This document shows positions 1 to 64,000 of a DNA stretch of 64,000 nt, one piece after another. The stretch's first letter is position 1. Each line of letters begins with the position of its first letter. The translations under genes and the position numbers were made by a program. The notes below the pieces were generated by a model. That model made no database searches and was not told the origin of the DNA. It saw nothing but the letters and a program-made list of their open reading frames with translations. This DNA is from Arcobacter acticola (lineage in GTDB: Bacteria; Campylobacterota; Campylobacteria; Campylobacterales; Arcobacteraceae), in NCBI RefSeq assembly GCF_013177675.1, contig NZ_CP042652.1, positions 930,001 to 994,000 on the forward strand, read 5' to 3'.

Positions 1-1
1 A

Positions 2-685
2 AAAAATGGTGCACATGCTATTTGTGAAAAACCATTGGTTTTAAATCCTCATAATATTGATCAATTAAAAGTTATTGAAGAAGAAACAGGTAAAAAAGTT
101 TATAATATTTTACAATTAAGACTTCATGATTCAATCATCGCTTTAAAAGAAAAAATAGCAAAAGAATTAGAAGAAAATCCAGATAAAATATATGATATTG
201 ATCTAACGTATCTTACTTCAAGAGGTAAATGGTACTTTGTATCTTGGAAAGGGGATGAAGCTAAATCCGGAGGAATAGCATCAAATATAGGTGTTCACTT
301 CTTTGATATGTTATCTTGGATATTTGGACCTATTGAAGAAAATATTGTTCATTTAAAAGAAGCAGATGCAAATGCTGGATTTATGAAACTAAAAAATGCA
401 AATGTAAGATGGTTCTTGTCTGTAAATTATAATTATATTCCTGAAGATATAAAAGCAACTGGGAAAACTACATTTAGAAGTATTACTGTTGATGGTGAAG
501 AATTTGAATTTTCGGAAGGATTTACAGATTTACATACAAGATCTTATGAACATATCTTAAATGGTGGAGGATTTGGTCTTGATGAAGCTAGAAACTCTAT
601 AAATATTGTTTCAGTTATACGAAAACTTACTCCTCTTGGACTTCAAGGTGAATATCATCCATTTTGTAAAAAGGTGCTAGTATAA
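2..685 (+). CDS. wbpB: Gfo/Idh/MocA-type sugar-nucleotide dehydrogenase, WbpB-like (5' end outside window)
   Basis: The reading frame is open from the first bases, so the N-terminal Rossmann nucleotide-binding part lies upstream of the window. The visible part starts just before the EKP motif (Glu-Lys-Pro, about codons 9-11 of the visible frame) that ends the NAD-binding domain in Gfo/Idh/MocA oxidoreductases, and continues through the C-terminal alpha/beta domain. WbpB/WlbA enzymes oxidise C3 of UDP-GlcNAcA. The next two genes are a WbpD-type acetyltransferase and a WbpE-type aminotransferase, which is the canonical set for UDP-2,3-diacetamido uronic acids, so the assignment rests on family plus context. 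The stop overlaps the next start (TAATG), implying translational coupling. Confidence 0.85.
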
Positions 686-1269
686 TGGAAAATTTTTTTG
701 TACATGAATCTTCATTTATAGATGAAAATGTAAAAATAGGTGATAATACTAAAATATGGCATTTTTCACATATCTTAGGTGGTTCAAATATTGGAGATAA
801 CTGTTCTTTTGGACAGAATTGTGTAGTTGGTCCAAAAGTAAATATTGGAAACGGTGTAAAAGTTCAAAATAATATCTCTATATATGAAGGTGTAGAAATA
901 GAAGATGATGTTTTTCTTGGACCTTCTATGGTATTTACAAATGTTACAAATCCAAGAGCATTTATAGTAAGACGTGAAGAGTTTAAAAAAACTATAATGA
1001 AAAAAGGTTGTTCAGTTGGTGCAAATGCCACTATAGTTTGTGGTGTAACTATTGGTGAATATGCACTTATAGGAAGTGGAACTGTAGTAAACAAAGATGT
1101 AAAGCCATATGCACTTATGGTAGGAGTTCCTGCACGTCAAATAGGATGGGTTTCAAAAGCTGGAAATACACTAAAATTTGATGAAAATAATATGGCTGTT
1201 GATAGCTTTGATAATACAAAGTATAAAATAGAAAATGATAATTTGATTTTAATAAAGAGTAAAAAATGA
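685..1269 (+). CDS. wbpD: UDP-2-acetamido-3-amino-glucuronate N-acetyltransferase, WbpD-like
   Basis: A 194-aa left-handed beta-helix protein with many hexapeptide-type turns over about residues 10-150 (for example IGDNTKI, IGDNCSF, VGANATI, IGEYALI). This is the fold of acyl-CoA-dependent sugar acetyltransferases. Length and pattern fit WbpD/WlbB, which acetylates the 3-amino group made by the neighbouring aminotransferase. It starts 1 nt inside the wbpB stop and its end overlaps the next gene by 4 nt, so the three sugar-nucleotide genes form one coupled unit. Other sugar acetyltransferases share the fold, but the wbpB-wbpE context makes this reading likely. Confidence 0.88.
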
Positions 1270-2354
1270 AGATAGATTTCGCAAACTTACAATACCAACA
1301 TAATCTTTATAAAGATGAAATAGAAGAAGCAATTTTAAAAGTAGCAAGAAATTGTAACTTTATTATGGGAAATGAAGTACAAGAGTTGGAAAAATCACTA
1401 GAAGACTTTACTGGTGCAAAATATGCTGTAACTTGTAGTAATGGAACAGATGCACTACTTCTTGCTATGATGGCACTTGATATAAAACCAGGTGATGAAG
1501 TGATAACTACTCCATTTACTTTTATAGCAACTGCTGAAACAATAGCATTTTTAGGAGCAACTCCTGTATTTGTAGATATCGATGAAAAAACTTACAATAT
1601 TGACCCAAATAAAATAGAAGACAAAATAACATCTAAAACAAAAGCTATTATTCCTGTATCACTTTATGGACAAGCAGCTGATATGGATAAAATTCAAGAT
1701 ATAGCAACTAAGCATAATCTAAAAATTATTATTGATGGAGCACAAAGTTTTGGTTGTACTTATAATGGTAAAACAGATTCAAATTTAGGTGATATATCAA
1801 CAACTTCATTTTTCCCTGCAAAACCGCTTGGATGTTATGGAGATGGTGGAGCAGTATTTACAAATGATGAAAAAATAGCAAATAAAATGAAATCATTAAG
1901 ACTTCATGGTCAATCAAAAAGATACCATCATAAATATATTGGAATGGGTGGAAGACTTGATACACTTCAAGCAGCTATTTTAAATATAAAACTAAAATAT
2001 TATCCAAAAGATTTAGCATTAAGACAAGAAGTAGCTTTTAAATATACAAAAGCTTTAGAAACTAAAACAAATCTAATTCTTCCATATATAGATGAAAAAG
2101 CTACATCAGCTTGGGCACAATATTCAGTACGAGTAAAAAATAGAGATGAAGTACAAAATAGACTAAAAGAAGCTGGAATACCAACAGCAGTACATTATCC
2201 AATGCCTTTACATTTACAAGAATGTTTTTTATACTTAGGATATAAAAAAGGTGACTTTCCTATCTCTGAAATTGTTTCTGATGAGATTATGTCTTTGCCT
2301 ATGAATCCTTATGTTACTGATGAAGAGATTGAGTATATTGTTGGAAATTTGTAG
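1266..2354 (+). CDS. wbpE: PLP-dependent sugar aminotransferase, WbpE-like (DegT/DnrJ/EryC1/StrS family)
   Basis: A 362-aa protein of full family length. It carries SNGTDAL near residue 58 (phosphate-binding region), the IIDGAQS stretch with the pyridine-N aspartate near D158, and the lysine in FPAKPLG (K186) that should form the Schiff base with PLP. WbpE/WlbC transfers an amino group to the 3-keto sugar produced by WbpB. The gene overlaps wbpD by 4 nt and is followed without a gap by the flippase gene. The family also contains other UDP-sugar aminotransferases; the exact substrate is inferred from the wbpB-wbpD-wbpE-wbpI set. Confidence 0.88.
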
Positions 2355-3632
2355 TTGATAAATAAATTAAAACCTAAATCAGAGTTTTCAAGGAATGTTT
2401 TGACTCTTATGACCGGAACTACTATAGCTCAGGCTATACCTATAGCAATAAGTCCTATTTTGACCAGAATATACACTCCTGAAGATTTTGGAGTGTTTGC
2501 ACTTTATATAGCAATAGCTTCTATAGTATCAGTTATAGCAACAGGAAGATATGAGATGGCAATAATGCTTCCTAAAAAAGATAGTGATGCTATAAATATA
2601 GTAGCACTTTCAATGCTAATATCTTTTTTTATAAGTTTTATAACTCTAGTAATAGTTTTTATATTTAATAGTCAAATCACAAATTTACTAAATAATCATG
2701 ATATATCAAATTGGCTTTATTTTATACCTGTTACTATATTACTTACAGGAATTTATCAAAGTTTTAACTACTGGTCAAATAGAAAAAAACAGTACAAAAG
2801 ACTAGCAACTAGTAGAGTAGTGCAAAGTGGCTCGACAGCAAGTGCAAATCTAGGTATGGGATTTGGTGGACTTGGAAGTAGTGGACTTATAATTGGACAA
2901 GTTTTAGGACAAAGTATTTCTACAACTATCTTAGGAAAGTTAATATGGAATGAAGATAAAAATAAACTAAAAGAGATTAAAAACTTAAAAATATTTGCTA
3001 TGGCAAGAAGATATATTAAATTTCCTAAATATGATATTCCATCAAATTTATTCAGTGTTTTGTCTTTACAAATTAGTAACATATTGTTTAATATACTATT
3101 TACTTCTACAATTGCAGGTTTTTATTTTTTTATAAATAAAATATTGAATGTACCTATTATATTGCTTTCTAGAACCTTAGGGGATGTTTTTAAACAAAAA
3201 GCAGCAGAAGATTATATAAAATTTAAAAGTTTTAAAAATATTTATTTGATTACATTAAAAAAATTAATCTTAATATCTTTTTTACCTGCGTTTATTTTAT
3301 TTATATATGCAGTAGAAATAGTTACTTTTATATTCGGTTCAAATTGGAAAGTATCTGGTGAAATTGCACAAATTTTAATACCAATGTTTTTTTTGAAATT
3401 TAGTATTAGTCCATTGACTTATACCTTTTATATTGTAGAGAAGCAACATTTAAATTTAATTGGGCAAATGATATTACTATTATTTACATTATTAAGTTTT
3501 TATTTAGGATATATTAATAATTACTTTTTTTTAACAGTTTATTGTATTTCTATTTCTTATAGTATATTTTATTTCATTAATTTATTAGTAACATATAAAT
3601 TAGTAGAAAAAAAATTACCAAAAGTTAACTAG
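2355..3632 (+). CDS. wzx: Polysaccharide flippase, Wzx-like
   Basis: A 425-aa integral membrane protein with about 12 hydrophobic segments and the N-terminal pattern of the polysaccharide transporter family (a hydrophobic helix followed by ILTRIYTPEDFG, near residues 33-44). Wzx proteins flip undecaprenyl-linked repeat units across the inner membrane. The start is a TTG directly after the wbpE stop. Many TTG starts occur in this window. The next gene is a polymerase-like membrane protein, which fits the Wzx/Wzy pathway. Confidence 0.88.
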   Translation: MINKLKPKSEFSRNVLTLMTGTTIAQAIPIAISPILTRIYTPEDFGVFALYIAIASIVSVIATGRYEMAIMLPKKDSDAINIVALSMLISFFISFITLVIVFIFNSQITNLLNNHDISNWLYFIPVTILLTGIYQSFNYWSNRKKQYKRLATSRVVQSGSTASANLGMGFGGLGSSGLIIGQVLGQSISTTILGKLIWNEDKNKLKEIKNLKIFAMARRYIKFPKYDIPSNLFSVLSLQISNILFNILFTSTIAGFYFFINKILNVPIILLSRTLGDVFKQKAAEDYIKFKSFKNIYLITLKKLILISFLPAFILFIYAVEIVTFIFGSNWKVSGEIAQILIPMFFLKFSISPLTYTFYIVEKQHLNLIGQMILLLFTLLSFYLGYINNYFFLTVYCISISYSIFYFINLLVTYKLVEKKLPKVN

Positions 3633-3633
3633 C

Positions 3634-5010
3634 ATGATAGTCTTAGCAAGATTCACTCTTTTTTTTATGATGATAAGTTCATTACTTATATATCTATTCA
3701 CAAATATTAAACTTATAGGTGAAGGTTCGCCTGCTTTAGTTGTATTGGCTTTTTCAGTATTACTTGGTGGTCTCTTGATTGTACTAGAAGTACTTCTAAA
3801 GCAAAATGTTTATATCAAAAAATCATTTTTGTTTTTAATACTATTTTTTACATATGTTATTGTAAATATTACTTTAAATCGTCCAAATGATTTAAAAGCT
3901 TTATTACTCGCAACTAGTGGTGGAATAATTCTTTTTTATATTCTTGGTAGCTTAGTTTCAACTAATTTACTTTATATCAAAGAGAAAATATTAAACTCAA
4001 ATCAATTTTTAAATATGTTTAACTTTTTTTACACTGCTTTTTCTTTTCTATTTTTAGTACTTTTTTTAGATACCTTTGCAACTCTTATGGAAAATGTAAG
4101 AACAGACTTGTTTTTGTTAGCTGATTTGGATGGAATGTATCAAAGACCAGGAACATTTTTGGTTATAAGTTTTTTTATATATTCATTTATGACTGCATTT
4201 TTTCTTTTTGTAAATAAGTATGCTAAAAAAAGTAAAATTTCAGTTTTGATGAGTTTTGTATTGTTTGGGCTTTATTGTTTACTGACTATTGGAGGAATGC
4301 TACTTTCTCAAATGATAGGTTCAAATAACACTTTAGTCAATCTAGGTGGATTGTTATTTGCTACTACTATATTTTATATTTTTATGAACTTTACAAAATC
4401 AGAAAATATGCTGTCTTATATAAAGCTAAATATCAAAAAAATCTTTTTGAGCAAGCTTGGTTCTAAGCTTTTTGGTTCTATATTTATCTCTCTTTTTGTA
4501 GTACTAGTCTTACTTGTAGGATTGATAAACTACCTTGATATAGATTTGGATCAGTTTAGAATATTTGGTTTTGGTTCTGGAGAAGTAAGTTCTATAAGTA
4601 GTAGACTTGAGTTATGGAATAATTTTACTATTCAATTTGATTATAATCCAATTTTTGGAAATATGGCAGTAGATGCTTTAACAACAGGTGAAGGAACTTA
4701 TACTCACAGTTTCATAGCTACACTTCTCACACATTTAGGCATGGTTGGGTTTATACTCTTTTTTATATATCTTTTCATTGCTATCAAAGAAAAGTTAAAA
4801 AATAGTAATAATCTTTATGTAAATAATTTATTTGCATTATACAGTTTAATAGTTTTCGCAGGAATATTTGCTATAGCATCATTTGGAACTTTTATCACAT
4901 GGATTCCATTTTGGTTTTTACTTGGATTAATTTTCCCACCAATAGTATTTAAAAATAGAAAGGAATTAAACTTTGAAAAAAGTAATATCAATAGTACTAA
5001 ACAACTTTAA
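3634..5010 (+). CDS. wzy: O-antigen polymerase-like membrane protein, Wzy candidate
   Basis: A 458-aa polytopic membrane protein with roughly 11-12 hydrophobic segments. Between late helices lies a longer non-hydrophobic segment (about residues 300-355) containing SSRLELWNN and an HSF motif followed by THLGMVG, typical of the O-antigen ligase/polymerase superfamily. Its place directly after wzx suggests Wzy, the polymerase that joins repeat units in the periplasm. Sequence conservation in this family is poor, so a ligase (WaaL type) cannot be excluded. The next gene begins inside its 3' end (38-nt overlap). Confidence 0.75.
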   Translation: MIVLARFTLFFMMISSLLIYLFTNIKLIGEGSPALVVLAFSVLLGGLLIVLEVLLKQNVYIKKSFLFLILFFTYVIVNITLNRPNDLKALLLATSGGIILFYILGSLVSTNLLYIKEKILNSNQFLNMFNFFYTAFSFLFLVLFLDTFATLMENVRTDLFLLADLDGMYQRPGTFLVISFFIYSFMTAFFLFVNKYAKKSKISVLMSFVLFGLYCLLTIGGMLLSQMIGSNNTLVNLGGLLFATTIFYIFMNFTKSENMLSYIKLNIKKIFLSKLGSKLFGSIFISLFVVLVLLVGLINYLDIDLDQFRIFGFGSGEVSSISSRLELWNNFTIQFDYNPIFGNMAVDALTTGEGTYTHSFIATLLTHLGMVGFILFFIYLFIAIKEKLKNSNNLYVNNLFALYSLIVFAGIFAIASFGTFITWIPFWFLLGLIFPPIVFKNRKELNFEKSNINSTKQL

Positions 5011-6106
5011 AAACGATAGTCGAGTTTTAAAAGAAAATATATCACTTCAAAAAGCTGGTTATGAAGTGCAAGTAGTGGCACTACATGAAGAACCATTAAA
5101 AGAGTTTGAAGAAGTTCAAAACATACTTGTACATAGAGTGAAACTCAAAAGTCGTGGATGGTCAAAGCATAAACTAGTACAACTTCTAAAATATTTTGAG
5201 TTTATATATAGGGTAGTTAAACAGTATAAAAATAGTGATATTATTCATTGTAACGACCTAAATTCACTTCCAATAGGTGTGATAATAAAAAAGTTTTTCA
5301 ATCGTGATGTAAAAATAGTCTATGATGCACATGAATATGAAACAGAGTTAAATGGTCTCAAGGGTATTCAAAAAAAGCTTGTAAAGTGGCTAGAAAAAAA
5401 ACTTATAAAATATTCAGATAAAGTTATTACAGTAAGTGATGCTATAGCAGATGAATATGTAAAACTTTATGACATAAAAAAACCTGCATTAGTTTTAAAC
5501 ACCCCACCATACAAAGAGATACAAAAGAAAAATATATTTAGAGAGACTTCGGGTATTGGTGAAAATCAAACTATATTTTTATATCAAGGTGGACTCTCAA
5601 AAGGTAGAGGTATAGAGATACTTCTTGAAGCATTTAAAAGTATAAATAACGAAAATATAGTTATAGTTTTCTTGGGATATGGCCCACTTGAAAGTATGAT
5701 ACAAGAAGTATCAAAAGAGTATAACAATATATATTTTCACAAAGCTGTATCTCCTGATATATTACTTGACTATACTAATAGTGCTGATTTTGGTATATCG
5801 ACTATTGAAGATACTTGCTTAAGCTATCGTTATTGTTTACCAAATAAGATGTTTGAATATCTTATGGCTGAGTTACCTGTTATAGTATCTAATCTTTATG
5901 AGATGAAAAGACTTGTTGAATTAAATAATATAGGAACAGTAGCAAAAGAAAATACACCAGATGGATTAAAAAAAGCGATAGAAGAAGCTGTGAAGTTAGA
6001 TAAAGAAGAACTAAAAATTAACATTCAACAACTCAAAACTATTTATAATTGGGAAGAGCAAGAGAAAGTTTTACTTGATGTTTATAGGAATTTATATGCA
6101 AACTAA
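4973..6106 (+). CDS. Glycosyltransferase family 4 protein
   Basis: A 377-aa GT-B fold glycosyltransferase. The N-terminal half has the pattern of acceptor-binding Rossmann domains (IVYDAHEYE near residue 120). The C-terminal half has [12 protein letters not shown] and the nucleotide-sugar site [15 protein letters not shown] near residue 290, typical of GT4. It is expected to add one sugar to the lipid-linked repeat unit at the inner face of the membrane. The TTG start lies inside the wzy gene, giving a 38-nt overlap. Sugar specificity cannot be read from the sequence. Confidence 0.85.
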
Positions 6107-7208
6107 AATAACCCATCTTACATCTGCACATGGCAGATACGACACAAGAATATTTCTTAAAATGTGTAGTTCTTTAGCAAAAAATGAAAACTATGAAGTT
6201 AGTTTAGTAGTAGCTGATGGTAAAGGCAATGAAGTTAAAAATGGTGTAAATATAGTAGATGTCGGAGCAAAAACTGGTGGTAGAATATCGCGTATGACAA
6301 GAACTGTAAAAAAAGTTTTTCAAAAAGCAAAAGAGTTAGATAGTGATATATATCATCTTCATGATCCAGAACTTATACCAATAGGATTGAAGCTTAAAAA
6401 GCTTGGTAAAAAAGTGATATTTGATGCACATGAGGATTTACCAAAACAGTTACTTGGAAAGCCATATCTAAATAAAGCTGCTAAGATAATACTCTCAAAA
6501 GGTTTTGAAGTTTATGAAAAGTATAGTTTAAAAAAGTTTGACTATATTATCACAGCAACCCCTTATATAAAAGATAAATTTTTAAAGATAAATAAAAATA
6601 GTATAGATATAAATAATTTCCCAATTTTGGGAGAACTTTCAAATGATACACAATGGAGTGAAAAAAAAGATGAAGTTTGTTATGTAGGTGGAATTGGAGA
6701 AGTTCGTGGTATAAAAGAGATGGTGAAAGCTATGGAGTTTATCCATAGCGCTAGACTAAATCTGGGTGGTTTTTTTGCAGAAAAAAATGTAGAAGAGGAA
6801 GTAAAAACTTATGATGGATGGCAAAAAGTAAATGAACTTGGCTTTTTAGATAGAGATGGAGTATCAAAAGTCTATTGCCAATCAAAAGCTGGACTTGTAA
6901 CACTTAGACCTATTGTAAATTATCTTGATGCACTGCCTGTGAAGATGTTTGAGTATATGGCGGCTGGACTTCCTGTAATATCTTCAGATATTAAACTTTG
7001 GAAAGAGATAATTAATGATGCACAATGTGGAATATGTGTAAATCCACTTGATCCAAAAGAAATTGCAGATGCTATACAATATATTGTTACTCATCAAAAA
7101 GAAGCTGAAAAGATGGGACAAAATGGTAAAAAAGCAGTTTTAGAAAAGTATAATTGGACTGTTGAAGAGAAAAAATTATTTAAATTATATAGAGAATTAA
7201 TAAAATGA
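6096..7208 (+). CDS. Glycosyltransferase family 4 protein
   Basis: A GT-B glycosyltransferase of about 370 aa. Visible motifs are [20 protein letters not shown], the donor-domain [12 protein letters not shown] and [20 protein letters not shown] place the start at the ATG at 6096 because an AGGAA sits about 5 nt upstream and the protein then begins MQTKITHL, as GT4 proteins usually do; a start 21 nt earlier is also open. It overlaps the preceding GT gene by 11 nt and the next gene by 4 nt. It is similar in layout to the upstream GT4 (HDPELIPIG here against [11 protein letters not shown] there), so the two may be old paralogues. Confidence 0.85.
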
Positions 7209-8287
7209 TAAAAATACTAACAATATTAGGGTCATGTCCTCATTTTATAAAATCAGGAAGTGTTTCAAGAGAAATTACAAAACATAAAGAAATAGAAGAA
7301 ATCATAGTTCATACGGGTCAACACTATGATTCAAATATGAGTGATATATTTTTTGATGAAATGCAAATACCTAAACCAAACTATTTTTTAGGTATTGGTG
7401 GTAAATCTCATGGTGCTATGACTGGACAGATGATAGAGAAAATTGAAGAAGTAGCTTTAAAAGAAAATCCTGATTGGATTATGGTTTACGGAGATACAAA
7501 TTCTACACTAGCTGGTGCAATAGTAGCAAGTAAACTTCATATAAAACTAGCTCATATAGAGGCAGGACTTAGAAGTTTCAATATGAAAATGCCAGAAGAA
7601 GTAAATAGAATACTTACAGATAGAGTAAGTAACATTTTATTTTGCCCAACTGATACAGCTATACAAAATCTTAAAAATGAAGGATATGAAAATCTTGATT
7701 GTAAGATAGTGAAAAGTGGTGATGTTATGCAAGATGGAGCAATTTTCTATAAAAATCTAGCAGTAAAACCAAATATTGAAATAAAACAAGATTTTATACT
7801 TTGTACTATTCATAGAGCTGAAAATACAGATGATGAAAATAGACTAAGAAGTATTTTTGAAGCATTAAATGAAATAGCTAAAGAAAAACAAGTAATTTTA
7901 CCACTTCATCCAAGAACAAAAAAAATCTTAGAAAATTTAAAATTAAATATACAAAATCTTACGATTATAGATCCAGTTGGTTATCTTGAAATGGTATGGC
8001 TAATAAATAATTGCGATTTTGTTATGACAGATAGTGGAGGACTTCAAAAAGAGGCATATTTTTTTGAAAAACAATGTATTACATTAAGAGATGAAACAGA
8101 ATGGGTAGAGCTTGTAGAATGTGGAGCAAATACATTAGTTGGTGCAGATATATATAAAATAGTTTCTAGTTATAAGTCGATAGTTGATAGTCTAAAAACT
8201 AAAAACCACAAACTATGGACTAAAGACTTATACGGTGGTGGTAAAGCTAGTAATAATATTATAAAAGAGTTAGTATCTTATGAGTAA
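7205..8287 (+). CDS. wbpI: UDP-N-acetyl sugar 2-epimerase, WbpI-like, with altered N-terminal motif
   Basis: A 360-aa protein of the WecB/WbpI non-hydrolysing 2-epimerase family. It has [26 protein letters not shown] with the catalytic-region glutamate, PEEVNRI, TIHRAEN, and DSGGLQKEA for UDP binding. In the P. aeruginosa pathway WbpI converts UDP-GlcNAc(3NAc)A to UDP-ManNAc(3NAc)A, which fits the wbpB/D/E genes upstream. The first loop reads GSCPHFIK instead of the usual GTRPExIK, so the conserved arginine is replaced by cysteine (C11). All other motifs are present, so the enzyme is probably functional, but the change is unusual. Confidence 0.87.
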
Positions 8288-9479
8288 AAAACAAGTTTGG
8301 ATTATAAATCATTATGCTTTTCCTTATGGATATGGATTTCATACAAGAGCCCATACTATTGCAAAGATGTTGAAAAACTTAGGGTATGAAGTGACTATTT
8401 TTGCATCATCTTTTAATCATCTTAAAACAAAAGAAGTTCAAATTGAAAATATTTATAAAGAAGAGATCCATGATAATATAAAATACATGTGGATAAATAC
8501 GAAAGAGTATCAAGGTAATGGCTTGGGTAGAATAAAAAATATATTTGAGTTTTCAAAGAATTTGAATAGTATTTATAAAGATTTTGATGATAAGCCTGAT
8601 ATTGTTTGGGTTTCTTCTCCGCATCCTTTTAGTATTTATAATGGTATAAGAATTAAAAATTATTTTAAAAGTAAATTTATATATGAAGAGAGAGATATAT
8701 GGCCACTTACTTTGCAAATACTAAATGGTGTGAGTAAATATAATCCATTAGTTATGGTATTTAGATATTTACAACTTCAAGCATATAAATATAGTGATAT
8801 GATAGTCACTCCTCTTGATAACTTAAAAGAATTTGTAAATAAAAGTGGATATAAAAATAAAAATATAGAATACCTTCCTCAGCCTTTTGTTCCATTCCCG
8901 TTTGAAACATTTGATATAGATTTACCAAAAGATAAGTTTATAGTAGGATATGTTGGAAGTATTGGTCATTCAAATAGTGTGATGAATCTTCTAAAAGCTG
9001 CTAATTTATTAAAAGAAAATACAGATATCTATTTTTTGATGGTTGGAGATGGGCCACAACTTGATGAACTAAAAAAGTTTGTAAAAGAAAAAAAAATACT
9101 AAATGCAAAGTTTTTTGGTAAGTTAGAAAAAAAACAAGCTATGTATGTTTTATCTCAATGTAATATTTTGTATAAAGGTCATCCTGATATTAAATTATAT
9201 AATTATGGATTATCAGCAGTAAAATTAAACGAGTATATGTATTCTAATAAACCTATAGTACATGCTGTTAATTTAAAAAATGATTCAGTAGTTAAATCAA
9301 GCTGCGGTTTAAATATTTTGCCTGAAAATGAAGAAGAATTAAAAAATGCAATTTTAAAATTAAAAGAAGATGATATTCTATATGATAAATGTTCAAATAA
9401 TGGCAGACAATATGTAGAAGAAAATTTCATGGAAGATAAAATAGAAGAAAAATTAAAGATGATAATGAATAGATTATGA
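8280..9479 (+). CDS. Glycosyltransferase family 4 protein, WbuB/WbpJ-like
   Basis: A 399-aa GT4 protein. Its N-terminus (WIINHYAFPYGYGFHTRAH) and the segment IYEERDIWPLTL resemble the WbuB-type transferases that add an amino sugar as the second residue. The donor domain has VGYVGSIGHSNS, MVGDGPQL and KLNEYMYSNKPIVHA. It overlaps wbpI by 8 nt. In P. aeruginosa O5 a GT4 (WbpJ) also follows WbpI and is followed by WbpK and WbpL. Here the stop codon is followed, in the same frame, by the tail of an epimerase-type gene (see the remnant at 9486). Confidence 0.83.
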   Translation: MSKKQVWIINHYAFPYGYGFHTRAHTIAKMLKNLGYEVTIFASSFNHLKTKEVQIENIYKEEIHDNIKYMWINTKEYQGNGLGRIKNIFEFSKNLNSIYKDFDDKPDIVWVSSPHPFSIYNGIRIKNYFKSKFIYEERDIWPLTLQILNGVSKYNPLVMVFRYLQLQAYKYSDMIVTPLDNLKEFVNKSGYKNKNIEYLPQPFVPFPFETFDIDLPKDKFIVGYVGSIGHSNSVMNLLKAANLLKENTDIYFLMVGDGPQLDELKKFVKEKKILNAKFFGKLEKKQAMYVLSQCNILYKGHPDIKLYNYGLSAVKLNEYMYSNKPIVHAVNLKNDSVVKSSCGLNILPENEEELKNAILKLKEDDILYDKCSNNGRQYVEENFMEDKIEEKLKMIMNRL

Positions 9480-9485
9480 CTTAAC

Positions 9486-9602
9486 AAGCGACTTTATGGA
9501 AGCTTGGAAGTGGATAATAGTATCACAAAAAAGAAATTAAATCTATCAAATCCATATACAGTAGAAGAGGGGATAAAGTTAATGTTGAATGGCGAATTAT
9601 GA
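9486..9602 (+). pseudogene. C-terminal tail of a WbpK/WbpV-type NAD-dependent epimerase/reductase, copy 1
   Basis: Directly after the GT stop, the same frame continues as LN-KRLYGSLEVDNSITKKK and ends in an EEGIKLMLNGEL-type C-terminus with a TGA at 9600-9602. KRLYGSLEVDN and the NPYxVEEGI segment are typical of the C-terminus of NAD-dependent sugar epimerase/dehydratases such as WbpV/WbpK (known family pattern). Only the last 38 residues remain and there is no start codon. In P. aeruginosa such a reductase gene sits exactly between the preceding GT and wbpL. A second, diverged copy lies at 10243-10401. Confidence 0.75.
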
Positions 9603-9634
9603 ATTAAAGAGAAAGAATACTAAGTTTTAATTAT

Positions 9635-9663
9635 TGTATGATAAAATACTGTATTATAAAATA
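9635..9663 (+). promoter_or_regulatory. Tandem 14-bp direct repeat, probable operator/promoter of the RHH-MazF module
   Basis: Two copies of TGTATKATAAAATA (9635-9648 and 9650-9663, differing only at K = G or T) sit 15 bp apart, 14 nt before the antitoxin start. The repeats contain TATAAA-type -10 elements. RHH antitoxins commonly bind short tandem repeats over their own promoter, so autoregulation is the likely role (inference). Confidence 0.5.
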
Positions 9664-9677
9664 TAAAAGGATAACTC

Positions 9678-9905
9678 ATGGTAGCAACGGTACGACTAGA
9701 TGACAATCTTGAAAATACTCTAAATAGAGTTTCAAAAATACTTCATAAGAAAAAAAGTGACGTGATAAGAGATGCTATAACTTTCTATGCTCAAAATATA
9801 GAAGAAAATAAAAAATCAAGAATTTTAAGTGCAGTAGAAAAAACAAAAAATATAGATAAAAAAGAGTTCAAAGATTTTGAGGATATTTCTGATGATGGTA
9901 TCTAG
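9678..9905 (+). CDS. Ribbon-helix-helix antitoxin
   Basis: A 75-aa protein whose N-terminus (VATVRLDDNLENTLNRVSKIL, residues 2-22, then KKKSDVIRDAI) is a clear ribbon-helix-helix DNA-binding domain: a beta strand with alternating residues followed by two helices. The charged C-terminal part (about 45-75) is the expected toxin-binding tail. An AAAGGA ribosome-binding site lies before the ATG. The next gene is a MazF/PemK-like toxin overlapping it by 14 nt, the usual antitoxin-first order. The tandem repeat just upstream is a plausible autoregulatory operator. The module sits inside the glycan locus. Confidence 0.87.
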   Translation: MVATVRLDDNLENTLNRVSKILHKKKSDVIRDAITFYAQNIEENKKSRILSAVEKTKNIDKKEFKDFEDISDDGI

Positions 9906-10233
9906 AAGTGAAATTTGGCTTGCAAATTTGAATCCTGTAAAAAAAAACAATGAAATGGGGAAAGTAAGACCAGTACTAGTGTATCAAAATGATGAACTAA
10001 ATCATAGTGATTACCCAACTACTATTGTTATACCTCTAAGTACCCAGTTGGTAGATGATGCAGAGCCTATACGAATAAGAATAGATAAAAAAGAAAAACT
10101 AAAAGAAGACTCAGATTTAGTTCTAACACATATCCGAGCTATTGATAATAATAGATTTATAGAAAAACTAGCAACTCTAGATATTAAACAAATGCAAAAA
10201 GTAAAAGAACTTTTTGAAGAGATAGTTCAATGA
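9892..10233 (+). CDS. MazF/PemK-family toxin (endoribonuclease)
   Basis: A 113-aa protein with the MazF/PemK pattern: SRSEIWLANLNPV at the N-terminus, GKVRPVLVYQND (the conserved RPVLV strand), TTIVIPLST, and LTHIRAIDNNRF in the C-terminal half. MazF toxins are sequence-specific mRNA endonucleases. I chose the ATG at 9892 because GAGG at 9879-9882 is well placed. A second ATG at 9895 is equally possible, and the frame is open further upstream from a TTG. It overlaps the RHH antitoxin gene by 14 nt. Confidence 0.87.
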   Translation: MMVSRSEIWLANLNPVKKNNEMGKVRPVLVYQNDELNHSDYPTTIVIPLSTQLVDDAEPIRIRIDKKEKLKEDSDLVLTHIRAIDNNRFIEKLATLDIKQMQKVKELFEEIVQ

Positions 10234-10242
10234 TTTATGTAA

Positions 10243-10401
10243 TTTTTTGAAAGTCTATTAAAGATATTAAAACCATCATTCCATAAAAGACTTTATGGAA
10301 GTTTAGAAGTGGATAATACTATCACAAAAGAGAAGTTAAATTTAGTCAATCCTTATAGTGTAGAAGATGGGATAAAGTTAATGTTGGATGGTAAATTTTA
10401 A
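10243..10401 (+). pseudogene. C-terminal tail of a WbpK/WbpV-type epimerase/reductase, copy 2
   Basis: After a TAA at 10240 the frame is open for about 52 codons: FFESLLKILKPSFH, then KRLYGSLEVDNTITKEK and a VEDGIKLMLDGKF-type end. From KRLYG to the stop it matches copy 1 at 9486 in 30 of 38 residues, and both tails are exactly 117 nt long including the stop. It starts about 9 nt after the MazF-like gene, and a second TA module begins 53 nt after it. It reaches about 14 codons further upstream than copy 1. The divergence means that the two copies do not come from a recent local duplication. Confidence 0.75.
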
Positions 10402-10454
10402 ATGTTTAATGTACGATATGCTACAATATATCAAAATACAATAAGGAGCATAAG

Positions 10455-10748
10455 ATGACAATGAAAGTAGGAATGAGAGAATTAGCTAGAAATTCTAATA
10501 TTTTAGATGGGTATGATTATGTGGAAGTTGAAGATAAGAAGACTCATGAATATAAAGGTCTTTTTATATCTCCTAAGTATGCAGATGAGTTTAAGGCGTT
10601 TTTGGAAGAAAAAATTGCAAAAAATATGCAAGAAAAACTAGACAGAATAGAAGAGTTTGCAGGCAAAGGAAGAATTCATGAAAGATTTAATAATCTGACA
10701 TCAAGAGAGATAAGAGAAAAAATAGCTCAGGAAAAATATGCACAATAG
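10455..10748 (+). CDS. Putative Phd-like antitoxin of a PIN toxin
   Basis: A 97-aa protein beginning MTMKVGMRELARNSNIL, which resembles the Phd/YefM-type N-terminus (short strand and a RELxRN-like helix). It is followed by EYKGLFISPKYADEF and a charged helical tail. The start has a good AAGGAG site 7-8 nt upstream. The PIN-domain gene begins 11 nt before its stop, an arrangement usual for type II toxin-antitoxin pairs. I do not recognise a specific named family, so the antitoxin role rests mainly on gene pairing and size. Confidence 0.7.
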   Translation: MTMKVGMRELARNSNILDGYDYVEVEDKKTHEYKGLFISPKYADEFKAFLEEKIAKNMQEKLDRIEEFAGKGRIHERFNNLTSREIREKIAQEKYAQ

Positions 10749-11160
10749 TAAAATATATTTAGATACTAATGTAGTGGCAGATATTATAGATGAAACTCGT
10801 ATGAATCATACAATATCTTTAAAACTTTTGAAGTATCTAGCATTAAATAATTGTAATATATATATCAGTGAAGATATGCTAACTACATTGTATTATATTT
10901 TAAAAGATAAGAAAGAAATATTAATATTTTTTAAGAATTTAGTATTTATTGACTGGAATGTATCGGCTTTTGGCTTAGATGTCATCAAAAGTGCAACAAA
11001 TTTATCACTTGAAAATAGTCTTGATTTAGAAGATGTTCTACAATGTTTATGTGCAAAACAAAATGGATGCGAAGTACTAATCACAAATGACAATAAGTTT
11101 TATGATTGTGGATTAGAGATATATAAAACTGTTGAATTTTTAGATAAATACGATATATAA
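10738..11160 (+). CDS. PIN-domain toxin (VapC-like ribonuclease)
   Basis: A 140-aa PIN-domain protein. The N-terminal KIYLDTNVVADII carries the first acidic residue (D9). Further candidates for the metal site are E45 in ISEDML, D99 in SLDLEDVLQ and D118 in ITNDNKF, together the acidic quartet of PIN nucleases. Such toxins cleave RNA and are neutralised by the partner encoded upstream. The gene overlaps its antitoxin by 11 nt, and its stop overlaps the ATG of the wbpL-like gene (TAATG). The TA pair is therefore coupled in sequence to the glycan operon. Confidence 0.83.
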   Translation: MHNSKIYLDTNVVADIIDETRMNHTISLKLLKYLALNNCNIYISEDMLTTLYYILKDKKEILIFFKNLVFIDWNVSAFGLDVIKSATNLSLENSLDLEDVLQCLCAKQNGCEVLITNDNKFYDCGLEIYKTVEFLDKYDI

Positions 11161-12122
11161 TGATATATATAATATTACTAATTCTTTCATTTTTACTTAC
11201 ATATTTCATAAAAAACTACATGATAAAAAAGTCACTAGTTGCCAGTGTAAATGAAAGAAGTTCTCACACAACTCCGACTCCTCATGGTGGAGGGATAGCA
11301 CTGTCTTTGACTTGGTTTTTAGGTTTAGGTTATCTTTATTTTATGGGTGAGATAGAAGCTAGTCTTTTTTATGCTTTACTATTTGGTGCTGTTATTAGTA
11401 TAGTTAGTTTTTTTGATGATATATATGAGTTAAGTCCAAAGCTAAGACTTATTGTTCAAAGTTTGATTGCTGTTGGTGGTATATTTGCTATTGGTGGATT
11501 AAATCAGATTGATTTAGGTTTTTTTGTTATCGAAAATCAGATTATTACAAATATTTTTGCATTTTTTATGATAGTTTGGTTTATAAATCTTTATAATTTT
11601 TTAGATGGAATAAATGGTTATGCAGGAAGCGAAGCTGTGTTTTTAGCTCTTGCTGGATTTGTTTTATTTGGTGGAGCACATTTTGCAGTTTTAGCTGTAG
11701 CAGTTCTTGGATTCTTGTTTTGGAATTGGAATAAAGCGAAGATATTTATGGGAGATGTTGGTAGTACACTTCTTGGATACAATATCGCTATCTTTACACT
11801 TTATTATGCAAATCAAGAATCAAGTAATCTATGGATTTGGATTATCCTTTTTGGAGTATTTTGGTTTGATGCAACCTTAACCCTACTTCGAAGAAAAAGA
11901 AATGGCGAACAATTAAGCCAAGCCCATAAAAAACACGCTTATCAAAGACTGACTCAAAGTGGATGGAGTCACTACAAAGTAACTAACTATTCTATAGGAT
12001 TAAACTTTGTGTTATTTGCTATAGTTTATTTTGTATCAAATATTTTTGTGGCTTTTTTATTAGCATTGATAGTGCTATATATTTCTATGAAATTTGTTGA
12101 TAGGAAAAAGGCTTTTGAATAA
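11160..12122 (+). CDS. wbpL: Undecaprenyl-phosphate phosphosugar transferase, WbpL/WecA-like
   Basis: A 320-aa membrane protein with about 10-11 helices and the signature motifs of the MraY/WecA family: RSSHTTPTPHGGG near residue 38, FFDDIYELSP, NLYNFLDGINGYAG, FMGDVGSTLLG and HKKHAYQRL. These enzymes transfer a HexNAc-1-phosphate to undecaprenyl phosphate and start assembly of the repeat unit. The HAYQRL signature is typical of the WbpL branch. In P. aeruginosa wbpL lies next to wbpK/wbpV and wbpM; here only tails of a reductase gene precede it. The start overlaps the PIN toxin stop. Confidence 0.88.
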   Translation: MIYIILLILSFLLTYFIKNYMIKKSLVASVNERSSHTTPTPHGGGIALSLTWFLGLGYLYFMGEIEASLFYALLFGAVISIVSFFDDIYELSPKLRLIVQSLIAVGGIFAIGGLNQIDLGFFVIENQIITNIFAFFMIVWFINLYNFLDGINGYAGSEAVFLALAGFVLFGGAHFAVLAVAVLGFLFWNWNKAKIFMGDVGSTLLGYNIAIFTLYYANQESSNLWIWIILFGVFWFDATLTLLRRKRNGEQLSQAHKKHAYQRLTQSGWSHYKVTNYSIGLNFVLFAIVYFVSNIFVAFLLALIVLYISMKFVDRKKAFE

Positions 12123-12134
12123 TTATACATATGA

Positions 12135-12140
12135 TATAAT
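12135..12140 (+). promoter_or_regulatory. Probable -10 element upstream of the MNT gene
   Basis: A TATAAT preceded by TGA lies 35 nt before the small reading frame at 12175 and 67 nt before the MNT nucleotidyltransferase. No convincing -35 is visible, as is common in Campylobacterota. Confidence 0.4.
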
Positions 12141-12174
12141 CAGTATCAAAAATTATTATTAATGCGGGTATATT

Positions 12175-12210
12175 ATGAAACAAAGTGATACTAAAGAAAT
12201 TTTGAAATGA
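12175..12210 (+). other. 11-codon reading frame overlapping the MNT start
   Basis: ATG at 12175 opens an 11-residue frame (MKQSDTKEILK) whose TGA overlaps the ATG of the next gene in an ATGA. A GGGT lies shortly upstream. It may be a leader peptide that couples translation, or the leftover start of a deleted partner gene. MNT-type nucleotidyltransferases usually have a HEPN partner, and none is present here. Function not known. Confidence 0.3.
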
Positions 12211-12497
12211 GATTAGAAAAAATAGTGATCGGTAAAATAAAAGATGCTGTTTATGAAAGTTTTGGAAATGTGAATATATACCTTTTTGGAAGTAGAACTG
12301 ATGATATGAAAAAAGGTGGAGATATTGATATTGCAATTGATGTAAATTTAACTGCAACTCAATTTCGTAAAAATAAAATAAAATTTCTGGTAAATCTTTT
12401 TAAAAAAGATTTTGATTTAAAAATAGATATAGTGAATTATAATACAAAAGATTCATTACTAAAAAAACAAATAGAAAAGAATGCAATTTTAATATGA
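12207..12497 (+). CDS. Minimal nucleotidyltransferase (MNT, MntA-like), solitary
   Basis: A 96-aa protein with the pol-beta-type nucleotidyltransferase core: YLFGSR (G28-S29), DIDIAID (D39 and D41) and a third candidate acid in LKIDIV (D74). In HEPN/MNT toxin-antitoxin pairs the MNT protein is an antitoxin that AMPylates the HEPN RNase. No HEPN gene is seen on either side. The short frame just upstream could be what is left of one. The end overlaps the rmlC-like gene by 4 nt, so it is now part of the glycan operon. Confidence 0.78.
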   Translation: MRLEKIVIGKIKDAVYESFGNVNIYLFGSRTDDMKKGGDIDIAIDVNLTATQFRKNKIKFLVNLFKKDFDLKIDIVNYNTKDSLLKKQIEKNAILI

Positions 12498-13066
12498 AAT
12501 ACTCAAGACTAGAAATTCCAGAACTGATACTATGTGAGCCAAAAATCAATGAAGACAATAGAGGATTTGTATATGAATCATTTAAAAAAGAATCTTTTAA
12601 TGATTTCTTAGGATTTGATATTGATTTTTGTCAAGACAATCTATCTTATAGTAAATATGGTGTTATACGAGGACTTCATACAAATACACTAAATCATGCT
12701 CAATCAAAGCTTATTAGTGTATTAAAAGGAAAAATCCTAGATGTTGCTGTTGATTTTAGAACAGGAAGTCCAACTTATGGAAAAAGTATAGCTATTGAGC
12801 TAAGCTGCGAAAATCATAAGCAGTTTTTTATTCCTAGAGGATTTTTACATGGTTTCTCTATTTTAAGTGAAGATGCAGTTGTTTTGATAAAAATAGATAG
12901 ATATTTTGCAGAAGGTGAGAGTATTGGTGTGAAATATGATGATGAAAATTTAGATATTGATTGGAAAATTCCAAAAGACTTAGAAATACTCTCTGATGGC
13001 GATAAAAAATTATTAAATTTTAACAGTTTTTCATCACCATTTAACTATAATACTAAACTTTATTAA
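12494..13066 (+). CDS. rmlC: dTDP-4-dehydrorhamnose 3,5-epimerase-like cupin, RmlC family
   Basis: A 190-aa RmlC-type cupin. It has DNRGFVYESF, VIRGLH with the catalytic-region histidine, SKLISVLKGKILDVAVDFR, FFIPRGFLHGF and a C-terminal DEN-LDIDW segment. RmlC epimerises C3 and C5 of 4-keto-6-deoxy sugar nucleotides. No rmlA, rmlB or rmlD is in the window, so dTDP-rhamnose synthesis cannot be confirmed. Since the next gene makes a UDP-4-keto-6-deoxy-HexNAc, a related epimerase acting on that product is an alternative. The start overlaps the MNT gene by 4 nt. Confidence 0.82.
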   Translation: MKYSRLEIPELILCEPKINEDNRGFVYESFKKESFNDFLGFDIDFCQDNLSYSKYGVIRGLHTNTLNHAQSKLISVLKGKILDVAVDFRTGSPTYGKSIAIELSCENHKQFFIPRGFLHGFSILSEDAVVLIKIDRYFAEGESIGVKYDDENLDIDWKIPKDLEILSDGDKKLLNFNSFSSPFNYNTKLY

Positions 13067-13078
13067 ATAAGGATTATT

Positions 13079-14851
13079 TTGTTATTAACTCCATCTCCAT
13101 TAAAAAGAATCTTATTTTTTTTATTAAGTGATACTTTGATATCGCTCTTTACATTGTATTTCGCATATAATCTAAGATTTAATTTTCAAATACCATTGAA
13201 TTTTATAGATAACTTTGCATTTATTTTTATAGTTTTATTATTACTAAAAATATTTGTTTTTATAAATTTTAGATTATATAGAACTGCGTGGAGATTTTTT
13301 TCATTATATGAGATAAAAAAGATTTTAATAGCTCACATTATAGTTTATAGTTTATTTTTTATTATATTTTTGATATTCAAAGATTATATGCTTCCTCTTG
13401 CTAGAAGTATTATTATTATAGATTTTATGTTGTCTTTGGTATTTATCTCCCTTCTTAGACTTTCAAAAAGAATTATCTTAGAAAGTGGTAAAAATGCAAA
13501 ATACAAAAATACTTTGATTATAGGTGCGAATTCTTCAATCAGTAGTTTACTTCATGATAAAAAAAATTTAGAATACACTCCTGTAGCTATTGTCGATGGT
13601 AGTGAACTACTTATTGGAACTTATATTTTAAATCTAAAAGTTTACTCTTTTGATGACTTAAAAAGAGTTATAAAATCTAAGAGTATTGAAGCGGTTATTA
13701 TTTCAAAAGATTATTCTCAAAAAAGATTACTAGAGATATATGATGCTTTAAATGAGATGGAAATAAGTGATATAAAAATTGTAAATACTTTATCAAGTGG
13801 AAAAATTAAAGAGTTAAAAGACATTGGAGTTGAAGATTTACTTGCACGACACCCAAAAGACTTAGATAAAGAAAAAATACAAAATTTTATAAAAGATAAA
13901 GTAGTTCTAATAACAGGTGCAGGTGGAAGTATAGGAAGTGAAATCAGTAGACAATGTAATCTTTTTGGAGCAAAGCAGTTGATTTTACTAGATCATAGTG
14001 AATATAATCTTTATCAAATAACAGAAGAGTTAAAAGATGCAAATATAGTATCTGTGATGCAAACAGTTAGAAAAACAGAGTTTTTAGAAGCAACTTTTAA
14101 AAAATATAAACCAAATATCGTGATTCATGCAGCTGCATATAAACATGTACCTTTAGTAGAAGATAATATCTTAGAAGGTATTTCAAATAATATTATAGGT
14201 ACTAAAAACTGTATAGATTTATCTATAGAATATGGTGTTGAAAAATTTGTTCTTATCTCTACAGACAAAGCAGTACGTCCTACAAATGTAATGGGAACTA
14301 CAAAAAGAATTTGTGAACTATATGCACAAAATGTAAAAAGTGGAAAAACAGAAATCGTAGCTGTTCGATTTGGAAATGTTTTAGGAAGTAGTGGAAGTGT
14401 AATCCCTAAATTTAAAGCACAAATAGAATCAGGGCAAAATATCACTGTTACTCATCCTGATATCACTAGATACTTTATGTTAATACCAGAAGCCTGTGAG
14501 CTTGTATTACAAGCTGCAAGTATTGGAAAAGGTGGTGAAATATTTATCCTTGATATGGGTGAGCCTATTAAAATAGTTGATTTAGCAAAAAAGATGATTG
14601 AATTAAGTGGAAAAGATAATATCTCAATAGAATTTTGTGGTTTAAGACCAGGTGAAAAATTATATGAAGAGTTACTGATAAACGATAGTGATAAAAATAC
14701 AGATTATGAGTCTATTACAGTTGCTAGTTCTACGTATTTTGATATAGATGAATTAAATACAAAAATAGATGAACTATTAGTTTGTGAAGATAAAATCTCA
14801 AAATTAAAAGAAATAGTTCCAGAATTTAAGCATCAACTTAATAATAAATAA
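13079..14851 (+). CDS. wbpM: Membrane-bound UDP-GlcNAc 4,6-dehydratase, WbpM/PglF-like
   Basis: A 590-aa protein with four hydrophobic N-terminal segments (about residues 10-125), a CoA-binding-like domain, and a C-terminal SDR domain from about residue 275. That domain begins with GAGGSIGSE for NAD(P) binding and has HAAAYKHVPLVE and STDKAVRPTNVMGTTKR. The catalytic Tyr of classic SDRs is replaced by Met, as is known for WbpM/PglF. The reaction yields UDP-2-acetamido-4-keto-6-deoxyglucose. The TTG start at 13079 has an AAGGA site a few bases upstream. It closes the glycan locus, like wbpM in P. aeruginosa. Confidence 0.88.
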   Translation: MLLTPSPLKRILFFLLSDTLISLFTLYFAYNLRFNFQIPLNFIDNFAFIFIVLLLLKIFVFINFRLYRTAWRFFSLYEIKKILIAHIIVYSLFFIIFLIFKDYMLPLARSIIIIDFMLSLVFISLLRLSKRIILESGKNAKYKNTLIIGANSSISSLLHDKKNLEYTPVAIVDGSELLIGTYILNLKVYSFDDLKRVIKSKSIEAVIISKDYSQKRLLEIYDALNEMEISDIKIVNTLSSGKIKELKDIGVEDLLARHPKDLDKEKIQNFIKDKVVLITGAGGSIGSEISRQCNLFGAKQLILLDHSEYNLYQITEELKDANIVSVMQTVRKTEFLEATFKKYKPNIVIHAAAYKHVPLVEDNILEGISNNIIGTKNCIDLSIEYGVEKFVLISTDKAVRPTNVMGTTKRICELYAQNVKSGKTEIVAVRFGNVLGSSGSVIPKFKAQIESGQNITVTHPDITRYFMLIPEACELVLQAASIGKGGEIFILDMGEPIKIVDLAKKMIELSGKDNISIEFCGLRPGEKLYEELLINDSDKNTDYESITVASSTYFDIDELNTKIDELLVCEDKISKLKEIVPEFKHQLNNK

Positions 14852-14874
14852 TCTTATTTTAAGAACCAATCCAT

Positions 14875-14880
14875 TATAAT
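14875..14880 (+). promoter_or_regulatory. Probable -10 element of the pseudopilin gene
   Basis: A TATAAT lies 36 nt before the ATG at 14911, in the gap after the glycan locus. An AAAGGA ribosome-binding site stands between. It marks a separate transcription unit. Confidence 0.45.
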
Positions 14881-14910
14881 AATTATTAATATTATTAAAA
14901 AGGATTATTT

Positions 14911-15309
14911 ATGAAAAATGCATTTTCTCTTTTAGAATTGATTTTTGCTATTGTTATTTTGGGTATTGTGGCTTCTTTTGCTGTTCCTAAGTATTTGGAT
15001 ACAAAGGATAGTGCTTTGGTTTCTACTTTAAAACGTGATATTTCTACGAGTGTTTCTTCTATACAAAGTTATTATTTATTAAATCAAAAAATTGATAAAA
15101 TAAGTGATGCTATAAATGTAAACGAAACTAATTGGACTCTAAGTGATACAAAAATTACTGATAAAAATGAATGTCTGTCTTTAGAGGTAAAAACATCAGA
15201 TGAAGGAAATAAATCGTTAGAATTAGCTCTTGATGATACAAAGACAGCTAATATATGTGTTAAATTAATAGCGTCAGGGTTAGAAAATACTACTTATGAG
15301 TTGTATTGA
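14911..15309 (+). CDS. Type II secretion/type IV pilus pseudopilin-like protein
   Basis: A 132-aa protein with a class III signal: MKNA followed by FSLLELIFAIVILGIV. Prepilin peptidase should cut before the phenylalanine, and the conserved E at mature position 5 is present. The rest is a small globular domain with two cysteines (NECLSL and ANICVKL) that could form a disulfide. It stands alone, with no assembly ATPase or prepilin peptidase gene nearby, so whether it serves a pilus, a secretion system or DNA uptake cannot be decided. A strong hairpin follows. Confidence 0.85.
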   Translation: MKNAFSLLELIFAIVILGIVASFAVPKYLDTKDSALVSTLKRDISTSVSSIQSYYLLNQKIDKISDAINVNETNWTLSDTKITDKNECLSLEVKTSDEGNKSLELALDDTKTANICVKLIASGLENTTYELY

Positions 15310-15336
15310 TACTATTTCTCTTTTTTAACCCTTCAA

Positions 15337-15377
15337 AAGAACTCTACATTTGATTTAAATCAATTTGTAGAGATTCT
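15337..15377 (+). terminator. Imperfect hairpin after the pseudopilin gene
   Basis: TCTACA (15343-15348) pairs with TGTAGA (15366-15371). An inner TGATTT/AAATCA stem is separated by a small internal loop, and outer AAGAA/TTCTT bases can extend the stem. It sits 28 nt after the stop. No long T-run follows, so it is a moderate candidate. Confidence 0.4.
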
Positions 15378-15414
15378 TTATAAAAAATCTACTATGACTT
15401 CAATTTATTAAAAC

Positions 15415-15630
15415 TTTATTTTAGATGAGCTAGAAATTTTTATCAATAATTTTGATGAAGATTACGAAAGAGAGTTAATTAATTCAACAAAAATAAAAGC
15501 TTTAAAAGGTGAATTTAAAGGCCTTTATAGATTGAGACTAAGAACATATAGTGTTATATATGAAAAACGAAATGAAAGATTAGTTATTTTAGTTCTTAGA
15601 GTTTCACATAAGAAAGACATTTATAAATAA
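15415..15630 (+). pseudogene. 5'-truncated RelE/ParE-type toxin
   Basis: An open frame with no start codon after a TAA at 15409 encodes LDELEIFINNFDEDYEREL, then KALKGEFKGLYRLRLRTYSV, IYEKRNERLVILVLRVSHKK and DIYK before the stop. The KGEFKGLYRLRLRTYSVIYE-like core and the VLRVSHKKDIY end are the C-terminal half of RelE/ParE toxins. The usual N-terminal 20-25 residues are missing. A TTG start inside would give only a short fragment. The small gene 28 nt downstream may be its former partner. Confidence 0.72.
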
Positions 15631-15657
15631 AGAATTATTAGGTAAAAGGATAAAAAA

Positions 15658-15795
15658 ATGGAAAAAGAATTTTATTTAGAACTTTCAGTTAGCCCATCTG
15701 AAGAGTTAACAAAAAGAATAGAGAATATAAAAGAGGAACAAAATATCCAGATTTATAAAGATTGTAGCGAGCTTTTCGAAGATTTAGGTATCTGA
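15658..15795 (+). CDS. Small protein downstream of the RelE remnant, possible antitoxin
   Basis: A 45-aa frame with a good AAAGG ribosome-binding site 8-9 nt before its ATG. The protein is highly charged and probably helical, with EFYLELSVSPSEELTKRIE in the N-terminal half. No recognisable domain was seen. Its place directly behind a RelE/ParE-type toxin remnant suggests that it belonged to a toxin-first TA pair (inference). It may still be expressed although the toxin is broken. Confidence 0.5.
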   Translation: MEKEFYLELSVSPSEELTKRIENIKEEQNIQIYKDCSELFEDLGI

Positions 15796-15842
15796 TTTAA
15801 TTTCTTTTAACATTTTTATCAAATTCAGGGATAGTAAGTATA

Positions 15843-16061
15843 TTACAATGCATTAAGTAAATCTTCTATAGGTTTAGCTTCAATTTTTCCTTTTTTGATC
15901 ATATTCATTTCATTAACAGCTTGTGTAATGCTATTTTTTACTTCTTGGTTTACAGAATAATTCTCTTTGATTGTAATTCCTTCATCTTTAAAATGTTTTA
16001 ATAACCAAATTACTTTTTCAGCTACATTTTCTTGTTCGATTTCTAGAGTATATGATTTCAT
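15843..16061 (-). CDS. Orphan antitoxin-like small protein
   Basis: A 72-aa protein beginning MKSYTLEIEQENVAEKVIW, followed by LLKHFKDEGITI and a charged C-terminal tail. The short strand plus helices and the size are those of antitoxins that accompany RelE-type toxins in this phylum, but I do not recognise a named family. An AAGGAA site precedes the start (on the minus strand). No toxin gene lies downstream; the opposite strand carries the RelE remnant with its small partner. It is best viewed as a solitary antitoxin. Confidence 0.6.
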   Translation of the reverse strand: MKSYTLEIEQENVAEKVIWLLKHFKDEGITIKENYSVNQEVKNSITQAVNEMNMIKKGKIEAKPIEDLLNAL

Positions 16062-16116
16062 AAAAATTCCTTCATAAATTTTACTTATTATATCAAAAAA
16101 AAATTAATTTGATTTT

Positions 16117-16917
16117 CTATTCCTCTTTCCTAACTCTCAAAAAAGAAGCAAACTTTGGCTTATCATTTTTAGTAAATCCATAGTATTTAAAAGTCACTAT
16201 ATCTCCAGTTTTTGGTGGATTTAGTCTTTCTTTATGAGAAAAACCGCCACCTAGATTAAAAACTACTCCATCTTCTAGTTTTATTTTTAGGCTTCTGAAT
16301 TTTTTATCTTTATAGTTGTGTCCTATTACTTGTCCTTCCATATCTTCGAATTTTTTTACCTTTAGAATTTCATTGCTTCTTCCAGAAAAATAGTCTATAT
16401 TTGGGTTTTTTATTATGATGCCTTCTGCTTTTTTATTTATTAATTCTTGCAGATATTTTTCTAGATGTTCTTGATTTTTACATTTTATTTGAGGAATGAT
16501 TTTTATGAGCTTATTTGGGCTTTCTTTTAGATAATTTTCTATTATTGATACTCTTTCTTCGAAATTTCCCTTTGAATTTGGCACTTCGAAGATATTGTAT
16601 GTAATTTCTTTCCATTTTTCTGAGGGGATTTTATCTAAAACTATGCTTTGAATATTTTCAAAGTCATCTCTTTGGGTCCATAATTCACCATCTAATTCAA
16701 AGCTTGGAAAATCTTTTGTGAACCATATTGGCGCATATATTTTATTTCCATTTTTTGTATATAAATCTTTCCCATCCCAATACGCTCGTATTCCATCTAG
16801 TTTTTCACTCATTATCCAGCCTTTTATTTCATGTTTTTGCTTATCATATATTTTTGGTTTTTGAAGTTCTATCGAATATAGATTTATGATAATTAACAAT
16901 AGCAGTAAATAGCGCAT
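16117..16917 (-). CDS. Exported ATP-dependent DNA ligase (LigE-like)
   Basis: A 266-aa protein with a hydrophobic N-terminus (about residues 3-17) that looks like a Sec signal, so it probably acts in the periplasm. The adenylation domain has the nucleotide lysine in EKLDG (K39), ELDGELW (motif III), AEGIIIKNP (motif IV) and LKVKKF (motif V). A short OB domain follows (GFSHKERLNPP, DIVTFKYYGFTKN). It is a minimal two-domain enzyme like the Lig E proteins of Campylobacter, Haemophilus and Neisseria, which are thought to act on extracellular or incoming DNA. It is divergent from apt. Confidence 0.85.
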   Translation of the reverse strand: MRYLLLLLIIINLYSIELQKPKIYDKQKHEIKGWIMSEKLDGIRAYWDGKDLYTKNGNKIYAPIWFTKDFPSFELDGELWTQRDDFENIQSIVLDKIPSEKWKEITYNIFEVPNSKGNFEERVSIIENYLKESPNKLIKIIPQIKCKNQEHLEKYLQELINKKAEGIIIKNPNIDYFSGRSNEILKVKKFEDMEGQVIGHNYKDKKFRSLKIKLEDGVVFNLGGGFSHKERLNPPKTGDIVTFKYYGFTKNDKPKFASFLRVRKEE

Positions 16918-17046
16918 AGTAAGCCTTTAATAATTTTATTTATTATATTTAATATATTCTTAAATATTTTAAAAACATCATAAAATCATAATAAATATTT
17001 AGATAGAATATTTAACTTTTCGCAAAGTATAGTATAAGGATTTAAT

Positions 17047-17604
17047 TTGAGTGAAAATAAGATGTTAAATGAAAATGATAAAAAGATATTATTAGATTCA
17101 ATTAGAAGTATTAAAGATTTCCCAAAAGCTGGAATTGTTTTCAAAGATATTACAACTTTATTAAATAACAAAGAGGCTTTCAAACTTTTAATGGATCATT
17201 TAGAAGATAGATATAAGTCATATAATCTTGATTATATAGCAGGTATTGATTCTCGTGGTTTTATATTTGGAGCTGCACTTGCAGATAGACTTGGTGTTGG
17301 TTTTGTGCCTGTTCGAAAAAAAGGAAAGTTACCATCTACAACTGTATGTGAAAAATATGAATTAGAGTATGGATTTGATGAAGTTGAACTTCATCTTGAT
17401 GCTTTTAATAATCAAAAAAATGTAAATGTTTTATTAATAGATGATATTATAGTAAGTGGTGGAACTGCCTTTGCAGCGGCTACTTTGATTAAAAAACTAG
17501 ATGTAAATTTAGTTGAAATGTGTTTTTTAATGAATATACATATTTTAAATGGTGCGAAAAAACTCTCTGAAGTTGCACCTGTATATTCTGTACTAGAAAT
17601 TTAA
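17047..17604 (+). CDS. apt: Adenine phosphoribosyltransferase
   Basis: A 185-aa type I phosphoribosyltransferase. Characteristic stretches are [43 protein letters not shown], and the PRPP-binding loop [12 protein letters not shown] with the two adjacent acids. The enzyme makes AMP from adenine and PRPP for purine salvage. The start is a TTG at 17047 with AAGGA six nt upstream; an ATG five codons later is possible. It is followed 30 nt later by trpB. Confidence 0.93.
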
Positions 17605-17634
17605 TATAAATCAATATAAAAGAGAAAAATAAAT

Positions 17635-18846
17635 ATGAGTAATTATATTCCAAAACCAAGTATATTTGATCCAGATGAAAAAGGTCAGTTTGGTATTTTT
17701 GGTGGACAGTATGTGCCTGAAACATTGATGCCAGTTTTAAAAGAATTAGAAATAGAATATAAAAAATATAGATTTGACAAAGAGTTCTGGGCTGAAGTTA
17801 ATTATCTTTTAAAAGATTATGTAGGACGAGAAAATCCTCTTTATCTTGCAAAAAATATAAGTGAAGAAATAGGTGCAAAAGTTTATCTAAAAAGAGAAGA
17901 TTTAAACCACACAGGAGCTCATAAAGTAAATAACGTTATAGCTCAAGGCTTACTTGCAAAAAAATTAGGAAAAACAAAAGTTATAGCAGAAACAGGAGCT
18001 GGTCAACATGGTGTTGCAACTGCTACAATAGCTGCACTTATGGGACTTGAATGTACTATATTTATGGGTGCAAAAGATGTTGAGAGACAAGAGTTAAATG
18101 TATTTAGAATGAAGCTTTTAGGAGCTAAAGTAATTGCTGTTCAAAGTGGAAGTAAAACACTAAAAGATGCTATGAATGATGCTATTAGATACTGGGTTAC
18201 AAACGCAAGGGATACTTTTTATATAATAGGAACAGTTGCAGGTCCTCATCCATATCCTATGATGGTTCGAGATTTTCAAGCTGTAATTGGCTTTGAAGCT
18301 AGAAAACAAATACTTGAAAAAGAGGGAAGACTTCCTGATTATGTTGTTGCATGTATTGGTGGTGGATCAAATGCTATTGGTATGTTCTCACACTTTTTAG
18401 AAGATGCTAGTGTTACTTGTATAGGAATAGAAGCAGGGGGCTTAGGGCTTGACACTGATAAACATGGATGTTCACTTGAAAAAGGGAGTCCTGGAGTTTT
18501 ACATGGTCAATGCTCTTATTTGCTTCAAGATGAAGATGGACAAGTTTTAGAAGCTCATTCTATTAGTGCAGGGCTTGATTATCCAGGAATTGGACCTGAA
18601 CACTCTTTTCATAAAGATAATAAATCAGTACAATATGATTCGATAACTGATGCTGAAGCTATGGATGCTTTTGTATGGCTAAGTAGAAAAGAGGGTATTA
18701 TTCCTGCTTTTGAAACAGCTCACGCAGTTGCATATTTAAAGAAAGCAAAAGATAAATTAAAAGGAAAAATTGTTATTATAAACTTATCTGGTCGTGGAGA
18801 TAAAGATATGATACAAGCAAAGAGTTTGTTAAATTTTGACGAATAA
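17635..18846 (+). CDS. trpB: Tryptophan synthase beta chain
   Basis: A 403-aa protein of normal TrpB length. It has [10 protein letters not shown], the PLP lysine in HTGAHKVNN (about residue 97), [10 protein letters not shown], and the phosphate loop [10 protein letters not shown]. The enzyme condenses indole and serine to tryptophan. It stands between apt and a dedA gene; no trpA is in the window, so the trp genes are scattered, which is common in this phylum. The sequence is of the usual TrpB1 type. Confidence 0.95.
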
Positions 18847-18854
18847 GGAGAGTT

Positions 18855-19559
18855 ATGAAAGAACTTTTTAGGAAAATTCAACCTTATTCTGGAAAGATAT
18901 TTGCAGTATTTTTGATATTATTTTTTTCTTATTTAGCATATAATTTATATAATGCACCTGTTGATGGGTTTGAAGAAAAATTTGTTTATTTATTAAAAAA
19001 ACATGGTTATATAATATTATTTGCATGGGGAATGCTAGAGGGTGAAGCAGGACTTATTATGGCTGGTTTATTATCTCATACAGGAGATATGAATCTATAT
19101 ATTGCAATATTTGTTGCTGGTCTTGGTGGTTTTATGGGAGATCAGGTATATTTTTATATTGGAAGATTCAATAAGTCTTATGTTCATAAAAAGTTCAAAG
19201 GACAAAGAAGAAAATTTGCCTTTGCTCATCTTTTATTACAAAAGTATGGTTGGCCAATAATTTTTATTCAAAGATATATGTATGGAATGAGAACTATAAT
19301 ACCTATTTCAATAGGACTTACAAGATATAGTGCAAAAATGTTTGCACTTATCAATCTTATTTCAGCTTGGTGTTGGGCTGCATTAACGATAGTTCCTGTT
19401 TGGTATTTTGGAGATGAAATTCTAAAGGTTTTAGAATGGGCTAAAGATCACTGGTATTTAGCTGTTCCAATTGCATTGATTTTTGGTGGAAGTATAATTT
19501 ATTATTTCAATAAAGCTACAAAAAAAGTAGATAAAAAAGGTAGAAAAAATGAAGATTAA
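18855..19559 (+). CDS. DedA-family membrane protein
   Basis: A 234-aa integral membrane protein with five to six hydrophobic segments. It has the DedA features: EGEAGLIMAGLL in the first re-entrant region, GGFMGDQVYFYIGR, and FIQRYMYGMRTIIPISIGL with the conserved arginines. DedA proteins move undecaprenyl phosphate or phospholipids across the inner membrane and support envelope homeostasis. It begins 8 nt after trpB with a GGAG site and overlaps pepA by 11 nt. Which lipid it carries cannot be read from the sequence. Confidence 0.88.
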   Translation: MKELFRKIQPYSGKIFAVFLILFFSYLAYNLYNAPVDGFEEKFVYLLKKHGYIILFAWGMLEGEAGLIMAGLLSHTGDMNLYIAIFVAGLGGFMGDQVYFYIGRFNKSYVHKKFKGQRRKFAFAHLLLQKYGWPIIFIQRYMYGMRTIIPISIGLTRYSAKMFALINLISAWCWAALTIVPVWYFGDEILKVLEWAKDHWYLAVPIALIFGGSIIYYFNKATKKVDKKGRKNED

Positions 19560-20961
19560 TTTAGTAGAAAAAAGTGCAAAAAATAGTTCTGATATAGAAA
19601 TAGTTCTTGTAAAAACTCTTGATGGTTTAAAAGACTCTGAGATTTTAGAAATACTTGATTTTAAAGCAAAAGATGAATCTTGTGTTTTATTAGCAGAATC
19701 AAAAAAAATTTATGTAGGTTTTGAAGAAAATGATTATGACTCAATAGCAATAGCAATTGCTACAGCTATCAAAAAATTTCAAACAACAAAATTTAAAAGT
19801 GCAAAAATAAAACTATGTGAAGTTTTAGAAAACAATCTAAAAGCACTTGTTGAAGGTGCTTTATTAGGTGAGTATAAATTTACTCATTATAAATCTGAAA
19901 AAGAAAATAAAAAAATAGAATTAAATTTAATAGTAAAAGAAAAAACACCTGAATTAGAAAAAGTTCTAAAAGAATCAAAAATCATCTCAAAAGCAGTAAA
20001 TAAAACAAGAACAATGGTAAACACAGCCCCTGCTGATTTTTATCCATCTGTCATGGCAGAAGTTGCACAAGAATTAGCAAAAGATGCAAATATTTCTTGT
20101 GAAGTTTATGGTGAAAAATATTTAGAAAAAAATAAAATGATGGCAATGCACAGTGTTGGAAGAGCTTCAATTCATGAATCAAAACTTATTCATTTATCAT
20201 ATAAACCAAAAAATGCTACTAAAAAAATAGTTTTAGTTGGAAAAGGTTTAACATATGATTCAGGTGGATTGTCTTTAAAACCATCTGATTCTATGGTTGG
20301 AATGAAAATGGATAAATCAGGTGGTTGTGCTGTATTATCAACACTTTGGGCAATTGCAAAACTTGGACTTCCTTTTGAAGTACATGGAATTGTGGGTGCT
20401 GTTGAAAATATGATAGGTGGAAATGCTTATAAACCTGATGATATTTTAAAAGCAAAAAATGGTAAAACAATAGAAGTGCGAAATACAGATGCAGAAGGAA
20501 GACTGGTTCTTGCTGATTGTTTATGTTTTGCCCAAGATGAAATAAAAGATATTGATTATATCTTTGATTATGCAACGCTTACAGGTGCTTGTGTAGTTGG
20601 AGTTGGACAATATACAACAGGAATTATGGGAAATAATGAAATCCTAAAAAGAAATGCAGTATTAAGTGCTCTTAAATCAGGAGAATACGCAACAACTTTA
20701 GATTTTAATAGATATCTAAAAAAAGCAATTAAATCAGAAGTTGCAGATATTTGTAATGTTGCAAATACAAGATACGGTGGAGCAATAACAGCAGGAATGT
20801 TCTTAGATAACTTTATTTATGATGAAAACAAAGAAAAATGGATACATTTTGATATAGCAGGACCTGCATATGTAGAAAGTGTATGGGGATACAATCCTCA
20901 TGGAGGAAGTGGAGCAGGTGTTAGAATGACAATTAAATTTTTACAAAACTTAATTGACTAA
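19549..20961 (+). CDS. pepA: Leucyl aminopeptidase (M17 family)
   Basis: A 470-aa cytosolic aminopeptidase. The C-terminal catalytic domain has VGKGLTYDSGGLSLKP with the metal ligands Lys and Asp, MKMDKSGGCAV, the signature NTDAEGRLVLAD, and FDYATLTGACVVG. The enzyme is a hexameric two-metal exopeptidase that recycles peptides; in some bacteria it also binds DNA. The gene overlaps dedA by 11 nt and ends 30 nt before a strong hairpin, closing the trpB-dedA-pepA unit. Confidence 0.94.
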   Translation: MKINLVEKSAKNSSDIEIVLVKTLDGLKDSEILEILDFKAKDESCVLLAESKKIYVGFEENDYDSIAIAIATAIKKFQTTKFKSAKIKLCEVLENNLKALVEGALLGEYKFTHYKSEKENKKIELNLIVKEKTPELEKVLKESKIISKAVNKTRTMVNTAPADFYPSVMAEVAQELAKDANISCEVYGEKYLEKNKMMAMHSVGRASIHESKLIHLSYKPKNATKKIVLVGKGLTYDSGGLSLKPSDSMVGMKMDKSGGCAVLSTLWAIAKLGLPFEVHGIVGAVENMIGGNAYKPDDILKAKNGKTIEVRNTDAEGRLVLADCLCFAQDEIKDIDYIFDYATLTGACVVGVGQYTTGIMGNNEILKRNAVLSALKSGEYATTLDFNRYLKKAIKSEVADICNVANTRYGGAITAGMFLDNFIYDENKEKWIHFDIAGPAYVESVWGYNPHGGSGAGVRMTIKFLQNLID

Positions 20962-20991
20962 TAAAATACATTTTTAATAAACATTTCATCT

Positions 20992-21025
20992 AAAAAGGTA
21001 GCAAATTTAGATTTGCTACCTTTTT
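20992..21025 (+). terminator. Rho-independent terminator after pepA
   Basis: A perfect 15-bp stem: AAAAAGGTAGCAAAT (20992-21006), loop TTAG, and the complementary arm 21011-21025 ending in T's. It can serve both strands. Confidence 0.85.
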
Positions 21026-21298
21026 TATTATATTAATCTATCTAAATTAATATTCTCAATTATTGCTATAAAAAATTTTTTTGATCAAAGCTCACATTCT
21101 AAATATTTACAGCTTTGAGATAATCTTGCCTTTAAATGTTTGGAATCTAGTTCTACACAAAACTGCATGCATTTTCACTGCATAAAATGAAGCTAGAGTA
21201 AATGCATTTTTTAATTCTATTGTTTTCATAACAATAATTTTATATATAAATAGTTAATATTAAAAGGCACAATTATATAGAATTGTACCTTTTATACT
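21026..21298. other. Intergenic stretch with only doubtful short reading frames
   Basis: Between the pepA terminator and the unknown minus-strand gene there is no convincing gene. On the minus strand a 40-codon frame (21107-21229, MKTIELKNAFTL...) and a 27-codon cysteine-containing frame (21085-21168, MQFCVELDSKHLKARL then SQSCKYLECEL) overlap in different frames. Neither has a clear ribosome-binding site. They could be the two halves of one small gene split by a frameshift. Confidence 0.3.
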
Positions 21299-22135
21299 TT
21301 ATATCAAGAAATCTTCTAGTTTAAATTTAAAACTATCTTTTGATGGTTTTTCTAAAAAGAAAGAGTTGTACCAAAATTTATGTCCAAAGAAATCTATCAT
21401 ATATGGTAATGAGAAAGTTATATCTTTATTATACATTACTGTTTTGAAATAAGTATCATTTTTAGAAGGAATTTCATTTAGAGTACTTACTGAAAGAAAT
21501 GCATTAAATACATTAAATGTTCCTATTGGGAAGACTAAAATTTTACACATAAGACCTTCCATTAAATAATATTCTTTAAAAACATTTGTTCCTTCTTTAA
21601 AAAAAGCAGTATTTTTAAAATGTATAAATTGAGCATTTGAAACTAATATTAAAAAAATTTCAATAGGTATTTTATTTGATTTATGATTAATCATAAAATT
21701 TTTCAATGAATAAATTGCATAACGATTAATTTTATTAGTTTTAGGTATAAAATCGCTAATTTGATTTAATAAATATATCTTAGATGTTTCTTTTGTATCA
21801 ATTTGTAAATCTTTGAAAATTATTTCAGACGTATTTGTATTAGATAGCAATCCTATTTGTTTTAAAAATATATTTAAAACTTTTTGATATTTAATATCTT
21901 CTTCAAAATAGTATTTTAAGTTATTTGTAAAGATATGTATTAATTTCTTAAAATCAGAATAGCTTATTTCAAATATATCAGCATTTAAGCAAGAATTAGT
22001 TCTTCTTGAAAGATACAACAATTTAAAAAATATTGTTAATAGTTCATAATAATTTATATTTCTAATTTGATATGTTTGAGAAATTTTTTTTAGCACTTTT
22101 GCAAGAGTTTTTTTTGACAATTCGTTTTTTTTCAT
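21299..22135 (-). CDS. Hypothetical protein, no recognised family
   Basis: A 278-aa protein that I do not recognise. It is rich in Lys, Asn, Ile and Phe, predicted soluble, with no signal peptide and no long hydrophobic helix. The N-terminal 25 residues are basic (KKNELSKKTLAKVLKKI). The C-terminal part has aromatic clusters (DFFGHKFWYNSFF). AAAAAAGGAAAT before the ATG is a good ribosome-binding site on the minus strand. It stands alone between the pepA unit and ychF, with poorly conserved-looking flanks, and its base composition is lower in G+C than its neighbours. It may be accessory DNA. Confidence 0.65.
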   Translation of the reverse strand: MKKNELSKKTLAKVLKKISQTYQIRNINYYELLTIFFKLLYLSRRTNSCLNADIFEISYSDFKKLIHIFTNNLKYYFEEDIKYQKVLNIFLKQIGLLSNTNTSEIIFKDLQIDTKETSKIYLLNQISDFIPKTNKINRYAIYSLKNFMINHKSNKIPIEIFLILVSNAQFIHFKNTAFFKEGTNVFKEYYLMEGLMCKILVFPIGTFNVFNAFLSVSTLNEIPSKNDTYFKTVMYNKDITFSLPYMIDFFGHKFWYNSFFLEKPSKDSFKFKLEDFLI

Positions 22136-22482
22136 AATATTTCCTTTTTTGCTATTATTTTTATAAACGCCATCTATTTATTTTTAGCAATAAGTTAATA
22201 TTTGTAAAATAAAAATTATATAATGTTTTCTCCAATGATGGCGGAAGGCACATAAACCTGAAACTTATTATACATTTATTAAATTAAAAGAATCTGTAGT
22301 TAGAAAAGCTAAATTTTAAATAGAACTTATAAATTATTAAATTTAATGTGAATTCTAATTTCTCAATTTATGTCTTAATTTTGAAGATATGCAAGAATCA
22401 ACACTTTATCTACTTTTTTATCTTTTTAAAGTATAATATTCACAAAATTAATCTAACAAATAAATAATATAAAAGGTATAAA
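22136..22482. other. Intergenic region upstream of ychF
   Basis: This 347-nt gap between divergent genes holds no clear gene. A GC-richer island at 22233-22260 (within a frame reading MFSPMMAEGT) stands out from the AT-rich surroundings. The ychF promoter candidate TATAAT is at 22432-22437. I found no match to an RNA family that I know by eye. Confidence 0.4.
22432..22437 (+). promoter_or_regulatory. Probable -10 element of ychF
   Basis: TATAAT follows a T-rich stretch (22411-22426) and lies 46 nt before the ychF ATG. A T-rich region instead of a -35 box is typical of sigma-70 promoters in Campylobacterota. Confidence 0.5.
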
Positions 22483-23586
22483 ATGGGATTAGGTGTAGGT
22501 ATAGTAGGACTTCCAAACGTAGGTAAATCAACAACTTTTAATGCTTTAACAAAAGCACAAAATGCGGAAGCGCAAAATTATCCATTTTGTACAATTGAGC
22601 CAAATAAAGCAATTGTTCCAGTTCCTGATAAAAGATTAAATGCATTAGCAAAAATTGTTAATCCTGATAAAATTCAACATTCAACTATTGATTTTGTTGA
22701 TATTGCAGGTTTAGTTCGAGGTGCATCAAAAGGTGAAGGTTTAGGAAATCAATTTTTATCTAATATTAGAGAAGTTGAAGTTATTTTACATATGGTAAGA
22801 TGTTTTGAAGATGGAAATATTATTCACGTAGAGGGTGATGTAAATCCTTTAAGAGATATTGAAATCATTGAAACTGAGTTAATCTATGCTGATATTTCTC
22901 AATTAGAGAAAAAAATAGAAAGATTAAAAAAACAATCAAAATCATCTAAAGAAGCTGCAGCATCATTATTGATTGCTGAGGATTTATTTAAACACTTAGA
23001 AGAGTTACAACCTGTTAAAACTTATGAAAATAACGAAAATGAGGTATTTATAGCTTTAGATAAAGAGCTTAGATTTTTATCTAACAAAGACGTAATTTAT
23101 GGAGCAAATGTTGATGAAGATTCATTAGCAGATGGTGGAAATAAATTTGTTGATATTTTAAAAGAACATGCAGCAAGTGTTGGTGCAGATGTTATTTTAC
23201 TTTGTGCAAAAATTGAAGAAGAATTAGTTGGACTTGAAGAAGAAGAAGCTACTGAATTCTTAGCAGATTTAGGTGTTCATGAATCAGGACTAGAGCAAAT
23301 TATTCATAAAGCATTTGATAAATTAGGACTTCAGTCATATTTTACAGCTGGAAAAATTGAGGTGCGAGCTTGGACTATTAGAAAAAATACAAAAGCACCA
23401 CAAGCAGCAGCTGTAATTCATAATGACTTTGAAAAAGGTTTTATTAAAGCAGAAGTTATAGCATACAACGATTTTGTAAATCTTGGTGGTGAAGCTAAAT
23501 GTAAAGAATCAGGTAAATTAAGACTTGAAGGTAAAGATTATGTTGTGCAAGATGGTGACATTATGCATTTTAGGTTTAATGTATAA
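22483..23586 (+). CDS. ychF: Redox-regulated ATPase YchF (Obg-family)
   Basis: A 367-aa protein of normal YchF length. It shows the P-loop GLPNVGKST (residues 8-16), the switch region, DIAGLVRGASKGEGLGNQFL (G3), a coiled-coil insertion around residues 135-165, and a C-terminal TGS-type domain (TIRKNTKAPQAAAVIHNDFE, then KDYVVQDGDIMHF). YchF/Ola1 proteins prefer ATP and bind ribosomes. An AAAGG site precedes the ATG. Confidence 0.95.
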   Translation: MGLGVGIVGLPNVGKSTTFNALTKAQNAEAQNYPFCTIEPNKAIVPVPDKRLNALAKIVNPDKIQHSTIDFVDIAGLVRGASKGEGLGNQFLSNIREVEVILHMVRCFEDGNIIHVEGDVNPLRDIEIIETELIYADISQLEKKIERLKKQSKSSKEAAASLLIAEDLFKHLEELQPVKTYENNENEVFIALDKELRFLSNKDVIYGANVDEDSLADGGNKFVDILKEHAASVGADVILLCAKIEEELVGLEEEEATEFLADLGVHESGLEQIIHKAFDKLGLQSYFTAGKIEVRAWTIRKNTKAPQAAAVIHNDFEKGFIKAEVIAYNDFVNLGGEAKCKESGKLRLEGKDYVVQDGDIMHFRFNV

Positions 23587-23606
23587 ATAATTTATATAAA
23601 TATTGA

Positions 23607-23624
23607 TATAATATCTGTTATAAT
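23607..23624 (+). promoter_or_regulatory. Two TATAAT boxes upstream of the HDOD gene
   Basis: TATAAT occurs at 23607-23612 and again at 23619-23624, 12 nt apart, 30 nt or more before the TTG start at 23654. They may be alternative -10 elements. Confidence 0.4.
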
Positions 23625-23653
23625 AAAAAATAATAATAAAAGAAGGATAACGT

Positions 23654-24475
23654 TTGTCATCTATTAATATTTTACAAAAGATAGAATCTCTTCCTCCCTT
23701 ACCAAAAACAATAATTGATATTGAGGAATTTAGAAAAAGAAAAGATAAGGAAGCAGCAGATTTATTAGATATAATTGAAAAAGATGCACTTATAATATCT
23801 ACTTTATTAAAGATTTCTAATTCTGCAATGTTCGGATTTAGATCAAAAGTTGAAACACCAGGGCGAGCTATTAGCTTACTTGGTATTAATTTTACTATTT
23901 CTATTGCAATTGGTGGAACAGTTCAAAATTTATTGATGACAAGTTTAACTCCTTATGGAATAAACAGTGATGATTTTATGAGAGCTTCAAATATTTCATC
24001 AACTTTAGCTAGCATGTGGTTATCAAAAGTAGATGTTGATTTAAAAGAAGAGATAATTCTTCCAGCACTTTTACAAGAAATCGGTAAATTTATATTATCA
24101 GATTTACTTATTTCAGAAGAAAAATCAGAAGAATTTAAAAGTAAAATAGCATCTGGTGTTAGTATTGAAAACGCAGAAAGAGATTTATTAGGTTTTACAA
24201 CTTCTGAAATCACAGCAAAAATATTTAAATATTGGAAATTAAGTGATAATTTAATTGATATGATTGAATATGTTGATGATCTTTCAAAAGTAAGTAGCGG
24301 ATATAGACTTCAAACACAAGTGTTAGATGTAATAAAAACTGCATGTGCTATAAATTCACCATTAAGTGATAAAAGTGTAGAAAAAGCTATTTCTAAAGCA
24401 TCTCAATATGGATTAGACACAAAAATTCTTAAAAAAGCTATAGAAACTCTACAAGATAGATTATTAGACGAATAG
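23654..24475 (+). CDS. HDOD-domain protein
   Basis: A 273-aa protein made almost entirely of an HDOD domain: LPPLPKTI near the N-terminus, LLDIIEKDALIISTLLKISNSAMFG (residues 37-61, compared here in parts), and ALLQEIGKF where true HD phosphodiesterases have a metal-binding His-Asp pair. HDOD proteins are non-catalytic HD relatives used in signalling, often with c-di-GMP or chemotaxis circuits. The start is a TTG with GAAGGA upstream. It is convergent with recO and has no obvious signalling partner beside it. Confidence 0.87.
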   Translation: MSSINILQKIESLPPLPKTIIDIEEFRKRKDKEAADLLDIIEKDALIISTLLKISNSAMFGFRSKVETPGRAISLLGINFTISIAIGGTVQNLLMTSLTPYGINSDDFMRASNISSTLASMWLSKVDVDLKEEIILPALLQEIGKFILSDLLISEEKSEEFKSKIASGVSIENAERDLLGFTTSEITAKIFKYWKLSDNLIDMIEYVDDLSKVSSGYRLQTQVLDVIKTACAINSPLSDKSVEKAISKASQYGLDTKILKKAIETLQDRLLDE

Positions 24476-24486
24476 TCTATTCTATC

Positions 24487-25101
24487 TTACAAACCTTGAA
24501 GTAGGATGTCCCACAAGATTTCCATTTCTTGGTCATTGAAATTTATCAATTTTTTTCTTTCGAAAAGTTCTCTCATCTTATTTATATCAAATGCTTTTGC
24601 ATAGGCACAAGCTGAATGAACAGGTAAAAATCCTCTAACTAGGGAAATATCCTCAATAATCTCATTTTCACATAGTAAACACTCAAAATCTGTATGAAAT
24701 CTACCTTCGTATTCTAATAGGGAAATATATGACTCACAAATAGCTCTTAATGCATTTTGTTTGGTCATAACATGAATTAAATTTTCTAAATTATAAAAGT
24801 AGAAGGGATCGATTTGTTCTACATCTTTTAAATGAGGATAAAAAAGTCTAATATATCTTTGCCAGCAGTACATCTTTTCATTATCAAGTATCCAAGGAAA
24901 ACCCAATTGGATTACATCTTTTAATCTTGGTATCGTAGATTTTGTATTTTCAAGTTCAAAATCAATTTTATAACCTATATTTATATTTGAGTGTCTTGCT
25001 CCATAAAACCTATATGTAGTCAAGACCTCATTTTCAGCTAAAATAGATACTATTAAATCATCATCCTTAACAGGTTTAATATCTATTATATAACCTTGCA
25101 T
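24487..25101 (-). CDS. recO: DNA repair protein RecO (short epsilon type)
   Basis: A 204-aa protein with an N-terminal OB-fold pattern (MQGYIIDIKPVKDDDLIVSIL, of which the first residues match RecO) and a helical C-terminal part. It contains a CLLCE motif near residue 140 that recalls the zinc site of RecO. RecO anneals strands and loads RecA together with RecR. It is shorter than the E. coli protein (about 240 aa) but matches the shorter Campylobacterota form. An 86-aa acidic protein gene lies directly upstream on the same strand. Confidence 0.85.
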   Translation of the reverse strand: MQGYIIDIKPVKDDDLIVSILAENEVLTTYRFYGARHSNINIGYKIDFELENTKSTIPRLKDVIQLGFPWILDNEKMYCWQRYIRLFYPHLKDVEQIDPFYFYNLENLIHVMTKQNALRAICESYISLLEYEGRFHTDFECLLCENEIIEDISLVRGFLPVHSACAYAKAFDINKMRELFERKKLINFNDQEMEILWDILLQGL

Positions 25102-25110
25102 AAAAGAATT

Positions 25111-25371
25111 TTATTCCTCTTCTTCTTTTCTCATATCATTGATTTCAGCAATTATCTCTTCACATTCTTCATCATCAATATCACCATGAACTAAATCAAC
25201 AAGCATATCTTCAAACTCTTTTTTCATTTCTTGCATTTGTTTTAATTCTTCTTTTATTTCATCATTTTCTTTTTTTGCAGCTACTATTTCAAATAATTCG
25301 TCAATGTAATCTTCAATTTCAATAAGTACTTCATTTTTTATTAAATCTTCTAACTCTTTTTGTATACTCAT
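25111..25371 (-). CDS. Small acidic coiled-coil protein, function unknown
   Basis: An 86-aa protein very rich in Glu, Asp and Lys and almost wholly helical by pattern (KKENDEIKEELKQMQEMKKE). It has a strongly acidic C-terminus ending in a run of four glutamates. It lies 9 nt upstream of recO on the same strand and probably shares its transcript. No domain is recognised. A role in RecO function is only suggested by the pairing. Confidence 0.7.
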   Translation of the reverse strand: MSIQKELEDLIKNEVLIEIEDYIDELFEIVAAKKENDEIKEELKQMQEMKKEFEDMLVDLVHGDIDDEECEEIIAEINDMRKEEEE

Positions 25372-25430
25372 TTTTACACCTTTTTTTTAATTTATAGATT
25401 ATAACAAAAAACAACTACTCTTTTGCTTCA

Positions 25431-25459
25431 ATATTATCATATAATATTTATGATAATAT
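25431..25459. promoter_or_regulatory. Perfect 11-bp inverted repeat between divergent genes
   Basis: ATATTATCATA (25431-25441), a 7-nt spacer, and TATGATAATAT (25449-25459). It lies between the start of the acidic-protein/recO unit (minus) and ppnP (plus), 29 nt before the ppnP ATG, and contains -10-like sequences. A regulator site is likely, but its protein is unknown. Confidence 0.45.
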
Positions 25460-25487
25460 ATTAAAAATAATTATATAAGGAAAATAA

Positions 25488-25805
25488 ATGGCAGAGTTTA
25501 ATAATGTTTCTATTGCAAAAGCAGCCAACATTCTTTTTGAAGGGAATATTACAAGTAGAACTATAGTGTTTGAAGATGGTTCTAGAAAAACATTAGGAAT
25601 TATGTTACCAGGTGAATATGAATTAAATACAGTTCATAAAGAGATTATGGATATACAAAGAGGTACTTTAGAGATTATGTTACCTGCACAAGATTGGGTA
25701 AAATATGAAGGTCCTGCATCTTTTGAGATTCAAGCAAACTCTAAATTTAAATTAAGAGTACATTCTTTAGTTGATTATTGTTGTTCTTTTATTAAAAACC
25801 ACTAA
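25488..25805 (+). CDS. ppnP: Pyrimidine/purine nucleoside phosphorylase PpnP
   Basis: A 105-aa single-domain cupin. The pattern RTIVFEDGSRKTLGIMLPGEY (residues 24-44, read in parts) with TVHKEIMDIQRGTLEIMLP and a C-terminal VDYCCSF is that of the YaiE/DUF1255 family, now PpnP. The enzyme splits nucleosides with phosphate and has broad specificity. A good AAGGAAA site precedes the ATG. It is convergent with the NosL gene. Confidence 0.9.
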   Translation: MAEFNNVSIAKAANILFEGNITSRTIVFEDGSRKTLGIMLPGEYELNTVHKEIMDIQRGTLEIMLPAQDWVKYEGPASFEIQANSKFKLRVHSLVDYCCSFIKNH

Positions 25806-25825
25806 TATTTCTTATGGTTTTATTA

Positions 25826-25848
25826 ACAATGCGATTAAATCGCATTGT
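25826..25848. terminator. Hairpin between convergent ppnP and NosL genes
   Basis: ACAATGCGAT (25826-25835), loop TAA, ATCGCATTGT (25839-25848): a perfect 10-bp stem. It is GC-richer than its surroundings and is placed between two converging stops, so it probably ends both transcripts, although no long T-run follows. Confidence 0.6.
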
Positions 25849-25856
25849 AATAATTG

Positions 25857-26954
25857 TTAAAATAAAAATTCTTTTTTTATCTCTTCAAATTTCAAAATTC
25901 TTTTACCAAAATGATCAGCCATGAATTTTTTTGCTTGATCTTCATCTTTAAATGGAATTAACTCTTCTCCCATAGGACCATAAACATTTGAACCTATAAC
26001 ATAAAATGCTTTTTTACCATCTGTAGATTCTAAAGTATAATAATCCGTAACATTAATCTCTGATATTTGATCATTATTGTGTTTATGCTCATATTTTGCA
26101 GGTTCAAAATAAAATTTCATCATATCTTTAACACCATCAAAATAGTGTACATGCCCATCATTTATTTTAATTTGAGCTACCCATTTTGGATATTTTGAGA
26201 CATACATTCCACAAACTGGACATTTAGCTTCACTTGGAACTTCAATCATTTTTGATTTATCACTTGCAAGAGCAGGATTATATAAATATATTGCAACTGC
26301 TTGCATCATTTGAGGATTTAAGTTTTTACAAACATTATTATCTATTAGATATTGTTTTGCTTCACCTACAGAATTAAAGTCTTTTGTTTGTTTTGTATCA
26401 CACATTGTTTCAAAAGCTTTTTTCCCTTTTATAGCCATAGGAACTCTTTTTTCATCAATAGCATTATTCTCTTTAATTAAAGCCTTTTTTGCCATATCTA
26501 AACTTTCATCAAAAGTATGAATTTCTCCACCAAACTCTTTTTGAAATTTTACGGCTTCTTCTTTTGTAGAAAAGGCATATTTACTAACAGGAGTCATAGT
26601 ACCAGGTTTTGAAGAGCCAACTACATAAATAGCATTTTTAGCATCAATAAATTTTAATGAATTAGTATCAACGACTTGTATATTTTTGATTTTGTCTGCA
26701 TGATCTTCTTCTATTTGTGCTTGGCAATGAAGAGAACAATACTGTTCTTTATGACCATTTTTAAACTCTGTTGCATGACTAGTTTTGTAAAATTTTGTTA
26801 AATGCATTCCACAAACATTACAAAACTCTTTTGAAGAGTCTGTTTTAACCAAAGTCGCATCCTTTGGATCTACAGCTTGAAACATTTCATCTGCACTTAA
26901 ATTTGTCACAATTAAAGCAGATAAAAATATAAGTAAACCTATAACTTTTCTCAT
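25857..26954 (-). CDS. Exported tandem NosL-domain protein
   Basis: A 365-aa protein with a Sec signal (cut probably after SADEM region, about residue 21). It contains two NosL-like domains: the first has CNVCGM (C45, C48) and a later CSLHC; the second has CPVCGM (C245, C248), exactly 200 residues on. Between them (about 178-228) lies a segment resembling a class I cytochrome c domain (KGKKAFETMC..., ending AVAIYLYNP), but it has no CXXCH. NosL proteins carry Cu(I) to nitrous oxide reductase. No nos genes are in the window, so the client is unknown. There is no lipobox cysteine. Confidence 0.85.
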   Translation of the reverse strand: MRKVIGLLIFLSALIVTNLSADEMFQAVDPKDATLVKTDSSKEFCNVCGMHLTKFYKTSHATEFKNGHKEQYCSLHCQAQIEEDHADKIKNIQVVDTNSLKFIDAKNAIYVVGSSKPGTMTPVSKYAFSTKEEAVKFQKEFGGEIHTFDESLDMAKKALIKENNAIDEKRVPMAIKGKKAFETMCDTKQTKDFNSVGEAKQYLIDNNVCKNLNPQMMQAVAIYLYNPALASDKSKMIEVPSEAKCPVCGMYVSKYPKWVAQIKINDGHVHYFDGVKDMMKFYFEPAKYEHKHNNDQISEINVTDYYTLESTDGKKAFYVIGSNVYGPMGEELIPFKDEDQAKKFMADHFGKRILKFEEIKKEFLF

Positions 26955-27022
26955 AATTTTCCCTTATAATTAATATTTATTTATTATATATAGAAAAGAG
27001 TTAATTATCTGTTAAATAATAA

Positions 27023-27391
27023 TTATTTCAACTCTCTAAAAAATCTTTTTTCAATTTCTTCATTACTCAATTCTTCATTTTTTTCATTTAAAAATCCATA
27101 AAAGTAACTTTCATTTCCATAAGTCATTTCAATAACCAAAATATTTTTATCTGGATAATTATTTGTAAATTTTTCTACCGCATCCAAAGGAGATTCATCC
27201 CAATATTTTTCAATCTCATCATTGTTCCCAACATCACAAAATAAACAATCTTCGCACATTGAAAATAAATAATTTCCAGCCCCTTCATATATTTCAAAAG
27301 AATTATCTTCATTATCCATTTTTTCATTTGAAAATGGACAGTGTAAACTAAACTTTCTAATATTCTTAGGTTCAAATACAACTCTATTCAT
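27023..27391 (-). CDS. Hypothetical protein with clustered cysteines
   Basis: A 122-aa soluble, acidic protein not assigned to a family. It has LHCPFSNEKM and then FSMCEDCLFCDVG (C, CxxC pattern), so metal binding by the four cysteines is possible. The C-terminal part (ILVIEMTYGNESYFYGFL) looks like a beta hairpin. A GGAAAG site lies before the ATG on the minus strand. It is a single gene between the small membrane ORF and the NosL gene. Confidence 0.65.
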   Translation of the reverse strand: MNRVVFEPKNIRKFSLHCPFSNEKMDNEDNSFEIYEGAGNYLFSMCEDCLFCDVGNNDEIEKYWDESPLDAVEKFTNNYPDKNILVIEMTYGNESYFYGFLNEKNEELSNEEIEKRFFRELK

Positions 27392-27460
27392 CTCTTTCCT
27401 TTTTTATCAAAAATTTATTTTTATTATACAATTAATTTCCTTTCTAGATAAAGGTTTGCT

Positions 27461-27550
27461 TTATTTGATTTTTTTAAGATATTCTTTATGACCTATTGAA
27501 TATAAAATTCCAAAAATTACAAGCGCAGCTAATGGCAATAAATCGTACAT
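27461..27550 (-). CDS. 29-aa single-pass membrane protein
   Basis: On the minus strand an ATG at 27550 with a clear GAGGAA site about 6 nt upstream opens a frame of 29 codons: MYDLLPLAALVIFGILYSIG followed by HKEYLKKIK. It has one hydrophobic helix (about residues 4-19) and a positive C-terminal tail, so the N-terminus should face outward. It lies 69 nt upstream of the 122-aa gene on the same strand. Function is unknown; it resembles in type the small subunits of membrane complexes. The ribosome-binding site and clean composition make it a credible gene. Confidence 0.55.
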   Translation of the reverse strand: MYDLLPLAALVIFGILYSIGHKEYLKKIK

Positions 27551-27697
27551 TTTAATTCCTCGTTTATTAATATTATATTTTATCTTAAAATTATGATTTT
27601 TAAAAATATTATGAATTAAAATAATTATAGAGGTATTTAGAATTTGATTTTAGGTGAAAATAGGGTATAAAAAAGATTTTTTAGAAACCTTAAACAA

Positions 27698-27711
27698 GGG
27701 CTAGGAAGCCC
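27698..27711 (-). terminator. Possible terminator after the superoxide reductase gene
   Basis: GGGCT (27698-27702), loop AGGA, AGCCC (27707-27711). It lies 20 nt downstream of the stop on the minus strand, followed in that direction by T-rich sequence. The stem is only 5 bp. Confidence 0.35.
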
Positions 27712-27730
27712 AAGTTTTCGAAGCTAGAGC

Positions 27731-28117
27731 TTATTCAGCTACAGCTACTTCTACAGGTGTACCTTCCCAGATACCGTGTTTTGTACAGTACCCATGAGCT
27801 ACTAGGTTTAATTTTTTTCCAGTTGGAATAATTGTAAATGTAGTAGTGTTATGAGCTTTGATGTTTCCTAATGTTCCTGGAACATATGAAGCTTTAGCTA
27901 ATTGAACGTCACCGTTATATAATGTTACAGATTCAATATAATGATCGAAATCATCTGGATGAGTATATTCGTTACCCATTTTTACAGTTACTTCAAATGG
28001 CTCTCCTGCTTTTGCAGTTGCAGCACAGTGAATGAATGGACTGTGTCTATCAATTAAATCCTTTTTCGCTTCTCTTTCAACAGTATCAATATCAACGTAT
28101 TTGTTAATTTTTGGCAT
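27731..28117 (-). CDS. Superoxide reductase, class II (neelaredoxin-like)
   Basis: A 128-aa cytosolic protein with the SOR iron-centre ligands: H25 (in RHSPF), H53 and H59 (THPDDFDHY), C111 and H114 (GYCTKHGIWE). GEPFEVTVKMG is the typical strand between them. There is no N-terminal desulforedoxin domain, so it is a one-iron enzyme. It reduces superoxide to peroxide without making oxygen, typical of microaerophiles. The usual Glu-Lys lid before the first His appears as Asp-Arg. Single gene with its own promoter; a TATAAT on the minus strand lies at 28150-28155. Confidence 0.88.
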   Translation of the reverse strand: MPKINKYVDIDTVEREAKKDLIDRHSPFIHCAATAKAGEPFEVTVKMGNEYTHPDDFDHYIESVTLYNGDVQLAKASYVPGTLGNIKAHNTTTFTIIPTGKKLNLVAHGYCTKHGIWEGTPVEVAVAE

Positions 28118-28250
28118 AGTATCTCCTAATTAAATTATTTTAAAAAAACATTATACTATATTTTTTATAAAACAAATAGGATATCTTTTATCCTATTATG
28201 TAAATTTGCCCAATTTATTAATTTAACGTGTATATTTTGCTCATCTTTGA

Positions 28251-28256
28251 TATAAT
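28251..28256 (+). promoter_or_regulatory. -10 element immediately before thiL
   Basis: TATAAT preceded by GA lies only 5 nt before the thiL ATG at 28262. Transcription from it would start at or next to the A of the ATG, giving a leaderless message; there is also no ribosome-binding site. Confidence 0.5.
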
Positions 28257-28261
28257 ATTAT

Positions 28262-29083
28262 ATGAATAAAGAAGAGTATTTTATAAAACAGTTTACAAGT
28301 AACAAGATTATAGGTGATGATGGAGCATTTATTGATGGCTTCGTTTACTCAATGGATGCATTTTTTGAAAATGTTCATTTTAAAAAAGAGTGGATGAGTT
28401 TATCTCAAATTGCTTATAAATCAATGATAGTAAATATTTCAGATGCTATTGTTATGAATGCAAAGCCTAAGTTTGCCCTTTTAAGTGTAGCTATTCCCAA
28501 GTCATATACAAATCAGGATTTAAAAGAATTATCAAAAGGTTTTAAGAAAGCTGCAAAAGAATTTGGAATTAAGATAATTGGTGGAGATACAATTTCAAAT
28601 GCAAAACTAGATATTTCAGTAACTATTATTTCAACCACTTCAAATCCTATTTATAGAAAGGGTATGAAAAAAGGAGAACTTTTATGTTACACAGGAACTC
28701 TTGGTTTGTGTAAAAGAGATTTAGAAAGACTTTTTAAAAATAAAGAGATTTCTAAAAAATCAAAGTTTATAAAACCAATTTTAAATGCAGATTTTTTCTA
28801 TGAAGTTGCACCATTTATTACCACTTCAATGGATATTTCTGATGGTTTATTTTTTGAACTTGAAAGATTATCAAAAGCAAATAAATTAGGCTTTGAATTT
28901 TTTCATGATATTGATGAAGAGATTGGAACATCAGGCGAAGAGTATGAAATACTTTTTTCTTTTGATGAAAAAAATTTAGATAAAATAAAAAAAATAGCAT
29001 TGAAACATAAAGTAAAGTTGAATATATTTGCAAAAGCAGTGAAAGGCAAATATAAAACAGATTGTAAAAATCATCATTTTTAA
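28262..29083 (+). CDS. thiL: Thiamine-monophosphate kinase
   Basis: A 273-aa protein with GDDGA near residue 18 and SMDAFFENVHF (metal and substrate sites), NISDAIVMNAKP, GGDTISNAKLDIS, and a second acidic motif SMDISDGL. ThiL phosphorylates thiamine phosphate to the coenzyme ThDP. It is shorter than E. coli ThiL (about 325 aa), as in other Campylobacterota. The start has no Shine-Dalgarno sequence. truD follows 31 nt later. Confidence 0.9.
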   Translation: MNKEEYFIKQFTSNKIIGDDGAFIDGFVYSMDAFFENVHFKKEWMSLSQIAYKSMIVNISDAIVMNAKPKFALLSVAIPKSYTNQDLKELSKGFKKAAKEFGIKIIGGDTISNAKLDISVTIISTTSNPIYRKGMKKGELLCYTGTLGLCKRDLERLFKNKEISKKSKFIKPILNADFFYEVAPFITTSMDISDGLFFELERLSKANKLGFEFFHDIDEEIGTSGEEYEILFSFDEKNLDKIKKIALKHKVKLNIFAKAVKGKYKTDCKNHHF

Positions 29084-29114
29084 AATAAAAACAAAAATAA
29101 TTTAAGGACAAATA

Positions 29115-30179
29115 TTGGAACAATTACAAAGATATTTAAATCACTCAAAAATAGATGTGGTTTTTAAACAAAACAAAGATGATTTCGTAGTTACTGAAAT
29201 TCCACTTTATGAATTTTCAGGGGAGGGTGAACATCTTGTTTTAAAGATTAGAAAAAAAGATTTAGCTACTTGGGATGCTATTGAAATTTTAGCTAAATTT
29301 TTAAATTGTAGTTCAAGAGATTTTGGATATGCAGGATTAAAAGATAAAAATGCAATGACTGTTCAATCTATTTCTGTTCATAGAAAATATGAAGAGAAAT
29401 TAAAAAGCTTTCAACATGAAAATCTAAAAATACTTGAAACAACTTACCATAATAATAAGATAAAAGTAGGGCACTTAAAAGGTAATAAATTTTTTATTAG
29501 ACTTAAAAGAGTAGGTGCTATTGAAAAAAGAAAAATTGAAGAAGCTTTGGGATTAATTGTAACTAATGGTATTCCTAATTATTTTGGTTTCCAAAGATTT
29601 GGAATAGATGGTGATAATTACAAAAAAGGTAAAGATATCATTGATGGTAAATTAAAGGAAAAAAGAAGAAACTTAAAACAAATGTATATTAATGCATATC
29701 AAAGTTATCTTTTTAATTCATGGTTATCAAAAAGAATTGAAATCTCTAAATTAATTGAAGCTTTTGAACCTAAAGAAATTTACCAAAGACTAAATTTACC
29801 TCTTGATGTTGTTAAACAAATGAAAAAACAAAAACATCCTTTTAAATTAATAACAGGTGATTTACTTTCTCATTATCCTTTTGGAAAAATTTTTACTATT
29901 GAAGATTTAGATGAGGAATCACAAAAATTTAATGATAGAGATAGAGTTCCAACTGGTCTTTTAAGTGGAAAAAGAGTTAAAATTTCAGTTGATTTAGCCT
30001 ATGAGATAGAAAAAGAGTTTGAAGCACATACAGGTGAAGATGGGGCAAGAAGATTCGCTTGGATTTTCCCTGAAGATATTTCAAGTAATTATAAAGAAGA
30101 TAAAAACTGGATGGAATTACAATTTTATTTACCAAAAGGTTCATATGCAACAGAAGTAATTGCAGAAATAATTCATTAA
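29115..30179 (+). CDS. truD: tRNA pseudouridine-13 synthase TruD
   Basis: A 354-aa protein. The N-terminal region has FVVTEIPLYEFSGEGEHL and the catalytic GYAGLKDKNAMTVQ with the active-site aspartate (about residue 77). The second half has NYFGFQRFG and NAYQSYLFNSWL. TruD makes pseudouridine at position 13 of tRNA-Glu and, in some bacteria, other sites. It starts with TTG after AAGGA. Frequent next to thiL in this phylum. Confidence 0.92.
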   Translation: MEQLQRYLNHSKIDVVFKQNKDDFVVTEIPLYEFSGEGEHLVLKIRKKDLATWDAIEILAKFLNCSSRDFGYAGLKDKNAMTVQSISVHRKYEEKLKSFQHENLKILETTYHNNKIKVGHLKGNKFFIRLKRVGAIEKRKIEEALGLIVTNGIPNYFGFQRFGIDGDNYKKGKDIIDGKLKEKRRNLKQMYINAYQSYLFNSWLSKRIEISKLIEAFEPKEIYQRLNLPLDVVKQMKKQKHPFKLITGDLLSHYPFGKIFTIEDLDEESQKFNDRDRVPTGLLSGKRVKISVDLAYEIEKEFEAHTGEDGARRFAWIFPEDISSNYKEDKNWMELQFYLPKGSYATEVIAEIIH

Positions 30180-30255
30180 TAACTAAATAAAAAGCAAATA
30201 TATTAAGTTAAAATGAGTTAAACTCTTTTTATAAAATAGAGCCTAAAGGATTTAT

Positions 30256-30615
30256 ATGAAATATGAAGAGTTGATTTCTCAGTTATGCGAAGTAATAAAA
30301 GAATCAGAAAATAATGCTCAACGAATTTATGATAGTGTTGAGCTTATAGATGATATTAATTCTAAGTTAGATATTCCCTTACACTTAAAAGAAAAAATAC
30401 AAAATTCTCTTTCTGATATATATGGCTTATTGCAACATCAAGACCTGCATAGACAAAAAATAGAAAGAGTTGTAAATTTTGTTTGTGAAAAAAATAATAT
30501 AGATAAAAGTCAATATAATCTAGCACCAAGTGCTAAAAATATTGATGCAAGTGATAGTGAAGAATCTCTTTCTGAAGAAGAGTTAGAGCTATTGATTAAA
30601 CAAATGCAATCTTAA
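30256..30615 (+). CDS. Short CheZ-like protein (DxxxQ phosphatase motif)
   Basis: A 119-aa helical protein. The segment LLQHQDLHRQKIERVVNFV carries D63 and Q67 in the DxxxQ spacing of CheZ, where the acid and glutamine promote dephosphorylation of CheY-P. The acidic C-terminal end (SLSEEELELLIKQMQS) resembles the CheY-binding peptide at the CheZ C-terminus. It is about half the length of known CheZ and of the remote CheZ of Helicobacter. The convergent neighbour is a chemoreceptor, which supports a chemotaxis role. I infer a CheY-P phosphatase; activity is not proven by sequence. Confidence 0.6.
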   Translation: MKYEELISQLCEVIKESENNAQRIYDSVELIDDINSKLDIPLHLKEKIQNSLSDIYGLLQHQDLHRQKIERVVNFVCEKNNIDKSQYNLAPSAKNIDASDSEESLSEEELELLIKQMQS

Positions 30616-30645
30616 AAATAAAAGAAGAAATCTTCTTTTATTTTT
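30614..30645. terminator. Bidirectional terminator between the CheZ-like and MCP genes
   Basis: A 15-bp perfect stem (30614-30628 with 30631-30645, loop AA) with A/T runs at both ends. It overlaps the last codons of the chemoreceptor gene and can stop both converging transcripts. Confidence 0.75.
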
Positions 30646-32824
30646 TACAAGCTTCTCTTTTTACATTATTTAAATTCCCAAATATTCTTAGTGTATTCAT
30701 TTCAACATCTTTTGATTTTTGATTTAAACTAGAATTTTCTTCCCTATTAGAATTAGCGTTTACTAATTCTTGAAGATTTTTATGGAATTCAAGATTTAAG
30801 TTATCAATTTGATTCATTAATTCCCTATCAATTCTTTTTCCTGAATTTATATGAGTTTCACACCATCTTTTCAAACTTGTATTTTTTTCAATTTCAAATG
30901 ATTTGTATTCACCTAATTTTGAGTATACAAAGTCCTTAGTGTTTAGTAAATCAACTTTTAATTGTGCAGTGTCATAAACAAGTTCAACATCACAAACTTT
31001 ATCTCTAGCATCTTCAATAAATGAGGCTTTTGAAGCGGCACTTACAAGTGAATTTGACATATTTGCAATGTTTGTAGCCATAATAGATATTTCATCAGCC
31101 ACTTGAGCATTTTTTTGTGTAGCTTGATCAAGTGTATTTATAGCATCATTTATTTGTACTATTCCTCTTTCTTGTTCTTTTGAGGCTATTGCTACTTCAT
31201 TTATTGTATCAAGTGTTTTTGAAATATTTTCATTTAACTCTGTATATCCATGAATCATATTATCTGAAATTTCTTTACCATCTTGAGCTTTTTTACTAGC
31301 TAATTCAACTATGTTTTTTATCTCTCTTGCAGCTTGAGCACTTCTATTTGCTAAGTTTCTAACTTCTTGTGCAACTACTGCAAATCCTCGTCCAGCTTCT
31401 CCTGCCGTTGCTGCTTCAACAGCTGCATTTAGAGATAAAATATTTGTTTGAAATGCAATTTGATCAATAACTTCAATGGCTACATTTATTGAACTAACTT
31501 GAGTATTTATATCATCCATTGATTCAGCAGTTTGATTTGCTAAATTTTGTCCATTTTTAGCTGATGTTGTAACATTTTGAGCTAATTGTGACATTCTATT
31601 TGTTGCTTGAGTATTTGCTTGTATTGTTGCTGTTATTTGCTCAAGTGCAGCTGCGGTTTCTTCTAGAGATGCTGCTTGTTGATTTGATGATGCTGATAGA
31701 TTATTTGAAGCATTTGATAATGTATGTGTATTATTATTTAGTGCTTCTCCTGTATTCATAACCATTGCTAAAATTTCAGAAGTATTATTTCCAACAAGTT
31801 TAATTCCAGCAGTTAGAGAACCTAGATTGCCATATATTCCATCATCTTTAATTTTATAATCATATTTAGATTCAGCATAAAATCTTAATGTTTCATTGAT
31901 TTTATCAAGGGTTTCTTTTGTACTTAAAATCATAGAATTAAGTTTGTTTTTCAAGTCTTCAACATGGGGATTTGATGCCTTTGAATTTACTTTATAAACA
32001 AAAAATCCATTTCCTGTTTTTTCTAATACATCACTAGCTTCTTCAATAACTTTTTCATCTTGTTTTAAGCCAGCTCTTACTTTATCCATATAAGCATTAA
32101 ATAAATTAGCAACTTCTCCTATTTCATCTTTTGATTGAACATTTAAAGTAATATTTGTATCATTTGAGTGGAGTAAATTATCGAAACCATCTTTTAGTTT
32201 TCCAATAGGGTTAGTAGCTTTTTTTACAATAAATAATATAAGAGCAATTGTTATAATTGTTAAAATAATAGAAATAATTGATATTTCTGTCACAAGTGAA
32301 TTTATTTGTGAATCTGATTCATCTAAAGAAAAAGTTAAATCCATAACTCCAATTACATCACCTTCACTTTGGTTGGCATGGCACATTAAACAATCATTTG
32401 TTGCAATCATAGGTTTGATCATTCTCAATGTATGTCCATTTTGATCTTTTGATTGAATTAGTAAAGGTTCTTTTGAATCAAAGGTTTTAATGATTTGTTC
32501 ATCATTAGTAAATGGAGTATCACTTGGATATAATTCCATCAAAGGTTTACTTTTGGCAACAGTTAAATCTTTTACTCCTTTAATCTGTCTTGCATCATCT
32601 TCTGCCTTTGCAATTTGAATAGGATCTCCAGTATTCATTGCATTTCTAAGACTTTGAAACATAGCTGCGTTTAGCATTTCTAGATTTTCTTTTGTTTTTA
32701 CAATAGAATTTTCTGTTACTTTATTTGTTGTTACAAATATAACAGTAATACTACTTAATGACATTAAAATAAACAAAGCAATAATGATTTTATTACTTAT
32801 TTTTTTTGTTATTAATTCAAACAT
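30638..32824 (-). CDS. Methyl-accepting chemotaxis protein with periplasmic c-heme domain
   Basis: A 728-aa receptor. TM1 spans about residues 13-33. The periplasmic domain carries a CLMCH heme-binding motif (C145, C148, H149), as in Tll0287-like/DUF3365 sensors. TM2 is at about 178-205, followed by a HAMP domain ([14 protein letters not shown]). The signalling hairpin has the conserved tip [20 protein letters not shown] (read in parts) and [10 protein letters not shown]. After the signalling domain is a region like a chemoreceptor zinc-binding (CZB) domain ([23 protein letters not shown]) with an incomplete ligand set. It probably senses redox state, gas or heme-bound ligand. Confidence 0.88.
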
Positions 32825-32930
32825 ATACCAAGCCTTTTTGTTTAAGTGATTTTATTATATAATTAAAACTATTTATTAATAATTAATTAAATATTAAATT
32901 TTAAGATTTCATGAAATAAAGAGCAAAAGA

Positions 32931-33494
32931 ATGATAGTCGGACTTATAGGTAAAGTAACAAAGAAAGAGCCAACACTTTTAAATATAAATGTTAATGGCA
33001 TTATTTATGAAATTTTTGTTTCTCTTAATTGTAGTTCAAAAATTATTTCAGATGAAATCAAATTAGAAATCACTCATATTATAAGAGAAGATTCTCAGTC
33101 TTTATATGGATTTTTAGATTCAAATGAAAAAAAACTTTTTGATACTGTAATCAAAATAAATGGTGTAGGACCTAAGGTTGCCCTTGCAATTTGCTCTACT
33201 TTTACACCAAATTCATTTGCACAAATTGTAAATGAAAATGACGTGACAATGTTAAAAAGAGTTCCTGGTCTTGGTCCTAAAGGTGCTAGCAGAATATTAG
33301 TGGAGCTTTCAGGGTTTATTGTAGATACCCATGATGGTAGTGATAATGCTGCATTGTCTTCTTCTTTTGAAGCCGCACTTGCTTTAGAATCATTAGGATT
33401 TAAAAAAGATATTGTTGCAAAAATATTAAAAACTTGTGTTTCTGGGAATACAAGTGATTTAGTAAAAGAAGCACTAAAAAAATTACAAAAATAA
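32931..33494 (+). CDS. ruvA: Holliday junction DNA helicase subunit RuvA
   Basis: A 187-aa protein with the RuvA OB domain ([20 protein letters not shown]), two helix-hairpin-helix motifs ([15 protein letters not shown] and [18 protein letters not shown]) and the C-terminal RuvB-binding domain ([11 protein letters not shown]). A RuvA tetramer holds the Holliday junction for RuvB. It heads the ruvA-ddl-hydrolase-murF-HIT run; no ruvB is in the window. Confidence 0.95.
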
Positions 33495-33522
33495 AAAAAT
33501 ATAATTAGGAAAGAGGAATTTA

Positions 33523-34563
33523 ATGAAAATAGCTATAGTTTTTGGTGGAGTGAGTTTTGAACATGAAATTTCAATCGTAAGTTCAATTGCTATGAAAGAT
33601 GTATTAAACAATGAGTTGGTATATCTATTTTTAGATGCATCAAGGGATTTATATCATATTCCAAGCGATACAATAAATTCAAAGCTGTTTAGTACAGGAA
33701 ATTATAAAAAGTTTGATAAAGTTTATTTTCAAAAGAATGGTTTTTATAAAAAAGGTGGACTTTTTTCAAAAGATAAAGATATTGATTTTGATGTTGTATT
33801 AAACCTTTCTCATGGTGGAGATGGTGAGGATGGTATATTATCTTCTGTATTAGATTTTTATGATATTCCTTTTATTGCTCCTAGAACTGAAGCTTGTGTT
33901 GTAAGTTCAAATAAATTTTTAACTAAAGGTTATGCTACAAGTGTAAAAGTTAATACTTTAGATTATAAATATTACACAAAGGGTGAAATTGTTTGTGTAG
34001 ACTCTTTTCCTGTAATTTTAAAACCTGTAAAACTAGGAAGCTCTATTGGAGTTTCTATTGTTAAAACACAAGAAGAGTTAGAATATGCACTTGATGTTGC
34101 CTATGAATTTGATAATGCAGTTATTATTGAACCATTTATAAGTGGTGTAAAAGAGTATAATTTAGCTGGAACAAAAATAGATGGTAAGTTTAGATTTTCT
34201 ATTATTGAAGAGCCACAAAAAGCTGAATTTTTAGATTTTGATAAAAAATATTTAGATTTCTCAAGAACATCAAAGGCTTTAGAAGTTGATTTAGGTGAAA
34301 AATTAAATAATGAAATCAAAGACTCTTTTAAAAGGATTTATAATACATTATTTGAAGGTTCAATTATAAGATGTGATTTTTTTGTTGTTGATGATAAAGT
34401 TTACTTAAATGAAATTAATTCAATTCCTGGATCTATGGCAAACTATTTATTTGAAGACTTCTCAAATTTATTTAACGATCTCGCTTCAAATTTACCAAGC
34501 AAAAAACATATTCCAATAAATTATGAATATGTAAATAAAATTCAAGCTAGTAAGGGAAAATAA
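33523..34563 (+). CDS. ddl: D-alanine--D-alanine ligase
   Basis: A 346-aa ATP-grasp enzyme. It has FGGVSFEHEISIVS at the N-terminus, LNLSHGGDGEDG, FPVILKPVKLGSSIGVSIV (the ATP-binding loop), and VYLNEINSIPGSM with metal ligands. Ddl joins two D-Ala for peptidoglycan. The N-terminal SFEHEIS replaces the common SxEHxVS with minor change. It precedes a hydrolase gene and murF, which uses its product. An AGAGGAA site lies upstream. Confidence 0.95.
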   Translation: MKIAIVFGGVSFEHEISIVSSIAMKDVLNNELVYLFLDASRDLYHIPSDTINSKLFSTGNYKKFDKVYFQKNGFYKKGGLFSKDKDIDFDVVLNLSHGGDGEDGILSSVLDFYDIPFIAPRTEACVVSSNKFLTKGYATSVKVNTLDYKYYTKGEIVCVDSFPVILKPVKLGSSIGVSIVKTQEELEYALDVAYEFDNAVIIEPFISGVKEYNLAGTKIDGKFRFSIIEEPQKAEFLDFDKKYLDFSRTSKALEVDLGEKLNNEIKDSFKRIYNTLFEGSIIRCDFFVVDDKVYLNEINSIPGSMANYLFEDFSNLFNDLASNLPSKKHIPINYEYVNKIQASKGK

Positions 34564-34566
34564 ACC

Positions 34567-35286
34567 TTGGCAACAAAAAATTTAATAGTTGATAATAAAA
34601 ACTTTGATATTTCCTATGAAATTGTAAATCCTACATGTACAAAAGATATAATCTTTTTACATGGTTGGGGTTCAAATAAAGATATTATGAAAAATGTATT
34701 TGCACCTTATTTAAAAGATTTTAGACATATTTATATAGATTTACCAGGATTTGGAAAAACTGCAAATAAATATGAACTAACAACAAATGATTATGTGAAG
34801 ATTACAGATGAATTTCTAAAACTATTAAACTCATCAAAAGATGTAATTGCTGGACACTCGTATGGTGGAAAAGTTGCAACTCTTTTAAATCCAAGAAATT
34901 TAGTGTTACTAAGTAGTGCCGGTATTTTAGAAGAAAAACCTTTTGATGTAAAACTAAAAATTGCTCTTTCTAAGTTTTTTAACAAATTAGGACTTAATAA
35001 AATAACAAAATCATTTAGAAGTAAAGATGTGAATACTATGAGTGAAAATATGTATGCAACTTTTAAAAATGTTGTAAACGAAGATTTTTCATCTCATTTT
35101 TCAAATTTTTCAAATAACGCTTTGATATTTTGGGGCAAAGAAGATACTGCAACTTCTTTAGAATCAGGTAAAAAAATTTCAACTTTAATAAAAAAATCAA
35201 CATTTATATCATATGATGCAGATCACTACTTCTTTGTAAAAAATGTAAAAGATATCAGCGAGAGAATTGAAAATGGAATACATTAA
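34567..35286 (+). CDS. Alpha/beta hydrolase
   Basis: A 239-aa alpha/beta-hydrolase-fold protein. It has FLHGWGSNKD (oxyanion region), the nucleophile elbow AGHSYGG (Ser near residue 100), WGKEDTAT with the acid, and DADHYFF with the catalytic histidine. The substrate is unknown. It lies between ddl and murF with 3-nt and small overlap spacing, so a role in cell-wall metabolism is possible but unproven. Starts with TTG behind AAGGGA. Confidence 0.85.
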   Translation: MATKNLIVDNKNFDISYEIVNPTCTKDIIFLHGWGSNKDIMKNVFAPYLKDFRHIYIDLPGFGKTANKYELTTNDYVKITDEFLKLLNSSKDVIAGHSYGGKVATLLNPRNLVLLSSAGILEEKPFDVKLKIALSKFFNKLGLNKITKSFRSKDVNTMSENMYATFKNVVNEDFSSHFSNFSNNALIFWGKEDTATSLESGKKISTLIKKSTFISYDADHYFFVKNVKDISERIENGIH

Positions 35287-36709
35287 TATAATTACACATA
35301 TAATCTTAATTATGAGTTTGGGTTGGTACTTAATTACTAACCTTCAATGGTATAACTATAAACTTGAAAGAGTTATTTTAAAGCATCATAAATGGCAATG
35401 GCATATAACTTATTTCCTCTCACCAATAGTACTTTTTTATATAATTCCAGAACCTTATTACGCAGCTTATTTCTTTATAATATATATGACAAGTTTTATT
35501 TTATGGAATAAAAAACTTGATCGTGCAGTTGTTTTAACATCAAGGGTAAAAAGATTTTTAGCAATTTTATTATTTACAACTTTTGCAATGACAGCACTTT
35601 GTTTATCAAGTCCTTCTTGTACTAATATGGTTATATTTACACCACTTATTTTAACTTATGGAATTTCTACATTATTAGAAAAAATATTTTTTATCTCATT
35701 TAAAAACAAGGGTAAACAAAGAATCAAAAGTATTGCAGGTTTAAGAACAATTGCAATTACTGCCTCATATGGTAAAACTTCAATTAAAAATTATTTGTAT
35801 CATGTATTAAAAAACAAATACAAAACATACAAAACTCCAAGATCTGTAAATACAATCGCTGGAATTGTTCTTGATGTAAATAGAGATATTCCTTTGGATA
35901 CACAAATTTATATTGCAGAAGCAGGAGCTAGAGTTAAAGGTGATATTGAAGAAATAGCAATGTTTTTAGAGCCTCAAATTTGTATTATAGGAAGTGTTGG
36001 TCCTCAGCATATTGAGTATTTTAAAACTTTAGATAATATTATACATACTAAAATGGAACTTCTAAAATCACCTAGAATGAAAATGGGATTTGTTCATGAA
36101 TCTGTTCCTATAAAAGCATATTCGACAATTACAAAGTTTCCAAATAATTTACATATTACAAAAAGTAATTTAGATGGAATTTGGTTTGATGTTGAGGTTG
36201 CTGGCGTAATAGAACATTTCCATGCACCAATATTAGGAAGTTTCAACGCTATAAATTTAACAGCAGTTATTTTAGTATCTCATTATTTAGGAATGAATAT
36301 ACATGAAATTAAAGTTGCTTTTGAATCACTTCCTCAAGTAGAACACAGACTTCAAAAAATAGAAGCAGGTGGGAAGTTAATAATTGATGACTCTTTTAAC
36401 GGAAACTTAGAAGGAATGTTAGAAGCTGTTAATATTTGCTCAAATCATAAAGGACGAAAAGTTATCATAACTCCTGGACTTGTGGAATCAACAGATGAAG
36501 CAAATATCCTTTTAGCAAAAGCTATAAATGAAAACTTTGACTTAGTAATTTTAACAGGAAGTTTAAATACTCATTTATTAAGTACAAATATAAATAAAGA
36601 GAAAGTTTATATCTTAAAAGATAAATCTTTAATGGAAGCTACCTTAGCTCAAAAAACAAGAATTGGTGATTTGATTTTATTTGCAAATGATGCACCAAAT
36701 TTTATATAG
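35273..36709 (+). CDS. murF: MurF-like Mur ligase with N-terminal membrane domain
   Basis: A 478-aa protein. The first ~130 residues form about four hydrophobic helices in place of the usual MurF substrate domain. The Mur ligase core follows: the P-loop TASYGKTS (GKTS instead of GKTT), KTPRSVNTIAGI, AEAGARVKGDI, and the C-terminal EHRLQKIEAGG and DDSFNGN motifs. MurF adds D-Ala-D-Ala to UDP-MurNAc-tripeptide, and ddl lies two genes upstream. I prefer the ATG at 35273; the frame is open two codons earlier at a TTG. It overlaps the hydrolase gene by 14 nt. Confidence 0.83.
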   Translation: MEYINIITHIILIMSLGWYLITNLQWYNYKLERVILKHHKWQWHITYFLSPIVLFYIIPEPYYAAYFFIIYMTSFILWNKKLDRAVVLTSRVKRFLAILLFTTFAMTALCLSSPSCTNMVIFTPLILTYGISTLLEKIFFISFKNKGKQRIKSIAGLRTIAITASYGKTSIKNYLYHVLKNKYKTYKTPRSVNTIAGIVLDVNRDIPLDTQIYIAEAGARVKGDIEEIAMFLEPQICIIGSVGPQHIEYFKTLDNIIHTKMELLKSPRMKMGFVHESVPIKAYSTITKFPNNLHITKSNLDGIWFDVEVAGVIEHFHAPILGSFNAINLTAVILVSHYLGMNIHEIKVAFESLPQVEHRLQKIEAGGKLIIDDSFNGNLEGMLEAVNICSNHKGRKVIITPGLVESTDEANILLAKAINENFDLVILTGSLNTHLLSTNINKEKVYILKDKSLMEATLAQKTRIGDLILFANDAPNFI

Positions 36710-36724
36710 ATTTTAGGAAAAAAG

Positions 36725-37213
36725 ATGGAACATTTATACGCACCATGGCGATACTCATATGTTAGTGAAGAAAAAATTGAAGGTTGTGTTTTTTGTCATA
36801 TTTCTAAAAATTTAGATGATGAGAAAATGCAAGTTTTATTTTATGATGAGTATTGTTATGTGGTTATGAATAAATTTCCATATAGTCCTGGTCATATGAT
36901 GGTAATACCACATTTTCATACTTCTAATATTGAAGATTTAGAAGATGATGTTTGGATGCAAATGAGCATACGAGTAAGACAAGGGGTAAAACTTTTAAAA
37001 GAAATTATGCCATGTGAAGGTGTAAATATTGGAATGAACCTTGGAAAAGCAGCAGGTGCAGGAATAGAGCAACATGTTCACTATCATATGCTACCACGTT
37101 GGCTTGGAGATACTAACTTTATAACTTCAATTGGAGGAGCTAGGGTATATCCTGCTTCATTTGATGAAATCTTAAATAAACTAAAAAGTAACGCTTCAAA
37201 ATATTTTATATAA
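36725..37213 (+). CDS. HIT-family hydrolase
   Basis: A 162-aa protein with the histidine triad HVHYHMLPRW near residue 119 and an N-terminal YAPWRYSYV and CVFCHI segment typical of bacterial HIT proteins related to Ap4A phosphorylase/Fhit. Such enzymes split dinucleoside polyphosphates or AMP-linked compounds. It follows murF by 15 nt with an AGGAAA site. The physiological substrate cannot be inferred. Confidence 0.9.
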   Translation: MEHLYAPWRYSYVSEEKIEGCVFCHISKNLDDEKMQVLFYDEYCYVVMNKFPYSPGHMMVIPHFHTSNIEDLEDDVWMQMSIRVRQGVKLLKEIMPCEGVNIGMNLGKAAGAGIEQHVHYHMLPRWLGDTNFITSIGGARVYPASFDEILNKLKSNASKYFI

Positions 37214-37275
37214 AATTTTACTTAAAATAGGATATTAATTGTATTCTTTAATAAAATATGGGTTATTATGCCCTT

Positions 37276-38631
37276 ATGGAAAATATACAATTAGAAAATC
37301 AAAACATTTTTTTTACAGGTCGAGCTGATAAAATTGATAAAAGTGAACTAGAAAAATACTTAGTTCAAAAAGGCTCAATTTTAGTAAACTCTATAAATGA
37401 AGCTACAATAATTATACAAGGTAAATTTACACCTATTTATTTAGAAGAAACTATTTATGAGCTATCAAAAAAACAAATTACAATAATACAAATAGAAAAA
37501 CTAGAAGAAGAATTTTCTTCAAATTTAGATATTGACTCTATTTTAATGGCAATAAAGATATCAAAAGATAATGATAGACTACTTAAACTATTAAATAACA
37601 ACTTTTTTTCTGATGATATTTTTGTAAAGCTTTTAAAATTATATGATTTTAAAGGTGATGATATTTATGATAGTGATGATAATCGAGATGTTTGTACAAA
37701 AATAGTAGAAAGATTTTGTTCTTTAATTGAAACAAATCACAATATCCAATATGCACCTATTGGAGTTTATTATACAGCACTTGAAACTTCAAACCCAAAT
37801 CTTTTAGATGTGATTTATAATATGCCAGATTATGTGATTTCTGCAAAAAATGCACAAGAAGATCAGCCCTTAAGTTTGAAAGAAGTAGTTGCCTTGAATC
37901 CTAATACTTCAAAAATAACTCAATTAGAAATTTTAAAAAATTCAAAAATGAATGAACTTAAATTTTTGGCATTAAATGAATCAATAAATCAAATGATTCA
38001 AAAAAAACTCTTTGAGAAAAATATAGATGAAATTTCATTATCTTTAATAAAAACAAATAATTATGATGAATCATTTATTGATGATTTTTTAAATAATTAT
38101 ACTTTAAAAAAAGAGTTATTAAAAAAAGCTATTTTAGATGATAAACTCTTTTATAAGTTTTTTGAAAATATAGATGATGTAAGTATTATATATCTAAGTT
38201 CAAATGATACTTTAAATGAAGAGATGATAAATAAACTCTTTGAGAAAAATATAGATAATGCAAATATAAATTTACTCAAAAATAAAAATTGTCCAAAGGA
38301 TAAAATAGAAGAGTTCTTAAAACTTCAAGACAAAATTTATAATATAAGTATTGCACACAATACAACTTTGCCAACACAATTATATCTTTATCTTTTTTCA
38401 CTTGATGATTATGATGTAAATTTATCCCTTGCACAAAATACAACAACACCAAAAGAAGTGTTAAAAAGTTTGGCAGCTTTAAATGATAAATTTATAAATG
38501 AAACACTTTGTGCAAATATAAGTACACCAATAAATATACTTTTACAATATCAATATGATGGTGGATTAAAAAATATTATTTCAAATAATGATAGCTTTAG
38601 AGAATTTACAAGAAAAATGGTAGGAATGTAA
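37276..38631 (+). CDS. BRCT-domain protein with leucine-rich-variant-like repeats
   Basis: A protein of about 451 aa. The N-terminal ~70 residues read as a BRCT domain (NIFFTGRADKIDKSELEKYL, GSILVNSINEATIIIQGK, then KQITIIQIEKLEEEF). The rest contains repeated helical units with N-T-P-like turns (ALNPNTSKITQLEIL, IAHNTTLPTQLYL, LAQNTTTPKEVLKSL, ANISTPINILL), like leucine-rich repeat variants. A 24-nt identical DNA repeat at 38005 and 38233 encodes KLFEKNID twice. The start is uncertain: ATG at 37276 is preferred over the one at 37258, and neither has a good ribosome-binding site. The gene is followed at once by a MoxR ATPase and a VWA gene. Confidence 0.7.
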   Translation: MENIQLENQNIFFTGRADKIDKSELEKYLVQKGSILVNSINEATIIIQGKFTPIYLEETIYELSKKQITIIQIEKLEEEFSSNLDIDSILMAIKISKDNDRLLKLLNNNFFSDDIFVKLLKLYDFKGDDIYDSDDNRDVCTKIVERFCSLIETNHNIQYAPIGVYYTALETSNPNLLDVIYNMPDYVISAKNAQEDQPLSLKEVVALNPNTSKITQLEILKNSKMNELKFLALNESINQMIQKKLFEKNIDEISLSLIKTNNYDESFIDDFLNNYTLKKELLKKAILDDKLFYKFFENIDDVSIIYLSSNDTLNEEMINKLFEKNIDNANINLLKNKNCPKDKIEEFLKLQDKIYNISIAHNTTLPTQLYLYLFSLDDYDVNLSLAQNTTTPKEVLKSLAALNDKFINETLCANISTPINILLQYQYDGGLKNIISNNDSFREFTRKMVGM

Positions 38632-38632
38632 T

Positions 38633-39637
38633 ATGAAAGCAAGCATTTTAAAAAAATCATTAATATCAATGATTGATTCAAAGATTCCAGTATTTGTTTG
38701 GGGAAATCCGGGAGTTGGAAAATCTTCAATAATAAAACAAATTGCAAATGATAAAAATATGGAGTTTATAGATTTAAGACTATCTTTACTTGATCCCACA
38801 GATTTAAGAGGTATACCTTTTTTTGATTCAGCAAATAAAAGTGCAATTTGGGCGAAACCAGAGTTTTTACCAAATTCAAATAGCCAAGCTTTTGGGATAC
38901 TTTTTTTAGATGAGATAAATTCAGCACCTCCAACAGTTCAAGCTGCAGCTTACCAGCTTATCTTAGATAGAAAGATAGGAGAATATACACTTCCTATGAA
39001 TTATGCTATTGTGGCAGCTGGAAACTATGAAAGCGATAGGGGTGTAACATACAGAATGCCAACACCACTTGCAAATAGGTTTGTTCATCTTGACTTTGAA
39101 CTTGATTTTGAAGAGTGGAAATCTTGGGCTTATGAATCAAAAATTGATACAAGAATTATCTCATTTTTATCATATAAACCCCAAAACCTTTTTACTTTTG
39201 ATGCAAAAGCAAAAGAAAAATCATTTGCAACTCCAAGGTCTTGGTCCTTTGTAAATGATATATTAAATTCAAATTTACAAATAGAATTTTTAAAAGATGT
39301 AATTAGTGGAGCTGTAGGGAAAGATAGTTCAGATGAGTTTATGAATTTTTGTAAAGTCATAGATAAACTGCCAAATATACAAGAAATACTAGAAGCTATT
39401 AATACAGAAGTACCAACAAATAACTCAGTCTTATATGCATTGTGTACGGGAATAGTTTATGCTTTAAAAGAGAATTCAAGTATTGAGAAAGTAACAAATA
39501 TATTAAATTATTCTTTAAATCTTCCAAATGAATTTTCAGTTATGTTAATTAGAGATTTACAAAAAGAGGGTGTTGAAATAGAAAGTTCAGTATCATGGAA
39601 ATCATGGGTAAATGCAAATAAGTTTTTAATAGGCTAG
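38633..39637 (+). CDS. MoxR-type AAA+ ATPase
   Basis: A 334-aa AAA+ protein: Walker A GNPGVGKS (24-31), Walker B GILFLDE (D91, E92), sensor-1 region IVAAGNYE, and TPLANRFVHL with the arginine finger. LLDPTDLRGIP is typical of the MoxR/RavA branch. MoxR ATPases act with VWA-domain proteins as chaperones that mature or remodel protein complexes. It starts 1 nt after the BRCT-repeat gene and is followed 10 nt later by the VWA gene, so the three genes form one unit. Confidence 0.88.
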   Translation: MKASILKKSLISMIDSKIPVFVWGNPGVGKSSIIKQIANDKNMEFIDLRLSLLDPTDLRGIPFFDSANKSAIWAKPEFLPNSNSQAFGILFLDEINSAPPTVQAAAYQLILDRKIGEYTLPMNYAIVAAGNYESDRGVTYRMPTPLANRFVHLDFELDFEEWKSWAYESKIDTRIISFLSYKPQNLFTFDAKAKEKSFATPRSWSFVNDILNSNLQIEFLKDVISGAVGKDSSDEFMNFCKVIDKLPNIQEILEAINTEVPTNNSVLYALCTGIVYALKENSSIEKVTNILNYSLNLPNEFSVMLIRDLQKEGVEIESSVSWKSWVNANKFLIG

Positions 39638-39647
39638 GGCATTATAA

Positions 39648-40739
39648 ATGAATCAAATTCAAGAGAGAATTTCAAAAGTTAAATCTACTTTGATTATAGA
39701 ACAACCTTATTTTGGTTCAATTGCTTCATATTTAAAACCTGTATTAAATGAAGATATAAAAACTTTTCAATCAACTCCCTCAAGCTTTTTATATAATGAT
39801 GAATATATCTCTTCTTTATCAAATGAAGAGTTAGCGTTTATTCTAACAAACTCTGCAATGCATCAAGCCTTTGGACATTCATCAAGAATAAACGGCAGAA
39901 TGCCATGGCTTTGGACACTTGCTAGTGATTATGCAATTAACTCACTTTTAGTAAATAATGGTTTAGAAATGCCTGAGCATATAAACTATGATATGAGATT
40001 TGATGATATGAGTGCCGAAGCTATTTATTCAACATTAGAAAATGAAATAGATGATGATAAACATACTCCTGAACAAATCTCACAAATATCATTTGAACAT
40101 CATAAAGATGAAGAAATAGATGATGAAGAAAATCTTCAAGATATGAGCGAACAACTTTTAAATAAAGCAAAACTACAAGGTGATTTGCCTTTAGGTATAG
40201 AGATTTTAGTACCAAAGCTATTTGAAGGCAAAATAACATGGGAAGATGAACTCTATGATGTAATTGAACAAGCTGTAAAATTTGACTATAGATTATTCCC
40301 TGTAAATAAAAGATATCTAAGTTTAGGAATTGCCTTACCAGCTTTAAGTGGCACAAAAGTAAAAATTGTAATTGCCATTGATAGTTCAGGTTCAATTGAT
40401 GGAAGTTTATTATCAAAATTTTTAGCAGAAGTAGAATCAATAATGAATAGTTTTGAAAATTTTGAAATTGATTTATTAATAGCTGATGCAAAAGTTCAAG
40501 AACATCACATATTATATCCAGGAGATGAGCTGTCATATACTATAAAAGGTGGAGGTGGTACAAACTTTGAAAATACCTTTATTTATATAGATGAAAATAT
40601 TGAAGACATAAATCTTTTATTATATTTTACTGATGGATTTGGAAAGTTTCCAGATAATGAAGCAACTTTTGAAACAGTTTGGATATTAACAAATGAAGAA
40701 CTTAATATTCCTTTTGGAAGAATAATACTACTTAAATAA
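39648..40739 (+). CDS. VWA-like DUF2201-type protein, partner of the MoxR ATPase
   Basis: A 363-aa protein. The N-terminal half matches the metallopeptidase-like domain found before DUF2201 VWA domains, but where HExxH is expected it reads MHQAFGH (H72, Q73, H77), so the catalytic Glu is missing. An acidic linker (about 130-170) follows. The C-terminal VWA domain has the MIDAS motif DSSGS (245-249), GGGGTNF and YFTDGFG, so metal-dependent ligand binding is likely intact. It forms the third gene of the BRCT/MoxR/VWA module. Confidence 0.83.
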   Translation: MNQIQERISKVKSTLIIEQPYFGSIASYLKPVLNEDIKTFQSTPSSFLYNDEYISSLSNEELAFILTNSAMHQAFGHSSRINGRMPWLWTLASDYAINSLLVNNGLEMPEHINYDMRFDDMSAEAIYSTLENEIDDDKHTPEQISQISFEHHKDEEIDDEENLQDMSEQLLNKAKLQGDLPLGIEILVPKLFEGKITWEDELYDVIEQAVKFDYRLFPVNKRYLSLGIALPALSGTKVKIVIAIDSSGSIDGSLLSKFLAEVESIMNSFENFEIDLLIADAKVQEHHILYPGDELSYTIKGGGGTNFENTFIYIDENIEDINLLLYFTDGFGKFPDNEATFETVWILTNEELNIPFGRIILLK

Positions 40740-40881
40740 TTTTAATAAGCCATTCATAATTACAATAAGTATGATAAATTAGAATTCTTAATTTAAACTT
40801 TACATAGTATCTAAAAGAGTATATTCTTCCTTTTAAAAAGGAAATAAAATTCAGTATTTTATTTCAGAAGCCCCATAATAC

Positions 40882-40910
40882 TTGACATTTACCTCCTAAT
40901 AAGTTATAAT
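40882..40910 (+). promoter_or_regulatory. Consensus sigma-70 promoter of the S10 ribosomal operon
   Basis: TTGACA (40882-40887), a 17-bp spacer and TATAAT (40905-40910). This is a textbook promoter in a genome where most -35 boxes are weak. It precedes rpsJ by 65 nt. Confidence 0.9.
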
Positions 40911-40928
40911 CCGCGTCCACTAAATGTG

Positions 40929-40955
40929 GTTAGAGTGCATTTATGCGCATCTAAC
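40929..40955 (+). promoter_or_regulatory. Leader hairpin upstream of rpsJ
   Basis: GTTAGA (40929-40934) pairs with TCTAAC (40950-40955), and GTGCAT pairs with ATGCGC inside it, with one bulged A and a TT loop. It lies in the S10 leader and may be a site of ribosomal-protein feedback. In E. coli, L4 acts on the S10 leader, but homology to this hairpin is not shown. Confidence 0.4.
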
Positions 40956-40975
40956 GAGTTCTTTAAAGGAAAAAA

Positions 40976-41290
40976 ATGGAAAAGATTAGATTAAAGCTTA
41001 AAGCTTATGATCATAGAGTTTTAGACAGAAGTGTTGCTTCAATTGTTGAAGCCGTAAAAAGAACTGGTGCTGATTTAAGAGGTCCAATCCCTCTTCCTAC
41101 AAAAATCAGAAGATATACAGTTATTAAAGGTCCTCACGTAAATAAGGATTCTAGAGAGCAATTTGAAATCAGAGTTCATTCAAGAATTATTGATATTATA
41201 GCTGCAACTCCAGATACTGTAGATTCATTAATGAAACTTGACTTAGCTCCTGAAGTTGATGTTGAAGTTAGATCTATGGGTCAAGAATAA
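40976..41290 (+). CDS. rpsJ: Ribosomal protein S10
   Basis: 104 aa, the full length of S10 (small subunit head; also NusE in antitermination). [17 protein letters not shown] at the N-terminus and [14 protein letters not shown] are diagnostic, as is the conserved [12 protein letters not shown]. First gene of the S10-spc operon, with an AAAGGA site and a consensus promoter upstream. Confidence 0.97.
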
Positions 41291-41308
41291 GAAGAAAGGG
41301 TAATATAG

Positions 41309-41884
41309 ATGGAATTTATAGTTCAAAAAATCGGTATGAGTAGAACAGTTTCTGTTCCAAGTACTCCTGTTACACTTTTAAAAGTTCTTGATACTAAAGT
41401 GTGTGAAGTGACTGACGGTGTAGCAATTGTATCGTATAGCAATGGTAAAAAATTTAACAAAGCTATCGAAGGTATACAAAAAAAATATAACTTATCTAAA
41501 GAGTTTAACAGATTTGCAACAATGACTGTAGCAAATGCTGAAGCTGGTGATTTAGATGTTTCTGGATTAAGTGAAGCGCAAATCTTAAAAACAACTTTTA
41601 AAACAAAAGGTAGAGGGTTTACTGGAGCGGTTAAAAGATGGAATTTTGCAGGTGGTAGAGCATCTCACGGACACAGAATGGGTAGAAGAGTTGGTTCAAT
41701 CGGTAACTGCGAATGGCCAGGTAGAGTTCAGCCAGGTAAGAAAATGCCAGGGCAATACGGAAATACAAATGTATCTGTGAAAAATGATGTTATTTCATTT
41801 GACGCTGAAACTGGAATTTTAGTTCTTAAAGGTTCAGTATCTGGTCCAAACGGAGCATTAGGAAAAGTAAAGGTTGCTAAATGA
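41309..41884 (+). CDS. rplC: Ribosomal protein L3
   Basis: 191 aa. It has the L3 core: [28 protein letters not shown] (read in parts) and the [17 protein letters not shown] loop that reaches toward the peptidyl-transferase centre and carries the conserved glutamine region. The protein starts [12 protein letters not shown]. The GAAAGG site stands before the ATG. It overlaps rplD by 4 nt. Confidence 0.96.
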
Positions 41885-42492
41885 GCAAAGCAATAGTATT
41901 AAATGAAAAATTTGAAAATAATGGTGAAGTAGTTTTACCAGCTAGTTATGAAGAAATTAACAAACATAATTTATATTTATATGTTAAATCTTACTTAGCA
42001 GCATTAAGATCAAATACAGCAAGAGCAAAAACAAGAGCAGAAGTAAGCGGTGGTGGTAAAAAACCTAAAGCTCAAAAAGGTTCTGGTGGAGCTAGATGGG
42101 GTTCAAAAAGATCTCCTTTATTCGTTGGTGGGGGTCAAGCATTTGGACCTACTAAAAGAAACTATAACCAAAAAGTTAACAAAAAACAAAAAGCATTAGC
42201 ATTAAAATATGCTATCAATGCTCAAGCAAACAACAGTACGTTATTTGTTGTTGATTCAATTAAAATTGAATCTGGTAAAACTAAAGAGGCAGTTGCAGTT
42301 TTAAGTAAATTAAACAAAAGAGATACATTAATTGTATGTGATATGATTGATGAAAAAACTTACTTAGCGTTTAGAAATATTAAAAACTGTTATATGGTTG
42401 AAAAGCAAGAAGTTAACGCTTATTTAATTGCTGCATACCACTCAGTACTTATTGAAAAATCAGTACTTGATGCATTAACAAAAGAGGCTTAA
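41881..42492 (+). CDS. rplD: Ribosomal protein L4
   Basis: 203 aa. The long internal loop is visible as [25 protein letters not shown], of which the Gly- and Lys-rich part lines the exit tunnel, followed by GGGQAFGP. In E. coli L4 is also the autogenous repressor of the S10 operon, and a leader hairpin is present here. It overlaps rplC by 4 nt and precedes rplW by 1 nt. Confidence 0.95.
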
Positions 42493-42493
42493 G

Positions 42494-42775
42494 ATGGCAG
42501 ATATTACAGATATTAAAGCAATATTATATACAGAAAAAACAATTGAGCTTCAAGAAAATGGTGTAATCGTTGTTCAAACTAGTCCTAGAATGACTAAAAA
42601 CGGTTTAAAAGAAGTATTTAAAGAGTATTTTGGAGTAACACCTTCAAAAGTAAATTCTTTAAGACAAAATGGTAAAGTGAAAAGATTTAAAGGGAAAATC
42701 GGTAAAAGAGCTGATTTCAAAAAATTCTATGTAACATTACCAGAGGGCGCAGCAATTGCGAACCTTTCAGCTTAA
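42494..42775 (+). CDS. rplW: Ribosomal protein L23
   Basis: 93 aa, normal for the family. It has [26 protein letters not shown]-like segment and [19 protein letters not shown]23 sits at the tunnel exit and forms the dock for SRP and trigger factor. It follows rplD by 1 nt and ends 11 nt before rplB. Confidence 0.95.
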
Positions 42776-42786
42776 GGGGATTATAA

Positions 42787-43614
42787 ATGGCAATTAAAAA
42801 ATTTAGACCAATAACTCCTGCAAGAAGATTTATGTCTGTTATGGATACTTCTGATATTACTTCAAAACCAACAGTTAAATCTTTACTTGTAAGAGTAAAA
42901 GCAAACGCTGGTAGAAATAATAACGGTAGAATTACATCTAGACATAAAGAAGCAGGTGCTAAGAAATTATATAGAATTATTGATTTCAAAAGAGATAAAT
43001 TCGGTGTTGAAGGTACAATTTCAACTGTTGAATACGATCCATACAGAAACTGTAGAATTTGTTTAGTTACTTACCTAGATGGTGATAAAAGATATATTTT
43101 ACAACCTTCAGGATTAAAAGTTGGAGATAAAGTACAAGCTGCTGAATCTGGACTTGATATTTTACCTGGTAATGCTATGAGATTAATGAGTATTCCAGTT
43201 GGAACAATGGTTCATAATATTGAAATGAAACCAGGAAAAGGTGGACAAATCGCTAGATCTGCTGGTGGATATGCTCAAATTATGGGTAGAGAAGACAAAT
43301 ATGTTATCATGAGATTACCATCTGGTGAAATGAGAAAAATTCTTGGTGTTTGTATAGCTACAATTGGTGTAGTTGGAAACGAAGATTTCTCTAACATGGT
43401 TGTTGGTAAAGCTGGTAGAAGTAGACACCTTGGTATTAGACCTCAAACTAGAGGTTCTGCAATGAACCCTATTGATCACCCACATGGTGGAGGTGAAGGT
43501 AAGACTAACTCTGGTAGACATCCGGTTACTCCATGGGGTATGCCAACTAAAGGTTATAAAACTAGAAAGAAAAAAGCTAGTGACAAACTAATCATTTCAA
43601 AAAGAAAGAAGTAA
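42787..43614 (+). CDS. rplB: Ribosomal protein L2
   Basis: 275 aa. It shows [15 protein letters not shown] at the N-terminus, the central [19 protein letters not shown] and the conserved C-terminal [14 protein letters not shown] with the histidine close to the peptidyl-transferase centre. AAGGGG before the ATG is a strong ribosome-binding site. S10-operon position 5, as expected. Confidence 0.97.
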
Positions 43615-43623
43615 GGGTTTAAG

Positions 43624-43899
43624 ATGGCAAGATCGATAAAAAAAGGTCCATTCGTAGACGCGCACCTAATAAAGAAAGTTATCAAAGCTAACGAAGCTAA
43701 TGATAAAAAACCAATTAAAACTTGGTCAAGAAGATCTATGGTATTACCAGAAATGATCGGATTAACTTTCAATGTGCACAATGGAAGAAATTTCGTTCCA
43801 GTTAATGTTACTGAGAACCACGTTGGATATAAATTAGGTGAGTTTGCACCAACTAGAACGTTTAAGGGCCATAAAGGTTCTGTTCAAAGAAAGGCATAA
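43624..43899 (+). CDS. rpsS: Ribosomal protein S19
   Basis: 91 aa. [17 protein letters not shown] at the N-terminus, [37 protein letters not shown]19 lies in the 30S head and contacts 5S/16S bridges with L5. Positioned between rplB and rplV with 2-9 nt gaps. Confidence 0.96.
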
Positions 43900-43901
43900 G
43901 A

Positions 43902-44234
43902 ATGGCTAAAGCAATATTAAAATTTATTAGACTTTCTCCTACAAAAGCAAGATTAATTGCTAGAGAAGTTCAAGGAATGAATGCAGAGTATGCAATTGCA
44001 TCTTTACAATTTACTCCAAATAAAGCTGCAGGAATTATTTCTAAAGTTATAGCTTCTGCTGTAGCAAATGCAGGTTTAGATCCTGTTGATGCAGTTGTTG
44101 TATCAGCAAGAGTTGACAAAGGTCCAGTTCTTAAGAGATTTACTCCAAGAGCTAGAGGTTCTGCTTCTCCAAAGCATAAACCAACTGCACATATTATGAT
44201 TGAAGTGGCAGCTGCTGCTAAAGGAGATAAGTAA
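43902..44234 (+). CDS. rplV: Ribosomal protein L22
   Basis: 110 aa. [17 protein letters not shown], and the C-terminal hairpin [20 protein letters not shown] that lines the exit tunnel (site of macrolide-resistance changes in other bacteria). Ends with a 1-nt overlap (TAATG) on rpsC. Confidence 0.95.
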
Positions 44235-44938
44235 TGGGTCAAAAAGTTAATCCAATAGGTTTAAGATTAGGTATTAATAGAAATTGGGAATCAAGATGGT
44301 TTCCTAAATTTGAAACAATGCCAGCTAACATTGCAGAAGATGACAAAATTAGAAAGTATGTTAAAAAAGAACTATACTATGCTGGAATTGCTCAAACTAT
44401 CGTTGAGAGAACTGCAAAAAAAGTAAGAGTTACAGTTGTTGCTGCTAGACCTGGTATTATTATTGGGAAAAAAGGTGCTGATGTTGAAAAACTAAAAAAT
44501 GCACTTACTAAATTAGTTGGTAAAGAAATTGCTGTAAATATCAAAGAAGAGAGAAAACCTCAAACTTCTGCTCAGTTATCTGCTGAAAATGTTGCTCAAC
44601 AATTAGAAAGAAGAGTTGCATTCAGAAGAGCTATGAAAAGAGTTATGCAAAACGCTTTAAAAGGTGGAGCAAAAGGTATTAAAGTATCTGTTTCTGGAAG
44701 ACTTGGTGGAGCTGAAATGGCTAGAACTGAGTGGTATTTAGAAGGTAGAGTTCCTTTACATACTTTAAGAGCAAGAATTGATTATGGTTTTGCTGAAGCT
44801 CATACAACTTATGGTTGTGTAGGTATCAAAGTTTGGATTTTCAAAGGTGAAGTATTAGCTAAAGGTATCCCAACTGAAAAAGCTGAAGACACTTCTTCTA
44901 AACCTAAAAGAAGACCAACTAAGAAAAGAGGTAAATAA
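44234..44938 (+). CDS. rpsC: Ribosomal protein S3
   Basis: 234 aa. [20 protein letters not shown] at the N-terminus, a KH domain with [18 protein letters not shown], and the C-terminal [14 protein letters not shown] and [14 protein letters not shown]. The basic tail ([13 protein letters not shown]) is usual. S3 helps form the mRNA entry channel. Confidence 0.96.
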
Positions 44939-44940
44939 TT

Positions 44941-45366
44941 ATGTTAATGCCTAAAAGAACGAAGTTCAGAAAAATGATGAAAGGCCGAAATAGAGGTATG
45001 GCTCATAGAGGAAACTCTTTAGCATACGGAGATATCGGTATCAAAGCTGTAGAGCACGGAAGAATAGATTCTAGACAAATTGAAGCGTCAAGAATTGCAA
45101 TGACAAGAAAAGTAAAAAGACAAGCGAAAGTTTGGATTATGGTATTCCCTGATAAACCACTTACTGCAAAACCATTAGAAACAAGAATGGGAAAAGGTAA
45201 AGGTTCTGTTGATAAATGGGTTATGAACATTAAGCCAGGAAGAATTTGTTTTGAGATGGCTGGAGTATCTGACGAATTAGCTAGAGAAGCTTTAACGTTA
45301 GCAATGCACAAGCTACCATTTAAAACTAAAATTGTAACAAGAGATAGCGAAAATGAACTATACTGA
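44941..45366 (+). CDS. rplP: Ribosomal protein L16
   Basis: 141 aa starting [19 protein letters not shown], the usual L16 N-terminus, followed by [24 protein letters not shown] (read in parts) and [12 protein letters not shown]16 lies near the A-site tRNA elbow. It overlaps rpmC by 14 nt. Confidence 0.95.
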
Positions 45367-45544
45367 TTTAAAAGACAAAAACTTGAATGAACTTCAAGTA
45401 TTATTAAAAGAGAAAAAGGTGCTTCTTTTTGAATTAAAAGCTAAGCTAAAAACTATGCAGTTGACAAACACATCTGAATTAAGAGTTGCTAAAAAAGACA
45501 TCGCTAAAATTCAAACAGCTATGACTGCTGCAAAAGCTAACTAA
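45353..45544 (+). CDS. rpmC: Ribosomal protein L29
   Basis: 63 aa, two helices. [21 protein letters not shown] followed by [23 protein letters not shown], the typical L29 hairpin. Its start lies inside the rplP 3' end (14-nt overlap). L29 sits next to L23 at the tunnel exit. Confidence 0.93.
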
Positions 45545-45554
45545 GGATCTAAGT

Positions 45555-45806
45555 ATGACACATAAAAGAGAGATTCAAGGTGTAGTGGTAAAAAGATCAG
45601 GTGAAAAAACTGCTTCTGTATTAGTTACAAGATCAGTTATGCATCCTAAATATCACAAAACTGTGAAGAGATTTAAGAAATATTTAGTTCATGATGAAAA
45701 AAATGAGTTAAATGTTGGTGATAGTGTTATCGCTGTTGAGTGTAGACCATTGTCAAAAACTAAATCTTTTAGATTAAAGACAATTGTAGCTACAGGAGTT
45801 AAATAA
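45555..45806 (+). CDS. rpsQ: Ribosomal protein S17
   Basis: 83 aa OB-fold protein: [20 protein letters not shown], then [16 protein letters not shown] and [19 protein letters not shown]. It binds 16S rRNA early in assembly. Its stop overlaps the rplN start by 1 nt. Confidence 0.95.
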
Positions 45807-46174
45807 TGATTCAAAGTTTTACAAGATTAAATGTAGCTGACAACACAGGTGCAAAAGAGATTATGTGTATCAAAGTTTTAGGTGGTTCTAAAAGAAGATA
45901 CGCAACTGTTGGTGATGTTATTGTTGCTTCAGTTAAAAAAGCTCTTCCGACTGGAAAGATCAAAAAAGGTCAAGTTGTTAAAGCTGTTGTTGTTAGAACT
46001 CATAAAGAAGTTCAAAGAGAAAATGGTTCATTAATTAGATTTGATGATAATGCAGCGGTTATTCTTGATGCAAAAAGAGAACCAGTTGGAACAAGAATCT
46101 TTGGACCAGTAGCTAGAGAAGTTAGATATTCAGGTTTCATGAAAATCGTTTCACTTGCACCGGAGGTACTATAA
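45806..46174 (+). CDS. rplN: Ribosomal protein L14
   Basis: 122 aa. [43 protein letters not shown] (read in parts), and [13 protein letters not shown] are diagnostic. L14 forms part of the inter-subunit face and is the target of RsfS in other bacteria. Confidence 0.96.
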
Positions 46175-46175
46175 T

Positions 46176-46415
46176 ATGGCAATTAAATTAAAAATCAAAA
46201 AAGGTGATACTGTAAAAATTATCGCTGGAGATGACAAAGGTAAAACTGGAGAAGTTTTAAGAGTATTACCTTCAAAAAATAAAGTAATCGTAAAAGATTG
46301 TAAAGTTGCTAAAAAAACTGTTAAACCTGATCAGGAAAAAAATCCTGAAGGTGGATTCGTTAACAAAGAAATGCCAATTGACATTTCAAATGTAGCAAAA
46401 GTAGAGGGTAACTAG
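46176..46415 (+). CDS. rplX: Ribosomal protein L24
   Basis: 79 aa from the ATG at 46176, which has a CGGAGG site 8 nt upstream; a longer frame from an earlier start would lack one and would overlap rplN. KOW motif: [20 protein letters not shown]. The mid part [15 protein letters not shown] and [15 protein letters not shown] complete the family pattern. L24 starts 50S assembly. Confidence 0.94.
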
Positions 46416-46416
46416 T

Positions 46417-46965
46417 ATGGCATCAAGATTATTTGAAAAATATAAATCAGAAATCAAACCAGTATTAGAAACTGAGTTTCCAAAAAATAAAACTTTAACT
46501 GCTAAAGTAGAAAAAGTTGTTATTTCTGTTGGTGCTGGTGAAGCGATGAAAGACTCTAAATTAATTCAAAATATTGAAGATACAATCTCTTTAATTGCTG
46601 GTCAAAGAGCTGTTAAAGTTATTGCAAAAAAATCAGTAGCTGGATTTAAAGTTAGAGAAGGTATGCCTGTTGGTGTAAAAGTTACTTTAAGAGGTGAGCA
46701 AATGTATAACTTCTTAGATAAATTATGTAACGTTGCATTACCAAGAGTAAAAGACTTTAGAGGTCTTAACAAAAACGGTTTTGATGGTAGAGGAAACTTC
46801 AACTTTGGTTTAGATGAGCAGTTAATGTTCCCAGAAGTTGTATATGATAACATTATTAAAACACATGGTATGAACATTTCAATAACTACTAGTTCAACTA
46901 ATGATGCTGAGTCTTTCAGATTATTAGAATTAGTAGGTATTCCATTTACTAAAGGGAGAGCGTAA
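46417..46965 (+). CDS. rplE: Ribosomal protein L5
   Basis: 182 aa. [18 protein letters not shown], then [23 protein letters not shown] (read in parts) and [10 protein letters not shown], then [15 protein letters not shown]5 binds 5S rRNA and contacts the P-site tRNA. The last base overlaps the rpsN ATG. Confidence 0.96.
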
Positions 46966-47150
46966 TGGCAAAGAAATCTATGATCGCTAAACAACAAAGA
47001 ACACCTAAGTTTGCTGTAAGAGCATACACAAGATGTTCTGTTTGTGGAAGACCTCACTCTGTTTATAGAGATTTTGGTTTATGTAGAATTTGTTTAAGAA
47101 AAATGGCTAACGAAGGTTTATTACCTGGTGTTAGAAAAGCTAGTTGGTAG
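46965..47150 (+). CDS. rpsN: Ribosomal protein S14, zinc-binding (type Z)
   Basis: 61 aa. The two CxxC pairs are present: [10 protein letters not shown] and [10 protein letters not shown], so this is the short zinc-containing (C+) S14, followed by [11 protein letters not shown]. No second, zinc-free S14 is in the window, so no zinc-limitation paralogue can be judged here. Confidence 0.96.
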
Positions 47151-47162
47151 GAGATATAAGCT

Positions 47163-47561
47163 ATGATGAATGATATAATCGCAGATGCTTTAACAAGAAT
47201 TAGAAATGCTGCAATGAGAAAATTAGAAGTTGCAACATTATTACACTCAAATACTGTAGTAGGTGTTTTAAACGTTTTATTACAAAAAGAGTATATTACT
47301 GGATTCAAAGTTATCGATGGACAAAACAATAAGAAAACAATTCAAGTTGAATTGAAATATGATGATAATGAGAAATCAGTAATCAACGAAATTAAAAGAG
47401 TTTCTAAGCCAGGAAGAAGAGTTTATAAAAATGCTTCTGAAATTAAAAGCTTTAAAAATGGATACGGTACAATTATCGTTTCTACTAACAAGGGTGTAAT
47501 TGCTAACGATGAAGCACATGCAGCTAATGTTGGTGGCGAATTACTTTGTACGGTATGGTAG
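47163..47561 (+). CDS. rpsH: Ribosomal protein S8
   Basis: 132 aa. [18 protein letters not shown] at the N-terminus, the C-terminal [19 protein letters not shown] and a TVW end. ATG ATG doublet; the first ATG (47163) is 10 nt from GGAG, so either can be used. S8 is the autoregulator of the spc operon in E. coli. Confidence 0.95.
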
Positions 47562-47570
47562 GAGAGTTTA

Positions 47571-48107
47571 ATGTCTAGAATTGGAAAAAAACCTATCGCA
47601 ATCCCTTCAGGGATTGAAGTATCAGTTTCTGGTACTGTAATTAGTGTAAAAAAAGGTAACAAAGTATCTACTGTTGAAACACATGGTAGAGTAAATATTG
47701 AAGTTGCTGATGGAAACGTTGTTTTAACTAGAGTTGGTGAAGATAAAGAATCTTCAGCATTCTGGGGAACATACAGAGCTTTAACAAGCAATGCAATTGA
47801 TGGATTAAATTCAGGTTTTACTAAATCTTTAGAAATCAATGGTGTTGGTTATAGAGCTGCTGTAAAAGGTGAAGTTTTAGAACTACAATTAGGTTATTCT
47901 CACCCTATTAACTATGAAATCCCTGCGGGATTAGAAGTTACTGTTGAAAAAAACATAATTAACGTTAAAGGTGCTGACAAACAACAAGTTGGTCAAGCTG
48001 CTGCAATTATTAGAGGCTTTAGAAAACCAGAACCTTACAAAGGTAAAGGTGTTAAATATACTGATGAGAAAATCATCAGAAAAGCCGGAAAAACTTCTAA
48101 GAAGTAA
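47571..48107 (+). CDS. rplF: Ribosomal protein L6
   Basis: 178 aa, two related domains. [26 protein letters not shown]-like [24 protein letters not shown] (read in parts), and [30 protein letters not shown] (compare the conserved [10 protein letters not shown]). L6 lies near the GTPase-associated centre. Confidence 0.95.
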
Positions 48108-48116
48108 GGTATAACT

Positions 48117-48476
48117 ATGAGTAGAATAAAAGACTTAGCTAAAAAAAATGCTTTAAGAATAAAAAGAAAAAAAAGAGTTAGAGGATCAATTTTTGGTACA
48201 GCTGAAAAGCCAAGAGTATCAATTTTTAAATCTAACAAATACGTTAGTGCACAAGCTATTAATGATGTTGAAGGTGTAACTTTAGCAGCTGTTAGCTCTC
48301 AAGCTATGGGTTTAAACATTAATAAAGAAAATGCAGTAAAAGTAGCAGCACAACTTGCTGAAAATTTAAAAGCTGCTGGAATTGAAACAGTAGTTTATGA
48401 CAGAAATGGTTATCTTTATCATGGTGTAGTTGCAGCTTTTGCTGATGCATTAAGAGATAACGGTATCAAATTATAA
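48117..48476 (+). CDS. rplR: Ribosomal protein L18
   Basis: 119 aa. [39 protein letters not shown], and the C-terminal [25 protein letters not shown]18 binds 5S rRNA with L5. The basic N-terminus is normal for the family. Confidence 0.95.
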
Positions 48477-48485
48477 GGGTTAATG

Positions 48486-48929
48486 ATGGCAGCAGTTAAT
48501 AGAGAAGATTTTCAAGAAGCAATCGTTAAAATCGGAAGAGTAACAAAAGTTGTAAAGGGTGGTAGAAGATTTAGATTTACAGCTTTAGTTGTTGTTGGTG
48601 ATAAAAACGGTACAGTAGGTTTCGGAACAGGAAAAGCAAAAGAGGTTCCTGATGCAATTAAAAAAGCATTAGATGACGCTTTCAAAAGCTTAGTAACTGT
48701 TTCTATTAAAGGAACTACAATCGCACATGACATTGAACATAAATATAATGCAAGTAGAATATTATTAAAACCAGCATCTGAGGGTACTGGTCTTATCGCT
48801 GGTGGAGCTACAAGACCTGTTCTTGAGCTTGCTGGTATTACTGATATTATTGCAAAATCTTTAGGTTCTAACAATGCAAACAACCTTGTACAAGCTACTG
48901 TTGAAGCATTAGCTAGAATTAAAGGATAG
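48486..48929 (+). CDS. rpsE: Ribosomal protein S5
   Basis: About 147 aa. Double-stranded RNA-binding-like N-domain with [25 protein letters not shown] (read in parts), then [14 protein letters not shown] and [26 protein letters not shown] prefer the second of two ATGs because AAGGG lies 5 nt upstream of it and only 2 nt from the first. rpmD (L30), which follows rpsE in many bacteria, is absent here. Confidence 0.94.
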
Positions 48930-48933
48930 AAAT

Positions 48934-49332
48934 ATGGAATTAAATAACTTACAACCAGCAGCTGGAAGTACTAAGAATACTAAAAGACTTGGTAGAGGTC
49001 AAGGAAGTGGTACTGGTAAAACAGCTGGAAAAGGTAACAAAGGTCAAAAAGCTAGATCTGGTTATAAAATGAAAAGAGGATTTGAAGGTGGTCAACAACC
49101 ACTTTACAAAAGACTTCCTAAAGTTGGATTCTTTTCAAGAGTAGCTAAACCTTATTCAATTAATGTTGATAAAGTATCTCAAATCGCTACACTTGAAGAA
49201 ATTACATTAGATTCAATTAAATCTGTGTATAAATTATCAAAATCAGTTGAAAAAGTTAAATTAATTGGTTCAACTGCAAAAGATTTAGTAGCTAAGATTA
49301 AAGACGAAAACGTTTCAACTACGAGAAAATAA
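48934..49332 (+). CDS. rplO: Ribosomal protein L15
   Basis: 132 aa. [20 protein letters not shown], then the Gly/Lys-rich [38 protein letters not shown]15 follows rpsE directly with a 4-nt gap, so no L30 gene fits between them. Ends 2 nt before secY. Confidence 0.95.
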
Positions 49333-49334
49333 TT

Positions 49335-50597
49335 ATGAGTAAAGATCTAATAAATAAGATTCTTATTACATTAGGCTTTATTTTTCTTTACAGATTACTG
49401 GCATACGTGCCAGTACCTGGAGTTAATATAGACGTAGTTAAAGAATTCTTCGACTCTAATGCTAACAATGCACTAGGTCTTGTTAATATGTTTAGTGGAA
49501 ATGCAGTTGAAAGACTGTCAATTATTTCACTAGGAATTATGCCTTACATTACTGCTTCTATTATTATGGAACTACTAGCAGCAACTTTCCCCGCACTTGG
49601 TAAAATGAAAAAAGAACGAGATGGAATGCAAAAATATATGCAAATCATCAGATATACAACTATTGTTATTACATTAATTCAATCTATTGGTGTTTCAGTT
49701 GGACTTAATTCATTAACTGGTCAAAGTGGTCAAGGTGCTATTTCAATTGATATGAATACATTTATTGCAGTTTCTGCAATTTCAATGTTAACTGGTACTA
49801 TGCTTTTAATGTGGATTGGTGAACAAATCACACAAAAAGGTATTGGAAATGGTATTTCATTAATTATTTTCGCTGGAATTGTTTCTGCAATCCCAAGTGC
49901 AATTGGTGGAACTATTGATTTAGTTAATAATGGACAAATGAATTTCTTAACTGTAATTGCAATATTAGTAATTATTATGGCAACAGTTGGAGCAATCATT
50001 TATGTTGAATTAGGTGAAAGAAGAGTTCCTGTTTCATATTCTAGAAAAGTAATGATGCAAAATCAAAACAAAAGAATTATGAATTATATTCCTATTAAGG
50101 TTAACTTAAGTGGAGTAATTCCAGCAATTTTTGCAAGTGCTATTTTGATGTTCCCTGCAACTGTGTTACAAGGTAGTCAAAACAAATATTTAGTAATGAT
50201 TGCAGATTATTTGAATCCTAGTTCGTATACTTTTAATTTATTTATGTTTTTATTTGTAGTTTTCTTTGCATTCTTTTATGCATCAATTACATTTAATGCA
50301 AAAGATATTTCAGAGAATTTAAAAAAACAAGGTGGATTTATTCCAGGTGTTAGACCAGGAGCAAGTACAGCTGAGTTTTTAAATGAAGTAGCGAGTAGAT
50401 TAACATTCTGGGGTGCTATTTATATGGGATTAATTTCAACTGTTCCTTGGCTTATTGTAAAAGCTATGGGAGTACCTTTCTATTTTGGAGGGGTTGCTGT
50501 ACTAATCGTTGTACAAGTTGCTATTGATACTATGAGAAAAATAGAAGCACAACAGTATACAAACAAATATCAAACTCTTAGTGCGGTTGGATTATAA
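49335..50597 (+). CDS. secY: Protein translocase subunit SecY
   Basis: A 420-aa polytopic protein with ten hydrophobic segments. ILITLGFIFLYRLLAYVPVPG starts TM1, then FSGNAVERLSIISLGIMPYI with the plug region, GIGNGISLIIFAGIV, and the C-terminal VAIDTMRKIEAQQY loop. SecY is the channel of the Sec complex, driven by SecA or co-translationally. Starts 2 nt after rplO as in other bacteria, and map follows at 2 nt. Confidence 0.96.
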   Translation: MSKDLINKILITLGFIFLYRLLAYVPVPGVNIDVVKEFFDSNANNALGLVNMFSGNAVERLSIISLGIMPYITASIIMELLAATFPALGKMKKERDGMQKYMQIIRYTTIVITLIQSIGVSVGLNSLTGQSGQGAISIDMNTFIAVSAISMLTGTMLLMWIGEQITQKGIGNGISLIIFAGIVSAIPSAIGGTIDLVNNGQMNFLTVIAILVIIMATVGAIIYVELGERRVPVSYSRKVMMQNQNKRIMNYIPIKVNLSGVIPAIFASAILMFPATVLQGSQNKYLVMIADYLNPSSYTFNLFMFLFVVFFAFFYASITFNAKDISENLKKQGGFIPGVRPGASTAEFLNEVASRLTFWGAIYMGLISTVPWLIVKAMGVPFYFGGVAVLIVVQVAIDTMRKIEAQQYTNKYQTLSAVGL

Positions 50598-50599
50598 AA

Positions 50600-51364
50600 A
50601 TGGCTATCCCATTAAGAAAACCAAATGAGATTGATAAACTTCGAATTGCAAATATTGCAGTTGCAAAAACATTAAACTATTTAAAGACAACAGTTAAAGC
50701 TGGTATGACTTTAAAACAGGTTGATGAAATGGGGGAAAAGTTTCTAAGAGATTTAGGAGCTAGACCTTCATTTAAAGGACTTTACGGATTCCCTGCTGCA
50801 ATTTGTACTTCATTAAATGAAGTTATTATTCATGGGATTCCTACAGATGTTGTCTTGAAAGAAGGGGACATCTTAGGTATTGATATTGGCTCTGAAATTG
50901 ATGGATGGTATGGTGATTCTGCAATTACTATGCCTATAGGAAAAATTTCAAAAGAAGATGAAGCTTTAATCGCTTGTGCTAAAGATTCTTTATATTATGC
51001 AATTGATGTAATTAAAGAAGGTATGAGATTTAAAGAATTGTCTAAACTTATTGAAGATTTTATTACATCAAGAGGATATCAACCACTAGTAAGATTTTGT
51101 GGACATGGTATCGGTAAAAAACCACATGAAGAACCAGAAATTCCAAATTATTTAGAAAATGGAAATGCAAAATCTGGTCCAAAAATAAAAAATGGAATGG
51201 TATTTTGTATAGAACCTATGATTTGTCAAAAAGATAGAACCCCTGTTATTTTAGAAAATGGTTGGGATGTTGTATCAAAAGATGGATTAAGAGGAAGTCA
51301 TTATGAACACACTGTTGCTGTAATTAATGGAACAGCTGTTATTTTAAGTAATTTTGAAAACTAA
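50600..51364 (+). CDS. map: Methionine aminopeptidase, type I
   Basis: A 254-aa MetAP-1. The five metal ligands are placed as expected: [19 protein letters not shown] (two Asp), [14 protein letters not shown] (His), FCIEPMI (Glu) and YEHTVAV near the C-terminus with the last Glu. The enzyme removes initiator Met after deformylation. Its position after secY is standard, though adk, which lies between secY and map in many bacteria, is located elsewhere here. Confidence 0.95.
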
Positions 51365-51375
51365 GGGAGAAAAAA

Positions 51376-51594
51376 GTGGCAAAAGATGATGTAATAGTAA
51401 TTGATGGTAAGGTAATTGAAGCTTTACCAAATGCTATGTTTAGAGTTGAATTAGATAATGGACATGTAGTTTTATGTCATATCTCAGGAAAAATGAGAAT
51501 GCACTATATTAAAATATTACCTAATGATACTGTAAAGGTAGAGATCACGCCTTATTCGCTTGATAAAGGTAGAATCACTCATAGATACAAATAA
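51376..51594 (+). CDS. infA: Translation initiation factor IF-1
   Basis: 72 aa, an OB-fold. [25 protein letters not shown] (read in parts), [24 protein letters not shown], ending in KGRITHRYK. It begins with GTG behind a GGGAG site. rpmJ and the rpsM cluster that often follow infA are not here; a hairpin follows instead. Confidence 0.95.
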
Positions 51595-51617
51595 TTTTAT
51601 TTATATCTATACAAATT

Positions 51618-51643
51618 TAAATAAGGAATTTATTCCTTATTTA
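51618..51643 (+). terminator. Hairpin after infA
   Basis: A perfect 11-bp stem: TAAATAAGGAA (51618-51628), loop TTTA, TTCCTTATTTA (51633-51643), 23 nt after the infA stop. It probably ends the S10-spc operon. The T-run after it is poor. Confidence 0.6.
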
Positions 51644-51710
51644 TACTTCAAAAACACACTACAAAACATACAAATTTCATAAAAACTAAATCTTTATAAA
51701 ATATAAAAAA

Positions 51711-51780
51711 CTATGAAGCCAAAATCAACAATATTTCGCACACTTTAAAAAAGTTATATTATCAATATTTAGCTCCATAG
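51711..51780. repeat. Short inverted repeat flanking about 50 bp
   Basis: CTATGAAGC (51711-51719) is inverted as GCTCCATAG (51772-51780) with one mismatch, and CAATATTT occurs twice inside. Between infA and the small HTH gene. Meaning not known. Confidence 0.3.
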
Positions 51781-51789
51781 GTTTTTATA

Positions 51790-52002
51790 TTAGACTATTC
51801 TTTTTTTTGTTATATCAATCTCTTTTTCAATAATATTTTTTTGTTCAATTAATAATTCTAAATGTTTCTTCATTATTTCTCTATCTTTATATGATTCAAT
51901 AATAAACTCGTATAACTTGGGTCTATTCTTTTTCCAGTTGTGTAAAGTTGTTTTATTTACTTCTAAATCATATTCTAGTTTTCTTAAACTAGGGGCTGTC
52001 AT
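51790..52002 (-). CDS. Small HTH-like DNA-binding protein
   Basis: A 70-aa protein. The N-terminal part (LEYDLEVNKTTLHNWKKNRP) looks like a helix-turn-helix similar to those of phage-type regulators (short helix, turn, then TTLHNWKK as recognition helix). The C-terminal half is a charged helix (EKEIDITKKRIV), suitable for dimerisation. It stands alone on the minus strand, divergent from the uracil-DNA glycosylase gene. Repeats with GGAACAAAT in the shared upstream region may be its binding sites. The function is inferred from the HTH pattern only. Confidence 0.65.
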   Translation of the reverse strand: MTAPSLRKLEYDLEVNKTTLHNWKKNRPKLYEFIIESYKDREIMKKHLELLIEQKNIIEKEIDITKKRIV

Positions 52003-52040
52003 TTTAATTCCTATTCTTTATTGTTTGCTATTTTATAAAA

Positions 52041-52100
52041 TATTGGAACAAATGTCAAGTATTTATTTAAATTTGTATCAATTATTGGAACAAATAATTG
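52041..52100. promoter_or_regulatory. Repeated and palindromic motif upstream of the UDG gene
   Basis: TATTGGAACAAAT occurs at 52041-52053 and 52083-52095, 42 bp apart (four helical turns). The second copy is embedded in a perfect inverted repeat, CAATTATT-GGAACA-AATAATTG (52079-52100). It lies 28 nt before the UDG ATG and in the shared space with the minus-strand HTH gene. Confidence 0.5.
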
Positions 52101-52128
52101 TAAAAGAAACATTTATGTACAATTTCAT

Positions 52129-52797
52129 ATGACAAAAACAATTAAAAATCAAATATTAAAGAATTTATATAATCTAAAGTCTTTTGGTTATGAATATCAT
52201 GAATCATTGGATTTTTTTTCAACAGAAGTTAGAAATTTTAAATTACCAAATAATTTAAATGAATTAAAAAATAGTGTTGAACACTGTTATTTATGTGAAC
52301 TTTCAAAAAGTAGAAAGAATGTATTATTTGCCTATGGTAATTCTAATTCTGATATTATGTTTATAGGTGATGAACCAAGTAATAGTGAAGATGAAATGGG
52401 TATCTTTTATACGGGTAAATCTGGTGAATTATTAAGTAAAATGATTGAAAATGTTTTAAATGTAAAAAAAGAAGATGTTTATTTAACAACATTGGTTAAA
52501 TGCAAAAGTTCAAATACTTTAAATAATTCTAATATTGACACTTGCAATGATTATTTGTTAAAGCAAATTGAATTGGTTAATCCCAAATTAATTGTTGCAT
52601 TAGGTGAAAGAGCATATTCTTATTTATTAAAAAACAGTTTTGACTTTGCACAAGTTAGAGGAAAAGAATTAAACTTTAATGGTATATCATTAATCACTAC
52701 TTTTTCTCCTAGTTTTTTATTAAGAAACCCATCTTCAAAAAAAGATGCATATTATGATATGTTAAAAATTAAAAATTATATGGAGAATATAAATTGA
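52129..52797 (+). CDS. Uracil-DNA glycosylase family 4-like protein (Fe-S)
   Basis: A 222-aa protein. It has four cysteines in the Fe-S arrangement of family 4 UDGs (C53, C56, C125, C139), motif A as GDEPSNSEDEMGIFYTGKSG, and LVALGERAYS-like LIVALGERAYS. The final motif, usually HPS in YHPSYLLR, reads FSPSFLLRNP, so the histidine is replaced by serine (S193). Family 4 UDGs remove uracil from DNA. The lipoprotein and aspS genes follow, and its stop overlaps the lipoprotein start by 4 nt. Confidence 0.82.
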   Translation: MTKTIKNQILKNLYNLKSFGYEYHESLDFFSTEVRNFKLPNNLNELKNSVEHCYLCELSKSRKNVLFAYGNSNSDIMFIGDEPSNSEDEMGIFYTGKSGELLSKMIENVLNVKKEDVYLTTLVKCKSSNTLNNSNIDTCNDYLLKQIELVNPKLIVALGERAYSYLLKNSFDFAQVRGKELNFNGISLITTFSPSFLLRNPSSKKDAYYDMLKIKNYMENIN

Positions 52798-53990
52798 GAC
52801 AAATAATTACCTTATTAATATTAGTTTTTGTATTTTTTGGTTGTGTTCAAAAACAAACTGTTCCTTTGAAACTTCCTCAAACTAAAGAAAAAGTTAATGA
52901 AATTAAAATTAAAAAAGAAAAACCTTCAACTGAAGTAATAACTCCTGTTATAGAAGGATTAAAACCTATTGATATAAAAGTAAGCGACGGAAGCCTTGAT
53001 AATAGTGTACAAGCAATTGAAGAAGATAATATTCAAGATAATGTAATAATTTCTGAGATACAAGTTGATTTAGCAAAAGTAAAAATAAAAGTAGCATTTA
53101 TTTATCCATCTTCATTAGTTGAAAAATATGCAAAAACATCTTTAAGTACAATTTCTGGATATTTATCTTATCAAAAAGCTGATTATGATTTAACTATTAT
53201 TGATTCTACTAATGAAAGTTATGAAAACATTAATTCTGCATTTGAAAAAGCTAAACAAAATGGTGTTACAAAAGTTATTGGTTTATTTACGCCAAGTGCA
53301 ATTTCATCTTTAGATAAAATAGTTACAGATGATGTAAAAGTTTATCTTCCATTAATTGAGAAAAAAGATTCATTAACAAGCAATGAAAATCTAATTTTTG
53401 GTTCAATTTCTTATGAGCAGCAAGTTAAAAAATTAATTTCATATTCAAGTACAAATAACGCTATGTTTTACCAAGATACATATATTGGTAATAAACTAAA
53501 AAGAGCTTATGATGCATCTGTTTATGACACAAGAGTTAGAAAAGAAATTAGTAAAACAGAAACAAACTTTAAATATATTGTAAATGATTATAAATTGAAT
53601 AATTCAACACTATTTTTAAATACAGATTTAGTTAAAACATCACTAATTCTTTCTCAATTAAGAGCATATGATATTTCTCCAAGTGCTATATTATCAACAC
53701 AGGTTACTTATGACCCTATGTTAATGTTATTAACACAAAATCAAGATAGGGAAAAATTAGTTGTAGCTAATTCTATTGATAGTGTTAATAGTGAATTAAG
53801 AGATGAAATTAACACTTTTGGTGGAAATATTGTTTACGAATGGGTTGATTATTCAACTTTAGTGGGAATCAATTATTTATACTATGGGAATAATTCAAAT
53901 TTAGTACAAACTAAAATTATTGATAATGAAGCTGTGTACAATCCTAAATTGTATAGAAGCACAGATGTAGGCTTTTTAGAAATTAAGTAA
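52794..53990 (+). CDS. Periplasmic-binding-protein-like lipoprotein
   Basis: A 398-aa protein beginning with a lipoprotein signal: hydrophobic stretch and lipobox VFFGC with C17 as the lipidated cysteine. After a charged linker (about 20-95) the rest (VKIKVAFIYPSSLVEKYAKTS ... GVTKVIGLFTPS ... ILSTQVTYDPML) has the alternating strand/helix pattern of a type I periplasmic-binding fold, like the LpoA C-terminal domain. A role in envelope or peptidoglycan control is possible but unproven. The start is TTG (overlapping the UDG stop by 4 nt). aspS follows after 45 nt. Confidence 0.7.
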   Translation: MRQIITLLILVFVFFGCVQKQTVPLKLPQTKEKVNEIKIKKEKPSTEVITPVIEGLKPIDIKVSDGSLDNSVQAIEEDNIQDNVIISEIQVDLAKVKIKVAFIYPSSLVEKYAKTSLSTISGYLSYQKADYDLTIIDSTNESYENINSAFEKAKQNGVTKVIGLFTPSAISSLDKIVTDDVKVYLPLIEKKDSLTSNENLIFGSISYEQQVKKLISYSSTNNAMFYQDTYIGNKLKRAYDASVYDTRVRKEISKTETNFKYIVNDYKLNNSTLFLNTDLVKTSLILSQLRAYDISPSAILSTQVTYDPMLMLLTQNQDREKLVVANSIDSVNSELRDEINTFGGNIVYEWVDYSTLVGINYLYYGNNSNLVQTKIIDNEAVYNPKLYRSTDVGFLEIK

Positions 53991-54035
53991 GATTTAGATA
54001 AAATCGCGAATATTTATGTGAATGGAGATTAGAAT

Positions 54036-55793
54036 TTGAGAACACATTATTGTACAGATGTAACTGAAGCAAAAATTGGTGAAACTGTAACTGTTGCTGG
54101 TTGGGTAAACAGTAGACGTGACCACGGTGGAATTATATTTATAGATTTAAGAGATAAAAGTGGATTGGTTCAATTAGTAGCAGATCCAAGTGATAGTAAA
54201 GATGCATTAGCAATTGCTGAAACTGTAAGAGATGAATATGTTTTAATAGCAACTGGACTTGTAAGAGCAAGAGGTGAGGGACTTGAAAATCCAAATTTAA
54301 AAACTGGTAAAATTGAAATCGTATTAAAAGATTTAGTAATTGAGAACAAATCTAAACCAATGCCTTTTGATATTAATGATGAAAAAGTTAATGATGAAAT
54401 TAAACTAAGAAATAGATTTTTAGAGTTAAGATCTACAAAATCATTTAATATTTTTCAATTAAGATCTAAAGCTGCTATTCAAGTAAGAAATACTTTAGAT
54501 GAATTAGGATTTTTAGATGTTGAAACTCCTATTTTAACTAAGTCAACTCCAGAGGGAGCTAGAGATTATTTAGTTCCTTCAAGAGTTCATCCAGGTGAAT
54601 TTTATGCACTTCCTCAATCTCCACAGTTATTTAAACAACTTTTAATGGTTGCTGGATTTGATAAATACTTCCAAATTGCAAAATGTTTTAGAGATGAAGA
54701 TTTAAGAGCTGATAGACAACCTGAATTTACTCAAATAGATGTTGAAATGTCTTTTTGTACACAAGATGATGTAATTGCAGTAGCTGAAAGATTAATCTAT
54801 GATGTATTTACAAAATGTGGAAAAACTATTCCAAAAACATTTAGAAGAATGAAATATAGTGAAGCTATGGAAACATATGGTAGTGACAAACCTGATTTAA
54901 GAATTGATATGCCATTAGTTGATGTTATTGATATTTTTGCAAACTCAACTAATGAAATTTTTGCAGATATTGCAAAAGATAAAAAGAATAATAGAATCAA
55001 AGCTTTAAAATGTAAAAATGGAGATAATATCTTCTCTAAAAGACAAATGAAAGGTTTTGAAGATTACGTTAGAAAATTTGGAGCTAAAGGTTTAGGTTAC
55101 TTCCAAATGAAAGAAGATGGATTAAAAGGTCCATTAACTAAATTCTTCTCTGAATCTGATTTAGAAGAAATTGTAAAAGCTACAGAACTTGAAGTTGGTG
55201 ACGTTGTATTCTTTGGAGCTGGATCTAAAAAAGTTGTTTGGGATTATATGGGAAGATTTAGATTATTCCTTGCATCTGAAATGAATATTGTTCCTGCTGA
55301 TGCTTTAGAATTCTTATGGGTTGTTGATTTCCCAATGTTCGAAGTTGAAGATGGAAGAACAAAAGCATTACACCATCCATTTACTATGCCTAAATCACTT
55401 GATAATATCGAAGATTTAGAAGAGATTGAATCAATTGCTTATGATATCGTTTTAAATGGTACTGAGTTAGGTGGTGGTTCAATTAGAATTCATAAAGAAG
55501 AAATTCAATCAAAAGTATTTAAACTTATGGGAATTTCAGATGAAGAAGCAAGAGAGAAATTTGGTTTCTTACTTGATGCACTTCAATATGGAGCTCCATC
55601 ACATGGTGGATTTGCAATGGGACTTGATAGAATGATTATGTTATTAGCAGGTACTGATTCAATCAGAGATGTAATAGCATTCCCTAAAACGCAAAAAGCT
55701 CAATGTTTATTAACTCAAGCTCCATCAACTGTTGATGAAGAGCAATTAAAAGAGTTAAGTATTAGATTAAGAAAAACTGTTACTGATATCTAA
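54036..55793 (+). CDS. aspS: Aspartyl-tRNA synthetase
   Basis: A 585-aa class IIb synthetase of normal length. It has an N-terminal OB anticodon domain ([21 protein letters not shown], in parts), motif 2 [18 protein letters not shown], the bacterial insertion (GAD) domain about 280-410, and motif 3 GLDRMIMLL near 530. The start is TTG at 54036 behind GGAG. Whether it also charges tRNA-Asn (indirect path) cannot be told from the sequence alone; most Campylobacterota lack AsnRS. Confidence 0.95.
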
Positions 55794-55814
55794 TTAATTA
55801 AAAAGGAGGAAGAT

Positions 55815-56594
55815 TTGTTAAAAATATTTTTTATTTTATTTCTTCCTCTTTTACTTTTCTCAAAAATACAAATTCTTACTTACTTTCCCCTTGAAACACA
55901 TATTGTAAAAAAAATTGCACAAAAAGAAATAGTTCCAAGAGAAATTACAAATAGGTATTTATCTGAATTTAGAAAAATACCATCATCTGAAATTTCTAGA
56001 CTTTCAAACTCAAAAATATATTTCCATTTTGGATTAGATATTGAAAAAGAGTATGAAAGCATCTTAATAGAAAAAAATCCAAATTTAAAAATAATTGATA
56101 TGTCAAAAGATGTAAATAAGATTAATAACAATCCTTATATTTGGATGGATCCTTTTGCTATGAGAGTTATTGCAAAAAATATTTATGAAGCTTTGATTGA
56201 ACTAGACAATAATAAAAAAGATTTTTATAAAGAAAATTATGAAAGATTTTTAGATGAAATTGATGATACTTTTTTAAAAATAAAGCAAAAAATGAGTGGA
56301 AGTGAAATCACAACAATTTATGCATTTGATGATTATTGGGATTATTTTGCAAATAGATTCAGGCTTGATATAATCAAAAAAGAAAAAAAATATCTAAATA
56401 TAACAGATGTTTCAGATACTCTTCAATTTACCCAAGATAGAAATATTAAAAAATTATTATTTTATAGAGGAATGGATTATAACATAGCTCTTTCTTTATC
56501 AAGTAATCTAAATGTTGAAATCATAGAAGACGATATATTTGGTGATAACTGGCAATTTAATCTTTTAAACCTATCACAAAACTTATTCAAATAA
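55815..56594 (+). CDS. ZnuA-like metal-binding substrate protein with altered ligands
   Basis: A 259-aa exported protein (hydrophobic signal, residues 2-16) with the cluster A-I SBP fold: YFPLETHIVKKI, YFHFGLDIEKEYESIL with a histidine, PYIWMDPFAMRVIAKNIYEAL, a long connecting helix (about 138-170). But where Zn/Mn proteins have FHPAY and a late His/Glu, it has FDDYWDYF and RGMDYNIAL, and there is no His-rich loop. So it may bind a different metal or none. It starts with TTG behind an AAGGAGGA, a perfect site, 21 nt after aspS. Confidence 0.72.
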   Translation: MLKIFFILFLPLLLFSKIQILTYFPLETHIVKKIAQKEIVPREITNRYLSEFRKIPSSEISRLSNSKIYFHFGLDIEKEYESILIEKNPNLKIIDMSKDVNKINNNPYIWMDPFAMRVIAKNIYEALIELDNNKKDFYKENYERFLDEIDDTFLKIKQKMSGSEITTIYAFDDYWDYFANRFRLDIIKKEKKYLNITDVSDTLQFTQDRNIKKLLFYRGMDYNIALSLSSNLNVEIIEDDIFGDNWQFNLLNLSQNLFK

Positions 56595-56713
56595 ATATAA
56601 ATATATAATTATTTTTTTACAATTGTATGTTTAATATACATCTTTAATCACATAAAATATCCAAGTGCATATATAATTAACTCATATAATTAGTATAAAG
56701 CGTGGAAAGTATA

Positions 56714-59299
56714 ATGATAAATGATATTGTAAATTATAAAGGTATAAGTGTAAAAAAAGAGTTATATCCAATAATAAAACATATAGAAGATGTAGATAAA
56801 TATAAAGAAGAGTTAGGAAGACTAAGTACTTCTTGGGATATGTTTGCATTACTTGGACAATTAGGTGATATTAATATAGATATTGGTAAAACAAAAGAAA
56901 ATTTTTTAAATTTAACTTCGACATTATTGAACCACTTAAGTGAACAACAAATCAAAAAAGTTACCCAAGAGATGAAATTTAAAGCACAAGTTGCAATTGA
57001 TATACTTATCCGAAATCTATTTGAAAGAACTGCTGATATTGGATTTTTAGCTACTGATGATGATATTAGAAATTTTATACAAAACTATGTTTCAAAATAT
57101 AATGAAAATAGTGTTATTTTAAGAGATAATATTCAAAAAAGATTTAAAGAGTATGTATCTAAATATTCTGTTTATTTTGACATAGTTGTCTTAGATAATC
57201 ATGGAAAATTACTAGTAAGATTAAATGATGATATAAAAACAGAAAAAACTGATTTAGCATTTGTGAACAAAGTATTGAATTCAGATGAAGATTATCTTGA
57301 AACATATGGCTTCCATGATTTTATTCCACAATATAAAAAATCTTTGGTTTATTCATACAAAGTTACAAAAACTAATAATCAAAATTCTGAAAATTTAGGA
57401 GTTTTATGTTTATGTTTTAAATTCACAGATGAAATGAATGGAATTCTAACTAATCTTATTGACACAAAAAATAAAGAATGTATTACTATTTTAGATGAAG
57501 ATGGTTTTGTTATTGCAAGTAGTGATAAAGATCATATAAAATTAGGGGCAAAACTTCCTATAGTATTAAATGAAGAATTTAAATTAATTTCATTTGCTGG
57601 AAGAGATTATATTGCAAAAACATGCGAAACAAATGGTTATCAAGGTTTTAAAGGACTTAAATGGTACGGGCATATCATGATTCCCTTAGAGTATGCATTT
57701 TTAAGTGATGAGTTAAATTCAAAAGAAGTTGATGATAATATTATAAATGCAATGATGGAAAATGAACAACATTTTTCAAAAGAATTAAAAGAAGTATTTA
57801 ATAATAGTCAAACTATTCAAGATAATCTAACTCGAGTTATTTGGAATGGTAATATTGCTCAAAGTAAATTAAATTCTGTAAATAGAGAATTTTCAAAATC
57901 ACTATTAAATGAAATAGGAATTGTAGGAAATAAAGCAAACTCATCCCTTGAAAATTTAAACCAAACAATTATAACTTCAATATTAAAAGATAGTGAGTTT
58001 TTATCTTCACTTGCTATTGATATTATGGATAGAAACTTATATGAACGAGCAAATGATTGTAGATGGTGGGCATTAAATTCATATTTTAGAGAAGCTTTTG
58101 ATGATTATTCAACATTACATGATAAAAAAGATGAGATAAGTGAAATCTTGAAATATATAAATGATTTATATACAGTTTATACAAATCTTATTTTTTTTGA
58201 TAAAAATGGTAAAGTAATAGCAGTTTCAAATCGTAATGAAGAGTTTTTAGTTGGAAGAGTATTAACCCAAGATTGGGTTTCAAAAACTTTAAGCCTAAAA
58301 GATACTTCAAAGTACTGTGTATCGAAATTTGAAAAAACAGTCCTTTATGATAATCAATCTACATATATTTATTCAAGTGCTATTAGATCTTTAAAAAATG
58401 AAGCTATTGTTACAGGTGGAATAGCAGTTGTTTTTGATTCTAAACCTCAATTTAATGCTATGCTAGATGATACTTTACCAAGAGATACTCAAGGTGAAAA
58501 ATTACCTGGAGTTTTTGCTCTATTTACAAATAAAGAGAAGCAAATAATTTCATCATCAAATGAAGATTTTGAAGTGGATTCATATTTAAATATTGATGAT
58601 TCCTTTTTCGATTTAAAAAACTCTCATGGGCTTAGTAAAATAATAGAGTTTGATAATAAATATTATGCAATTGCAGCAAAATGTTCAAATGGATATAGAG
58701 AATATAAAAGTAGGGTAGATGATTATAAAAATGATGTTTTATGTTTTGTATTTATATATATTGGAAGCATAAATTGTCATACTTTTTTACAAAAAAATAA
58801 ATCAAAATTTTTAAATACTTCTAAAACAAAATTCACTCCAACAAGCGTTGAGTTAGCAACTTTTTACCTAGGTAAAAAACTTTTAGCTGTAAATGCAAAA
58901 AATGTTATTGAATCTATAAGCATAGATGAATTAAAAGAATCAATTGATATGGATAAAAATAATCATTTTAAAGGAATGGTCTTATATAAAGATAAGTTAA
59001 TTGCTGTATTAGATATTAGAGATTTTGTAAACGAAGAGATTATAAATGATAGTTTAACTAATATAATTTTAGTTGAATATGATAAAGATAATATTGAACA
59101 CTGTATAGGAATTCTTGTTTCATCTTTAGAAGAAGTTTGTGTTGTGGAAGAAAAAACAATACAAAATATTCAAAGTCACTTCTTGGGAGCAGGGACATTA
59201 GTAGAAAGTTTAGTAAATGTGGATGAGACAAAAGACTCTAAAGTAGCTATGTTACTAGATATTAAAAAAATAGATAGAAACTTAACAAAAAGAATATAA
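56714..59299 (+). CDS. Large soluble sensor: two Cache-like domains and a C-terminal CheW domain
   Basis: A protein of about 861 aa with no transmembrane segment and no signal peptide. Two homologous parts (about 80-310 and 425-700) each begin with a helix carrying a DI..RNL(F/Y)ER..D motif (AIDILIRNLFERTAD, AIDIMDRNLYERAND), followed by a PDC/Cache-like sensor pattern (YFDIVVLDNHGKLLVR; NLIFFDKNGKVIAVSN). The C-terminus (about 715-860) is a CheW-like domain (LATFYLGKKLLAVNAKNV, FKGMVLYKDKLIAVLDIRDF). Start: ATG at 56714 with GGAAAG 5 nt upstream; a GTG at 56702 is also in frame. Confidence 0.75.
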   Translation: MINDIVNYKGISVKKELYPIIKHIEDVDKYKEELGRLSTSWDMFALLGQLGDINIDIGKTKENFLNLTSTLLNHLSEQQIKKVTQEMKFKAQVAIDILIRNLFERTADIGFLATDDDIRNFIQNYVSKYNENSVILRDNIQKRFKEYVSKYSVYFDIVVLDNHGKLLVRLNDDIKTEKTDLAFVNKVLNSDEDYLETYGFHDFIPQYKKSLVYSYKVTKTNNQNSENLGVLCLCFKFTDEMNGILTNLIDTKNKECITILDEDGFVIASSDKDHIKLGAKLPIVLNEEFKLISFAGRDYIAKTCETNGYQGFKGLKWYGHIMIPLEYAFLSDELNSKEVDDNIINAMMENEQHFSKELKEVFNNSQTIQDNLTRVIWNGNIAQSKLNSVNREFSKSLLNEIGIVGNKANSSLENLNQTIITSILKDSEFLSSLAIDIMDRNLYERANDCRWWALNSYFREAFDDYSTLHDKKDEISEILKYINDLYTVYTNLIFFDKNGKVIAVSNRNEEFLVGRVLTQDWVSKTLSLKDTSKYCVSKFEKTVLYDNQSTYIYSSAIRSLKNEAIVTGGIAVVFDSKPQFNAMLDDTLPRDTQGEKLPGVFALFTNKEKQIISSSNEDFEVDSYLNIDDSFFDLKNSHGLSKIIEFDNKYYAIAAKCSNGYREYKSRVDDYKNDVLCFVFIYIGSINCHTFLQKNKSKFLNTSKTKFTPTSVELATFYLGKKLLAVNAKNVIESISIDELKESIDMDKNNHFKGMVLYKDKLIAVLDIRDFVNEEIINDSLTNIILVEYDKDNIEHCIGILVSSLEEVCVVEEKTIQNIQSHFLGAGTLVESLVNVDETKDSKVAMLLDIKKIDRNLTKRI

Positions 59300-59352
59300 A
59301 CATTTATGGTAGGGGTTAAATGATATTTGGGCACAATACGAAAAAACTAATA

Positions 59353-59358
59353 TATAAT
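59353..59358 (+). promoter_or_regulatory. -10 element of ygiQ
   Basis: TATAAT lies 18 nt before the ATG at 59377, with AAAGAAG as a weak ribosome-binding site between. Confidence 0.4.
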
Positions 59359-59376
59359 ATTTTATAAAGAAGAAAA

Positions 59377-61146
59377 ATGAGTACTATTAATAAACCAAAT
59401 AAATTTTTACCTACTACCCTTGAAGAAATGCATGATAGAGGTTGGTATGAACTAGATGTTGTTCTAATAACAGGAGATGCTTATATCGATTCACCATTTA
59501 TGGGAATAGCAGTAGTTGGAAGAATTCTTGAAGACATGGGTCTTCGTGTTGGAATCATAGGTCAACCTGATGTAAATAGTGATGTTGATGTAAAAAGAAT
59601 GGGTGAGCCTAAACTTTTTTGGGGAGTAAGTGGTGGAAGTATTGATTCAATGGTTTCAAACTATACAGCTACAAAAAGATTTAGAAGTACAGATGACTAT
59701 ACTCCAGGTGGGAAAAATGATAAAAGACCAGATAGAGCAACACTTGTATATACAAATCTAATAAGAAGATATTTTAAAGGAACGGTTCCAATTGTTCTTG
59801 GAGGAATAGAAGCTAGTTTGAGAAGGCTTACACATTATGATTATTGGTCTGATAAGTTAAGAAAGCCAATTTTATTTGATACAAAAGCCGATTATATGGT
59901 TTATGGTATGGGTGAACAAGCTATTATTGATTTAGGAAATACATTAAAAGCAGGGGGAGATCCAAGAACTATTAGAGGACTTTGTTATATTTCAAAAGAA
60001 GCACCAACGCAAGAGAATTTTTTAGAAATTCCATCACATCAAGAATGCTTAGATGACAAAGAAAAATATATTGATTTATTTAAATCTTTTTATGACAATA
60101 ATGACCCTATTTATTCAAAAGGTTTATATCAAGAAGTTGATGGAAGATATTTAGTACAAAATCCACCTAGCCGTCATATGGAAGAAGAAGAGATGGATAA
60201 AATTGCATCTTATCCATATCAAAGAGATGCTCATCCATATAATGCAAAAGATGGAAAAGTTAAGTGTCTTGAAACTATTAAATTTTCTATTATGACACAT
60301 CATGGATGTTGGGGAGAGTGTAACTTCTGCGCTATTGCTGCACATCAAGGAAGAACAATTAGAACAAGAAGTGAAGAAAATATTTTAAAAGAAGTAAAGC
60401 ATTTTACTACACTAAAAGATTTCAAAGGAATCATTTCTGATGTTGGTGGACCAACTGCAAATATGTACGGATATGAGTGTGTTAAAAAAGAAAAACTTGG
60501 AACTTGTATTGAAAACAAAAGATGTGTAGATGCACACAGACTTTGTAAAACTATGAAAGTAGATCACAGTAGAAACATACAATTACTAAAAGATATTAGA
60601 GCAATCCCTGGAATCAAAAAAGCATTTGTGGCTTCAGGTGTACGATATGATTTAATTACAGCTGATAAAAAACATGGATATGAGTATTTAAAAGAAATGG
60701 TAGATCATCATATTTCAGGTCAAATGAAAGTGGCTCCTGAACACACAAACGATGAAGTACTTCATCATATGGGAAAACCAGGGAAACAAACACTTATTGA
60801 TTTTAAAGCTATGTATGATAGGTTAAATAAAGAATCAGGAAAGAAACAGTTTTTAACTTATTATTTAATTGCCGCACATCCAGGATGTGAAGAAAAACAT
60901 ATGCATGAGTTAAAACAGTTTACAACACATGAATTAAAAATGAATCCAGAACAAGCTCAAGTATTTACTCCAACTCCTGGAACTTACTCAGCTGTTATGT
61001 ATTACACAGAATTAGATCCATTTACAAAGAAAAAAATATTTGTTGAAAAAGATCAAAGAAGAAAAGAGAAGCAAAAAGAAATAGTTGTTGCTAAAAAGAG
61101 TTTTGGTGGTAAGAAAGTTTCTTCAAGTTCAGGAATGCAAGGATAA
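59377..61146 (+). CDS. ygiQ: YgiQ-family radical SAM protein
   Basis: A 589-aa protein. The radical SAM cluster CxxxCxxC is present as GCWGECNFCAI (about residues 309-316), preceded by an N-terminal domain starting FLPTTLEEMHDRGW and VVLITGDAYIDSPFMG, and GGIEASLRRLTHYDYWS. The C-terminal third has FTPTPGTYSAVMYY. The family is widespread and its reaction is not established. A strong palindromic terminator follows. Confidence 0.9.
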   Translation: MSTINKPNKFLPTTLEEMHDRGWYELDVVLITGDAYIDSPFMGIAVVGRILEDMGLRVGIIGQPDVNSDVDVKRMGEPKLFWGVSGGSIDSMVSNYTATKRFRSTDDYTPGGKNDKRPDRATLVYTNLIRRYFKGTVPIVLGGIEASLRRLTHYDYWSDKLRKPILFDTKADYMVYGMGEQAIIDLGNTLKAGGDPRTIRGLCYISKEAPTQENFLEIPSHQECLDDKEKYIDLFKSFYDNNDPIYSKGLYQEVDGRYLVQNPPSRHMEEEEMDKIASYPYQRDAHPYNAKDGKVKCLETIKFSIMTHHGCWGECNFCAIAAHQGRTIRTRSEENILKEVKHFTTLKDFKGIISDVGGPTANMYGYECVKKEKLGTCIENKRCVDAHRLCKTMKVDHSRNIQLLKDIRAIPGIKKAFVASGVRYDLITADKKHGYEYLKEMVDHHISGQMKVAPEHTNDEVLHHMGKPGKQTLIDFKAMYDRLNKESGKKQFLTYYLIAAHPGCEEKHMHELKQFTTHELKMNPEQAQVFTPTPGTYSAVMYYTELDPFTKKKIFVEKDQRRKEKQKEIVVAKKSFGGKKVSSSSGMQG

Positions 61147-61160
61147 ATTATCTTTGACAT

Positions 61161-61198
61161 AAAAAAGGGTAACTATTTATAAATAGTTACCCTTTTTT
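61161..61198. terminator. Bidirectional terminator between ygiQ and adk
   Basis: A 19-bp perfect palindrome without a separate loop (61161-61179 with 61180-61198): A-run, GGGTAACTATTTA, its complement, T-run. It serves both converging genes. Confidence 0.9.
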
Positions 61199-61215
61199 GT
61201 TATTATAAAAAAGAT

Positions 61216-61857
61216 TTATGAAAGTGCGTTTAACATATCAGCTGTAACTTCAGAAACATCTTTTGTTCCATCAAGTTCAACAAATACACCCATTTTTGTA
61301 TAAAAATCAATAAGTGGTGCAGTTTGATCATGATATGCATTTAATCTGCTTATTACAGTTTCAGCATTATCATCTTTTCTGATAATTAATTCTCCACCAC
61401 AATAATCACACTCATCTTCTTTTTTAGAAGGATTAAATTCTACGTGAAATGATGCTCCACATTTAGAACATACTCTTCTTCCTGTAATTCTTCCAACGAT
61501 TAATTCATCAGGAACATTTAAAGAAATTACTTTATCTAATGATATTCCCATATTTGACATTAATTCACTTAAAGCAACTGCTTGAGCTAATGTTCTTGGG
61601 AAACCATCAAGTATAAAACCTTCTTTACAGTCAGACTCAGCAAGTCTATCTTTGATAATACCAATGATAGTTGAATCAGGAACTAATTTTCCTTCATCCA
61701 TAAATTTCTTTGCTTCCATTCCCATATCTGTTTTTTCAACAATAGCAGCTCTTAAAATGTCACCTGTAGAAATTTGTGGGATATTATATTTTTCAATTAA
61801 AAATTTAGCTTGTGTTCCTTTGCCTGCACCTGGTGCACCAAATAGCATTAAATTCAT
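61216..61857 (-). CDS. adk: Adenylate kinase, long form with zinc-type LID
   Basis: A 213-aa adenylate kinase. P-loop GAPGAGKGTQ (residues 8-17), DGFPRT (84-89), and a full LID domain with C130, C133, C150 and C153 (CSKCG and CDYCG), the four-cysteine zinc site typical of Gram-positive and some other Adks. It makes 2 ADP from ATP and AMP. The divergent neighbour is a second, short adenylate kinase. AAGGA stands before the ATG (minus strand). Confidence 0.93.
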   Translation of the reverse strand: MNLMLFGAPGAGKGTQAKFLIEKYNIPQISTGDILRAAIVEKTDMGMEAKKFMDEGKLVPDSTIIGIIKDRLAESDCKEGFILDGFPRTLAQAVALSELMSNMGISLDKVISLNVPDELIVGRITGRRVCSKCGASFHVEFNPSKKEDECDYCGGELIIRKDDNAETVISRLNAYHDQTAPLIDFYTKMGVFVELDGTKDVSEVTADMLNALS

Positions 61858-61988
61858 ATTTCAGTTCCTTAGTTTTTTTGTATTATATATAAAAAGCTTT
61901 TAATACTACATAAGGTTTAAATAGTACATAAAGAATTTAAATAATTTTTGATACAATTGTTTAATGTAAAATTGAACTAAGGGCATAA

Positions 61989-62573
61989 ATGAAGAAACTA
62001 TTTTTAATTATTGGAGCACCAGGAAGCGGTAAAACTACCGATGCAGAGTTAATAGCTGCAAGACACAATAATATAACTCACTATTCAACTGGAGATATGT
62101 TTAGAGCAGAAGTTGCAAGTGGAAGCGAAAGAGGGTATGTAATTGATACTTATATAAGCGCTGGAAATATAGTACCAATTGATATTGCAATTGAAACTAT
62201 TGTAACTGCAATTAAAAAAGCTCCAAGTGATGTTGTTGTTATTGATGGATATCCTAGAAGTGTTGAACAAATGACTGAATTAGATAAATATTTAGTAAAT
62301 GAGCCTGAAGTTGAATTAATAAGTGTAATTGAAGTTGAAGTATCTCAAAACACTGCTTTTCAAAGAGTATTAGGACGTGCTGCGGATGCTGCTGTTGTAC
62401 GAGCTGATGATAATGAAAAAGTATTTTTAAATAGAATGAAATTATATACTGAACCACTTGCTTTAATAAAAGCATTTTATAGTGAAAAGAATCTTTTAAA
62501 AGTAATTAGTGGAGAAGGTACAATAATACAAATTGTTTCTGAAATGGATTCATTTATACAATCAAAAGCTTGA
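61989..62573 (+). CDS. Adenylate kinase-like protein, short Campylobacter type
   Basis: A 194-aa kinase. P-loop GAPGSGKTTDA (residues 8-18), ITHYSTGDMFRAEVASGSE, IDGYPRSVEQM, and a short LID with VLGRAADAAVVRADDNEKVFLNRM and no cysteines. This pattern (THYSTGD, GYPRSVEQM, RADDNE) is that of the single Adk in Campylobacter and Helicobacter. So the organism carries two adenylate kinases, facing away from each other. Which is the housekeeping enzyme cannot be decided here. Confidence 0.88.
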   Translation: MKKLFLIIGAPGSGKTTDAELIAARHNNITHYSTGDMFRAEVASGSERGYVIDTYISAGNIVPIDIAIETIVTAIKKAPSDVVVIDGYPRSVEQMTELDKYLVNEPEVELISVIEVEVSQNTAFQRVLGRAADAAVVRADDNEKVFLNRMKLYTEPLALIKAFYSEKNLLKVISGEGTIIQIVSEMDSFIQSKA

Positions 62574-62579
62574 TTACCA

Positions 62580-63338
62580 ATGGAGAAAAAAGTTAATTTC
62601 TACTCAGTGATTATTGGAACAGAACTTCTAAATGGGCGCAGAAATGATGCTCATTTTTCTTTTTTAAATAAGCAATTATTACAAAGAGGCTGGGAACAAA
62701 AAGCTTCTTTTGTAATAAATGATGACTCAAAACTTATGTTTGATATTTTTAATCTTATAAAATCAGATCCAAACTCTGTAATGTTTTGTTTTGGTGGAAT
62801 TGGAGCTACACCTGATGATTATACGAGAGAGGTTGCAGGAAAAGTTTTCACAAATGGGAAAATGGAATTTCACGAAGAGGCAAAAAATAGAATCATAAAT
62901 CAGTTTGGAGATGAAGCCTTCCCACACAGAATAAATATGGCATATCTTCCTATAAATGCAAAACTTCTTACAAATGTAGTAAATAATGTAGCTGGATTTT
63001 ATTTAGAAGATAGATTTTTTTTCACTCCTGGATTTCCTTCTATGAGCCAAGCTATGGTTATAGAAGCACTTGATTTACTATATCCAAAATCAATAGTTAC
63101 AAAATACAAAAGAGTTTTAACAGTAAATGCAAGTGAAAATGATTTAATAGATACCATGAAAAAAATGCCAGAACATTTAGATTTTGCATCTTTACCAAAA
63201 ATTATTGGACAAGACAGAAAAGTTGTGATTTCACTTGCTGGATATGATAAAGATGAGGTTGATGGCTATTTTCAACTTTTTATAGATTTTTGTGAAAAGT
63301 TTGGGAAAGAGTATATTTTAAAAGATATAAATTTCTAA
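62580..63338 (+). CDS. MoaB/CinA-N-domain molybdopterin-binding-like protein
   Basis: A 252-aa protein with the CinA N-terminal domain pattern: SVIIGTELLNGRRNDAHFSFL, FCFGGIGATPDDYTREV, then FFTPGFPSM. The C-terminal deamidase domain of full CinA (about 400 aa) is absent. The fold is that of MoaB/MogA; single-domain forms are annotated as competence/damage-inducible protein A or as ADP-ribose pyrophosphatase-like. It begins 6 nt after the short Adk gene, so the two are probably co-transcribed. Confidence 0.82.
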   Translation: MEKKVNFYSVIIGTELLNGRRNDAHFSFLNKQLLQRGWEQKASFVINDDSKLMFDIFNLIKSDPNSVMFCFGGIGATPDDYTREVAGKVFTNGKMEFHEEAKNRIINQFGDEAFPHRINMAYLPINAKLLTNVVNNVAGFYLEDRFFFTPGFPSMSQAMVIEALDLLYPKSIVTKYKRVLTVNASENDLIDTMKKMPEHLDFASLPKIIGQDRKVVISLAGYDKDEVDGYFQLFIDFCEKFGKEYILKDINF

Positions 63339-63471
63339 CTATTACCTAATTAGTTTATTGAAATCTTTATTTTTTTAATATTATTTATTTTTTAAAGATA
63401 AATTTCATAAGAATATACAAATATTTTATGTTATAACTTATATAAAATATTACGAAAAATAAAAACAAGTC

Positions 63472-63999
63472 TTATTCAACAGGCTTATTATAATCACCAA
63501 TTTTAAATCCATCATCTTTTGGATATTTCCCTAGATTATAGTCATTCCAAATTTTTACACAAAGTTTATTGCCATTTTTATATTGGGCTTCTGCAAAATT
63601 GTTAGCTCTTCCAAAGTTTGGGAAAACTCCAAGTCCTGATGCATACATATATGCTATATAACAATTTGCATCATACTCTTTTTGCTTGGAAGCTAGTTTG
63701 AAATAGTGTAAGGCTTTTTCATAATCTTTATCAACTATCTCTCCCATTAAAAAGAATCTTCCTATCATAAGTTGAGATTTAGCATGATTTTTATTTGAAG
63801 CATCTATAAAAGTATTGTAAGCTTTTTTAGGATTATAGTATTTTGTTTTATTAGATAAATATATTTTTCCTAATAAATAAGTTGATTCAACATTTCCTAA
63901 ATCAGAGGCTTGTTGAAAGTATTCATAGGCTTGGTTTAGATTTTTCGCAATTCCATCACCTTTTAGATAAATCAATCCTAATTCATGTAGTGCTTTTGG
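63472..63999 (-). CDS. Sel1-repeat protein (5' end outside window)
   Basis: On the minus strand the frame enters from beyond the right edge and ends at 63472. The visible 175 residues hold four or five Sel1/TPR-like repeats (ALHELGLIYLKGDGIAKN, STYLLGKIYLSNK, SQLMIGRFFLMGEIVDKD, CYIAYMYASGLGVFPN), each with the A-x-x-x-L-G-x-x-Y pattern. The last part (GDYNKPVE) is unstructured. Sel1 proteins are scaffolds for protein interaction; some are secreted cysteine-rich proteins in Helicobacter, but no repeat Cys pairs are seen here. An earlier start may bring a signal peptide. Confidence 0.78.
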   Translation of the reverse strand, partial: PKALHELGLIYLKGDGIAKNLNQAYEYFQQASDLGNVESTYLLGKIYLSNKTKYYNPKKAYNTFIDASNKNHAKSQLMIGRFFLMGEIVDKDYEKALHYFKLASKQKEYDANCYIAYMYASGLGVFPNFGRANNFAEAQYKNGNKLCVKIWNDYNLGKYPKDDGFKIGDYNKPVE

Positions 64000-64000
64000 A

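Follow-up and report, generated by a model that had tools for sequence, protein, structure and literature searches.

A BRCT–solenoid protein encoded with a MoxR–VWA couple in Campylobacterota, a candidate third subunit of a remodelling machine

MoxR–VWA couples are common, yet a client is known for few of them. In a 64,000-nt stretch of Arcobacter acticola DNA (contig NZ_CP042652.1; hereafter the window), one such couple is preceded by a gene for a protein with a BRCT domain and a repeat region. A preliminary description of the locus suggested a remodelling machine aimed at a BRCT-bound target. Here we ask what the three proteins are, how regularly their genes occur together, and which part the BRCT protein may play.

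Domain composition of the three proteins

We denote the genes A (BRCT plus solenoid), B (MoxR-type AAA+ ATPase) and C (DUF2201/VWA). All three are on the forward strand. Gene A (37258..38631) encodes 457 residues from its first ATG; the likely start is the next in-frame ATG at 37276, which gives a form of 451 residues and falls in a column with Met in 19 of 29 aligned homologues. A single nucleotide (38632), the gap already reported in the preliminary description, separates A from B (38633..39637; 334 residues), and C (39648..40739; 363 residues) follows. The locus is flanked by a HIT gene and the S10 operon. No Rfam match was found in 36500–41400, and promoter-like sites (30 seen against 31.4 expected) and terminator-like sites (1 against 1.3) were at chance level in 36600–41100.

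The whole of A was folded with AlphaFold2 from a 29-row alignment (pLDDT 90.9, pTM 0.76). Residues 5–84 of the 451-residue form (37288..37527; pLDDT 72–88) adopt a predicted BRCT fold, as had been claimed from the letters of the sequence. Foldseek matched the model to LigA and RFC1 BRCT domains at probability 1.00 but with weak E values (0.14–0.16), and none of its 535 matches reached E ≤ 0.001. VIA aligned residues 3–82 with the LigA BRCT 9a6z_B (an integrative model; Z 10.3, r.m.s.d. 2.6, 76 residues) and residues 5–84 with the Rad4 BRCT 4bmd (a crystal structure; Z 9.1, r.m.s.d. 2.9, 79 residues), and profile–profile comparison with hhalign aligned this domain end to end with the LigA BRCTs of related genomes (probability 85.7%, 72 columns). 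The nearest folds by Foldseek and VIA are BRCTs of the LigA, Rad4, RFC1 and PARP1 types. We call the fold remote in sequence because Pfam BRCT (PF00533) scores 12.9 bits on A (15.1 in the genome search), under its cut-off of 21.3; no Pfam family exceeds its cut-off on the window's A alone, PF00533 was matched in one of 29 homologues (E up to 1), namely the window member, and searching PDB sequences with the profile of A yielded no more than two chance-level matches. The β-α-β-β-α-β-α fold, modelled with high confidence, is in our view a real BRCT fold; the lack of such a fold, named in the preliminary description as a refutation, is not what the model shows.

The phosphate-binding motif of BRCT domains consists of a Ser or Thr before a conserved Gly. 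Among 96 A homologues the Gly is invariant and the preceding Ser/Thr is found in three; the window's A has Thr at this position, and an orthologue of 89% identity has Ala. The 'GSK' helix motif of LigA has no counterpart in the window's A by profile–profile alignment. A would also represent a bacterial use of the BRCT domain beyond its customary place in DNA ligase, and nearly all members have lost the phosphate site.

C-terminal to the BRCT domain, the model predicts with high confidence a leucine-rich-variant/HEAT-like solenoid. The leucine-rich-repeat-variant structure 1lrv is matched by Foldseek at probability 1.00 with a weak E value (0.07), and by E value Pfam finds LRV_2 in 20 and LRV in 16 of 29 homologues (best E 2.6e-14), in keeping with the repeats named in the preliminary description; the window's A itself has no Pfam LRV match. 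VIA also listed many unrelated helical-repeat proteins (best Z 10.8), which may mean only a common arrangement. Three parts can be distinguished: a conserved helical region (residues 85–185, 37528..37830) with R101, N108, Y123, NRDV at 136–139, R146 and NHNxQY at 154–159; variable two-helix LRV/HEAT-like repeats (residues 186–415, 37831..38520), delimited from the model, Foldseek and Pfam on homologues; and a conserved C-terminal cap (residues 416–451, 38521..38628), in which N438 is kept in 98 of 98 sequences. By mean column entropy the cap (1.38 bits) and the helical region (1.42 bits) are the most conserved parts of A, followed by the BRCT domain (1.99 bits) and, least conserved, the repeats (2.44 bits). 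No enzymatic domain was seen in A.

B scores 36.3 bits against Pfam AAA_3 (cut-off 27). Thirteen ATPase-motif positions are invariant in 10 of 10 aligned rows; the motifs include what we take to be Walker A (residues 24–31, 38702..38725) and Walker B (residues 90–94, LFLDE, 38900..38914). Judged by these signatures, B belongs to the MoxR AAA+ ATPases and has kept its motifs intact. Its best solved sequence match is to midasin AAA domains (E 6.8e-18); NorQ is also among its solved relatives, weakly (9qhd_A, E 0.006), and the Pfam bpMoxR model, which represents the MoxR of ternary conflict systems, scores 11.8 bits, below its cut-off of 27. Nine MoxR subfamilies, TM0930 for example, are distinguished in the part of PMC11432383 that concerns the family.

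C is above the Pfam cut-offs for both DUF2201_N (80 bits) and DUF2201 (69.5 bits), and the MoxR and VWA identities given in the preliminary description both stand. Its VWA domain (residues 240–362, 40365..40733) contains a complete MIDAS (DxSxS at 245–249, T305 and D329), intact in 20 of 20 aligned rows. The model of C (mean pLDDT 77.6, pTM 0.49) gave VWA matches in Foldseek, including the NorD VWA 9qh6_G at probability 0.97. The DUF2201_N domain (residues 6–212, 39663..40283) carries the Pfam name of a putative metallopeptidase, and H72 is conserved in 18 of 20 rows and H77 and D94 in 19 each, as might be expected if C still cleaved peptides and A delivered substrates to it as the adaptor of an AAA+ protease. 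However, the Glu of HExxH (position 69) is present in none of the 20 rows and the first His in three (Asn in 17), with the second His in 18, and we regard a protease as extremely unlikely. On its motifs, C is a VWA domain with a complete MIDAS behind a metallopeptidase-like domain that lacks the catalytic glutamate.

Co-occurrence and gene order

Profiles for A, B and C were searched in 397 Campylobacterota genomes, where A was found in 70, B in 82 and C in 88. Thirty of the 100 genomes matched by the A profile had been dropped as carriers, matching by LRV-type stretches only; three were kept though doubtful, namely G204 (B found only as a 149-residue fragment on the opposite strand), G315 (A is a 175-residue C-terminal remnant) and G407 (A broken by contig ends). 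B is present in 69 of the 70 A-bearing genomes (in G204 as the fragment only), C in 69, and all three in 68. The two genomes short of the full triad (G273 and G406) are draft assemblies in which A sits at the edge of a contig; in G273 the contig breaks off within the adjoining B. No complete genome among the 397 carries A alone. These co-occurrence counts ignore relatedness, with A spread over five families of one order; in the window's genus A is patchy (2 of 25 genomes). The triad is conserved within this order and is no accident of a single strain, the contrary outcome envisaged in the preliminary description.

In 59 of the 70 genomes B comes after A in the same orientation and no more than 400 bp away, and in 44 of these 59 the matched regions are 2–22 nt apart; in three others (G029, G043 and G365) B lies 744–903 bp from A. 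Seven genomes (G030, G204, G234, G259, G308, G315 and G355) have A without B next to it though the contig continues: B is 63 kb away on one contig in G030, and on other contigs than A in G234, G259, G308 and G355. Adjacency is therefore not obligatory. Of 80 loci on public contigs, one of them from the cultured Sulfurimonas indica NW8N (L143), 78 have B downstream of A (2.4 kb off in one), both misses being at contig ends; these loci are 80 of 110 relatives matched by two peptide patterns, a search that might overlook a divergent A in other phyla. Two candidates were set aside: an apparent A–B fusion in one frame (L100), where a run of N interrupts the scaffold, and a 'Desulfosporosinus' locus (L094) offered as evidence from outside the phylum, whose B groups with the window's clade.

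The seven genomes in which A stands apart from B would suit the view that A is a functionally unrelated neighbour sharing a transcription unit by chance. Yet B and C are present in 68 of the 70 A genomes, unlinked loci included (the B of G204 being a fragment), and in the other two A sits at the edge of a contig; we give this view next to no credence. A is found almost only alongside B and C, and is probably a dedicated part of their machine.

C is found no farther than 400 bp from 33 of the 59 A-linked B genes, compared with 56 of the 68 B genes without A. Because A–B linkage (59 of 70) is tighter than B–C linkage at these loci, A's closest link is to the motor; because B–C pairs exist without A, A depends on B–C and not the reverse. 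A-linked B proteins also cluster in the MoxR tree, with 3 label changes against 10.9 in shuffles and 0 of 500 shuffles as low. This tree comprises 57 rows that we selected among the available B frames, and in it the B of G030 (L038) was labelled as without A despite the A 63 kb off.

The tight A–B linkage, and the fact that the middle and C-terminal cap are the most conserved parts of A, could equally reflect a scaffolding or regulatory role, in which A nucleates, caps or localises the ring of B and C alone recognises the client, as in CbbQ–CbbO. Against this, the repeats of A are its most variable part, as a client-reading surface may be, and B–C pairs without A are so common that A is dispensable for making the motor in general. 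We consider such a scaffold unlikely, though not negligible.

Neighbouring genes and the putative client

Genes flanking 91 loci were clustered (flanks up to 7 kb), the named ones being checked by Pfam. Counted raw, an ExoX-like exonuclease lies near A in 17 of the 91 loci and a PIF1-like helicase in 32; a Y-family (IMS) polymerase occurs in four, all of the Hydrogenimonas type (L010, L098, L099 and L101), LigA adjoins A in G234 (L228), and DnaX is near A in G089 (L088). Non-DNA neighbours are equally recurrent (a Na+/H+ antiporter and a GGDEF response regulator, 33 of 91 each). Recurrent neighbours fall mainly in one kind of locus, and most such loci are labelled Sulfurimonas or Sulfuricurvum in a partial tabulation. 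Within these 91 loci and flanks, no cluster of neighbouring genes is shared between families, and none names a client.

These neighbours bear on the suggestion in the preliminary description that the BRCT domain, by analogy with its relatives, directs the machine to DNA-repair partners or phosphopeptides. The BRCT fold, with LigA, Rad4, RFC1 and PARP1-type domains nearest to it, and the occurrence of DNA-metabolism genes near A in several clades are in its favour, and it would be compatible with a docking role of A if the client were a DNA-metabolism protein. The near-general loss of the phosphate-site Ser/Thr, the Ala of the close orthologue and the missing GSK motif speak against it; no single gene recurs across families, and the exonuclease and helicase accompany equally recurrent non-DNA genes, the pattern of a locus inherited from a common ancestor. 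The repair link is thus weak, and we think it distinctly improbable as the machine's purpose. The BRCT domain may bind the machine's target.

Several points favour a role in phage defence or biological conflict, as in the ternary MoxR-vWA systems (VMAP and relatives), with A serving as the sensor or standing on the effector side. TPR or HEAT repeats stand in the effector position of ternary systems described in part of PMC7159879, A is patchy in the window's genus, and in two genomes B and C are separated by restriction-modification genes (a type ISP gene in L077 and an Eco57I methylase in L087). However, PADLOC (E up to 1) gave no match for A or C and six weak ones for B (best DolB, 24.7 bits), searches of plasmids and phages gave no match to A and searches of viral contigs no relative of it, and A has no visible enzymatic domain. 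The window's locus sits between the HIT gene and the S10 operon, and A-linked MoxR genes are spread across the order. The phage connection raised in the preliminary description therefore found no support, and we hold a conflict role to be very unlikely.

We favour, with slightly better than even confidence, the reading of A, B and C as one ATP-driven MoxR–VWA remodelling machine in which A is a third subunit, most likely a client-docking adaptor. A remodelling machine had been proposed at the outset, and with a third subunit it is the best-supported reading. Sequence and model show the domains, the intact motifs of the ATPase and of the MIDAS, the order of the genes and A's almost complete reliance on B–C. 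By analogy with NorQ–NorD and CbbQ–CbbO, B would form a ring motor, presumably a hexamer; C would dock on this ring with its VWA domain, offering a metal-dependent binding site; and the client would be remodelled. A would be an elongated BRCT plus α-solenoid protein attached to the motor, most likely via the two conserved parts, the helical middle and the C-terminal cap, and may present a putative client by its variable solenoid, its BRCT domain or both, an assignment of motor-facing and client-facing parts suggested by conservation. More tentatively, and at a little under even weight, A may be the separately encoded BRCT–α-solenoid client receptor of a distinct class of MoxR–VWA machine, old in its order, whose BRCT domain was recruited from DNA ends or phosphopeptides to remodelling; client choice would then be separate from the VWA partner. 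Because A almost never occurs without the B–C couple, it provides a handle on the machine that could be used as bait.

Comparison with known systems

Our literature search found no paper naming a MoxR–VWA machine with a BRCT third subunit, and within the collection searched no text mentioned BRCT and MoxR together. The two folds of A are those of the LigA BRCT domain and of 1lrv, with the difference that in A they are joined in one protein and the phosphate-site Ser/Thr is not kept. RavA–ViaA of Escherichia coli, which we liken by description, is a MoxR plus VWA chaperone pair for which we know of no BRCT/LRV third subunit. Midasin/Rea1, the best solved match of B, is a single eukaryotic polypeptide of ribosome maturation and, to our knowledge, has no BRCT. 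It resembles the present system in its VWA-in-ring logic, as set out in part of PMC13036017.

Ternary MoxR-vWA conflict systems (VMAP and others) likewise have a third conserved component, in which TPR and HEAT repeats occur according to the sections of PMC7159879 that treat them; here that component is a BRCT plus LRV protein in which no enzymatic effector was seen, and the words 'BRCT' and 'LRV' occur nowhere in the main text of that paper. NorQ–NorD, which inserts iron into cNOR, shares a MoxR motor and a VWA protein with a complete MIDAS. In passages of PMC13036017 and PMC9976466, NorD is described with a VWA finger in the NorQ pore and with the client held by its N-terminal domain and its MIDAS or linker. 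By contrast, A–B–C would have a separate BRCT–solenoid subunit, C carries DUF2201_N, and the clustered flanks yielded no client gene in common. CbbQ–CbbO, a rubisco activase, again pairs an AAA+ motor with a VWA substrate adaptor, CbbO; as characterised in part of PMC4660213, it has two components and rubisco as its client, whereas A–B–C would have a third subunit.

Gene layout and the domains of A, B and C

Gene A, which encodes a BRCT domain and a solenoid of leucine-rich-variant (LRV)- or HEAT-like repeats, starts at position 37258 or 37276 and ends at 38631. Gene B, for a MoxR AAA+ ATPase (38633–39637), and gene C, for a DUF2201 protein with metallopeptidase-like and VWA domains (39648–40739), follow in the same direction. 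The single-nucleotide A–B gap given in the preliminary description was measured as one base, and the B–C spacing is ten bases. The triad is flanked by a HIT-family gene (Pfam HIT; 36725–37213) and by a ribosomal-protein operon starting at 40976 (S10, identified by eye). This operon has its own sigma-70-like promoter (40882–40910; 12/12 consensus, TTGACA-17-TATAAT), and the triad therefore need not belong to it.

Protein A alone scarcely registers in family libraries (its BRCT score is 12.9 bits, versus a Pfam cut-off of 21.3), whereas its family is clearer, with LRV_2 found in 20 and LRV in 16 of 29 aligned members. The confident AlphaFold2 model (pLDDT 90.9) comprises an N-terminal beta-alpha-beta-beta-alpha-beta-alpha domain, followed by two-helix repeats up to the C terminus. 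Foldseek matched it to 1lrv and to the BRCT domains of LigA and RFC1 with probability 1.00 and weak E-values (0.07–0.16); none of its 535 matches reached E ≤ 0.001. Structural realignment yielded a Z-score of 10.3 with the LigA BRCT (r.m.s.d. 2.6 over 76 residues) and 9.1 with those of Rad4 and RFC1, and profile comparison with LigA BRCTs from related genomes yielded 85.7% over 72 columns. Model topology, Foldseek, realignment and profile comparison thus uphold the BRCT domain of the preliminary description, as the LRV_2, LRV and 1lrv matches do the repeats. The phylum has many short LRV-type frames (mostly around 190–230 residues; for example, G046:C1:1670438-1670674), whose matches to A are confined to its repeats.

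BRCTs that bind phosphate carry a Ser/Thr before a conserved Gly. Among A homologues that have this column, the Gly is present in 96/96 and the preceding Ser/Thr in 3/96; A of the window is one of these three; in its orthologue (89% identity) the residue is Ala. The helix motif GSK of LigA was not found in the aligned region of the window's A in a profile alignment. These observations weaken the step from a BRCT domain to the phosphopeptides or DNA-repair partners named in the preliminary description; judged from sequence, the A family is unlikely to share a role in reading phosphopeptides or DNA ends.

All 13 ATPase-motif positions examined in B are kept in 10/10 rows; among solved structures, B matches midasin AAA domains (E = 6.8e-18) and, less convincingly, NorQ (E = 0.006). 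The five MIDAS residues of C are kept in 20/20 rows. Its N-terminal domain is a Pfam 'putative metallopeptidase', in which the catalytic Glu position holds Glu in 0/20 rows. The model of C is moderate (pLDDT 77.6, pTM 0.49); structural matches of its VWA portion are to VWA domains (best E = 1.5e-4), including that of NorD (probability 0.97, E = 0.0023).

Distribution and history of the triad

A occurs in 2 of 25 genomes of the window's genus and in 70 of 397 Campylobacterota genomes (the profile matched 100, of which 30 were dropped because they matched by LRV-like stretches only); B occurs in 82 and C in 88 of the 397. Among the 70 A-bearing genomes, B is present in 69, counting one (G204) that has only a fragment, and C in 69. 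The triad put forward in the preliminary description is conserved within the order, all three genes being found together in 68 of the 70; the other two are drafts with A at a contig end (G273, in which B is present but cut, and G406). B lies within 400 bp after A on the same strand in 59 genomes, 744–903 bp from it in three, and elsewhere or broken in seven, G406 being the remaining one. B is downstream of A in 78 of 80 public loci; two loci without it stop 160 and 199 bases past A. C is within the examined stretch in 62 of the 80; of the 18 loci without it, 11 span less than 1.4 kb after A and seven at least 5 kb. A and C co-occur with a Fisher value of 2.6e-58, which ignores relatedness. Given this co-occurrence and the frequent B–C pairs without A, A depends on B–C, and B–C does not depend on A.

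The window's own genome holds two further DUF2201 copies. One is in a B–C pair without A (L034 4938-7084; 2.966–2.968 Mb), of a kind that adjoins an HI0933-like flavoprotein gene in several genus members. The other (L035 2749-6546; ~1.258–1.262 Mb) has an open C frame and a MoxR gene in two pieces, separated by transposase genes (Pfam DDE_Tnp_1, DDE_3).

On a tree of 57 selected rows, the MoxR proteins linked to A group together, with 3 label changes against a shuffled mean of 10.9 (0/500 shuffles as low). In the window's family, the triad directly follows the HIT gene in G000 and G014; in G332 two genes intervene, one a FAD-dependent oxidoreductase, and G315 retains only the C-terminal part of A next to a similar oxidoreductase-like gene, HIT being outside the stretch examined. 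S10 lies at most 0.6 kb after HIT in G008 and G022, in neither of which any match to A, B or C scored below E = 0.09; the remaining HIT loci examined show no S10 within the ~1.5 kb examined, except for a match edge in L217. Descent with repeated loss fits this history, and horizontal moves of the triad are possible. One contig (L094) probably comes from a mislabelled bin: it bears a Desulfosporosinus MAG label, and its B clusters with the clade of the window.

Genes around the triad

No flanking gene recurs across families in 91 loci. Recurrent flanking genes encode a GGDEF response regulator (33 loci), a Na+/H+ antiporter (33), a PIF1-like helicase (32) and an ExoX-like exonuclease (17), mostly in loci labelled Sulfurimonas or Sulfuricurvum. 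A Y-family polymerase gene is near A in four Hydrogenimonas-type loci (for example, L010 3520-4797), LigA in G234 (L228 2119-4071) and DnaX in G089 (L088 8866-10749). Such DNA-metabolism genes could point to a DNA-related client of a remodelling machine; taken as raw counts, they are a mild point, and lift our estimate slightly for a reading that we still consider improbable.

The B–C gap looks like an insertion spot in some Sulfurimonas-type genomes. There, B is followed by inserted genes for an AAA_14 ATPase and type ISP restriction-modification (L077 7046-11547), an Eco57I methylase (L087 6244-7746) or a polysaccharide flippase-like protein (L084 7180-8568). Elsewhere, a BspA-type LRR protein adjoins MoxR–DUF2201 genes (G036; L039 2918-5119), ankyrin-repeat proteins precede A in Hydrogenimonas-type genomes (L010 9309-9803; L097 6394-6891), and A and B of G273 come after genes with BatD and VWA/TPR domains, a second VWA-type cluster (L089 2297-5429).

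A putative remodelling machine and its known counterparts

In published accounts of NorQ–NorD (PMC13036017; PMC9976466), a finger of the NorD VWA domain enters the NorQ ring pore, and the NorD N-terminal domain, with the MIDAS or linker, is proposed to keep the client in place during ring rotation; CbbO is the client adaptor of CbbQ (PMC4660213). By analogy, a remodelling machine would have B as its motor and C as its coupling protein, and A would add a long arm. The conserved middle (1.42 bits) and C-terminal cap (1.38 bits) of A would probably contact B, the constant partner to which A is most tightly linked, and the variable repeats (2.44 bits) would probably form the client surface.

Full-text searches, with most subscription papers and preprints outside their coverage, returned no paper on BRCT with MoxR and none joining MoxR, von Willebrand and leucine-rich repeat variant; the four DUF2201 papers returned were not relevant by title and abstract start. 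Ternary MoxR-vWA conflict systems have been described (PMC7159879), in a paper whose main text contains neither the word BRCT nor LRV. Compared with these systems, A–B–C differs in that no enzymatic effector is seen in it.
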